Assembly: GCF_949628265.1 (NCBI RefSeq)
Contig: NC_088788.1
Coordinates: 34,582,335-34,646,334, forward strand
Length of the DNA stretch: 64,000 nt
DNA from: Cloeon dipterum
Taxonomy: Eukaryota > Arthropoda > Insecta > Ephemeroptera > Baetidae
Direction: 5' to 3'
Shown: positions 1 to 64,000 of the stretch, piece by piece
Layout of the letters: every line of letters starts with the position of its first letter
Numbering within the stretch: the first letter of the stretch is position 1
Notes under the pieces: generated by a model
Databases searched by the model: none
What the model was told of the DNA's origin: nothing
What the model saw: only the letters and a program-made list of their open reading frames with translations
Translations under genes and position numbers: made by a program

Positions 1-349
1 TAATAATAAACCTGCCTTGTCTAGGTTGAGCAGCAGGCCCAGCAAATGTCGTCCGCAGTGGCGTTCAAATGCAAAACAGGACACCTGGACGGTGCCGATT
101 TTTGTGCGGTCGAGGAAGGAAGGGTTAGGCCTTGTTGAGGTGAGTATTTTAGCAGTGAAATTAGCACTGTGGGCTAATAATAAACCTGCCTTGTCTAGGT
201 TGAGCAGCAGGCCCAGCAAATGTCGTCCGCAGTGGCGTTCAAATGCAAAACATGACACCTGGACGGTGCAGATTTTTGTGCGGTCGAGGAAGGAAGGGTT
301 AGGCCTTGTTGAGGTGAGTTTTAGCAGTGAAATTAGCACTGTGGGCTAA
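1..349 (-). repeat. 174-bp satellite, about two units, inverted relative to the array at 10752-12087
   Basis: About two head-to-tail units, running off the left edge of the window. The unit is recognised by its core 'ctgctgctcaacctagac' (reverse strand here) and by 'cttccttcctcgaccg'. The same unit recurs at 7590-7680, 8985-9135 and 10752-12087, always in the opposite orientation to this copy. Reading frames cross the repeats because the period is a multiple of three. I do not regard them as genes. Confidence 0.9.
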
Positions 350-353
350 TAAT

Positions 354-712
354 GCTTCTTTCTACACATACCTCAAATTGACAGTCATCCTTGCAAATGT
401 TTATTCGCCATTCATTTTAGCATGAATCTTATGATCTCCCAATCCAAAATATTGGTAAAGGGGGGGTATGTCAGTTTTTTGGAGAAAATATAATTAAATT
501 ACAGTTACCGTGAATTCAATTGTACCTAGTTTACTGTAAAAATTTTTATTATATTATGGATGATGGGTGCACTGGACGTTGGTTGAATTAGAGGTGGATT
601 TTGGATTGGGTGATCCATTAGATTTATGCTAAAATGAGTGGTGAGTAAACATTTTTCACGGATGACTGTCAATCACTTGAACCATCAATTTGAGGAATGT
701 GTAGAAAGAAGC
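354..712. mobile_element. MITE-like element with long terminal inverted repeats
   Basis: The left end (from 354, 'gcttctttctacacat') is the reverse complement of the right end (ending at 712). The match continues inward for roughly 100-110 bp with small indels, past a shared 'cattttagcat' and 'cccaatccaaaat'. No coding capacity is visible, so this looks like a non-autonomous DNA transposon. Its left end abuts the satellite array. I could not find a convincing target-site duplication. It might be a deletion derivative of a MULE-type element, since long TIRs are typical of that superfamily, but the TIRs of the neighbouring MULE gene were not identified. Confidence 0.7.
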
Positions 713-1819
713 AGTGAAATTGGAATTTGCAAAAATTATTCTGTTCCTGCTGTTACAGCACTTAGGACGAGCTGCGGCTGCTGTTCTGAAGAGCGAGCAT
801 TGGCCTTAAACAGAGCTACGACCGCACGAGATTTCGTCCTGTGACAAGTATTTTTAAGAGCTACGACAGCTCTTAAAAGTTTTTCAGTGTAGCATTACAT
901 ATTTTGCTATACCTGGAATTTATTGTTACATAAGCAAACCTGTAATTCAATTCTCTTAAATTTAACGGTACCTACTATGATTTGCATTATTGTTACACAG
1001 GCAGTCAAATTTTATAACTTGCATTGGAACCATTATCAATAAATTTTATCTCCCGCTGATGAATTCCTGCTTTGAATTTTTCATCACACCCAAGATCTTA
1101 TACACATTTTGAACTACCCATAGTCCGAGAAATGGAATATAAATACTTATTACTCATTTTTGACCACTTCGATATCTTGACTCTCAGACGTGTTTGTAGA
1201 GTACACAAGTGGATTTTCATTGCTGGGGGCCCTGATTGGAAGTCAAAATTTTGTACCCACTTAATTTTATTAATCCCTCGGTTCGGACCACCCCTTTGTT
1301 GGCTGGGGGTCCTGGTTTAGCCAGGAAATTCAGGAGGTAAAGCCGCCAGAGGTTGTGATTATATCCATTCCCGTATTTAAGATTTCATACGTCAAGATGT
1401 ATATCGCTTGCACTGTAAATCTTAGCATCATGGAATCGACTGTACATGTAAGTAGCAGAGAACTCCAATGTTTATGAAATTCATAATAAATGTTCTGGTG
1501 TCGATGGGAAAACACAATCAGTGTTTTATTAATACAATTTTTTACAATAACTTTTTTGTGAATCTGCGGCAGCTAGATTGGCTACAAATACATAAACATC
1601 ATTCTCCAAACAAAAAGAGGTGACAGCACAGTATTATTATTGCATCTTCACTTGCAATCAGGGAATGGAACTTTGAGAGTGTAAGAGGGGGAACAGCAGG
1701 CAAACAGAACATGTTTCAACACTGCTCAAATTCAATTAGATCTGCAGCTCTGGGTACTCTTTGCTTGTGCTCCTGCTCTTTAGTCTGTATGTGATCTGTG
1801 ATTCAAGCGGTTTTGTAAA
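713..1819. other. AT-rich stretch upstream of the MULE gene, no gene seen
   Basis: Stop codons are frequent in all frames and I recognise no protein. A small perfect inverted repeat, 'aagagctacgacagctctt', lies near 856-875. The last 300 bases presumably hold the promoter and 5' UTR of the gene starting at 1820. No clear TATA box was seen. Confidence 0.5.
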
Positions 1820-4800
1820 ATGGCACAAACACTGTCAATCACAAATGGCAAGACCTTCAAAAGTTTTAGTGATCTTTCAGAGGCAATTAAGGCATTGGAA
1901 CAAGAAACCTTCATTGTGTATACATGCCTAAGCAGCAACTACATAAAAATCTCTGACAAGGTGGTTGATGCAGCGGCCAGGGCCAAATTGGAGACAAAGA
2001 AGAACAAATTGGTCATTAGATCTGCCAAATATGCATGTATCCATTATGGAGATCCCGTTGATGGTCGTTCGACAGGGCAGCGCCCCAATCAGAAGTAAAT
2101 ATACATTACATATTTTCCAACATGTGCATTCAGTTATGAGGGATTTTGAGCAATTGGAAACATGAGAATAATTTGCACTACAATGTGCCCTTAATTTGAA
2201 AATTGTGATTATTTGTAATACATTAATACAAAAACTTCACATATCCTTAATGCTAAGCACATATTATTTTGATTTTTGTATGCAATACATATTATCCAAA
2301 TTTTTTCTTTCAATATTGCATATCATTAGCTACATTGTTATAAGGAACAATAATTTTTCAGATCCTACAAACTTGGCTGTGGTGCCTATTTCAAGGTGGG
2401 CACTCGTAATGAAATGCTATACATCTACGACTGTCACGTGACCACAGACGTACATGAAAAGGTGCACAAACCATGTCCGGCTGATTTTGCACAATACCCT
2501 AAGCAGCGTAGATTGAACAACACAGAGAAGGAGCGTCTGCAGCAGCTTGACGACCTTGGAGTGAATCCAACCAAGATAAGAGAGGTTATCATGAAGGAGA
2601 CGGGGAAAGCAGTCCTACCCAAGGATCTGGACAATGAGAAGTAATATATCAATATAACACATAAAAATCTGGCTACAAAATTTTCTATTGATTATAAAAT
2701 GGTATACTTTCACATGTAAATATTCTAAAGATGGTTATATGATTAAAATCGAGTCTCTCAAGTAGTGAACTCTCGATGACAGCACATTTTGATTTCATTA
2801 GGTATTATCTTGTCTCCATGCACCTTTAGTTCTCGTTTCAGAGGGTTTGAATATTATTTATGACATTCGCATACCAGCTTATTTTTTTGCCAATGGAGAT
2901 CCACCATCCGGAATCTGAAAAAATAGGAGCTCACAAAGTACACATTTATCAACTTGTTATGTTTCACTTATCTGACACCAGGCTTTCTCAATCCTTTAGA
3001 CCCCAAGTCCTGAACCATATCATGCCAATAGATTGCCTGAAAAAAAATAAACAAATTTAGAATTTACTTGAAACAGGTTTATATTCATCTTTTTATCACA
3101 GACAAAGGAAGAAGAGGGAAGAAACCGAAAAATATGCAAATTTTGAGCCACATGAGAGGGAATTGATGCTTGCAGCAGAAACTATGAGGGATTTGTTTGA
3201 AAAGGACTCTGAAGGTATCCAGTGTTTATGAAAATGTCAGCTAAATTGAGCTTACCATTGCATATTATGTTTGTAATTAGGATCATACACAATCATCACT
3301 GGTCCGGAGGGCAACTTCTCATGTCTTTTCATCGCAACCTCAGAGATGAAGAAGAATTACGCAAAATTTCCAGAGCTGCTCCTGTTTGATTCAACCTACA
3401 ACAAAAATGCATATCGGTTACCAATCACATGCTTCATGGTGGTCGATGGAAATAGAGCAGGGAGAGTGGTTGGTTATAGTGTTTTGGCTGACGAGAGGGC
3501 TTCAACAGTGACATCTGCCCTGCAAGCACTGCAAGAAGCACACAAGAATTACACTGGGGAGCTTAAGACTGTCTTTATCGATAAGGACATGTCAGAATTC
3601 GCAGCCATTCAAGCTGTTTTCCCACATGCTCAAGTTGACTACTGTCTGTTCCATAGCAGCAAGCACTTGCGAAATGAAGCTAGAACAGCAGCACCACCAG
3701 AAGTCAAAGAAGAAATTCAGGCCATTGTCGAGAAACTAATGTTCGAAGCACGAACAGAAGCTGTATACATGGAACTCTACAACAAACTGTGCCAACTGAT
3801 TCCGGATAGCAAGCAGAAGTTCAGGGCCTACTATGACAAGAATTGGCACAGTTGCAAAGAAATGTGGACTGCTTTTGGCAGGTCCATGTCAGAGAACTTC
3901 GGAATCCGGACGACAAATCATTGTGAATCGCACAATAAAGCCTTATCCATGGTTCTTAAACGGAATGGATCCCTAGTGTTTACTATCAAAAAGCTCATCA
4001 TGCTCCAATATGACAAAACCGTAAGCCTTGAATACAAGAAGCACTGCTACACAACAAAGGTTAGCACATACAGGCCACAACAGGGAGCAGAGGTCTCGGA
4101 GGCACGAAAAGCTCTCAAAGATTATACCGAGTACTGCATCACTCTGCTCGAAAAGCAAGAAAAATATGTGCCTTTGTGCAAGAGGGAATACTTCACTACT
4201 TACAAAACTACAGAGCTAAACTGTCAATGCCCTTTCTATAAGGGCATTAAATTACCTTGCTACCACATCATGGCTCTGAGGAAGGAAATTGGGCTTCCCA
4301 TGATCGATGCTGTGGAAATCCCAATGCGCTGGACCATTCAATACCAAACTTGTGAGCAGCAGCTGCCTCCTTCTGAAACAAATGATGAGGTATGTGGTAC
4401 AATATTGAACTTTGGTTTAGTATTTTTAATTAAAATGTATTTCAGAGTCAGCTAGTGCAAATTCCGAGAAGGGCTACCAAAGCACAGAGCCGAGAACAAA
4501 AATACAACAGAGCTCTGGCCATCTGCAAGCAAATTGCTGATTCTGCATCACACCTTGGCACAAAGCAATTTGACGATAGTCTATTGAACCTGCAGCAGAT
4601 TAAGCAATTAATTGACACTGAAGGAGCTTTCTTTGTAGCTGGAAAAAATTGTAATTTTACATAATAATATGATTTGTACTAGAAATTTACATTAATTCAC
4701 ATTTATAGCTGGCAGAAATGCGAATGTGTTGCGTCCAGTGGAAGACGTAGGAGTTTTTGACGTTGAAGAAGTCTGCTCTGTCTCTTGCGAAGATGATGGA

Positions 4801-6964
4801 AATAATGTTGAGGCACAGGCAAACTATTCTGTGCAAGCTGAGGAGTCACAGGGTCGGGAAATTGGCTCTGCGGAAGACGGATTGGCGCTGGTTGAAGTGT
4901 CAGAAGTTGAATCTGCTGGGCAAGAGGCAGGCAAGGATTTCGAGGAGGATAAAGATGGCTCGGTGGAAATTGCAGTGGCTCATGAAGAAGAATCTGCAAT
5001 TGAGGAATTTGGCTCTAGGGGTCAAGACGCTGGCAAGGATTTAGAGAATGAGAAAGATAGCTCTGGGGAAGTCGAGGTTTATGAGAAGAGCGATGATGTG
5101 AAAGAGGCCAAAGCTGGACCACCACTAATTAGCAGCACGCCTAAAAAAGTGATAGAAATTGATCTTACAATAGGTAAAAACTCCGTTCCCTAAGAGTATT
5201 TTATCCACTAACAATCAATGTTACAAGATGAATCTGATGAAATGATAAATGCAACAACAAGCGTTACCAAAAGTGAGAAAGCAGAGGTTGATGCTGTTGA
5301 ACAGGATGATGGTATTTTTAGTTTACAGCAACAATATCTTGTATAATGTTGATAAAAACTATCTCCCGTAGCTCTCGATGACGAGGCGCTGAGACAAATT
5401 TCACAAATAGAAGACATTGCTCTTTCTCAGAGAGAGAGGCAGGAGCAGAGCAAACTGAGTGGTACTGAGATGATTGTAAAGTATGAAATTATTAATTTTT
5501 CTTTTTTCTGCGTTCAGATGAAATCAGCGAGTATGGTTTACAACAGATAAGCCAGGCTGAGATTTCAGCTCTCAGCACTGGAATCAATTCTGGCTTGGAC
5601 AGCAAGCAATCAGAAGGTGGTATGTGTGTAAGACAAATGTAAATTTTTCACCAAAACAATGTATTCGATTTCAGAGAACAATGCAGGCAGAAATGAGGCA
5701 AGTAAGAGCAGAGATATTGCAACTGAGCCTGGATTTGATACAATCAGAATTACTTCAGGTACAAAAATCATGATTAATAAATTATGAGCATACTAATTAT
5801 AACTCACTTCTTCCAGCATCAGAGTTTTTGAGAAACATCACTTCTCAGCAGAAGATTGGTTTTCCACTAAAACCAAAGGTCCGTGGTCGACCAAAAGGGA
5901 CAAGTAACGAGCACCGGGACAAGCTGAAGAAGCACGCGCAGAGCAAGAATCCAGCTGGAAATGATGATGGTATATTGTAAAAAAATTACAATTTGCAATT
6001 ATATTATGAAGCATATATAATGATCAAATGAGTTACGTTAATGAAATTTGCAAAATTTCTTAATATTATAGAAAAACTGAAGGAGCTACTCATGGAAAAA
6101 ACATCTTTTAGTGTGAAACTGATTGAAGAATTTTTCGACAACAACATTGAGGTGCCTGATGACTTTGTGGCCATGTTTATTGAGAAGCTGGACAAAGAAG
6201 AAAAATATCAAGGACTTCAGTCACCTGCACTGGTGCAATTGCAAGTAGACTGTTACCAAGCTTGTCTTAAAAAAGAATACGTGCAGATTTTGCACACCCT
6301 TGCGCATTGGATTACCGTTAGGTTTGATGGAAAGGAATTTTTCTACTACGATTCAAAGCGAAATAGGCCAATTGCAGATTCTACAGAAATTCAGTTTGCT
6401 CATATCGCCAAAGATTGTGACTTAAATGAGTTGAAAATTAACAAGATGGTCTGTCAATATCAAAAGAAGGATGCTAACAATTGTGGACTGTTTGCTATTG
6501 CAAATGCAACAGAGATTGCTATGTATGGCCATGTTGATCCCAACAAGCATTTTGTAACAAATTTGATGAAGCGCCATTTGGCCTATTTACTTGTGACTGA
6601 CAAACTGATTGCTTTCCCTTCGAAGGCAAAGCCTGGTCCCAAGAACACAACTTCTGTCCGAGAAGTCATTACTGTCCCCCTCTACTGCATTTGCAAAATG
6701 CCCCAATCGTTTGACAAACGCACAATGCAGTGTCCTGTTTGTGAAAATTGGCTACATCCAAGGTGTATTGGACACCCTAGAGCAGAAATTGAGGGTGACC
6801 TGAATTTATCATTCAAGGAAATTGCCAACTGGAAATGTGGTCTATGTGGTGACAAAAATTTGAGTGCAACAGTCACTATCAGGCAGACGCCAATCAAAGA
6901 GTTTGGCCTAAATGACTCAGACAGTGCTAGTTCAACTTGTGAAGATTCGCAAGTAAATGATTGA
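1820..6964 (+). CDS. Mutator-like (MULE) transposase with SWIM finger, AT-hook, Ulp1-like protease and PHD finger
   Basis: Twelve exons (1820-2094, 2362-2640, 3102-3214, 3281-4389, 4446-4650, 4709-5173, 5228-5311, 5372-5461, 5518-5619, 5675-5758, 5817-5969, 6072-6964) have consensus splice sites and matching phases and sum to 3852 nt (1283 aa). Domains in order: an N-terminal Cys/His DNA-binding region of FAR1/ZSWIM3 style (about 1-185); a MULE DDE transposase (D about 259 in 'LLLFDSTY', D about 323 in 'FIDKDMSEF', E about 438 in 'NHCESHNKAL'); a SWIM finger CxCx9CxH (about 537-551); acidic repeated exons; an AT-hook 'RGRPKG'; a Ulp1/C48 cysteine protease-like domain (H about 1065 'LAHWITV', D about 1080 'YYDS', Q about 1117, C about 1124 'NNCGLFAIA'); and a C-terminal PHD finger (about 1190-1250). 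No disabling change was seen. It is either an autonomous element or a domesticated gene. The start is the first Met of the first open exon. Activity is inferred only from intact residues. Confidence 0.85.
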
Positions 6965-7075
6965 CATTAGAGAGCAAGTTGTGAACATGTAAAACAATAT
7001 GAATTTCTGTTCATGTGTGTCAGTTCAATAGGTTCACATTTGATTGTAAACAATTATTTATTACAAATACTTGTC

Positions 7076-7081
7076 AATAAA
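7076..7081 (+). terminator. Poly(A) signal of the MULE gene
   Basis: AATAAA lies 112 nt past the stop codon in AT-rich sequence, at the expected distance for the 3' end of this transcript. Confidence 0.6.
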
Positions 7082-7589
7082 AGCAAAATTTAATAAAATT
7101 TCCATTCATTAACACTCAGCGTTTAATTCTTAAAAATTTAAAAATACTGGTAGATACTCGCCGCGAACATTAGTTTTCATTCATAAAACAAGCAGATCTA
7201 CAATTTATTTTAAACAAAATCCTTTTCCAAATAAAATGTGAATTAATTTTTGACTATGATGATTAAATGCAAATTCTTAACATCGCAGTTCTACCAGTTA
7301 CTCTTGTGTCTTTGAAGGTCACACTCTCATTGCCATTCAGTCGCATATTATTGATAGAAATTATATTCACTTCCATTAATATCGCATATTACGGAAATGT
7401 TTTAAAAAATCCTCAATATTTATTAATGGAAACAATGTTAATTAAATTGCATTATAAATGCTTCCATATACCAATACTTTTAATTGCTGCTGTCAATGCA
7501 ACTCTGAAATTTTAATTACCATGGATATCCAATCAAGTCCAAGGAGATTATGACAGCTCCCTCCATATCCATGGTTACTTGCACTGAAT
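7082..7589. other. AT-rich spacer, no gene seen
   Basis: Low-complexity AT-rich sequence without recognisable coding potential. I could not find a downstream partner for a transposon terminal inverted repeat here. Confidence 0.5.
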
Positions 7590-7682
7590 CTTAATCGCCA
7601 CTGCGGACGGCATTCACCTGGCCTGCTGCTCAACCTAGACAAGGCAGGTTTATTATTAGCCCAGTGCTTATTGCAATATTTT
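7590..7682 (+). repeat. Partial satellite unit, left half, split by the Penelope-like insertion
   Basis: Contains the satellite core 'ctgctgctcaacctagac' and the tail 'ttattattagcccagtgc', in the orientation of the main array at 10752-12087. It stops at 'cccagtgct'. The satellite resumes at 8984 with 'tgctaatttcactgct'. The two pieces look like one unit interrupted by an insertion. Confidence 0.75.
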
Positions 7683-8983
7683 TCATGAAAATATTATCCA
7701 TTTTGGAAATATAAATTCATATATTAAGGAAATTGATATATAAGGTCAAATTCAAATACATTAGAATTTTGGTAAAGGAAGGAAAAAGAATATGCACGAC
7801 AGAAGAAGGATTTGAAAAATATAAAACAAGGATCTCAGATGCTTTCAAAAAACAAGGTTATGACGAGTCATTAATTAAAAAGCAAATTAAAAGAACGATA
7901 TATCACAAAAAATCTAAAAATAATAGGGAAAATACCATACCTCCGCTAGTACTCCCTTATCAACCCAGCTTACAAAAAATGCGCAAAGTAATAAATTTAG
8001 CCTCCAACATCCTTACTTCGTCAAAAGTCACAAAAGATATCTTTAAAGAGCCAGCGACTCTCGCATTCTCAAGGAGCGCCAATTTAGCAAACATTATTGC
8101 AAAAAACCCACAACGGAAAATCTAAACCCGGCGCCACCAAAAGGCCCACAAGGCTCATACCCTTGCAAACAATTCAAAACCCAAGCCACAAGAGGCCCGC
8201 CGTGTAAAACATGCCAAATCCACAAACCAGCAAAGTCTGTGACAGCCCCAAACACAGGCAAAAATTACCTTATTTCAGGCCATAACACCTGCACAACTGA
8301 AAAATTAGTTTGCTTCCTTCAATGCAAATTTTGCGACGCCCATTATATTGGCAAAACAATAAATACCCTGAGATCACGAATGAATGGCCACAGACAAACG
8401 GTACGGCGTGAAGCAGATGTTCCGGTAGCTGAACATGCGCTCTCTCACAATAAAAGAGAATTAGAAAAATGTTTCACAGTAAAAATAATTAGATCACTCC
8501 CAAAAAAATCAACCCCCGGCGACCTACGTAGATTAGAACAGGCCTTTATTTACGATTTCCAATCTCAAACCGTCCCTGGCATAAATAGATACATTTAAAT
8601 AAATTCAGAGCAAGACTTAACCATGTAAATAAAAAGTAAAAAAATAGAAATTTTAAGATCAAGCAATATATCACACAACCACCTCCACCAACTACCCTTC
8701 CCCCCTCCACAAACCCTGACCATAACGTGTGTACTCCTACATCATCACCGCTCTCATCTCATTCTACCTACGCGAGCTGACGAAGGCACTCACACATGCA
8801 GTGCCGAAAATTTCTCCAAACAAACTATCTCCTCATCTTTTGTGTGTTCGTAACATCAACAAGTAAGTACACAAGACTCCTATCAAACACTCCTTTCCCA
8901 CGTCTTGCGTGATATATTACCAAAATTCTAATGTACTTGAATTTGACCTTATATATAAATTTCCTTAATAAATGAATTGCTAA
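7683..8983 (+). mobile_element. Penelope-like retroelement fossil, endonuclease-end fragment
   Basis: A broken, 5'-truncated Penelope-like element. The recognisable part is the C-terminal region with a GIY-YIG endonuclease ('AHYIGKTINTLRSRMNGH'-type motif, about 8290-8590) preceded by a basic linker region (about 7733-8125). No reverse-transcriptase domain is visible. The outer about 60 bp at each side (about 7712-7770 and 8920-8975) are inverted copies of each other, an arrangement known for Penelope-like elements. It interrupts one unit of the 174-bp satellite, with a possible 4-5 bp target duplication (tgct). It is younger than the satellite it sits in. The family is assigned from the GIY-YIG domain and structure, not from a database match. 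Confidence 0.75.
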
Positions 8984-9137
8984 TTTCACTGCTAAAACTC
9001 ACCTCAACAAGGCCTAACCCTTCCTTCCTCGACCGCACAAAAATCGGCACCGTCCAGGTGTCCTGTTTTGCATTTGAACGCCACTGCGGACGACATTTGC
9101 TGGGCCTGCTGCTCAACCTAGACAAGGCAGGTTTTAA
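8984..9137 (+). repeat. Satellite unit, right half after the Penelope-like insertion
   Basis: Runs from 'tgctaatttcactgctaa' through 'cttccttcctcgaccgcac' to 'aacctagacaaggcagg', a near-complete 174-bp unit. It is in the same orientation as the array further right. Confidence 0.85.
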
Positions 9138-9210
9138 TGCGCTAAAAGTTATGGTACATATATTTGCATGTATACATTCTCTGTTTGCATTTTGATAATA
9201 TTTTACATAT

Positions 9211-10648
9211 GGCGGAGACACAATTCTGGGCCATTCCACACTTCTGGGCCACTTCCATTTAAATAGCATTGTTTTCATTGTTGATGGGTCCCCACGTGAT
9301 TTTAAATTGAACCAATTGGTTCAATTTTGGTCATTTGGTTCAAAGATTGCACTTTTTTGAACCAATTGATGCAATTATCCTATTAATAGAACCAATTTTG
9401 GTTCAAAATCAAATCAATGAACCAAGTTGGTTCAATTTTTTGTTTTAATGAAGCAACATACAGAAGTTTTGGTTCAATTTTTTAAAATAAAGAATCAAAT
9501 CATGTCTGTAACAGAGTTTTGGTTCTTTATTTCTAAAAAATAGAAGCAAAGTTTGTTTAAGAGTATCTATTGGTTCAATAATTTGCAACAAAGAATCAAA
9601 ACTTCAAGCATTCGTATGTATTTTTGACTCAGAATAATGTAAATATTTTGGTTAATATTTAGGAAAAAACGAATAAAAACTTTGGATTTTTTCCATATGA
9701 ACATCTTAAAAATTATGTTATGATCCGATTAAATTTTAACTCCTTTCATTAATTAAACAATCACTATGCACAAGAAAACAGGGAATTTGGTTCATATTTT
9801 TTAGGTTTCAATATAGAATAACATTTTAAGTATTGATGGGGTGGAATGTATAATTTTGCTACATTGCTGTTTTCATTCAGAGAACCAAAAACTTCATATG
9901 TTTCAGTACCACAAAATTAAAAATTTCTAAATTTTTTTCAGTTTATTAACTCATTATTTGCCAACATCAAATGGTGTGTGCAATCATTTTTTAATTTCTT
10001 GCAAATAACCAAATGCCAAAAAACAAACCTTTTATAAAAATTTGAAAATTTTATTGGTACATAACCCCGGAAATCTTTATTAATAAGTTTTTGTAGGTAT
10101 ATTTAATGTTGCAACTGGCCCAATGAGAGTAGAATATAAGTTAAATCAGGACGTTTTCTCACATAATGGCTGATTAGTCACTAAAAGCAGGCGCATCTTC
10201 CACGGTTTTTTCCTATTTGATATATATACGTCAAATTTTTAAAACATATACCGTTACGCGAGTGGTGCAGAGGGTAGAGGATGTGCTCATAAATCACAAG
10301 GTTCGAATCCAGGTAAGAACTAATTAAGTTATGTGTTTTCAGCCAATTAAATTACAAGACTTAATCAGTCTATTCATCCTTAGGTGCGAAAAGTGCAAAT
10401 TGCATCTAAATTTAAAATATATTTAAAATTTTGAAAATTTATTCATTAAACCAATTGGTTCTTTATTTGAAATCATTGCATTAAGGATTTGGTTCAATTT
10501 TTGTCCCCCTTTGAACCAAAAAACTTTGAACCAATTGGTTCAATTTAAAATCACGTGGGTCACAACAATAAAATCCATAAAATCAATGCTTTTCTTATGG
10601 AAGTGGCCCAGAAGTGTGGACTGGCCCAGAATTGTGTCTCCGCCATAC
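9211..10648. mobile_element. Nested terminal-inverted-repeat element with 'ttggttcaa' subterminal repeats
   Basis: The outer ends are about 75-85 bp inverted repeats starting 'atggcggagacacaattc'. Directly inside them is a second inverted pair starting 'cacgtgattttaaattgaac' (about 9292 and 10556). Many copies of 'ttggttcaa' and the palindrome 'ttgaaccaattggttcaa' follow in the inner 200 bp at each side. The simplest reading is a roughly 160-bp hairpin MITE whose loop received a roughly 1.27-kb non-autonomous TIR element. An imperfect single TIR of about 115 bp is the alternative. No transposase is seen. Possible flanking duplication 'acat'. Confidence 0.7.
10254..10318 (+). repeat. tRNA-like sequence with A and B boxes (SINE head or tRNA pseudogene)
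   Basis: An A-box-like 'gtggtgcagagggtaga' is followed by a perfect B box 'ggttcgaatcc'. Between them is a loop 'ctcataaat' closed by tgtg/caca, resembling a Met-type anticodon arm. No paired acceptor stem is visible, so this is not a functional tRNA gene. It is probably the tRNA-derived head of a SINE, or a degenerate tRNA, inside the TIR element. Confidence 0.55.
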
Positions 10649-10751
10649 ATATTATATGCAATCTGTTTATGTATGATTATTATGAATAGAAAATCAAGTT
10701 CCACCAAAGAAAATCGAGAAATAATGGCCCAAAATACAGATCCAAATCAGC

Positions 10752-12087
10752 CCAGTGCTAATTTCACTGTTAAAACTCACCTCAACAAGACCTAACCCTT
10801 CCTTCCTCGACCGAACAAAAATCGGCACCGTCCAGGTGACCTGTTTTGCATTTCGTCGCCACTGCGGACGACATTTGCTGGGCCTGCTGCTCAACCTAGA
10901 CAAGGCAGGTTTATTATTAGCCTACAGTGCTAATTTCACTGCTAAATCTCACCTCAACAAGGCCTAACCCTTCCTTCCTCGACTGAACAAAAATCGGCAC
11001 CATCCAGGTGTCCTGTTTTGCATTTGAACGCCACTGCGGACGACATTTGCTGGGCCTGCTGCTCAACCTAGACAAGGCAGGTTTATTATTAGCCCACAGT
11101 GCTAATTTCACTGCTAAAATACTCACCTCAACAAGGCCTAACCCTTCCTTCCTCGACCGCACAAAAATCTGCACCGTCCAGGTGTCATGTTTTGCATTTG
11201 AACGCCACTGCGGACGACATTTGCTGGGCCTGCTGCTCAACCTAGACAAGGCAGGTTTATTATTAGCCCACAGTGCTAATTTCACTGCTAAAATACTCAC
11301 CTCAACAAGGCCTAACCCTTCCTTCCTCGACCGCACAAAAATCTGCACCGTCCAGGTGTCATGTTTTGCATTTGAACGCCACTGCGGACGACATTTGCTG
11401 GGCCTGCTGCTCAACCTAGACAAGGCAGGTTTATTATTAGCCCACAGTGCTAATTTCACTGCTAAAATACTCACCTCAACAAGGCCTAACCCTTCCTTCC
11501 TCGACCGCACAAAAATCTTCCTTCCTCGACCGAACAAAAATCGGCACCATCCAGGTGTCCTGTTTTGCATTTCGTCGCCACTGCGGACGACATTTGCTGG
11601 GCCTGCTGCTCAACCTAGACAAGGCAGGTTTATTATTAGCCCACAGTGCTAATTTCACTGCTAAAATACTCACCTCAACAAGGCCAAATCCTTCCTTCCT
11701 CGACCGCACAAAAATCTGCACCGTCCAGGTGTCCTGTTTTGCATTTGAACGCCACTGCGGACGACATTTGCTGGGCCTGCTGCTCAACCTAGACAAGGCA
11801 GGTTTATTATTAGCCCACAGTGCTAATTTCACTGCTAAAATACTCACCTCAACAAGGCCTAACCCTTCCTTCCTCGACCGCACAAAAATCTGCACCGTCC
11901 AGGTGTCATGTTTTGCATTTGAACGCCACTGCGGACGACATTTGCTGGGCCTGCTGCTCAACCTAGACAAGGCAGGTTTATTATTAGCCCACAGTGCTAA
12001 TTTCACTGCTAAAACTCACCTCAACAAGGCCAAATCCTTCCTTCCTCGGGTCGTGTCCATGCCACGCGGGAATCGGCACCGTCCAGA
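10752..12087 (+). repeat. Tandem array of the 174-bp satellite, about 8 units
   Basis: Units recur every 174 bp (for example 'cacctcaacaagg' at 11124, 11298 and 11472). A three-base-shorter variant lacks 'ata' before 'ctcacc'. Units are nearly identical. One internal partial duplication occurs around 11510-11550. The last unit (12017-12087) has part of its sequence replaced after 'cttccttcctcg', then 'aatcggcaccgtccag' resumes. The period is 58 codons, so frames stay open on both strands across several units. The composition and repeat nature argue against a protein. Confidence 0.95.
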
Positions 12088-12394
12088 CTTGGACGCGCAG
12101 GGTCGTCCCCAGGTCGTTTGTCCCTGTGAACAATACGGCGAATCTTCCTGTGTGATTTGCAAAGTTGGCGACCGCTTTCTTTGTTCGCTTACCACTAGCA
12201 TTTCCTGTTTTCTGGTGCTCGTGGCTTCGTTTTCCGGAATTTTCACAGTTCCGCTCCGGTCCGCGCTCCGCTCTCCGCTTGGCAAGATGGCGGCGACGAC
12301 CGTGAGCCGGCGCCGGCAGTCGGTGTCGTCCACGGGCTTTTCAGTGCTTGTCGTTGCCGCCCATTCTGCGATGTTGCCAGATTGCTATTGTTGT
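12088..12394 (+). promoter_or_regulatory. Probable promoter and 5' non-coding exon of the NCOA5-like gene
   Basis: A GC- and CpG-richer island between the satellite and the minisatellite. It contains 'caagatggcggc' at about 12283, the classic YY1-type element often found near transcription starts of housekeeping genes. A possible splice donor (gtag|gtatag) lies near 12395. The coding exon at 12945 is preceded by a strong pyrimidine tract and 'cag', so a 5' UTR intron is expected. That this region is the start of the transcript is inference. Confidence 0.45.
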
Positions 12395-12620
12395 AGGTAT
12401 AGGACATACCGTTGTTGTAGGTATACAACAATTGTTGTATATATAGGATATACCGTTGTTGTAGGTATACAACAATTGTTGTATATATAGGATATACCGT
12501 TGTTGTAGGTATACAACATTGTTGTATATATAGGATATACCGTTGTTGTAGGTATACAACATTGTTGTATATATAGGTTATTCATTGTTGTATATACAAC
12601 TTTGTTGTATATATATCTAT
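12385..12620. repeat. Palindromic minisatellite, 43-44 bp unit
   Basis: About four to five units, each with 'ccgttgttgtaggtat' followed by the palindrome 'tacaacaattgttgta' and 'tatataggata'. The rightmost units are degenerate. The unit is self-complementary, so the array could form hairpins or cruciforms. It lies in the presumed 5' intron of NCOA5. Confidence 0.9.
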
Positions 12621-12944
12621 ACCCAACCAAAACACAAACAAACACATTCTCGACATTCTCATTGAAAAGTTTGACTAATTTCTAGCCAGATTCAATCTCT
12701 CCTCGCTTTCAAAAAAATAGAGACTGCAGTTGCAATTTGCGTGTGAATAACGGGAGCAATCGGAAATTCTTAACAAAATAACACTGCATTAGAGTAAGAA
12801 TTTTCATTGAATTTATCATGCCATTTTCATGCAATATGTAATGTAGATATCTTATAATGTACATATCATAATTATGTATTAATTTATGTAGCTACACATA
12901 ATATCATTGATAAGTCTCTCTCTCTCTCATTTCAGTTAACGAAA

Positions 12945-14478
12945 ATGGGTGACACCGGCCAGCACGTTTCGGTTTTGTTTGATCCGAAAATGGCACCATC
13001 TCGAATTTTCGTCAAACATTTACCAAAGACCGGTCTGACGCGTCTTGAACTTCATGAACATTTTTCTAAGCATGGAAAGGTAAAAAAACTAGCTTATTTG
13101 GACTTCACTAAAATTGCTCTTGGTTTGAATTATATACCTATTCTTATTGGCAATTCTGAAATAGATTCTGGGCATCAACTACCAAGCCGATTACGCTTTC
13201 ATTCAGTATGACTCCAATGCACAAGCTGATGCAGCTGTCCAGGCAGAGACCTTTACATATTACAAAGGGAACATGATTAAGGTGTTCAAAGCCCGTGTAC
13301 CAAGCGATCGAATGGAATCAAACAAGTTTAGAGAAGATCCTCCCTACTATTACTCACCAGAACCACCACCACCAAGACCGCAGCCCGTTGGACCACCTCC
13401 TGTTGCATGCAGTGAAGATGAACGCGCTCACGATTGTGAAATCATTGTCCACGATAAAAGTCAAAGAGCCTACGCAGAAATGATCGAGAGGAACCTGGTA
13501 AAAATGGGTCTGAAAGTGAATATTATCTTTCCAAGCGAAACTATACCAGTTCTGACTCTTCTGAACCACAGCTCGACCAGAGGCACGCTCTATGCCATTA
13601 CTGTAAGTTCAGGTTCATTCATTTGCAAAACAGAAAAAAGCGTGATTTTTACAGATAAGTCCTCAACACGAGCTGAAGGCGAGTATGACCGTCAACATCC
13701 TGCATGGAGAAAATCCAGAGGAGCACAGAAACATGCCAATCAACAAAGCAGTGGTGCTGCTGGCGCAAAACTTCGAGCGCTACCTTGCTTCAGGTGGCAA
13801 TCGGCAGGGCGATTCCACTTCCTCGGCGGATCTTCCAGAAGGCATTGAGAACATGTTGAATCTTTTATCTCAGAGCAAGCCGCTCACCGTAATGCAGTAT
13901 GAAGCGCTGACCAAGTTTTTAATACGGAAGAGAGAACTGCAAGTTAAACTTGAGCTTGGAAACACTCAAAGTAAGTTTCAAAAATTATTTGGAAGCTTTA
14001 ATAGTAGATATTTAAAGTGGCGGCTGGCAGTACTGGCTTAGCAGAATTTTTTGCCCGGCAACTGGCCATTTTTACCGGTGGCTGGCGCGTTTTACAATAT
14101 TTTAAACGTGAAGTTTAATAGTGCTTAATGGTCCGAAGGGCCTGAAGACAATTTTTCTCCTGTATTTTTTATTTTTTGACCCTTTTCACGCACGGCTGGC
14201 TGAGACCTCCATATAAATACCATTTTAAATTTATTTATTCTGATCATTTTGTTTTAGCTGACAATGAGATGGACACAACTCCATCCTCCTTGTTAGCAGC
14301 CACGCCCACGGTTACGGCAACACCTGCCGAGTCTCAAGCAGAGCAGCTTCAAAAGAGAATCTTGAGCATCATGAATAAGAAAATTGCTGTACCAGAGCCT
14401 CCAAAGCCAACCCCAATTCTCCAGGATCCGAAAGTACAATTGGCTCTTTCTAGCCTCTTCTCTGACAACTTTTTTTAG
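12945..14478 (+). CDS. NCOA5: NCOA5 / neosin-like RNA-binding coactivator
   Basis: Four coding exons (12945-13079, 13165-13602, 13655-13970, 14258-14478) with consensus splice sites give 369 aa. The protein begins with an RRM-like domain ('SRIFVKHLPKTGLTRLEL', 'DYAFIQYDS'), a proline-rich linker, then the NCOA5 anticodon-binding-like domain ('DCEIIVHDKSQRAYAEMI', 'MTVNILHG', 'EEHRNMPINKAVVLLAQNFE'). A conserved C-terminal segment follows ('ENMLNLLSQSKPLTVMQYEA'). In vertebrates NCOA5 is a nuclear coregulator; the fly homologue neosin is a nuclear protein. The ATG at 12945 directly follows a pyrimidine-rich 3' splice site, which supports this start. Intron 3 carries a MITE (14010-14207). Confidence 0.85.
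14010..14207 (-). mobile_element. Dispersed MITE family B, copy in NCOA5 intron 3
   Basis: Shares with 42980-43175 the blocks 'ggcttagc', 'tttttgcccggc', 'attttaaacg', 'gaagttt' and 'acggctgg', and ends in 'ggctgagacc', the complement of the 'ggtctcagcc' start of the other copies. A shorter derivative lies at 54312-54388. No coding capacity. Confidence 0.65.
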
Positions 14479-14899
14479 ATTAAAGGAGTATTTTAAATCC
14501 TCAGAATTTAGGTAATCATTAATCATAATCCGTGTCGAGTTTCTTATAATTTTGTGCAGAAAATTCTGTTTATTTTCCAAGTGCAGAAAATACAGTAAGT
14601 TCATAATATAGGGAATTTCGGAAATCAAAATAAGCTAGTTTTTTCATTTAATTCCTGATATTTGGACACAGATTTTTATCATAAGTATGTAGTTGAACTA
14701 ATGCGATAATTACAGCCACAAATAAGTTTTTAAACACAAATATGCGCAGGGAATGCAGCTTGTTTACAACTTTTTTTTATATGTTATGGTTTCAGTTTTT
14801 GTTATGGTTATTTATGCTTCACAGCAAAATGGGTATTCCGCCTGGAAAAAAATCAGATCTCGATTATAAAAATAAAAGCGTTGAATGGTCACGTACCTC

Positions 14900-23667
<8,768 letters not shown>

Positions 23668-23755
23668 TTACCTAAAATAAATAATCAGTATTGAAAAAAA
23701 TGCAACGAAAATTGACAGGGTAATCAAGGACATGGCTTCAGTACAGTTTGATTAT

Positions 23756-26070
<2,315 letters not shown>

Positions 26071-28086
26071 ATGAGCGCCCCTACGTATACGGAGCTCCAC
26101 CAGGTTTGTTCTACATTCCCGTTGAAACTGATTACATGTTATTTATTTAAAATTTTGTATTCGCAGTATAGTGGGGAGCAGCCTAACAATGACTTCACCC
26201 AAATTGTGATAAAGGAAGAACCATACGATATTTGGCCCCAAGAAATCAAACACGAACACGACCATCCTGATATTCCTGGTCTGGTGACCAGTGATGAGGA
26301 CCAAACCATGTACCAGCAGGATGTAACTGTCCTGTCACAAGAGCCACTTATGTTCGCTGCCGCCATTTACTCTCCTCTCGAGTCCTCGCAGCAGGATCTC
26401 AGCTGCAGCAGTGACAGTCAAGACGTTCAGGTTAATCCTGTCGAGAGACCCTTCGAGTGCAAGGTTTGTGGAAAGAGATTCATGAGAAAGTGCCACCTGC
26501 AAGTGCACCAGGTTAATAACATTGATCATTATTAGATTTATTTTCGGTTTTTGTTTGGTTTTCACGTTTTTCTCATAAATCAGCATTATTGGCAATCCTC
26601 TAACTTGATCGTTCTTGATTTTCAGGTTAACCACTCAGGTGAGAAGCCGTTTTCCTGCTCCATTTGCCAGCGCAGCTTTTCGCAAAAGTCAACGCTGTTT
26701 TCGCACTCTCTCACCCACACTGGAATCAAACCTTTTGAGTGTTCCGTGTGCCACAAAGCCTTTGCCCAGAAATGCAACCTGCAAACGCACATGCTGGTGC
26801 ACACCGGGCAGAAGCCGTTCAACTGCAAAGTCTGTGGCAAGTGCTTCTCGCAGAAGTGCAACCTGCAGATCCACGAACGGATTCACACTGGCGAACGTCC
26901 GTATTCGTGCAAGGTAATTTTTGCCACAAGAGATTTGTTTCTGCAATTTTTAAATTGTTGTTTGAGCACCATTCTGATTGTTTGATATGTTGAACAGGTG
27001 TCAAAATAACCAAATTTGCTTGAAAATCATGGTCAATGAATAACGGACCTCTTAGCGTTCACTAAAATGATAATATCTCAAGTTGTAATGGTGCTAAAAC
27101 ATCAAAATTGGTGCCAAATGAAGCAAATTTAATCCAGGGTTGCAAAAACTCTGATTTCAAAATATGCAGTGCAGTGGTAAAAACGGACTTTTTCTCACTT
27201 TTACCTGTATCTTTCAGGCTAAGTTTGCACCTCAGTTTTAAACAATTTTCTTATTATTTTCTCATGACTAACATGAAAATTTTTAGGAGAAATTAAGGCA
27301 GGAAATAGCAATTAAAAAAAAGTTGCACAGGAAAGGAAATTTTGACCACTCCGACCACAAAATTTAGATTTTCACTGGGGAAATATTCATATATTGTTAA
27401 TGCGTAAGAAATTGGTAAAAATTTAGTGATGAAAACCAGTGGTGACAAAAACCGGGTGGTAAGCACATGCAACCCTGATTTAATCATCATGTAACTTTTA
27501 AATTAATCTATTTTTTTTTTAAAAAAGTAATTTTTGAGTCCATTTTTAGTTTTTGAGTATCTCAAATAGAGTATTTTTCTGTCTGTGTATGGGATAAATA
27601 AATAAACTTCTAGATACCGAGGGTAAAATGTTAAAAAAAAATGTTTTTGAGTTTAAAAAATCAAAATTGCTCGTTTGGCTGATTTTAACCCTCAGAGTAT
27701 CATTAAGATCACTCCTCAGTTCAGAAAAGACCATCAGCGAACGTTAGAAATCGAACTGTGGCGTCAGGGTAGCCCTTGAACGATCGATATTTTTAATTTT
27801 GCATGCGTGGCCACTTTAACGAGTAAAAAATTTGTTTTTTCCTCAGGTGTGTGGTAAGCGTTTCACGAGGTCTGGAACCTTGATGGTGCACAACAGGGTA
27901 CACACGAAGGAGAAGCCGCACGTGTGCAAAATTTGCGGAAAACGATTCTCACAAAGCAGCAACCTGATGAACCATAGTCTGACCCACACGGCCAACCGAC
28001 CCTTCCAGTGCCAGGAGTGCGGCCAGTCGTTCAACAATAGCGGCAACTTGAGTCATCACATGCGCAAAAACCATCCACCCTCATGA
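26071..28086 (+). CDS. C2H2 zinc-finger transcription factor, seven fingers
   Basis: Four coding exons (about 26071-26103, 26167-26511, 26626-26912, 27847-28086). The N-terminal part is acidic and includes an 'IVIKEEPYD' motif, which resembles a SUMOylation consensus. There is no ZAD or BTB domain. Seven consecutive C2H2 fingers follow, starting 'CKVCGKRFMRKCHLQVH' and ending 'CQECGQSFNNSGNLSHH', with canonical TGEKP-like linkers ('HTGERPYSC', 'HTGQKPFNC'). Two fingers share the fingertip 'QKCNLQ', so neighbouring fingers may read similar base triplets. It probably acts as a nuclear sequence-specific DNA-binding regulator. I cannot assign orthology beyond the C2H2 family. Confidence 0.85.
27690..27825 (+). 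repeat. Repeat family D, single arm
   Basis: In the last intron of the zinc-finger gene. It shares 'gaaatcgaactgtggcgtca', 'gggtagcccttgaacgatcg' and 'gccactttaacga' with 21974-22062. Confidence 0.6.
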
Positions 28087-28985
28087 GTATGCCTGCCTCC
28101 TTTTTCCTTTTTTCCGTTTCTATTTTACCGACAATCAAAACTCCACTCGAGCGGAATGAATTTGATTGTGAGCAGCGTAAAATGTGTGCCATCACCTTTG
28201 AAATTACAAAAGTAATTGGAAGTTCAATGAAAATCGGTACAAATATTTTTAAAGAGCAATCGAAATTGAATTTTGTTTTTTCGAATATGATCTCTTTCTT
28301 GGAATTTGCTTTTTTTGAATGTCTTCCAAGGCAACTATTTTGAGCCACGACCCTTCCTTTGGTTACAAACGTGTGTGGCATAATATAATTATAGAAAATA
28401 TTATATTGAAGCAAATTGTTCCTTTATATAAATGATAATTAAGTTATTTCTAACCCTCGGTGAGAATCTGTTGATATTTTCCCTGCCATATTTACAGAAG
28501 AGAAAGGGTGCTTAATACATGGAGTAGGAAACGATGTGCATATAAAGTTTGTAGCTGCCTTATACAAATAACATGACAAACCTTAGCATTTAGCACCTGG
28601 AGAATTGTTATTAGCGCAAAAGCAAAATAATCACGATGAATGAACAAGTTTCGACTTTAAAATAATCGATTGGTATGTTTGAAACTAAAATCTCAATTGA
28701 TTTTATATACATATTAGAGAATTATGTTGTATTTGCTGATAATAACACGTCGATAACTTGATAACAATAATAGCTGTAACACTTTAGCGCAGTTGATTAA
28801 CAATAATAGAAGTCCCTCTTTTCATGGTAGCGGTGAGGGTGTTTAACATTCCTCTCTTTTTTAGTCACCCTGGTGATTTTTTTCTATTCCAACATATCTC
28901 GGTGTACAACTGTCTCTGTGATTATTAGCCATACAAATTAATCTTGAATAAAACCGTTGAAACTGAGCCTATCGTGCGTTTTCGT
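28087..28985. other. 3' regions between the convergent zinc-finger and DNAI2 genes
   Basis: AT-rich. An AATAAA near 28947 on the plus strand could end the zinc-finger transcript, very close to the DNAI2 stop at 28986. The two transcripts may therefore overlap at their 3' ends. No other gene seen. Confidence 0.5.
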
Positions 28986-31900
28986 TCACTTGCTCGCCTC
29001 TTCGCTGCTCTCCTCGGGGGCCGCGGCCGCAGCTTTTTTCTGCTCCTCCTGAATTTCAACAAAGCGCAATTTTCTCATGAGGTACAAGTTAATAATTTTA
29101 CTGTACCGATTGGACCGCTTCCAAAAAGTGCCTCTCAGCCTCGCATATCTGCGCGTCCTCCTTGATTTCCTCAAATGTGAGCGTCTCTTGAGCTTTGGCC
29201 TGACTGCCATGTCGATTCTCATCCCCTTTGACCTTTCCTTTGACCCGCTTTTCTCTCTTTCGCGCTTCCACAATTTTCTCCCTCCGCGTCTCTCTGTCGA
29301 GCATCTGAAAAACAAAACAAAAATTGAAGTAGAACTGTCAGACCAACGAGTAAGTTCATTTTTTTAAATTTAGAAACGTTTCTGTTTATCTCTACAATGT
29401 GCAATATAATAAAATCAGGACCAAGGAACAGTTAATTTCATTTTAGAACAATTGAATAGTGATTTCGATCCCTCTAGTTGAGATTGAAGGGGCCTGTGTA
29501 CGGATAGGAAATCGGCGGTGTCCTTCCTGCAAGATCTATTCAATTGTAAGCCAATTATGAGGAAAAATTCCCTAAATTTTGAAATAATCGAGTCTCTTAC
29601 TGTAGCTTTGATTAGCATGCAAATTTTTGAGCTGATTTTCTCAAACGTATAAACGGCAACCTGCATATCACACTTGAAACCCCATTCTCTCACATTTTAT
29701 GCGCCTGCACAGCATCATAATCTTCGCAAAATGCGTCAAAATGGTCAGCGCTGCGTTGGAAAAATCGTGAAAAGATGCTCTGGGACCGATCTCAGGGTGC
29801 GGTTCCCTGACAAAGGTCGTCAGGATAATTCAGGTGAAAGTATTCGCCAATACCTTTCATTTAAGACTTCCCGACTTAAACTACAGTAGCTTGATTTGCA
29901 TGCAAACTTTTGAATTTATTTTTAGATATTTCAATTAAGTAGAATAAAAAGGGTTTTTCTTTAAAGCTTTACCCCGAATTATAATTACCTCTGTGAACAT
30001 GGGTTTGTCGTTCTTCTGAGGAACAACCAACTGGTCAGACACCTGGTACAAGTAGGTGGTGCCATTGTCGCCTCCAATGGCAACCATTTGGCCCTGCTCC
30101 TGCATTCGGATGGACCTGAGCGGCACGTCGCACACCTTGACGTTCAGCACCGACTTGTGCCTCTGTTGCAGAAGGTCCCACGCGTCCAAACACCCGTCCT
30201 CTCTGGTCGTGTAAAACACGGAAAACTTTGTTGGGCTCCAGCATCCATCCGTCAGCTGCCATGGACCGTAACTTATTCTCAAAATTTATAATGTGACGTG
30301 ATTTTTGGTTTTTGTCCTTACCCCGTGCTGATGATGCAAGATTCCCTCACGTCCTCTGACCAAATTTTCGCGCTCCAATCTCCGATCGAGAGAAAGTTTT
30401 TGACGAATGCTGGGTTTCGTTGGAGCGCATTTACAGATCCCAAATGCGCGTTGTACTGGCACACTATTTTTTCAGGTGGAGTTTTCCCTTTTCTGTTGCA
30501 ATTGAAAACGACACCTGTACAAATTAATCTTTTATTGGTGCGATAGTTGTTGATTTAATATGCCAAGTACCCATTTCTGTTCCGACCATGAATCTGGTTG
30601 GTATTGTATGCTCATACTCTAGACTGATGGCGCCTAAGGCTCTGTTCAGGCTCTGTTCTTGACCTTTTATTGGGTCCAAAATCAAAACCTCACTTGGCTC
30701 GGAGAGCTTTCTGGTATCCCACCACATTATCTGTAAAAGAAAAATATTTTTCTGTGCTGTTAATGAAATTTTATGAGGACAAAATTGTCATTCTCAACTA
30801 AATTCACTTTTGCCATACAACCAAGACATTTATTTTCTCCCTCATTTTTACTTGTCCATCACTGCTCGCGGAGAAAAACTCTGTGCCCGTTTTTGAATTC
30901 ATCCAAAGGGTCCTGTGCACTGGGTCGCGGTGGCTGGGTTCCAAAGGACTCATTTCCACAGGTTCCGGGCCTTTCCTGGTGTCCCAACAGGCAACCCGTC
31001 CGTCGTAGAACCCACTGATCAGTATGTTTGGATCTTTTTGATTGTACTCTAAGCACACTATCGGCGAGGGTGGCCTCAATGTTAAATCAGGGTTATTAGG
31101 TTTCTCTGCAACATTTTTGTAATAGTTAAAAATTTAATAATTAGGAAATATTTCGAATTTCTTTTTTCCTCCTGATAATACCTATATGCCAAATGTAGGT
31201 TTGGCTGCTCAAGTCAACTTGAGTTGCTTGTTGAAAGATTAAACTGCAATGAGAAACTGCTATGCGAGTTCCTCCATCTGGCGCCCACGAAATGTGATGA
31301 ACCGGACGCTTGAGCTGACAAGGGTCTTGAAATACATTGAGCCCTTTTGCCGACAGCGGCTCAGCTTGCATGCAGCTGTCGTCAGGTTCAAAATAGGTTT
31401 CATAAATGTCCAGCGCGTTGTTTTGAAGAATGCAGTGCTCTACTGCCTAGAATTACAAAGTAGGCGTTGAAATTTGGTTCATATATACTTACAAGGACAC
31501 CCCGCATATTATTTCTTCAGGCGTGTAGCCTTTCATGATATTAGAGGAACGTTTCTATCAGTTTAGCTAATTCAGGCAAATCTTTGATGTTAATTTTTTT
31601 GATGTAATCATTAGTTTTTAATACGTTACGTCTCTTCAAAGGGAATCTATATATATATAATATACCAAATATCTTTGCAATTGAACAAAAACGTGATGTT
31701 TAAATCGTTTTTTAAAATTTTTCCAAAACATTCGTCCATTCCGTAACTTGAAAGCAATGCTAGATCTAAATGGTTTGACTGCGAGTTCATGTTAGCATCA
31801 CAAAAGTGAAAAAATATATGTTAAGAGGTGGTTGGACCGCGGCGGGGTTTCCTTGTTAGTTTTGTAGCTTTAAATTAATATACATGCGATAGTTGGAGAA

Positions 31901-32290
31901 TGGTGTGAATGTATTTCTCATCTTTTTCTATTTTCTTCCTGAATCTAAGTGTTTGTTCGGGATCAGCTGCGTTCAGGTCTTTGGGCCAACCACCTTCAAA
32001 GTGGTTCATTCCTCTTTCTTCAAACTCTGGACGAGCCGTGTTAACCTATACACAGCACCATAAAATAATCTAATTTGATTGCGCTAGTTTCTCACCTGAT
32101 CACATTCCGAATAATCACCGCCCATCGTTTGAGTTTCCGTGTCCACTGGATTCGTTAAGATGTAGTGGCTCCTGAAGTATTCTGGATTGGCAGGAATTGA
32201 CACCAGGAGTGACGTTTTGTTCCTTTTGAAGCAACATTTTTTGCCAAATTCTTTCCGCCTTTTCGAGTAGATATATTGCAACTGGTCCAT
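28986..32290 (-). CDS. DNAI2: Axonemal dynein intermediate chain 2 (outer arm)
   Basis: WD40-repeat intermediate chain of outer-arm axonemal dynein, needed for ciliary and flagellar beating. The N-terminus '[19 protein letters not shown]' and 'TNPVDTETQ' match DNAI2. A second exon (about 32045-31890) carries '[18 protein letters not shown]'. WD40 exons follow: '[16 protein letters not shown]' (about 31300), '[15 protein letters not shown]' and '[14 protein letters not shown]' (about 31080-30830), '[13 protein letters not shown]' and '[19 protein letters not shown]' (about 30725-30560), then '[19 protein letters not shown]' (about 30280-29990). The charged C-terminus has the typical '[20 protein letters not shown]' (about 29304). 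The ATG at 32290 gives the family's usual N-terminus. It is transcribed away from AdoMet decarboxylase. Expression in sperm or chordotonal organs is expected from the family, not seen here. Confidence 0.9.
29400..29660 (+). repeat. Dispersed repeat family C, copy 2
   Basis: In a DNAI2 intron. It shares 'aaatcaggaccaaggaac', 'tttcgatccctct', 'attatgaggaaaaattccct' and 'gcatgcaaatttttgag' with other copies. A further related fragment ('gcatgcaaacttttga') is at about 29880-29920. Confidence 0.55.
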
Positions 32291-33191
32291 GAATGCGAAC
32301 TGCGGTTGAAAATCTAGTTCACCATGTTATATTTATCATCGTTTCCATGGCGACGTTCAAAATGATTTGCGTGATTAAATAATAAAACACGTTCATAATT
32401 CTTTTGGATGATTAAATTGTTTATTTGCCCATCTACGACTACATAGAATTAACAGACGAGGGGAAGGTAAATGAAAGGCATCCTCCCACTCAACTCTTGT
32501 GAAACCCACTGGTGCAACCAAACATGTCACAATCAAATTAAATTTAAATGCAATAAATTTACGAGACAAAGAAATATTGCGTATTTTTACCGGTCAGACT
32601 GTGCAATTAATGCAATATTCTGCCGTGATACACCATAACCATTGCAATAAACAGGTAAAATAGTTACACATACATAACGTATAGATACCAAATGGAACGA
32701 ACACAGGTTGGCTTTCAAGTGAAAGCACCATTAAAATGTAAACAATCGATAAATCGGCCGCGAGTTGCGAGCCGCGCTTTTGGTTTGAGGGCTTCGGATC
32801 GTGTGTTTGTTTTTGTAAGTGTGTATGCGCGTTTGCAGGATCCGGCCCGAGACATGCTGGCTGAGCTCAGCCAGCGTCTGACAGACCAAAAACGAAAAGG
32901 ATGAGACCAGTACTGATGTCACCCGAGTTGTGGTGGCCGACCGGAAGCAGTTGGCCATCATTGCTGATGTATGTGTCATTCAAATGGCTGCGGAGGCGGC
33001 GATCATGAAATTTTGTTGCGCCACCAAGAAAATAGAAGGCTCGGACTGGGGTCGGGGGCTGAACAGAACGAGGTGTCGAAAGAATTGAGGGCAAGGCTAA
33101 GAAGGAATGGGCAGCAAACATATGGGGAGGGCCCCGAGAGGCCGCACAGTATCAAGATCGACACTGGCGGACAATGGGCCTCCGCAGACCC
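32291..33191. other. DNAI2 upstream region and AdoMetDC 3' UTR
   Basis: Both genes are on the minus strand, so this holds the long 3' UTR of AdoMet decarboxylase and the DNAI2 promoter. The part nearest 33191 is GC-rich and gives spurious frames on both strands. No other gene seen. Confidence 0.5.
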
Positions 33192-36100
33192 TCAGCTCGG
33201 GAATTTGCTGTACAGAGCGTAGGTCAGATCGTAGCTTTTGAAGCGGCAGTAGTGAACGTCATGCCGCAGCCAATCCCCGAACGACGCTTCCTTCTCCAGC
33301 TCCCGAGGCGCCTTCGCTGCCACAGATGTCTGCAAAAATATGTTTTGTTTCGTTAGTAATTATCGTTGGAAATGCTGGGGGGGGGGGGAAATCAGGAAAC
33401 AAGAATTCTTGCTGGAATTCCGGCAGGACAAATAAATATATTTGAAGAACAGCACAAGATAGAAATTTTTCGGCACCTAATTTTTTAGCCTAAAAAGTGT
33501 TTACGTCTACAATTTTTCTCAAAAAATGTATTTTAAAATCATAACTATTTAAAATTGATAAGACTGTATTGTTATATGGATTTAATTAATAAAAAAGCAG
33601 GAATATAGCTGAGAGAAAAGAAAAGAACAGGACAAGAAAATCCAATTTTTGAACAGGAATCTCTAAAACACGCACCTTGTTGGCAAACACGGCGAGGACA
33701 AACTTTCCAGGTCGGAAGGTCTTCACCACGCGCATGATCACTTCCTTGTAGGATTCCAGCGGCACGTTGCTCTCAAAGCTGACGTAGGAGAACTCGGGTT
33801 CAGGTGTGATGTGGATCGTCATGTAGCAACCCTGTAGGAGGAAAGTTAAATTTAGCAACATAGTTTATAAATAAGTGACAATTTCAAGACAATGGGCATC
33901 ACCAGATACTGCGAAATTCGCTCTCTTTTATTGTCCATATCATAGATATGAGTATAGAAACAAAAGTTAAGTTTTACGGGTGTTGTCGTGCCTCAAAAAG
34001 ATATTTTAATACTCACAGAGGCCAGCTTTGGCCCTTCCTAATTTAGATAAACAGAAAAGAGCGTGATCAAAAAACAACTATTGCTAAACGTTAAATATTA
34101 TAGGCGGATTTTATACCCACCTCGGTTTTAGATATTCCGTTCATGGAATAGCCACACGGTTCAAACAAGTAGTCGTCAATGATCATGTCCGGGAGGAGCT
34201 TGTCGATGCCAGATCGAAGAGTGGCTTCAGCTGCAGAGGAGCACTCCTCGCGAGTGAAAATGCTCATGATTTTCGGGTCGAGGTCAGTCATCATAATTTC
34301 CAGGGTCTGGTCCGGTTCGGTAGTTCCACGGCGAGGTCCACGCAGAGGGTGCAGGGTGTACAGGTACCAACAGTCTCTGTTCACCGATCCCAAGCAGTAA
34401 GCGGCTCCATCTTCAAAAGAAAAGGTTGCAGATTAGAGAGAGCGTTTCATTGATGAATTCAACAGAAAAGCATGATAAAGAAGATCTCTTTGTCTTGGTT
34501 TAGCAAATTTTCGATTACAACCAATGTGCAAAGAAAAAGCTTTATCGTACCTTAGATAAATTAAACCAGTTTCTCAATCCTCTAAGTACCTTTGAAGAAG
34601 GAGTCCAAAACGGCGACTTCCTGTTCGAAATTGCAGTGCGGCGATTGCTGGAGTTCTGGGCGTTTGTAGTTCTTGCGAGAGTAGTAGACGTCTTCGACAG
34701 CGTCAAAACCGGCGTACTTGGTGACCAGCAGCAACAGCGGCTCCAGACATTGCAGGGGGGTCGTCGTGCCACAAGTTTTCAGGATGAAGCGGCGCTGCGA
34801 CACGAACATGCTGCTCTCACTGCAAATTGACGCAAAATATTTATAATTTCGTTTTCCAGCAGCATTTAAAATGAAAAGTTCCAGTTATTCGACATGCTCG
34901 GCTGGTTAGCACCGCAGGTTAAAATTAAAACTGATGCTCATCAAAGGCCGAGTGCTTAATTAACTAAGATACACACTGCCAAAATGCGGAATCGCACGAT
35001 TAATCTCGCGTCGCCGGCCAAGTTTGATCCGCGGGGGCTGCAAACCGCAAAACTGGACCATTTCCCTTTCGCGTGGGATGCGGGTCAAGGCCAGCATTTG
35101 GCAAATCGGCGGGAATTCAGGCAGGGGGTCGTGCGGGGTGCCGGCTGCTCTGCAGTCTGCAGTGAGGGGAGTGGCGCCACCGCAGTGCCCAGGATCAATT
35201 CTCTGCTCTGGCAACTCAACTGTGTGTGTACGCGGGCCAAGGTGCAATCGATACTCGAGGGTGGGCTGTAAATCGTGCGGGCGGGCGAGGCGAGACACTC
35301 ATTTCCCAGCGGCTCGGGAAAAATGTTTGCACAAATAATTCAAATGCGCGTGTTCCACCCCTCAAGGTTGCGCAGATTCGAAAACTTTTTACACGCCATT
35401 TCGATTCTTGGGCGTGGAAAATGATGCGACATCAGGAAAAACATGCAAACAAGTGCGAAAATAAATTAAAGAGGATACAGGGGACCAAGATTTCACGGAT
35501 TGCAGAAACCCCGCATTTTATTAAAAACCATTTATTATTAGTCAATTTACACCTGTCCTATTTTTTGAGGACTAGACACAGATAATATTAAATTAGTGCA
35601 ATTTTTCTTCCATTCCAATTTTGAAAATCATTTTAATTGACTGTGAAACTTAAAATAATGTTAAAATACGATTGAGGAAATTAGATGCAGAAAAACTGCA
35701 TTTTATCAAGCGACATGACATAATATTGAAGTACTTTTGACACTTAAACCGCGTCGAGGGCACTAGGTTTTTCTTGATTAAGCTTAACTATCACTGATTA
35801 TCATCTTTTAAATTACTTTGGAGCTATCAAATTGGCCCAGCAGAGGTTAAAAGCCCTTGACTCGTTCTCATTCAACGTCTGACGCTTCTCAAAATGTAAA
35901 ATAAAAATTTCGAACCGTTTGTGCAGTGTGTTGTAATGGCCGCCGAGATCGAAAATGCCATGCGACATGATAATTAGACCTGCAGTGAGAGTGCCGAGAT
36001 CAATAACATCCACACTATTATTATCCCGAGTCAAGATCGAATTTAGAGTCGGCACGAAAGTGAGAGGAAGACGAAAGCGACAACAAAAGCGGCGTTTCGC

Positions 36101-39100
36101 CAGGAATAGTGGCGCGATGGCACGGGCGAATCATCGATTTTGCATCGTGGACTCGAGCCAAAGCTTAAGTCTTGCCCACGCACCAGGCGAATACAACGAG
36201 AATGAAACACGGGGGGATTTAATTACTCCGGATGAACAATGTAACAAAAGGTGTGACGATTTGTTCCTCTCATCGCTTACACAATACTAAAATATAATTA
36301 TACCAGTGGGCTTACCCTGAATGGCTTTCGGGCACCAAAACTGAGTTTGGGGCTGTGTAACACGCCTCTGAAATTTTAAATTAAGGTGAAGGGCGGCTCA
36401 AAAAAACACAATCAGTTAAAGAGTGTGCAATTCATTCGCTTAACAAGGCCGTGGATATTTGGATTAGTCAAGAGACCAGAGACACGGACCGTGAAATGTG
36501 GAGCAAACTTGTACCGCGCGATTGCTCTGCTAAAAGAGGTGCAGACCCAAGGATCGTTCAACCCCCAGCACGTGTGAGTGTATAGAGTGAAGCAAATCAC
36601 CAAAAGGCAGAAGTCATCATGCTGAAAAGACGGAAATGCTGCATTTTGAGTGTCAGCACGGAGACGGAGAGGAGTGGACTTGGCATGGGACAAGAATCCG
36701 TCACACGAGCAAAGCAGCAGCAGCTTAATTTTAGCAAGCGCACGCCGACTCATTAAAATTTGCCCGGCCATGTGCCTTTTTCTTTGCGATGGCCGGGCCA
36801 GCTCGAGTTGCCCTTGTTGCAAACGAAGAGTAGTAACAGCACAGACATGTGTCGCATTTGTGTACGCTCTAAAAACAAACCTGAGCACGTAGGAGTCCAG
36901 CTGGTCGTTCTGCACGGAGCTGATGATTTCGCAACGCACGATTTTCAGCAAGCTCACCAACTGGTGCCTGAGATCAAAAGAAGAAATAGATTAAGATTAG
37001 TAAAGTTGTCAATTTCAAGATTAATAATTATATCATAAATTATTTAAAAATTCAGTAACAAACCATTTTATTTTAACACAATGATATATGTTTAATTTTC
37101 TTGCGACCTCGCAAAGCTTTATTTAAACGATTAAAAGGTATGCATGTCTCCCTACTGTAAAGCCACGGTTTATTTCACAATTTAATGGATTTTACCTCAA
37201 AATTCGGAAACTGTTGGACAGATCACGACGAGAGAGGGATTAAAATCAAGCAAAAAATTATAATAATTTGAGAAAATCTGGAAATTAACTATTCCTCAGT
37301 CCCGAATTCATTGCTTGACGTTTTTAGTTCTTCTCTATGGCAATAATACCGATTGACCCTGTAATAGCAAGTAATATCGTTGCCATCACTACGGTAGATC
37401 AAAATCTAAGAAGCTTGTGACGCGTAAAACCAAAGCACAATATAGCCTTGGCGACTCAGCTTCGAGCATTGCCAAGTTCCGATTATATAACCCCCAGTAG
37501 TGTAAACTGTGGAAGCCATATATTTGCACCGCAAACATAACGGTAGAAATGCAAGTAGGTTGCATAGAACAAATAGAGAAAAGCGCATAAGCTCTCTTAT
37601 TTCCGACGCTTTCGAAACTCCAGTCACACGCTACACCGACGAGAGAGGCATTTTTTGTGTAACCGTTGAAAAATTTATATTTTAATGAATCAATATTCTT
37701 TTCTGCAAGCGAAGGATTAAATTATGAAAAATGTTGGCTAGATGTTGGCGACATTATGTTGCACATAGAGTTATAATAAGAATGGTGATAGCGTTTTTTT
37801 TTTGTTGTGCGGTTACAACAGCTGAAGCGTCACGAGCAACGTCAACAAGCGCAACGTGTCGATATTTGCCAGTTTAAGCTTCTTATCAAATCACGCTATC
37901 AAGCAAAATTAATTATCTTTGAATCTGACTATTACTAAAGTCGTCATTCACCAATTTAATTGAAAACTATTTTTCATTCCACTTGCAATGTGGCCAATGT
38001 GCAATCACGTGTTCCGAGTGTGCGTGTGCAATTGTAACAACGCCCTGCACTTGTTAAAAAGAAAGAGAAACGCAGTCGTGTAGTGCAAGTTTATGCTGAG
38101 AGCGAATTGAAATGCAAAACGGCCAGTGCTCGGCTCAATTATTGCAGTACGAGAGAGCAGCCAGACGCTCCTATCACTTGGATCTTGGATTGAATCGAGC
38201 AGAGCGCACCAACCGCAATTCTTGGAATCGAACGTCATGCTAGGGATTTTTTTTATAATTGAATAAAGGCGAAAAAAGGTTATCTAATTTGTTGGATTAT
38301 ATCATTGCGTTGTTTTTTAAATTATTTATATTATTGAATTAGAAGGGATGTTTCTACATTATTTTATGATGTTATTTTGTTGAATGTGACTCGATTCAGG
38401 CACTTTTCGAGACTTAAAGCGGTGAAATTAGCAAGAGTGTTTCAATTATTTCCAAAGGAATTCAGCCATTCCAGTAAATACTACGAAAATCAGATTTTCC
38501 CTATAAATGTTAATAGTTACTTAGGTCGTTTTGCCTAACAGGATGCAAATTGTGTTTTTTCCAAGTACGTGGCGTAGGGAAACTCCAAAAACATCGCAAG
38601 AGTGGTGAAGAAGCTTCTAAAAAATATATTATGCTACAATTCAGAATTATAACGAACGAAACTGTCGGGATTACAGCACTAGAATTGTTAGAGTAATATT
38701 TTTTAGTTTTTGAACCTCTGCTCATTGTCAGCACATTCCGTGGGCAATGAGCTTACCGGGGTTTTAATAACACAGCTTGGGCCCAATGTGGCCATCTTTT
38801 CGCCTCCCCGCACCGGAATCTTGTCTATAAAAGCCGCTAGAAAGGTGCGAAAACCAGCTAGTGGCGCCGTTGAGCTACCTGAGCATTTCGAGTCACCAAA
38901 TGAACCACCTTTTGCCATCTCTGTATTGAAAAAAGCCTTAATAAAACGATAGGTACCGAAATACCGTATTTTCTTCCCCAGAAAACATTCGAAAAAAAAA
39001 TGACGGACTAAAAGATATTATCATCATTGCAGAGTTATTTTTGGCGCTTCGATTGTGAGCCGTGCGTGGTGTAGGGGTATACGGCGAAGGTGTGGGGTTG

Positions 39101-41601
39101 GTTCGGTCAAGTACCGGGCCGGCTGGGCTTGGGCTGGTTCCATGCGATGCACGCGGTATTGATTCGCACCACCAGGACAGGGCGAATAGAGGGCAAGAAG
39201 AGCGACAGGCGCGATCTTGCATTTACGTCGGCTTGCTCTCGCTTGCCGCGTTTCAATTTTTGGTTTATTCGAGTTGAAATACGATTACGTAATTAATTTC
39301 TGAAGAACTTTCCGTCTCCTCTACAAGATTATGTAAGGGTGGCGTAACGAAATGTGATTGCAGCGTGATTGGATATCTGAATCTGATGATAAACCTAAAA
39401 TGCTGACTGTAGATTTGGATAAGATTTCCTGATCTGTTCTGTTACGGTGCTAATTGATGACGTTTTCACGATAAGATCAATGGCATTCACACGTGCGCGA
39501 TGAAACTTTCTCGTTACTTAACCACAAACAATTTTTTTAACGTTTTGACTATTTGCCAATCGTTTTCCCGGAATGGAACGTCTAGTAATCCAGTATATTT
39601 TTCCTACTCTCACATTCATGCATCGGTGGCCGCTCTCAAGATGGCAATTAGTGTACCAGAAAACGCCTAAAGGCGGACTTTTACCGTTTCGCCTGTAGCA
39701 ATTATCAGAGCAGGCATTGAGATTGTCCATTTCGCCACTTCAGCAACGGACGACCTCTAGTGGAGAGCGTTTTCTCAGCACCTTGTTCAACAATAGAGAA
39801 GAAAAGCGCACTTCTTGGTGCTTTTGTGCAGCAGTTGGCATAATGTGAAAGGTCGGCAGCACCTGGCAAACCGACAGCCTAGCAGAAATGCAATTTGCAA
39901 TGGCGCCATTGTGATATTGTTAACACACTACTTACAAGACTACAATAATATTTTCTTGCCAGAGTTGTTGTTTTCACAACACACCTGGCCTCAAGCTGAA
40001 TGTTTTCGTGAATGAGGGTAAAGCAAAGCAACGTGTTGTTATTGAAAATAATGAAATTCCTCGCCGATTGCGGGAATGTCTGTTGAGTAGAAGTGGGTCG
40101 TGGGTCGAATCAGCTCAGAATTCCACGCTTTATTAAAATAAAACTAGATATTACTGGCAGCCACATGTCTGTCGCGTGTCATTGGACTACAAGACAACGG
40201 AAAAATTTTAATCGAGGCTCTTGAAGCAAAGAGGCCAGAGGCCAAAGTGGCTCTTCTCCGAGTTGGACTCTTAGAATCAAGGTCAAGTTGAATTAGAGCT
40301 TTACAGGCCAACAATTAAGAACATTTTGCGTTGTTGACTATAGCAATTTGTGAAATATAGCAATAGTTTATCTCTAAATCTCTAAAATGTGTAAAAATAT
40401 GAAATCAGGACTAAGGAACTTAAATTTCAGATTTAAAGATAAATTAAATGATTTTCTTGCTACATTTCAATCCCTCTCGTCACAAATTATGAGGAAAGTT
40501 CCCTAAATTGTGAAATAAATCGTGGTTTTAGAATAGGGAGCTTGATAATAATGTTAACTTGTGAACCGAACCTCTAAAAAATTTTAACGATAACTTGGGT
40601 AATTTATAGCTTTTTCCAAAAATATTATGTAAGCTTTTTACCCATCAACTGACAAAAAATGTTTTCCACACGTTGAAGAATGCTGACTAAACTGTTAGTT
40701 GCACACATAATTAATTGCTTCTAACTCTGCTAACTCTGAAGTAATACCACTGGAGACTTTCCTGATTATAAAACAAAAAATTCTAGATAGCGGACAGTTA
40801 ATTTATGAATCACGTCTCAGCTACACGTCATTTCATTAAATTTCCACAGGAAACGTTGCATTCACATTCTTTTTAAGGCCACAACCGCATTATAAATATT
40901 TTCCCATTAAACCATCACGGCAGCAGACACAAAAACTCCTGAGTGAGCACCCTGATTTGGTCATGCGGAAAAAACGTCTGCGACCGTAGCGAGAGCAGGT
41001 TCTGTGGCAAAAAAAAGTACCTTGCTCTGCACGCGCATGAAAAAGGAGACCCAGCAGAAGCAGGCTGGCTGGTTAGCAACCAAACTCTAGAGCAGGCGGT
41101 CGCTCTCCATCAATTTCATGACGTCACAGGAGAGTCTGCGATTCGAAGGAATGGGCATCGCGAGCGGTATTTAACTCCGAATAATTATCATACGATACGT
41201 GGCAGTCTCACCCTGACTGCCAAGGCGAGGAATAAAAAAGAACACGCGGGGTGAAAGTCGCCAATTCTATTTCAAGTCTGCGCGAAAGCCGGCTGCTAGC
41301 CTTGGCCGAACATATTTGTGCCGCGGTGTGCGGTCAGGGCCGAAACGTGGTCGAGCCGGAAGAGAGCCAAAAGGCAGGCTGCGTGGCTGCAGACAGACCT
41401 TTCTGGAAGGTTGCTTTGGGGGGTCACGCCGGCCGGCTCGCCGGAGAAAAAAATTTTGCAATTTACGAACCTGGGAATTTTGCGCAAGTTGCAGTTGTCG
41501 ATTCGGCCGTCTTCCCGTGTGAACCACACCTCGAGCAGCTTCTCGACACCCTCGAAGAACTGGGGTTCCTCGCCGGCCAGTATCACCTCGTGTTCAGCCA
41601 T
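33192..41601 (-). CDS. AMD1: S-adenosylmethionine decarboxylase proenzyme
   Basis: Makes decarboxylated S-adenosylmethionine, the aminopropyl donor for spermidine and spermine. Six exons (41601-41471, 36967-36881, 34819-34590, 34410-34121, 33831-33676, 33329-33192) join in phase to 1032 nt (343 aa), close to the roughly 334-aa human enzyme. The self-cleavage site 'LSESSMFVSQRRFILKTCGT' is complete; the second Ser of ESS becomes the pyruvoyl group. Further landmarks are 'FFEGVEKLLEVWF', 'YAGFDAVEDVYYSRKN', 'DCWYLYTLHPLRG', 'DQTLEIMMTDLDP', 'FEPCGYSMNGIS' and 'TIHITPEPEFSYVSFE'. The Cys and Ser needed for decarboxylation and processing are present. Introns 1 (about 4.5 kb) and 2 (about 2.1 kb) are large. 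An upstream frame overlaps the start codon (41735-41583), suggesting translational control as is known for this enzyme in other lineages. Confidence 0.95.
34820..36880. other. Large intron 2 of AdoMetDC
   Basis: Mixed composition with GC-richer patches around 35000-35330. I find no gene or RNA in it. Confidence 0.5.
37110..37310 (-). repeat. Dispersed repeat family C, copy 3
   Basis: Contains 'ctccctactgta', 'ggtttatttcacaattta' and 'gagagggattaaaatcaag', the reverse complement of the corresponding blocks in 29400-29660 and 40385-40570. Confidence 0.55.
40385..40570 (+). repeat. Dispersed repeat family C, copy 4
   Basis: Contains 'gaaatcaggactaaggaac', 'tttcaatccctctcgtca', 'attatgaggaaagttcccta' and 'aatagggag', matching the other three copies. 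Confidence 0.55.
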
Positions 41602-41735
41602 CCTCTCGAGTCAAGACTTCGGAGCGAAATGATCTGCTTTCGTGCTTTGCACTGCACTTGTGTAGACACGAACAAGCAAGCAGCAAGCAGCTCGGGTATA
41701 CCCGGCCAGCGATTGAGGGGAAGCCGGTGTCGCAT
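41583..41735 (-). promoter_or_regulatory. Upstream open reading frame overlapping the AdoMetDC start codon
   Basis: A 50-codon frame starting at 41735 ('MRHRLPLNRW...') ends at 41583, past the AdoMetDC start at 41601, in a different frame. If the mRNA leader includes 41735, ribosomes starting here would miss the main start. uORF control of AdoMetDC by polyamines is established in mammals and plants, with different peptides. Transcription of this leader is assumed, not shown. Confidence 0.35.
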
Positions 41736-42554
41736 GCACGGGGTGAGGGGAGCCGGTGTCGATCGTCAACTTTTTCAGCGCGAATAAAATCAATCCTTTT
41801 GTCACGAAAACTTGTCTTTAATTTCCCAATGGCAAAAGAAAATGAAAAACATCATGCATAAACTGTTAGGAATTGAGACACATGTTTTTAGAGAAGCTTT
41901 GGTCTTTATTTGTTTTTGTAAAATATAGGAAAAATAATATTAATTCGATTCATTCTGATAAAATATAAATATATGCAATTATGCGTGCTATTTTGGTCGT
42001 AACCATAGCAACGCATCGGCCTTGAAAGGAGCAGGCAGCACAAACAGGTACAAAATTTCTATCAATTTCCATAATTTTTTTACTCCCCGTGAAATCATTG
42101 TAATAACAGCATTTTATAAAGAAGATAAAGGAATAGAAAATTCAATAAGTTACAAGTGTAGGGCTGTGAGTTTCTCGTAATATTCTTGAATATTTTAAGA
42201 TTGTTACTATCCGTATGTCCGGACAACATGATTTTAGACGGGTTTTCGAAACTTTCCAATTAACGCGTAGCAATACGTATTTGTCGAAATATTCGTCTTT
42301 TTTAAGAAGTGTCTACCAAATTCATAACATTAAAACAACACTCAAATATTAGTTTTTAAATTTTCCCTCTATACTAAAAAAAATAAGATGTTAACAGAAG
42401 AATGTAATGCTATTTCAGAAAAGATTAAACATTTTTTCAAAAAATGATGAAGGGAGTAAAATCTGGAATACCAGTAGCAAGCTGAACTGCAATGATAAAT
42501 TATCCTGGGCGACTTTGACAGTTTAAAAGAAATTCCAGAAATTCATTTTTCTTA
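41736..42554. other. Upstream region of AdoMetDC, no gene seen
   Basis: AT-rich except for the first 150 bases. It presumably holds the AdoMetDC promoter and leader. No TATA box is clear. Confidence 0.45.
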
Positions 42555-42559
42555 GTATT

Positions 42560-43535
42560 ACATGAAAGGACCACCGCGAAAAAGGCGGTCACCCACTGCA
42601 TGACCTCAAAAGATGCGCTTCCCTTAAGGAGATTATTTATTTTGTATGACCGCAGAATATACAATAATACAATTCCCAAGGGAACACCATTAGCAGAATA
42701 TCAGAGGCAACTGACAGAATAAACCAGAAAAGACCGATTCGACATGCACGTGCGTTTGCTTTTAGAAAATAATAGATTAAATAATAATAATATTGACAGG
42801 ACGCTGGAATGCGGTAGAGTGTGTAGGCGACATTCATTATAGTGTGTGAGCCAAGGAATGAATCTCAACGCACGACTCAACGCAAGGTTATTTTATTCCC
42901 ACCAAAACCAATTTCGAGAATTTGTTCATTTTTTATGTGGCATATGATTCCAGCAGAATTGACTTCTTGGGTTCAGGGTAAAAGGTCTCAGCCGCGAGAT
43001 TTAAGGCTGCGGCTGCCGGGACCGGCTTAGCTGATTTTTTTGCCCGGCGACTAGCGTGGCTGAGAAGATTTTAAACGGGAAGTTTGATAGTACTTAACGG
43101 CCTGAATAGCCACAAGACTTTTTTTTACTTTTTGTCCCTTTTTCACCGACGGCTGGCGTGGCCCAATTACGACTGATTCGGGTGCAGTGTCCTATTCTCT
43201 TTTGCGCGTCCACAAACCATTCTTGCTTAACATTGCTTAACTTTTGGGTAATGTGGGAAATAAATTACTCTTTGTTATCTTTAACACTATTATGAATGTC
43301 CTACTCTCTACCGCATTTACAGCATCCTGTCAAAAAAGGTCGTGCACCCAACGTGGTCATAAATCTAAATTTGAGTTTGTATTATTTTCTAAGAAAACAC
43401 AGTGCATGTCGAATCGGCGTGCCTGATTGTGTTCCATGAGGGAACTTCGCATTATTGTGTTAGCCTGGTCGTACATAACAAACAGTCTACTTAAAGGAAC
43501 GCAGTGAATGACCTTTTTTTATCACGGTCCATTCA
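42560..43535. mobile_element. Foldback-like element with arms of about 250-280 bp
   Basis: The left arm (about 42565-42850) is an imperfect inverted copy of the right arm (about 43284-43535). Matching blocks include 'ggaatgcggtagag' with 'ctctaccgcattt', 'gattcgacatgcac' with 'gtgcatgtcgaatc', 'agaaaataata' with 'tattattttct', and 'cactgc' with 'gcagtg' near the outer ends. The central part contains a family B MITE (42980-43175). No transposase is visible, so it is non-autonomous. Confidence 0.7.
42980..43175 (+). mobile_element. Dispersed MITE family B, copy nested in the foldback element
   Basis: Starts 'ggtctcagccgcgagattta', and continues with 'ggcttagctgattttttt', 'gcccggcgact', 'attttaaacgggaagttt' and 'ttttcaccgacggctggcgt'. 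This is the same order as in the copy at 14010-14207. Confidence 0.65.
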
Positions 43536-43858
43536 TTTATATACTGAGGAGAAATTTCTTTGAGCTGTCAAAGACGTGTATTTTATCCTTGGGGTCGCCC
43601 AGGATGATTTTTATCATTGCACAAAGTATTGGGTTTCGTTTAATATTGGTTGTCCAAATTTTACTCCCTTAATCATTGCGAAAAAATATTTTATACTTGC
43701 TGAAAAATAGCATGAGTACATTACAAGAGGCATATTTTTATAGAACCGTTTAGTTTGATCAAACAATTATTTCCAATTTAGTTATAAATTCATTTCCCTT
43801 TTTGAAACATCTAAAAAAACTGTTGTGTTTTCACGTACACTCGTCAAAGGGGGTGAAA

Positions 43859-45906
43859 ATGAGTACCGTCCGAGTGATAGAAGAGCAAGTACCTTGTGTC
43901 ATTGACCAGTTATTAATTGAGAAACAGGCAACTCAGAAGAATGTCAATGCAAGAAGTTTACAGGCACTAGATCTCCATTCCTCAAGTGAGTGCGTTGTTT
44001 TATTTTCGTTTCAAATTTTCAAATTAAAAAATTCCTTCCCCAGAAATTTTTATCATAGAAAACTTGTGGCAGTTGGAGAGTTTGACCGTGCTGAAATTAA
44101 ACGACAATTGTATAGAGAAAATCGAAAATCTGGACGCCCTGGTGAATTTGCACGATCTGAACTTGTCGTTCAACAAAATCTCCAAAATTGATAATCTGCA
44201 TATGCTGGTGAAATTAGAGCGATTAATGCTTCATTCAAACAGAATTGGAGTGTTGGAAAATATGGACAAATTGCAAAATTTGCAACTTCTTACAGTTAGC
44301 AAAAATTGCATCGAAAGCATAGAAAATGTGAGCCGCAGATAAATATAGTTGATATGATTGATATATAAATATTGTGGACAGATTATTTACCTAAGAAAAC
44401 TCAAAAACCTGAGAGTGCTGTCACTTGACGGAAATCCAATATGCAGCGAGGAAAACTTCATGGAACATATTTTGGTGTTTCTGCCAAACTTAAGATATTA
44501 CGAATATAATTTGATTTTGAAAAGGGATATCCAAAAGTCTCCAAAAATCAAGTAACTTAATTTGTGCTAATTATTCACTGTAATTGTAAATGTGCATATC
44601 TACTCAAGGCAAATTTTAGCAAAGGTTGAGGAAGAGGAGGCGGAACTAGAAGAAAAGTTGAAACTTGAGAAAGAAAATTTATCCAAAAAGCGAGTTTTGG
44701 AAAAGGCATTTGTAGACACTATTGAGCCAAACACACTTCTGGAGCCTTTGGAAAGTGCTGGCTGGAAAATTATACTGAAAATAGGAGCTGCTGCACTAAT
44801 CACATTACAAAATGAGTTAAAAATAAAATAAAAAACCTTGTATAAATAAACGATAAATTTTGTGACACGTAGGCATAAAGAGCAGGTTCAGAAAGTGTGT
44901 GAGGAGCTGCAAAATATTGCAGAGTTGCAAATGGGAAAACGCGAGGAAGAAATTCAGCATTTCATCACCTGCGCTGATAGCGCTCGATTGAAAAATCAGC
45001 AAGAAGGTCGAAGGTAAAGCGAGGCTAATTAAAATAACATTTGCTTTCGTAGTACCCTTTTTAATCTTTTAGGATAGTAGAAGAATATTTGCAACCAAAA
45101 GAGGAGAGTTGTGAACATTTGCGAAGATTGCTCGCTTTGGCTGAGCGGAAAAAGATGGCTGAAGAATCTCCAGAAATGGATCAAGTGAGAAATTTAGCTA
45201 ATCAACTAATAACTGACAGCGAAGAGCTAAAAGCAGAACTGCTGACGATGGAAATTGAGCTTCAAGAGCAAATCTCGGTAAATAACTGTTTTACTAGTTA
45301 CAAAACATGAGGTTGCTAAATATTATTATTTTTAAAGGCTGCAATCGATGAGTTTAGCTCAAACATGGAAGACCTAATTTCAGCTTTTCGTCACGAGGCC
45401 AAACAAAAGCTGCTTCAACTTCGCGAGCTGGAACAGCATTTTCACCAAAGTCTGATAGAGCCTTGCAGTGCCAGAGCAGCAAATATGTACTTGTTGAAGT
45501 GGAAGGACACGCACAACTGCCCAGTGGCATCCAATGATTTAATCGAAGTAACTATGCCCTATTTTCAATGCTTAGAAGAAATTATTTTTGTTAGCTGGCT
45601 AAAGACCCAACGCTCTTGATGGAAAAACTGATAGAAAATCATGAGGTTCGACTTCAAATAATCTGGAGAGAAGAGATAAAATTAGGGAACTGCTGCCAGA
45701 CGTGGCTTGAAAAATTGATTGAGGAAAAGAGAAAGTAGTCTTTATATTTAAGAATAAATCCATTATCTTAAAATCTTACGTTCAGGTCAGAATTCAAACG
45801 CGGCAGAGAACGAGCCATGGAAATAGTGCAGTTTGTTGATTTGCAACAGCAAGAAATGATGGATTTGCAACCAGGCTCTTCACTTCCATCTTTGGGACTT
45901 TTGTAA
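43859..45906 (+). CDS. DRC3: Dynein regulatory complex subunit 3 (LRRC48)
   Basis: DRC3 is a subunit of the nexin-dynein regulatory complex of motile axonemes. The N-terminal exons encode SDS22-like leucine-rich repeats: 'NLWQLESLTVLKLNDNCIEK', 'NLDALVNLHDLNLSFNKISK', 'MLVKLERLMLHSNRIGV', 'NLQLLTVSKNCIESIEN' and 'YLRKLKNLRVLSLDGNPICS'. An LRR cap follows ('VFLPNLRYYEYNLI'). The rest is coiled coil ('AKVEEEEAELEEKLKLEKEN', 'AERKKMAEESPEMDQVRNLA') with a Trp-containing helical end ('LGNCCQTWLEKLIEEKRK'). About nine short exons are separated by introns of 50-80 nt; the stop is at 45904-45906. The Met at 43859 is the first in-frame ATG. The gene is convergent with ECI1, only about 120 bp apart. 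Confidence 0.88.
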
Positions 45907-45930
45907 ATAAATTTGGGGCAAAAGTTGTGC

Positions 45931-45936
45931 AATAAA
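45931..45936 (+). terminator. Poly(A) signal of DRC3
   Basis: AATAAA 25 nt past the DRC3 stop. The transcript end must lie very near the 3' end of convergent ECI1 (stop at 46025). Confidence 0.6.
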
Positions 45937-46024
45937 ATACATAAATCCATAAAAAATTATAAATATTCTATTTTGAATATAATTTACAACAAAAACAAGA
46001 TACACCTTTTAACACCAGGTGAGA

Positions 46025-47315
46025 TTACTTTGCTTGCTTAGCCTTCAGTCCTTCCAAATACTTTTCCAGGCTCTTCTGCACAATGGGCTGGCCAACAAAG
46101 CTGATGAAGATGTTTAAATCCAATTCTTTGTTTTCCTGCATCCATTCAAGAGCACTGTGGCGCAAGTTCAATTTAGTCAGCTTGCGAGCGATTGCTGGAA
46201 AACAACATTCTTTCAATAACGTTCTAAAAAATTTAAGTTGCGACTTACGGTGGATTTTGGCGAATTGGGAAAGGAATTTTTCCGATTTAGCAATGGCATC
46301 AGCCTTGTCGGAGGCGACTTCGTCAATCAGTCCAATTTTCAAAGCCTCGTCAGTGGAGAACATGCGGCCACTTGTCAAGGCAAGTTCAGCCTCGCGGTAG
46401 GGAATGGCTCCCAACATCGAAGACATGAACCACTTGGGGGCGACGATGCCCAGTTTGGTCTCGTTCAACCCAATGCTATAATTCGGGCACATTATTCTGT
46501 ACTCGCAGCACAGGGAGAGCAGACATCCACCTGCAGGGCTGTGTCCCTATTAAAACACAGAACTAAATATTCTTGCAAGAAAACTTAATAGTTTTTGGTG
46601 AAATTATCTAACCAAGGAGTTTAGACAAGATTTCACCTGGGAAATTTTTTGTGTTTGATGGAGTTTATGAAGCTTATTATGGGAAAGACTTTTTCGAGAA
46701 ATTAATTTTAAAAATCTCAACAAAATTGACAAATAAAAAATGTCCACCTTTGTATATCGATCGCACAAATTCAATGTTTTCTCCAAAAACTAAAACGACA
46801 AATTCCAATAAAAATTACATTAATAGCAGCCACGGTGGGAAACGAGGAGCCATAGAGAGCCAACCAAACATCCTGCAAGGTGGTCCAGAATGCCTTGACC
46901 CGGTCAGGTTTCGGCTTGTACATTTCCATAATGTCAAGGCCGGCAGAAAACACAGTAGGCGAGCTCTGTTGGGACATAAGATGTGATTAAAGCAAAAGCA
47001 AAGAAGTTTTCTGCGCATACAGATGTCAGAATCATGCCTCTGCACTTCCTGTCATCCTCTAAAGCTTCAAAGGCCTTCAGCAAACCCTGCAGCAGTTCGA
47101 GGTTCAGACTGTTTACCGGCGGACGATTCATGGTGACGGTGGCAATTCCTTTAAAACTCAGTTAGATTTTTAATTGGAGGGATTGATAAAATCAAACCTG
47201 TTTTTTCGTTCATGGTGAGCTCCACCAACTTCGAGTCCGCGGACATGGCGCGCATTGCTGTTGGCATCAGCGCCTTCGCGAGGCTGGGTCTTAACTGACG
47301 AGTGATGTTCATCAT
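46025..47315 (-). CDS. ECI1: Enoyl-CoA delta isomerase 1, mitochondrial
   Basis: Moves cis/trans-3 double bonds to trans-2 so that unsaturated fatty acids can enter beta-oxidation. Five exons (47315-47198, 47148-47021, about 46971-46830, about 46545-46250, about 46200-46025). The N-terminus ('MMNITRQLRPSLAKALMPT', basic with few acids) looks like a mitochondrial presequence. Crotonase-fold landmarks are 'TVTMNRPPVNSLNLEL', 'VFSAGLDIMEMYKPK' (oxyanion loop), 'INGHSPAGGCLLSLCCEYRI' and 'GLNETKLGIVAPKW', whose Glu matches the catalytic acid of ECI1. The helical C-terminus ends '...LKAKQAK'. A non-coding first exon with a strong donor (aag|gtaagt, about 48237) and an acceptor just before the start Met (about 47320) indicates a 5' UTR intron of about 0.9 kb. 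Confidence 0.92.
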
Positions 47316-48927
47316 TTTTCTGAAATTAAAATCAATTCATAAATAATGAATTTAAAATAGCAGCAAATAGTGAGGAAGCGTATTTAAGGTTTCATGATTA
47401 AGAGAGGACTTTCATAAATTATTAAAAATGATGAAAATACTTTTAAAATAACAGACAGCATTGGCATTAATTTGTCATGCAAATTTTCTCACCAATACTT
47501 AGGATTTTTACTAATTATTTATTAATCAAGCCTTTTTATGCTTTTTGTTGTTAAAAAAACTGTGATAATTATGCGAGATATGATACAAATCTAAAATAGA
47601 ATCGAGAGTAATATAATGACTCGATATTATTTTTTCAGCTGCGTCTTCACCTTTAAACTGAAGCCTTACGTATTATCTAATAATTATCTTTCTCACAAGA
47701 GAAACAAATCACATTGTATAATTGAATTTGATTTGAGAACACCTATTTAATATTTTAGTCATTGGAAAGGCTTGTTAAAGGGCCTAAATTAAAATAAAAA
47801 TAAATTAAATTAAAAGCAGACATAATATTAAAAATCCTTCATCTCGCATTAAAATTTCGCTTGGAAAAAATGTGTTATAGTTTGACATCCTTTATTGAAG
47901 CAGGGTATCTAACTATTTTAAAGTTTAAGTTTCACCCACATTAGTTTCACCTTCTGGGCTAGGCTAATAACCAATACCAAGATAAACCCTCATCTATATA
48001 ATGATTCTGATTCAATAAATATTGCCCTGCTGTTTAATGACTTAAAAGTAACCACTTCTCATTACCTCTTAAATTCGGTGGAAAAATCTTAATGAAACCG
48101 AATGAAACCTTTGTGGTCATATCTACATAATACATAACTTCTCACTGAGTGAGAATCATCGCCATACAAAACGCAATACATAATTGAGAAATAAATGACT
48201 TCAATGAGGACAGCTAAAATGACGTGCGACTTACCTTAAAGCTTGATTGGTGAGGAATGAAGGAATTCAAAGTTCAAAAATTCTCATGCAGATTATGTAC
48301 TCACGCGTAGCTTACAGAGTCCAAAAAGTTAACCTTTATCCTATAGATTGGAAGGAGGAGGAGGAGGCGTAACACGAGCCCAGCTGTGTCAATCACAAAC
48401 ATCATGATAGGCAACTTGACACCTAAAATAGATTAGAAAAATTATCTCAATAAAAATATCGTGTGTAAAGAGTTTGGTTACATTATTTTTAGCTAAGATA
48501 ATCAAAACAACATTATCTCATAGCCAATTTGCATAATATTATCCAATAACCAGTGCGAAACACGGAAAACATGGAAAACAAGGTACGTCAAGACAGTACA
48601 TGTTAATATAAAGTTGGCACAACTGAGTTGTTAATGTATGTACTGTGGAGCCCTAATCAGGAAAAGGTGTCATTTGATGTTAATAGATTGAATTGAGCCT
48701 CACTGTGGACACATTCAGGTAAAGTCGTGAATATTGTTGTTCTTATTTTCCGCACCGTGCAACGAATTATTTCATACCAAAGAGAATGTTCGCCTCTGCG
48801 TATTACTGACCGTCATTTCCGTTCCTCCAATTTCGCAGATTGCTTGACAAGTCTGTTTGGCGCAGGGGCATGAGTCAGCTTCGGCTACGGTTCGCTTGAA
48901 TTTCAGTCCATCCCTCGATACCAAGCC
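47316..48927. other. ECI1 5' UTR intron and ECI1/TSG101 divergent promoter region
   Basis: 47320-48236 is AT-rich presumed intron of ECI1. 48238-48927 separates the divergent ECI1 and TSG101 genes and must hold both promoters. No TATA box or other clear element seen. Confidence 0.45.
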
Positions 48928-50617
48928 ATGGGTGAAGTTGCGAAAATAAAAAAGTTCCTGGTTGAAGCCAGGTACCACCAGCAGGATGCCTCCAGCATCG
49001 ACATGATCAATTTGATGAAGCAATATAAAGGACTGGTGTCTAACCTCGAGCCTTACGTCTTCAACGACGGCTCCTGCCGCAAGTTGATCAACCTTGGAGG
49101 AACCATTCCTGTCCGCTACAAAGGCAACACGTACAACATACCTGTTAAGATCTGGCTAATGGACACGCACCCTTTCAACTCGCCAATATGCTATGTCACA
49201 CCCACGGCGGATATGTGCATCAAAGTATGTTGAATACATTATGTTATACAAAAGTAAATTTAATAACACCTATTTCATGGCATGAGGTCATCAATCGTAT
49301 TTTTAATATTAAACTGATAAGGGATTTTCGCTAAAGTTTCACAAAATGGTGCTAGGGTCGTAAAATATTTTATTATCTAAATGTTTATTATTTTACAGGT
49401 TTCTAAGTTTGTCGACCACAATGGAAAAGTTTACCTGCCTTACCTCCACGAATGGGACGCCTCAAAATCTAATTTGCTTGGCTTGGTGCAAGTGATGATT
49501 GTCGTTTTTGGGGAGCAGCCGCCGGTTTACACAAAGGCAAAGGCTCCGTACCCAACTCAGCAGCCGATGGCAGGGTCAAACCCGCCATACCCTGTCTTTT
49601 CGTCGAACAACCCTCTGCCGTATCCGTCAATGCCTCAGCCAGCGATGCCTCAAGCGAGTGGCTATCCTTGCGGGCCAACCCCTTACCCGCCAGTCTCCTC
49701 CGACACGGGCTACCCCCCTGCCTATCCCTCCTCTGCAAACTCTGGGTACCCGCCACCTTATCCACCCATGCAGTCGCAGCCCTCGCCGATGACGAGCTCA
49801 CCATCTGGCTACCCGCCGTCCACCAGTAGCGGCACCATCACTGAGGAACACATCAGGGCCTCGCTGCTCTCAGCCGTCGAGGACAAACTGAGACGGCGGC
49901 TCCGAGAGCAGTTTTCGCAGGGCACCGCCGAACTGGAGACGCTGAGGCGCACCAACATGGAGCTCATTCAGGGCAAGAGCAAGCTGGAGGGGCTTGTCGG
50001 TCGCTTGGAGAAAGACTGCTCTGAGCTGGAAAAGGCGATTTCGGTTCTTGAGGAAAAGGAGGCTGAAATGGACAAGGTAGGATTGAGTGACAATGTTTTT
50101 AAAACTTGCTTCCAATCTCTCTGACACTAAATTCATTAAATTCGAATTATTAACAAAAGATTCGCAGTCAAAACCTTTTTTGTTTTTAAAAATATATTGA
50201 TTTTGAAGCCTTGCAGTTAATTTTTAAATTATTGATAATATTTTTATTATTTAGCCTAACCAAAATAATTTTAAATAAATCTACGGCAATCTCTAAGTTA
50301 CAATATAGTTTTCCCCTTCTAATGAAGAGCTAAAAATTGTTAATCTCCAACAGGGTTTGGGAAAACTATCGGCTGAAGAGCCACTGGACATTGACGAAGC
50401 GGTCACAACCACCGCGCCGCTTTACAGACAGCTACTGAACGCGTTCGCAGAAGAATCTGCCATTGAAGATGTCATTTATTATCTGGGCGAAGCTCTGCGA
50501 AGAGGACGCATCGACTTGGAATCATTTCTCAAACAAGTGCGAGCTTTGTCTCGAAAGCAATTCATGCTTCGCGCGTTGATGAATCGGTGCCGACAAAAGG
50601 CTGGACTTGCTGGTTAA
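48928..50617 (+). CDS. TSG101: TSG101, ESCRT-I subunit
   Basis: Binds ubiquitinated cargo and P(S/T)AP motifs for multivesicular-body sorting, cytokinesis and related scission. Three exons (48928-49224, 49399-50076, 50354-50617) give 412 aa. The N-terminal UEV domain (about 1-145) has 'GTIPVRYKGNTYNIPVKIWL', 'HPFNSPICYVTPTADMCIKV' and 'VYLPYLHEWDASKSNLLGLV'. It has no catalytic Cys, as in the family. A Pro/Tyr/Gly-rich region of about 110 aa follows. Next is a coiled-coil stalk ('LRRRLREQFSQGTAELETLR', 'LEKDCSELEKAISVLEEKEA'). The C-terminal steadiness box is 'AIEDVIYYLGEALRRGRIDL' with 'FLKQVRALSRKQFMLRALM'. The start at 48928 gives the canonical UEV start helix. Confidence 0.95.
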
Positions 50618-50760
50618 TTTACTGGGTTATTGCTATCAGCTTTTTATCAATTTAATTTAACGATTATGTATTTAAAAAGTCAAGCATCCGCTATACAAAA
50701 ACCTATCATTGATTATGGTTCTCATATTAGGATATACTGTACATATATTTTGTAAGCAAA

Positions 50761-50766
50761 AATAAA
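50761..50766 (+). terminator. Poly(A) signal of TSG101
   Basis: AATAAA 144 nt beyond the TSG101 stop in AT-rich sequence. The convergent TMF1 stop lies at 51026. Confidence 0.6.
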
Positions 50767-51025
50767 CCTAGATGCCATTACGAAAACGCCAATGTTCTCT
50801 TTGAGTTAAATTATTGTGCATTTTATTTTTAAAAACAAGTAGGAGCAAACATCATCTGGAACACAAATACAACATAACAGTTTGAATGTCAAATATCTCT
50901 TAAAAACTTAATAGTTCTGGCCAATTGAATTAAAGTACACAATACGTAAAACTGTCTCAAGATAACTTCATCACAAGCCAAATCAGTCAAGCACTCCTTA
51001 TTAGCATCAATCGACTAGCTCAATC

Positions 51026-54000
51026 TCAGGAAGGAGTGTTTGCCTGGTTGCTGACCAGCGCTTCGATCTGAATTTTGAACATGTCTTTCACATCAATCAA
51101 GTCCATTCGCAGCTCCTGGTTGACCTCTATTTGCTCGCCATACATCTGCAACAGGGCGTCGTACTTCCTTTCCAACTCGACAAATCTCTCCAGCTCGGAG
51201 GATTGCGTCTCTGCCTTGGCGGTCAGGTCGGCCACCTGCTTGGAGAGATCGGTCCTCTCCGCCTCCAGTCGACGGGTCCGCAAACGCATCTGCGCTATTT
51301 CTCCTTCCCTCCACTTCAGCTGCGATTGGAGGTTTTCAAGCAGGGCAGACGAAGGGCCTGCGTGGTCACTCATGAGGCTAACTGATGGAACGCCGTTGAG
51401 GATGTCGTCCTGCATCCAGCTCGCACTCATCACGCTTTCAGTCAGAGAAGGTGCCGGCGACGACCGTGGAGGAGTGCTGGAAGTCATTGCTTGCGAACCT
51501 ATCGTCACCTGAAATTTGATTTTTTTTTTTTATTTTAATTACAGAGGTTGTCAAATATGCTCACAGTAAGAGGAGTCTGTTCCATAAGTTGAGTTCGAGC
51601 TATTTCAGCTTGTTTCAACTTGAATTCTAGGGCCGTCGTATGCCGTTTCTCAGCTTCTGTTGCAGCCTGCTGAATTGATAACTGGTCTTTCAAGGATGAA
51701 ACTTCAGCCCTAAGACTTCGAACGTCTTCTGCAGTGGTCCTCTCCAAATTTGACAGGCAATCAGACAATCTAAACCATATTTTTAAGCATTGTGTATATT
51801 TTCTTGGTTTTAAATTACCCACCTTTCATTCTCCTTCAGCAGAACCTTATTTTGACTCTGCAGCTCTCTATTAGTGGCGCTCAAAGTAGTAATTTCAGCT
51901 TGCAAAGCACCGATTTGAGCGGAAAGTCCAGTCTTGAGCTCCCGACTCACTCGTTCCTGCTCCGTGACAGCTGCTAACTTAGCCTGCAACTCTGCAATTT
52001 TGTCGCACAGCTGGCGCTCTGTTCTTTCAGCCAGTTGCTGTTGAGAGGATGCACTGGACTGCAGTGCTTCCAGCTGTCTCAAAAGAGGCTTTGTCGAGTC
52101 GGACGTGCACTGCGCCAATTCCTCCGCCCTAGTTTCGGCCAACTGCAACTTTTTCAAGAGTCCGGTGTATTCTTTCCTTAGCTGTTCTTCCCTTTGCGAG
52201 CCTGATGCCGAGTTTGCGATGAATTCCCTGCGCAGTTCTTCAAGCTCTCTTTGGTGCGTGATCTGCAGCTTGTTGATCTCTCGCTGCTTTTCCTCCAGCT
52301 GGTGAGATAAGATCTGCCGCTGGGCAAGCTCCGAGCTCAGCTGTGATGAACGTAACTCAGTCATTTCTCTGCGGATAATAGACAATCAGACGGCTGTCAA
52401 TGCAAATGAGCACAAGACTGACTTATTAGTCGATTCCAGTGTAGTTTGCAGCCTATCTTTTTCCTCTTTGGAATCGTTCAACTGGATCTGCAGTGCGCTC
52501 AGCTCCCGGTCCTGCCGTTTCACTTGAGCTGTGAGCCGATTGACAGCTTCGATTTGGCTTCGTTCAACCTCCTCTTTCGCGGAAAGGGATTTTTTCAATC
52601 TTTCCGCCTCTTGATTAAGATCAGACAAATGTTGCCTGAAAAAATAAATTAATACACTTTACAAAATGCATTTTAATGTAGCAGATGAAAACTGTGAGTT
52701 GAGACTAACTAATTATTTAAATGATTTAACAAAAGCTAGTCCCATTAAAAAGGCAAAAAATGTAGCAGGAAAAAATGTCACACGTTCTCGTACTGCAGAG
52801 AATTATGAATCCGCAATCGTTGAAAACATTTCTGAAAAGAGAAACAAGCAACGAAATTGCCAACTCCGCAACTCGTATCTTCCTGCGATAGAAATTCCTT
52901 CAAATTAAGCCAAAAATTCCCAGCTATTTTTAAGTACTGAAAAATATCTCATAACAGCACGAACAAATTCTAGAGGGAAAAATAGAAATTAAATTCACAT
53001 ATGGATTTTTTCATTTTTTTTTTAACTCAAAACTTACTTGTTAGTTTTAGCAGCAGCCTCCAGATCCTTTTCCTTGGCCCTCAGCTTCTTGACCAAGGTG
53101 GACAACTGCAGCTGCTGCTTGGAAAGCTTTTCACCCTCCTCTCTCAGCTCCTTAATCTCCTCGTCCTTCTCGCTAACAATCGCCTGAAGCTCTGACGCGG
53201 CCACTTTTGACGAGGCTTCCTGCTTCACGCTCTGTAACAGGAACATGGTGCTCAGCTCCAGAATGCCAGCGCGACTCTCGCTCCACAGCATGCTACTTAC
53301 GTCTAACTGCTTTTTCACCGCCTCTTTATCTCTTATAGCCTGCTGGAAACGCCGCTCCAGCGCGGACAGGCGCTGCGTAAACTCCTCTGTTATTTGACCA
53401 ACGTCTTGCGTGTTTGCAGCTTGATTTTGTAAGCCCATCTCCAGTTGTCTTGAATGACGAAAGTCAGTATTTTCTTTTAACAAATGAAGCTAAATTATCT
53501 TACCTGTGCAATTCTACGTTGTTCTCTTGCAGCTCTACATTTATTTTACCCAGCTCGAAAAGCTTAGTTTCCCGCGCGTCTAGAATGGTTTGCAGTTCGT
53601 TTATTCTCTTCAGCATCTCCTCACTTGGCGCTTTAGGGTCGATTCCTGGGTATCTGTGGGAAGTACGGTCCGAGTTGGTGGAGTCAGGCGATCCGCTGCT
53701 GGGCAGTTCGCCCCTAACAGCAGTAACTAAAGGATGAAGCTTGGTAGGACTCTGTCTGGAATGTGTGCTACTGCCGTCCCCATTGGGACTTGATATAATC
53801 TCAATGTCGGATGAAGTTGTTGTCTCAAGCTCATCGCCCGACGTTTGTCCACTCAGCTGGCCACACTCAATTTTTATGGGCTCAGACCTACACAATTAGT
53901 TGTTTACAGCCCCGTTTGTTTTGACAATACAAACTTACGTCAGAGACGACACTGGAGAGTGCTGATCTCTTCCTGCAGTTTGCGAACTTTTCTCAGATGA

Positions 54001-55537
54001 GTTAGAACTGGCCTGTTCTTCCATCGCTTCTGCAAGCATCGTTCTCATGTGAACGCTGGCCGTGAGATCAGGCACTCTAGGTTCCATCACAGTCGTGGTC
54101 GTTGTGCTTGAGGCTGAGGTGGAGCTGTCGTCAGCCAAGCTCGCCTCTGACTCTTCCTCATTTATCACCTTTAAAACCAGACAAATTTAATTTCTACTGG
54201 CTATCGGATTAAGAAAACTTACAAGCTCTGAATTCTTGAACTCAGGAATGAACTTAAAATTTAAAATAAATTAACACAAACAAAAGGAAAATATAAAAAT
54301 TAAAAAAGTTTTAAAGGTCTCAGCCACGAGATTTAAGGAAGGCTGGACATTTTCATCAGCGGCTGGCGTGGCTGGCTGAGAACTCTAATATTTTTAACTC
54401 ATAATTTAAATTTACCTCTACACTTTCGGGGGTTAAGATGTCGCTCACTGGGCTCTGCAGGGAGGACTGCGGACGCGGCTGGAGTGGAAACAAACCAATC
54501 GGTCGTATTGGCGCTGCTATTGGCGAGCAAGGGGATTCCGCTTCACTCCATCCAATGACCTCTACGGAACTGGGAGAAGTGAGCTCGCTGATGTCGCTAC
54601 TGCTTCCTCCAGCAATCACACCAACAGACTCTGGAGAACTTTGCTCAACGTGTTGGCTGCAATTAAATTTTACAAATTAGACTTGTGTTGCAGTGAACAA
54701 TGCTTGTTTGAATATATACCTGAACAAATATTTAATGCTGAAAATATGTTTTGAAATCATAAAAAGGCAAAATAGTCCAATTATAATATGAATATACCTT
54801 TATCTTTGAATGAAAATAGATAAAATGCTCACCATGCTTCTGCGGTTTCAGGCGAGAGACTGCTCTCGCTGGTGGAGCCCAAAACCCCAACACTTTCGCT
54901 GCCACATCCATCGTCTGGACTTCCAGTACTTGAAGATATCACAGAAAGCCTGTTGGTGTTGGCAGCCACTCTTCTTCCCTGAATCGCTTGCCGAGTCACA
55001 CTCAGAGTGGCTGGAGGCTTAATCGAATCTTTTGGTTTTTCTACAGCACCCGAAACTTTCTTGGGTTGTATAGAAACCGGCTCTGAGGCATCTTCTATTG
55101 AAACAAATTTTATTAGTTAATTTCCAGCACAGTAATTACGCTCATTACCCGCCGTTGTTGTCTTTGACGACTCTGCTTCAAAAAATGAGCCTGTAAATGA
55201 TCCCCAAATATTACCGGTGTTGGCAGATGAAGGAGTCGGCTCTTCCTGGACGGCGGAGTCCACTGTACTCTTGGTGGAATGCACGGCAGTAGTCCCACTG
55301 GTTGGACTTTTGATGCCCCAACTCGAGAAAAAGCCATCAGTTTCATCTTCTGTCGACGTAGTGGCTGCAATTAACGCAAGCAGGTTTTGACTGTGTAAAA
55401 ATTAAAAATTATTAGATAGATACGTTTTGAGGGAACTTCATCATCTTTGATATCCAGCGCTTTGTCGATCGTTCTTTGGGCCTCTTTCAATGCATTTTTC
55501 GCCAAACTGGCGATGCCAGTAGTGTCGAACCAACTCA
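51026..55537 (-). CDS. TMF1: TATA element modulatory factor 1 (golgin TMF/ARA160)
   Basis: Coiled-coil golgin that captures Rab6 vesicles at the Golgi rim; older names refer to DNA- and androgen-receptor-binding reports. The N-terminal 'MSWFDTTGIASLAKNALKEA' is the conserved amphipathic vesicle-capture motif of the family. A disordered Ser/Thr-rich part follows ('GFFSSWGIKSPTSG', 'ENLNY'-type acidic runs, 'TTSSDIEIISSPN'). Long coiled coil covers about 53900-51550. The C-terminal Rab6-binding TMF domain is 'LLENLQSQLKWREGEIAQMR', then 'KYDALLQMYGEQIEVNQELR' and 'MDLIDVKDMFKIQIEAL'. About a dozen exons lie between 55537 and the stop at 51026. One intron carries a deleted MITE (54312-54388). 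Divergent from CDC23. Confidence 0.92.
54312..54388 (+). mobile_element. Dispersed MITE family B, internally deleted copy
   Basis: Starts 'aaggtctcagccacgag' and ends 'ggcgtggctggctgaga'. Only the two ends of the element seen at 42980-43175 remain. The ends form an inverted repeat 'ctcagcca/tggctgag'. Confidence 0.6.
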
Positions 55538-55832
55538 TTTCGCCTCGTCCATTCTTCCTACGACTAATCACGGAGAGATAATATTCACAATTTGCGAAAT
55601 TGTCTTAAACAGTGTTTGGAGTGGTTTCCAGCAATAAGTACACATATAAACATTGACAAAGTGTCACGCAGCACAGCTGACTACGTCCTTTCCTCATACG
55701 TCGTTCGGTTTTCTGGCGCCTACCGGGCAGAACGTGTCCACTCCCCTCCCTTCCCTTCAAATTTTGTAAACAAAACAATCTAATACCGGCAATTTCATCG
55801 GCGCACGACTGAAGATCTGTTTTTAGAAGAAA
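55538..55832. promoter_or_regulatory. Short divergent promoter region between TMF1 and CDC23
   Basis: Only 295 bp separate the two start codons. The sequence has GC-richer patches around 55690-55760 and no TATA box. Both are broadly expressed genes, so a shared bidirectional promoter is the natural reading. Confidence 0.6.
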
Positions 55833-58800
55833 ATGTTGGAAGAAATGAAGAAACTGGACTTGCGTGAGGTTAAGAAGGACCTCATTCGAGGCTACAACGA
55901 ATGCTTAGGCCGAGGTTTATCGGAGACAGCCAAATGGTAAGACTGAAAGCAGACGAAGGGTATCTATAATAAAGAGAGTACGGACGTAAACCTCTACTCT
56001 CCTTAACGAAGAGCTTTACGGGCTTGACTAAAGAATTACTTCATTGCGTTTCCTTTATTGAGGTTATGATTGTTTGAGAAATTTAACAACATTTTATAGC
56101 TTTTCTATATAGCGCGATTTTATTTTTGTAGGCTCTCTGAATTACGAATTTCGTTGTCCTCAATTCAAGTAAATCCTTCAGAAGTGGAAGCTGAGCCCGC
56201 AGTGCCAGCGGAAGAAATAGACTTTTATGATCTGGCAAGAACACTTCTTGAGCTACGAGAATATGACAGGTTCGTTGGTTAATTTTTTAATATAATCAAA
56301 ATCTCTACCCATGATTTTCCTTAGGTGCGCTCACTTTATTTCCTCATCAGAGCACCCAAAACTTGTATTCCTGCGCAACTGGGCTCAATTCCTTGCTTCA
56401 GAAAAGAGGCACATCGACAACATGACGGAAGCTAGTGCAAGTGAGTTCCTGTTCAAAATTAAAAAAAACTTGGACTCAAATAAGAAATGTTCACAGGTTC
56501 TCAACATTCTCCTTGCTTGCAAGAGCTGAGAGACCTTCTGAGCAGTTTGAACCTTCTGATCAATGGCACCGGCTCGATTCTTGGAAGCAAATCTTCAGTT
56601 CAGTCCAGGGATGGGTACTTGCTCTACCTGCACGGAATCGTTTTGAAGAAGCTCAAAGTGCGACAGCAGGCTGTCGAGAGTTTAGTCAAGGCCATCAATA
56701 TTTCTCCTCTCAACTGGGGAGCCTGGCTGGAACTGTCACAGTTAGTGACAGACCGATGCATGGTAATTTTACAGTTTACATCCAGCGAACTGCTTTGACT
56801 TGATTTTAATTACAGCTTTCCAACCTGAAACTGCCAAACCACTGGATCAAATACTTTTTCATCGGGCACATGTATCTTGAGTTGCAAATGAATGAAGAGG
56901 CGCTTGAAATTTACATGTTTTTGAAAGAGAGCGGCTTTGAGAAATGCAGCTATCTGAACGCTCAAATTGCCCTTGCGTACCACAACAAAAGAGGTAGGCT
57001 TAAGAAAATACCAAAAATTGTCTTTATCCTGGTTTAATTATGTTCCAGACGTTGAAATTGCTGTTGAAATGTTCAGAAAACTGTTGGATTATGATCCTTA
57101 CCGACTAGAGAACATGGATACATACAGCAATTTATTATATGTTAAAGAGATGAGAGCGGAATTGGCTCACCTCGCTCACTCAGTCAGCGAAGTGGACAAG
57201 TACCGAGCAGAAACATGCGTGGTGATAGGTGAGATATTAATACTGCCTTGCATATTATAACAAAAGTAACTCATGAATGTCGGAAATAGGCAACTTCTAC
57301 AGTTTACGAAATGAGCACTCGAAAGCCGTCCAGAGTTTCCAGAGAGCTTTGAGACTGAAGCCCAACTTTTTATCAGCGTGGACTCTGATGGGCCACGAGT
57401 TCATGGAGTTGAAGAACATCAATGCTGCTATGAAAAGCTACAGACAGGCGATAGGTATTATCATTTACTGCCGATTTTTTATCCCTTTACTAAATTCTCG
57501 CAACGCAGAGGTCAATTGGCTTGACTACAGAGCTTGGTACGGCCTGGGGCAGACATATGAAATTCTCAAAATGCCCCAATTCAGCCAGTACCACTATAAA
57601 AAAGCCCAGGCACTGAGGCCGAACGACAGCCGGATGCTCATCGCGTTGGGAGAGGCGAATGAGAAGGTTGAAAAATTCAAAGATGCCATGAAGTGCTACT
57701 ATAAAGCCAGGAATGTCGGAGACATTGAGCGAACTGCCCTCCTCAAATTGGCCAAGTACGTAATTATTTCGACACCTCTCTACCATAGAGTCGAGCGGAT
57801 GAGCGGACCGACGCGCATTAAATTTGTCCTGCGCAGATCCACTATTCCCAAGTTAAATGGGTTTCAGTTAGCGGCTCTGTGTCAAAATTGCTGAAGCTAT
57901 CTGCGTCTCAATTGCTGTCAAGTGAAAGCGTACAAGTTGATCTACAACATAGGTCAAAAGCATGACAGCGGAAAATAAATCAACCGAGAAATCCGCGTTC
58001 GAAAAGTGTCCTTTTCGTCTGGGAAGAAAGCTACAGCTGGAGCAGGCGACAGTAGCGACATCTGCGCATAACCCAGCAAGAGCAGTGAAGCACACGAAGT
58101 TCGAGCAGACACGTGACTCAATCCCGCCATCACATTGGCCAAGAGCAGGCACGCAATTTACTGCGAGACGCACTGCTTGGAGGGAGTGAAAAGGAAAAGC
58201 CAATGCGAATATCTCGGATGTTTTATTTCCCGCGGTCATGATTTTTACTTGTATTGTAAATCAATTTGTGCGCTTTCGTTTAATAACACTTGAGATGCGG
58301 AGGGCTTCAGTAATTTTAACACAGCCGCTAACGAAAACTCATTTAACATGCGCGTTGGTCCGCTAATCCGCGCGACTCTGATTATAAGGACTCTACTCTA
58401 CCACCCAAACAACATAGCTGATAAAAGAGCTATTTTAATTTGTTGATTTTTAAATTTGACAGGCTACACGACACGATGGGCCACAAAGACAACGCAGCAG
58501 AGCTGTACCTGGAGTATGCAGCCGAGAGCCAGCGAATGTTGTCTATTGAAGGAAATAGCGGCATGGCAGGTGGTTCGGACAGGGTCGAGTTAGCGCGGGC
58601 CTATAAGTACCTGGCGAACCATTTCCTCATCCAAGGAGACATCGAGCAAGCCTGCATGTACTGCAACAAATGCCTTGAATTTGAAGAGGTAGATTGAATT
58701 ATTTTCTCATTTTTCCATTGTTAATTTGCGCAACTTTCAGACGAAAGAGGAAGGCAAGGCTTTGTTGAGAAGCATCGCTGAGAAGCGGCAAAAGGAAGAA

Positions 58801-59040
58801 ACGGCCAACATGCTGATTGACATGCCTGTCACTGAGGAATCAACGCCTGCCGAGGGGCAAGCAGTGAGCATCCACTCGGCAGTGCCCGTGAGGCTGCAGA
58901 TGTCGGGCTTGTCCAGCCTCGAGTCGCCGAACGTCAGCGTCCAATCAAACGTGGCAACACCAGGCCCTGCAGACGTGACCAACAGAAGTGACATGTCGTT
59001 GACTGACAGTGATGATACACCAATGGTGCTATCGCCGTGA
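55833..59040 (+). CDS. CDC23: CDC23 / APC8, TPR subunit of the anaphase-promoting complex
   Basis: Scaffold TPR subunit of the APC/C ubiquitin ligase that drives mitotic exit. The N-terminal '[20 protein letters not shown]' and '[11 protein letters not shown]' match the family dimer region. TPR motifs follow across exons: '[17 protein letters not shown]', '[20 protein letters not shown]', '[20 protein letters not shown]', '[20 protein letters not shown]', '[20 protein letters not shown]', '[20 protein letters not shown]', '[20 protein letters not shown]' and '[20 protein letters not shown]'. The C-terminal exons (58462-59040) end in a Ser/Thr/Pro-rich tail with 'DTPMVLSP', possible CDK sites. 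The start at 55833 is the first ATG in frame with the conserved N-terminus. Most introns are short; the one at about 57758-58461 is enlarged by a foldback element. Confidence 0.93.
57785..58381. mobile_element. Foldback-like element with about 200-bp arms in a CDC23 intron
   Basis: The left arm (57785 to about 57995) is an imperfect inverted copy of the right arm (about 58205-58381). Outer ends: 'agcggatgagcggaccgacg' against 'gttggtccgctaatccgc'. Further inside: 'gttagcggct' against 'agccgctaac', then 'aaattgctgaagc', then 'catgacagcggaaaataaa' against 'tttatttcccgcggtcatg'. No transposase is seen. It is clearly older than identity-level copies, with many mismatches and indels. Confidence 0.75.
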
Positions 59041-59098
59041 AAAGGTTGGCCACCATGTCGATAGTGCTCTCCTTGGTTGAACTCTGGATGATGTCTTC

Positions 59099-59104
59099 AA
59101 TAAA
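59099..59104 (+). terminator. Poly(A) signal of CDC23
   Basis: AATAAA 58 nt past the stop codon at 59040. Confidence 0.65.
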
Positions 59105-60720
59105 TTGTGGTTTTTATACGAGCTCTCGAGTTTATCTACAGATATAGAGACAGATTATAATTCATCCTTGGATTGGTAAGTAATTTATCTAACCAAAAAA
59201 TGAACAACAAAACTCATGAATAATAAAAAATAGAGGCGTTCAAAATTTCACACAAAGCTACAGTTTTTTTATTGCAGATCAAGAAATGGTGAAATGCAAG
59301 CGGAAAATCACAGTTAATACAAAATACAACTATTCGTCACAAATTAAAATAAAGACATAATTAATTAAATAAATGTTCAAATATTTTTTCCGACAGCGAT
59401 AATTGAAATTAGATTAGAGCCTGAATTTTAATTTTCAAATATTTTTCTCTCAAAGTTCCTAACGTGTCGGGCAAATTAATTTATGATCCGCCCGTGCACT
59501 TATTTGATTTTAAACGATCATGCGAGCTCGTTATTGACGGTAAGGGTTTTAGAGGAAAAGCACGAGCTCCAATTAGTGGAATGATACACCAGAACCGTTC
59601 AATTATAACTCTTATTACTCAGGAAAAAGTGATCGGTTGACCAGTGTCGAAAGGTATTATTTTATTGCCTCAAAAACTTGCTGCTGCTGCCAGGGCACGC
59701 ACTCTCTATTTGGCTTGTCGACACAAGAAACAACTAACGTGATTTTACTGCACGCACCTGTCGCGGATTTTGTGCTCATTAACAAAATTCTCTGGAGGCG
59801 ATGTTGACCCATAGGTTCTTGAATAATTTCTTAATAATGAGTTTAGTACATGTGTGGGGCTTTCAAATGATACATCTTTTATAAAATATAATTTAAATCC
59901 ACACATTTAATAGAATTAAATTAAAAGTGTTGGAAAGCATCCACTATAAACCATTTGGCTGATCAGAGGAGGTTAAAATGAGTCTAATGGTTGGGTAGTT
60001 CGTGCAATTCTGATGGTTAGAACCCGAAATCTGGAGTCGTCAAAATTTGAAAAAACACGGAAAATTAGTTTTTTCCAGCTTTGAAGCGTAATTTATTGGA
60101 GACGAAAAGGAACACCGCTCTGAAATTGGACAGCTTTTAAGCTCATTTTCGAAAATCAAAAATCCTGAGCTCCCTTGACCCTAGGCAATAAATTTGGTTA
60201 TTTCGATCGGGCTTGGTGAGAGTAATGCAAAGCACACCTTGATTTTTAAATTGCACCACGGGGAGATAAATGACACAAGAGTCTCAAAGCTTTCCAAAAT
60301 TTTCCGTGAATCCCGTAAAAATGAATTTTATCACGCAAATTAATTAGTCAAATCGATTTCGTTGAGTTTTCTTGAATATACATGCCAATTTTGTCCTCCG
60401 ATCCGTGAAATTTCATCTGTAGGGTTTAAATGCGGTTAGCAATGAAGCATAAAAATACCCGAGATAGTTCTCTTAATTGATAAAACCACCGAATTTCTCA
60501 CGCCGTTGAACAAACGCGTGTGAGAGCATGAAGTCGCTTTTGTTGAATGTCCTCGCACATTTTACTCTGCACATAAGAATGAATGCGCGCTGCTTTCCCT
60601 GGGCACGCGATAGCCGCAAGAGCACCCGATGCGGATTGTCTTACTCACTCATTCACTTGCAATGGAAAACCACCGTTGCACCTTCACCCCGCGGTGATTT
60701 AAGTTTCCGACACCATGAAG
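59105..60720. other. Intergenic DNA between CDC23 and the first cuticle gene
   Basis: AT-rich, no gene recognised. The part next to 60720 is the upstream regulatory region of the cuticle gene. Confidence 0.5.
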
Positions 60721-60724
60721 CCAG

Positions 60725-60731
60725 TATAAAA
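60725..60731 (+). promoter_or_regulatory. TATA box of the first RR-2 cuticle gene
   Basis: 'tataaaa' lies 58 bp upstream of the start codon with a GC-richer downstream flank. This leaves room for a leader of about 25-30 nt, the usual layout of arthropod cuticle genes. Confidence 0.75.
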
Positions 60732-60782
60732 GCTCCGGAGGCGTTTCAGAGGGCACATTCGCAACAAGCCCGCACAACCAAC

Positions 60783-61693
60783 ATGAACAAGGTGAGTAGC
60801 GCGTCTTCAGCGAAACCAAACTTGACCAATACTTTCTATTAGGATAACCACAGTTTTTTTATAACGGTTTTTTTACAGATTTCTTTTATATTTTTAACTT
60901 AAATCATATTAACTGAACAGTTGAGAATCCTTGTGCTGGCTGATTTAGGCTCACCAGCAATGTCCATCCGACTCGCTGCTCGTTTTGCATTTTTCCAGCA
61001 TGCGCGAATTAATTTTACGGGACGATTGACTATCATTTCAATTAAAACACCGAGTTGTTCGCTATCAGGGGGTCTCACCCATCTCGAAAGAACGAAAAGT
61101 AGCCTCTATTATCTCAAATGATTTGGATTTTTTTGCACCCACAGTTGCTCGTTTCCTTCGCCCTGGTTGCCGCGGCCGGCGCCTTTGCCCAGGAGTACCA
61201 GCCGGTGTACCACGCCGTGCTGGCCGAGGAGCAGCTGGCCCCTCCGAGGTACGCCTTTGAGTACTCGGTGCACGACGAGGAGAGCAAGGACATCCACTCG
61301 CACAAGGAGTCCCGCGACGGCGACAAGACCGAGGGCGAGTACAGCCTGGTGGAGCCCGACGGCGGCGTACGCACCGTCAAGTACCACGTGGACGGCAACA
61401 GCGGCTTCATCGCCGAGGTGATCCGCTCCGGACAGGTGGCCGTGCCCGTGCCCATCAAGCCCCTGGTGGTGGCCAAGCCGGTGTACATCAAGCCCGCGGT
61501 GGTGCAGCACGTCTACCAGCCGCAGTACGTGCAGGTGCCCACTCCGGCCTCGTACGTCAACTCGCGCGCCTTCGAGGCCCGCTCCTTCAACGCCGCGCCC
61601 CTGTACAACCAGAGGAACGTGGAGGAGGCCGCCCTGCCCACCACCACCGAGATGTACCAGGAGAGCTCCACCGACGAGCCCGCCAGAGCCTGA
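60783..61693 (+). CDS. RR-2 cuticle protein with chitin-binding Rebers-Riddiford domain
   Basis: Secreted structural protein of hard cuticle that binds chitin. A three-codon first exon (60783-60791, 'MNK') is followed by a 353-nt intron; the second exon (61145-61693) carries the rest, 185 aa in total. This split, with an intron within the signal peptide, is typical of arthropod cuticle genes. The signal peptide is 'MNKLLVSFALVAAAGAFA'. The R&R domain (about 38-95) contains 'PRYAFEYSVHDEESKDIHS' and 'GEYSLVEPDGGVRTVKYHVD'. The C-terminal part is Val/Pro/Tyr-rich ('PVYIKPAVVQHVYQPQYVQV') and ends in an acidic Thr/Ser tail. The exon is very GC-rich compared with its surroundings, with strong codon bias. 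The next RR-2 gene (63640-64000) is its tail-to-tail paralogue. Confidence 0.95.
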
Positions 61694-61808
61694 GAGCCGC
61701 GCGCCCTTTGTTCTAGCTTTGCGTGCCGTTGAGTAGTTGTTGTTATAGAATTCTGCTACTTGTCACCTTTCCGAATGACTTTATTTTTTTACCCTGTTTT
61801 GTATAGTT

Positions 61809-61814
61809 AATAAA
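61809..61814 (+). terminator. Poly(A) signal of the first RR-2 gene
   Basis: AATAAA 116 nt past the stop at 61693, followed by a T-rich stretch. Confidence 0.65.
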
Positions 61815-63510
61815 ATTGCACCAAAGGTAGACACTGTTAAATATTGAGTTTTTTTCCTTTTCTGTGTCCGGGAGTTATTTGAGCAGTTCCCTTGGGATCC
61901 TCGTTGCCCAATGTCAAAGGTGGAATTTTAAGTGACTTGAAATGCTCAAACAAATTAATGGGCTGATTGTGAGAGGAAGCGGCACTTCTTGCCGGTTTAT
62001 CGCACCTTTCTTGCGAATTTAGGAATGAATGTCTGGCGCTTCAATAAAAATATCAGTGCGGGCGGCAGGTGAAAATATGAAGACGGAATGTGCTAAGCAG
62101 AGGTTTAAAAAAAAGAATTTATTTAGCTACATAGCAATTTTTACAATTATATTATTGCATTACCTGGCACGGTTAAAGAAAATATTACAGATCACAAATA
62201 AAATACAAAATTTACGATGGGCAGAAAAGTTAACGGAAACTATAGAAGTTTGCCTCTGTAAAGATAATCGAAATTGTGCTATCCTATTAACGCCGCAATA
62301 AGCCATAAACAAACAAAATAAAACAGCTGAAATTAAACCGCTGGCTTACTGTGAAGATAACCATTTTTTCCATAAATTCCTTAGTAAATTGTTTGAAAAA
62401 TAATAATACATAATGAAAAAGATTAAGCTGGGGAGGGAGCAAGACTGACTGCCGTCTATTGTTGGCCAGGATACCCTGTGGGCAAAACGTTTGTTTTGCT
62501 TTCGCTATTGAAAGCTTTCAAAAAAGTTATTGCACTCACTGGCAATCTTTAGTGACCAAGGAAGCAAACAAAAACAGAGGCGAATGATTTCGATCAAAAT
62601 TACTTATTTTCTGAATCAATCTGTTTTATTTAAAAAAATAGCGTTGGTTGAATGTCTCGATAATATTATATAGCTCTATATAAAGTCACCGCCAAGCAAC
62701 CAGATCGAAGCATTTGTTTTATAAATTTTTCTGTTCAAGAATAAATAAAATACGTAAAAGTAAAAATAGGTAAGTCCCGCTTGCAATTGGTTATTTTAGG
62801 ATTTAAAAATACATTGGAATGAATTTAATGAACCAGTCGTCGCGTGCAGAAGTGATGGATACCTCACTCTTTAGGGCGCGCATGCACACGTGAATTTGTA
62901 AGAAATCATGTAAGCAAAGCCAAAAAAAGTGGTCCAGTTTCTGGATCAATTGTTTTTCATACTAACGGGAGGCTGCAAAATCCAACTTTAATGGAAATTA
63001 GCAAATATCGAGAATTTATAACAAGCCTAAAATAAGGCGAATGTTGAAATTCTACACCGACAACTTTCATTAATTTCACCCGCTTCGATTTTCATCAGGC
63101 CTATATTCAATCAGCTTGACAGTTTTTTCGTACCTTTGAAGTTAACGCACCGTCACCATCAATCTGCGTTCAGATAAAAACCACTTTTACTACGCCGAAA
63201 TTAATTAGTGGGCGCTCGTTAACACCTCCTTAAATCAAATCACCGGCTATATTTCCAGTTATTGCAAACCACATTCACTACTTCCGCACTGCCATTCTTT
63301 TACAAATCTAAAAAGAGACAGCAAAATACAGAGAGAGCCGCACGTTCGCAATAATCCGTGCTTCATGATGTGTAAGCTGATATGCATCAATTATTAGTCT
63401 CGTCGTGTCTTTTCCTTCCAAGCAAAGTGAATGGCACAGGTGCTTTTTATATGACAAGATTTGAGCCATTGTTTGAAAATAAAAGCAAATGTTTTTCTTA
63501 TATAAAAAGT
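61815..63510. other. Intergenic DNA between two convergent cuticle genes
   Basis: AT-rich, no protein recognised. One promoter-like site lies at about 62677-62768 (listed separately). Confidence 0.5.
62675..62769 (+). promoter_or_regulatory. Promoter-like site with TATA box and possible splice donor
   Basis: 'ctatataaagtcacc' (about 62675) is followed about 85 nt later by 'aaaatag|gtaagtcc', a near-consensus 5' splice site, with no ATG between. This looks like a core promoter and a short non-coding first exon pointing toward the second cuticle gene's 3' end. No downstream coding exon on + was found, so it may be chance or a non-coding transcript. Confidence 0.25.
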
Positions 63511-63516
63511 TTTATT
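63511..63516 (-). terminator. Poly(A) signal of the second RR-2 gene
   Basis: AATAAA on the minus strand, 124 nt past the stop codon (63640). Confidence 0.55.
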
Positions 63517-63639
63517 TTAGGTGATGATGGATGATGAAGAACAAATTGCAACAAGGTGAAACATGCAACTATCACAATAAAGTCGTCGGACAACTCCGAA
63601 GGGTCCGACCAGAAAAAAGTTTTTAAGTTTTTTAACAAT

Positions 63640-64000
63640 TTAGTAGTGGTTGACTCCGTGGTTGAAGTGTCCGTTCTGCACGTAGCTGGTGGCGGCGGGA
63701 TGCGCGGCAACGATGGGCTTGTAGGCGGCCACCACGGGCTTGTAAGTGGCGACAATGGGCTTGTAGGTGGCGACAACGGGCTTGTAGGCGACGACGGGCT
63801 TGGCGACGACGGCAGGGGCGTGGACGGCGTGTCCGGAGCGGATGACCTCAGCGATGAAGCCGCTCTTTCCGTCGACGTGGTACTTGACGGTGCGGATGGT
63901 GCCGTCGGGCTCCACCAGGCTGTACTCTCCCTCGGTGCGGTCGCCCTTGCGGGACTCCTTGTGCGAGTGGATGTCCTTGGTGTGGTCATCGTGCACGGCG
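63640..64000 (-). CDS. RR-2 cuticle protein, partial (continues beyond the window)
   Basis: The last 120 codons of a second chitin-binding cuticle protein; the 5' part, including the signal peptide, lies outside the window. The R&R domain is seen as 'VHDDHTKDIHSHKESRKGDR' and 'GEYSLVEPDGTIRTVKYHVD', nearly identical to the gene at 60783-61693. The C-terminal half differs: Val/Ala-rich repeats of the type 'YKPVVATYKPIVA' (four to five copies), then a His/Asn-rich end ('GHFNHGVNHY'). The tandem, tail-to-tail placement indicates a local duplication with inversion. The window edge may be the start of a larger cuticle-gene cluster. Confidence 0.93.
   Translation of the reverse strand, partial: AVHDDHTKDIHSHKESRKGDRTEGEYSLVEPDGTIRTVKYHVDGKSGFIAEVIRSGHAVHAPAVVAKPVVAYKPVVATYKPIVATYKPVVAAYKPIVAAHPAATSYVQNGHFNHGVNHY

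Follow-up and report, generated by a model that had tools for sequence, protein, structure and literature searches.

A recently mobile, probably autonomous Mutator-like transposon of foldback structure and probable Rehavkus type in Cloeon dipterum

The window analyzed here, a 64,000-nucleotide stretch of Cloeon dipterum contig NC_088788.1, carries a gene that a preliminary description had read as belonging either to a transposon or to the host. Is this gene part of a mobile element, does it encode one fused protein, and what could the parts of that protein do? The gene is located at 1820–6964 on the forward strand and contains 12 exons (1820–2094, 2362–2640, 3102–3214, 3281–4389, 4446–4650, 4709–5173, 5228–5311, 5372–5461, 5518–5619, 5675–5758, 5817–5969 and 6072–6964). 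Our analysis reproduced the twelve exons of the preliminary description with their consensus GT-AG borders, agreeing phases and sum of 3,852 nt; the frame has no stop and the product is 1,283 residues in length. A spliced aligner, supplied with the protein and the DNA and with no borders, recovered the identical eleven introns; because that protein is itself a translation of the modelled exons, the agreement shows consistency and is no independent proof. From the sequence we infer that the 12-exon gene is spliced as modelled. The first AATAAA after the stop codon, at 7076–7081 (forward strand), is a possible polyadenylation signal.

To define the surroundings of the gene, ends and flanks were compared across five copies. 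Positions 1–12624 of the window (forward strand) belong to a transposon of 13,681 bp with end-pattern matches at both ends; its right end is at 12624 and its left end (G000:C3:34581278) lies 1,057 bases outside the window. The 9-bp target-site duplication reads AACCAAAAC in its right-hand copy (12625–12633), and flank comparison places the left copy outside the window. That the gene is the core of this 13.7-kb transposon, with its left end beyond the window, was invisible to the preliminary description.

A search of the same genome (190 Mb), which the preliminary description had suggested, found five near-identical copies at different sites (family F1), 13.0–17.1 kb in length and with an intact gene in 5/5. 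All five are flanked by 9-bp target duplications, within the MULE range of ∼8–11 bp, and they carry terminal inverted repeats, which are usual, though not universal, in the superfamily. The F1 end pattern has 12 matches in the genome; ten are the termini of the five elements and the other two enclose one relic of about 206–209 bp, which has no clean duplication. Comparison of the five copies also revealed ∼90 extra bases near 1118–1209 in copy B.

Between the two options of the preliminary description, the element stands and the domesticated gene falls, because near-identical copies occupy five different sites, the 9-bp duplications are present at 5/5 and the terminal repeats are held in common. 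On this sequence evidence, the locus is almost certainly a mobile element. A MULE-derived host gene, selected for a chromatin function, would account for the intact 1,283-residue frame and for a top Pfam hit to ZSWIM1-3, whose name comes from host genes; but each of the five copies has a separate site, its own duplication and both transposon ends, and domestication is thus extremely improbable. At the window locus itself, a domesticated host gene was ruled out by the duplications and transposon ends, and the gene is not confined to a single fixed locus. The copies differ at 4 of 3852 coding versus 6 of 2469 non-coding positions (p 0.20, not significant), a comparison in which purifying selection among the five was not detected; three of the four coding differences also alter an amino acid, and the data thus do not demonstrate that the gene is under selection at present. 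Considering element, gene and kind together, we are fairly confident from the sequence that this is an autonomous Mutator-like transposon of foldback structure and Rehavkus type that has moved recently.

As revealed by repeat comparison, the inner part of the left arm (1–353, forward strand) consists of two 174-bp tandem units. The right arm carries an array of the same units at 7591–12048, inverted relative to the left arm (reverse strand); the array is interrupted by two inserts, and its pieces are one part unit (7591–7663), one unit (8978–9134) and an array at 10753–12048. The 174-bp unit has at least 99 matches in the genome, each inside one of the five elements. According to repeat and palindrome analysis, the right arm ends in a minisatellite with a period of ∼44 bp (12387–12615, reverse strand), and five palindromes of 19–23 bp, spaced by 42–44 bp, are present at this end. 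In the F1 family as a whole, the arms combine 174-bp tandem repeats with 19–23-bp palindromes at 42–46-bp spacing, and the palindromes begin 12–13 bp in from each element end. Each arm has 3–11 units of at least 150 bp, the number varying among copies; the structure is of foldback type, with long inverted arms of variable-number tandem repeats. The arm order is consistent with inversion of the core through recombination between the arms.

The protein starts with a ZSWIM3_N/FAR1-like region, a presumed DNA-binding domain (residues 8–108; 1841–2410, with an intron inside), which Pfam matches below its curated cut-offs (ZSWIM3_N, 1.2e-3; FAR1, 0.067). The RNase H-like DDE core (3196–3927) begins in the last part of exon 3 and continues into exon 4; it is over the Pfam cut-off for both ZSWIM1-3_RNaseH-like (PF21056, 2.5e-26) and MULE (PF10551, 5.8e-16). 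Going by MULE motifs, we take Asp259 (3388–3390), Asp323 (3580–3582) and Glu438 (3925–3927) to be the catalytic triad; the core also has Cys344 and His347, and its residues are conserved in relative families. The DDE domain, the duplication within ∼8–11 bp and the terminal inverted repeats assign the element, by sequence, to the MULE superfamily. A SWIM zinc finger (Cys537-Cys539-Cys549-His551; 4195–4278) follows, with a Pfam value of 7.7e-4, just below the cut-off. Residues 661–945 (4650–5845) form an acidic, poorly conserved linker with 25% Asp/Glu, as indicated by composition and alignment; a SUMO-interaction-like motif at residue 808 is no more than expected by chance, one being contained in 588 of 2000 shuffled linkers. 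The AT-hook-like sequence VRGRPKG (residues 957–963; 5879–5899) is retained in the relative family F2. Like these features, the two that follow are on the forward strand.

Residues ∼989–1167 (6077–6613) resemble a SENP/Ulp1-type cysteine protease. His1065, Asp1080, Gln1117 and Cys1124 are in the right order for Peptidase C48, and a profile match aligns them with two C48-type proteins encoded in the same genome. The fold predicted for this region is that of SENP/Ulp1, and in the fold search SUMO proteases scored above viral proteases; the exon-12 model has a mean pLDDT of 49.5, with the PHD part under 50. Peptidase_C48 (PF02902) had no Pfam match in the F1 protein, and the seven matches of a genome profile search with PF02902 included none at the element loci; because this match is absent, we call the domain SENP/Ulp1-like and not a C48 member. 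A ULP chain in PDB was matched with E 0.033, weakening to 0.71 once a profile was used. The PDB profile search also gave weak matches to designed repeat proteins and ataxin-3.

The C4HC3 PHD finger (6686–6847), located by Pfam, profile and PDB matches, has all eight ligands (Cys1192, Cys1194, Cys1207, Cys1210, His1215, Cys1218, Cys1242 and Cys1245). It matches the solved PHF2 structure at 1.9e-7; the Pfam values, 6e-4 with the whole protein and 1e-4 with exon 12, are below the cut-off, which is passed in the relative families F3 and F2. The fold search gave no PHD row because the PHD part of the model is poor. In an alignment with BPTF, which has a four-residue aromatic methyl-lysine cage, Tyr1191 and Trp1213 occupy the cage Tyr and Trp positions and the two middle positions are Gln and Thr; copy D has Asn at 1191. 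By this alignment, the finger appears to lack part of a BPTF-type methyl-lysine cage. The sequence thus bears out the preliminary description in that a single gene model holds the MULE transposase and SWIM, the AT-hook, the Ulp1-like protease and the PHD finger.

Are these parts truly fused? Family F3 is 33–43% identical to F1 in the main parts and has the same domain order, which is common to F1, F2 and F3. Five of its ten modelled introns are within two residues of an F1 intron and match in phase, whereas none of 20,000 random placements reached five; among the shared features is a phase-1 intron immediately upstream of the protease (987 in F1, 985 in F3). Because so divergent a family keeps both the order and five introns, the domain combination, compared by sequence, is beyond chance. 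For F2, one intron lies within two residues of an F1 intron, a result at chance level that 6,121 of 20,000 random placements also gave. The lack of stops in the F3 and F2 spliced models is by construction, because the models penalise stops. The protease and PHD part could instead be a separate carried gene, or be omitted from some transcripts, and so not always be fused; the acidic linker with its short exons would suit such a separation, as would the three internal AATAAA motifs (3046, 3934 and 5776), of which the one at 5776 falls in intron 10, upstream of the protease. Against this, every join is in phase with no stop, and both the order in three families and the pre-protease intron are shared; we consider separation improbable. 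Transposase, protease and PHD therefore very likely form one fused protein, judging from the sequence.

The arm plan of F3 resembles that of F1. The single F3 copy examined (1/1) has a 9-bp duplication, and the four genomic matches of the F3 end pattern are the termini of its two copies; its one perfect palindrome per end is within the shuffle range (maximum 2). In a search of viral contigs that may skip records close to the genome of the window, three stretches fit the pattern of the exon-4 protein, none was confirmed, and exon 12 had no match; the exon-4 protein had none among phages.

Whether the protease is catalytic can be approached through the same families. In F2, the catalytic Asp and Cys are replaced by Asn and Ser, yet the protease region and PHD are retained, as would be expected if the domain bound SUMO, or a different ubiquitin-like protein, passively and its activity were dispensable. 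However, His, Asp, Gln and Cys are kept in F1 and F3, the two families present in multiple near-identical copies, and F2 is represented by one locus and lacks a recognisable N-terminus, the first 214 residues of its spliced model being not believable; a passive binder is unlikely. Like related viral proteases acting on polyproteins, the domain might cleave the element's own protein and release the transposase from the PHD part. Gly-Gly is the cleavage motif of SUMO-type and related proteases. It is absent from the whole 1,283-residue protein, and SUMO proteases outrank viral ones in the fold search, both of which speak against self-processing, a reading with little probability. From the model, the chances that the domain is an active SUMO-type protease are about even, and a chromatin-linked desumoylase role is plausible. 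The targeting or editing of SUMO-marked chromatin, raised in the preliminary description, can only be surmised: the fold suits a SUMO protease, but the PHD cage appears incomplete by alignment and the SUMO-interaction-like motif is at chance level.

We propose that the palindromes near each end would be bound by the N-terminal zinc finger together with the SWIM and AT-hook parts; it is the geometry of the palindromes from which we infer that they may be transposase sites. The DDE core would excise the element and then join it at a 9-bp stagger, while the PHD finger would keep the complex on histone H3. The SENP-like domain may strip SUMO from proteins at the element (silencing factors, repair factors or the transposase), and this would let excision, repair or expression proceed; that desumoylation helps the element is a tentative suggestion from the model, with the odds somewhat against it. 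Arm–arm recombination might occasionally flip the core. In a more speculative version, which we think rather unlikely, the fused PHD and SUMO protease would be the element's own anti-silencing kit, desumoylating the heterochromatin that piRNAs direct to its own arms; the nucleosome-size units of these arms may phase nucleosomes and so display histone tails and transposase sites in a common register. The F1 copies are intact, recently moved elements of Rehavkus-like build from an insect assembly whose contigs reach 43 Mb, and they offer both ends, duplications and a gene model, with a divergent second family alongside; the role of a transposase-fused SUMO protease and PHD in movement or silencing escape thereby becomes testable.

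How does the element relate to known systems? The vertebrate host genes ZSWIM1 and ZSWIM3 are not known to have a protease or PHD part; they resemble the element in the RNase H-like core, for which their family is the top Pfam hit, and in the weak N-terminal match. Muta1 of Aedes aegypti (Phantom clade), whose mobility was shown in yeast, is alike in its long TIRs, terminal palindromic motif, subterminal repeats, DDE MULE transposase and 8–9-bp duplications; it differs in its 504 residues and FLYWCH finger, and 'PHD' is absent from the Muta1 paper. In the family table of PMC6446971, Phantom (clade 20 of the MULE tree) has FLYWCH, SWIM or no finger, and PHD is not listed; compared with that table, F1 has SWIM but also PHD. 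Tetris of D. virilis and Tm1 of Meloidogyne share the long arms and variable-number tandem repeats, with duplications of 8–10 and 9 bp. Different from F1, Tetris has 220-bp units, and its complete copies were found without a transposase gene, no transposase-bearing copy being found (PMC4079207); Tm1 combines a transposase of Phantom-like type with a 14-bp motif.

The preliminary description placed known MULEs with Ulp1-like proteases in plants. That an animal MULE with PHD or Ulp1 would be new is not supported; the kind is already known, Rehavkus having PHD and, as reported in the Ginger paper, Mutators of hydra and lancelet having Ulp1. The Ulp1-bearing Mutators of hydra, lancelet and plants are likewise MULE transposons with an Ulp1 domain. 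A figure of the Ginger paper aligns Ulp1 and PHD domains across Ginger1 and Mutator transposases; Ginger1 (Ginger1-9_HM) likewise has an animal transposase followed by Ulp1 and PHD, but its core is of Gypsy-integrase type, not MULE, and its TIR is 44–270 bp.

Rehavkus was compared through the descriptions in PMC6446971, PMC13359780, PMC10218199, PMC1634758 and PMC4298943. Rehavkus elements, said in 2019 to be described in Repbase only, have 9-bp duplications and a PHD finger (PMC6446971). Rehavkus-1_TC and Rehavkus-1_HR share with F1 a MULE-like transposase with PHD, 9-bp duplications, an insect host and a minisatellite near the end. In the table of PMC6446971, Rehavkus has TIRs of 26–400 bp with a minisatellite at one end, whereas both arms here exceed 1 kb and are repeated, and SWIM, present here, is not given for Rehavkus. 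'Ulp' and AT-hook have no occurrence in PMC6446971, nor has 'Ulp' in PMC13359780, and a literature search, with Repbase and subscription papers outside its coverage, gave no paper with both Rehavkus and Ulp1 among the matches listed. Because PHD in the transposase protein, the 9-bp duplication and repeat arrays in inverted arms are all found, the element is probably of the Rehavkus kind, judging from published descriptions. Rehavkus-1_TC of Tribolium is 9.5 kb, with inverted termini carrying arrays of a 164-bp unit. The arm repeat units of 174 and 173 bp, like the Tribolium unit of 164 bp, approximate the length of a single nucleosome repeat.

The preliminary description had claimed a whole-looking 12-exon MULE gene at 1820-6964, and this gene is borne out by our analysis; it has twelve exons with GT-AG at all borders and is 3,852 nt in length including the stop, encoding 1,283 residues. 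The same eleven introns were recovered by spliced alignment of the 1,283-residue protein to the DNA, with no borders supplied; since the query derives from the exon model, this is a consistency check only. Pfam identified ZSWIM1-3_RNaseH-like (2.5e-26) and MULE (5.8e-16) in the protein, and SWIM (7.7e-4), PHD (6e-4) and ZSWIM3_N (1.2e-3) under the curated cut-offs. D259, D323 and E438 are the presumed catalytic residues of the transposase. The SWIM ligands are C537, C539, C549 and H551, whereas those of the PHD finger are C1192, C1194, C1207, C1210, H1215, C1218, C1242 and C1245. Among solved structures, the PHD finger resembles those of PHF2, BPTF and PHF8.

Five matches to insect odorant receptors (7tm_6), all above cut-off, mark the host as an insect. 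Its genome of 190 Mb in 10 contigs contains five copies of exon 4, the transposase core, and five of exon 12, which encodes the SENP/Ulp1-like protease and the PHD finger; the two exons are spaced by 2,791 bases each time. The spliced gene is intact in all five copies, with four coding differences in total, three of which alter an amino acid. These elements, family F1, are 13,681 (A, the window copy), 13,024 (B), 14,482 (C), 14,658 (D) and 17,093 bp (E) in length, and every copy is bracketed by a 9-bp duplication of its own (AACCAAAAC, GTTAAAATA, TTCAATCAA, AACAAAAAA, TTATAAATA). Copy A begins 1,057 bases before the window and ends at 12624. At the sequence level, F1 is a mobile element, and on grounds of family, cut-and-paste by its DDE core is a well-supported expectation.

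Both F1 arms contain 174-bp tandem units (per arm, 3 to 11 units that are 150 bp or longer), with a minisatellite of ~44 bp at the extreme ends. Palindromes of 19-23 bp, the first at base 12 and the others every 42 to 46 bp, occur at 10/10 ends (5 to 7 per end); Markov shuffles of the two arms of copy A gave means of 0.31 and 0.16. The palindromes may be sites for the transposase that share one helical face. The two ends differ in sequence, being GGAAAT at one and GGGTAT at the other; A, B and C have the GGAAAT arm upstream of the gene, D and E have it downstream. C and D have seven core differences in common (506, 625, 1246, 1262, 1551, 2755 and 4091) and are also alike in arm deletion pattern, yet their arm orders are opposite. 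The simplest account of the arm orders, to which gene conversion of the arms is the alternative, is that the core was flipped by recombination between the inverted arms. Long open frames on both strands cross the 174-bp array at 10917-12490; because 174 is divisible by three, they look like a repeat by-product, not genes. One relic of ~206-209 bp, at about C1:27341264-27341470, is built solely of a pair of terminal minisatellite arms that face one another.

The right arm array of copy A holds two inserts. Insert 1 (about 7664-8977) carries an ORF (8047-8595, +) for a GIY-YIG-like protein, a match below cut-off (E 0.0045); by its look, the insert is presumably Penelope-like. A probe from insert 1 matches four copies (A, C, D and E) but not B; therefore, unless B lost it, the insert seems to have travelled with the element. 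Two probes from insert 2 (about 9135-10752) match A, C and E, with no match in B or D.

Nine PF21056 loci were found in the genome: five of F1, two of F3 (contigs C2 and C4), one of F2 (C3) and one of F4 (C5). The F3 copies are 99.92% alike across 9.9 kb. The C2 copy (C2:35601001-35612626; 11,626 bp; duplication ATTTTAGTT) has arms identical over 2,463 bp; these contain tandem units of 173 and 44 bp, and a palindrome of 21 bp lies at base 13. Its one perfect palindrome per end falls inside the shuffle range (means 0.11 and 0.14, maximum 2). The order of parts is that of F1, at identities of 43 and 37% (two transposase stretches), 33% (protease and PHD) and 29-37% (N-terminal pieces), and the protease H, D, Q and C are all kept. 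The modelled F3 introns coincide with F1 positions 92, 185, 223, 661 and 987 (within 2 residues, in phase), and five matches were reached by 0/20,000 random placements of the ten F3 introns. The arm plan and order of parts thus endure across F1 and F3 despite sequence divergence. The 100% identical arms of the C2 element extend into the gene, and its PHD-coding end is present twice, in inverted orientation.

F2 is a single locus (C3:5457182-5463957) with an open transposase frame of 493 residues; it retains the AT-hook, protease region and PHD, with the catalytic Asp and Cys of the protease replaced by N and S. In its introns, F2 agrees with F1 no better than expected by chance (6,121/20,000 random placements). 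F2 could be a relic or a new use. No exon-12 match was found at the F4 locus. A C48-type protease within an 867-residue open frame at C2:36611400-36612500 could be another element.

In the literature cited here, Rehavkus, found in arthropods and annelids and known from Repbase only, has 9-bp duplications, a PHD finger and a minisatellite (Dupeyron et al. 2019, PMC6446971), and the 9.5-kb Rehavkus-1_TC of Tribolium has 164-bp monomers in its inverted termini, mostly five and eight of them (PMC10218199). Ulp1 is reported in hydra, lancelet and plant Mutators, and Ginger1-9_HM carries Ulp1 and PHD; the same Ginger paper already suggested a role in transposition or repair (PMC2836005). The arms of Tetris (PMC4079207), Tm1 (PMC3169594) and Muta1 (PMC5225508) are similar to those of F1. 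The kind to which F1 probably belongs is therefore already known, the likeness to Rehavkus being one of described features. Our literature search, whose coverage did not extend to Repbase, found no paper on the F1 element itself.

A strong claim on F1 function is disfavoured, because the active site is lost in F2, the SUMO-interaction-like motif of the acidic, poorly conserved linker (residues 661-945) is at chance level (588/2000 shuffles), selection on the gene was not demonstrated in the comparison of five copies, and, as aligned, the PHD finger has only part of the cage.

Elsewhere in the window, the frames at 23756-24946 (-), with a UPF0489 domain (9.1e-50), and 49381-50121 (+), with a UEV domain (2.1e-11), are likely ordinary host genes.
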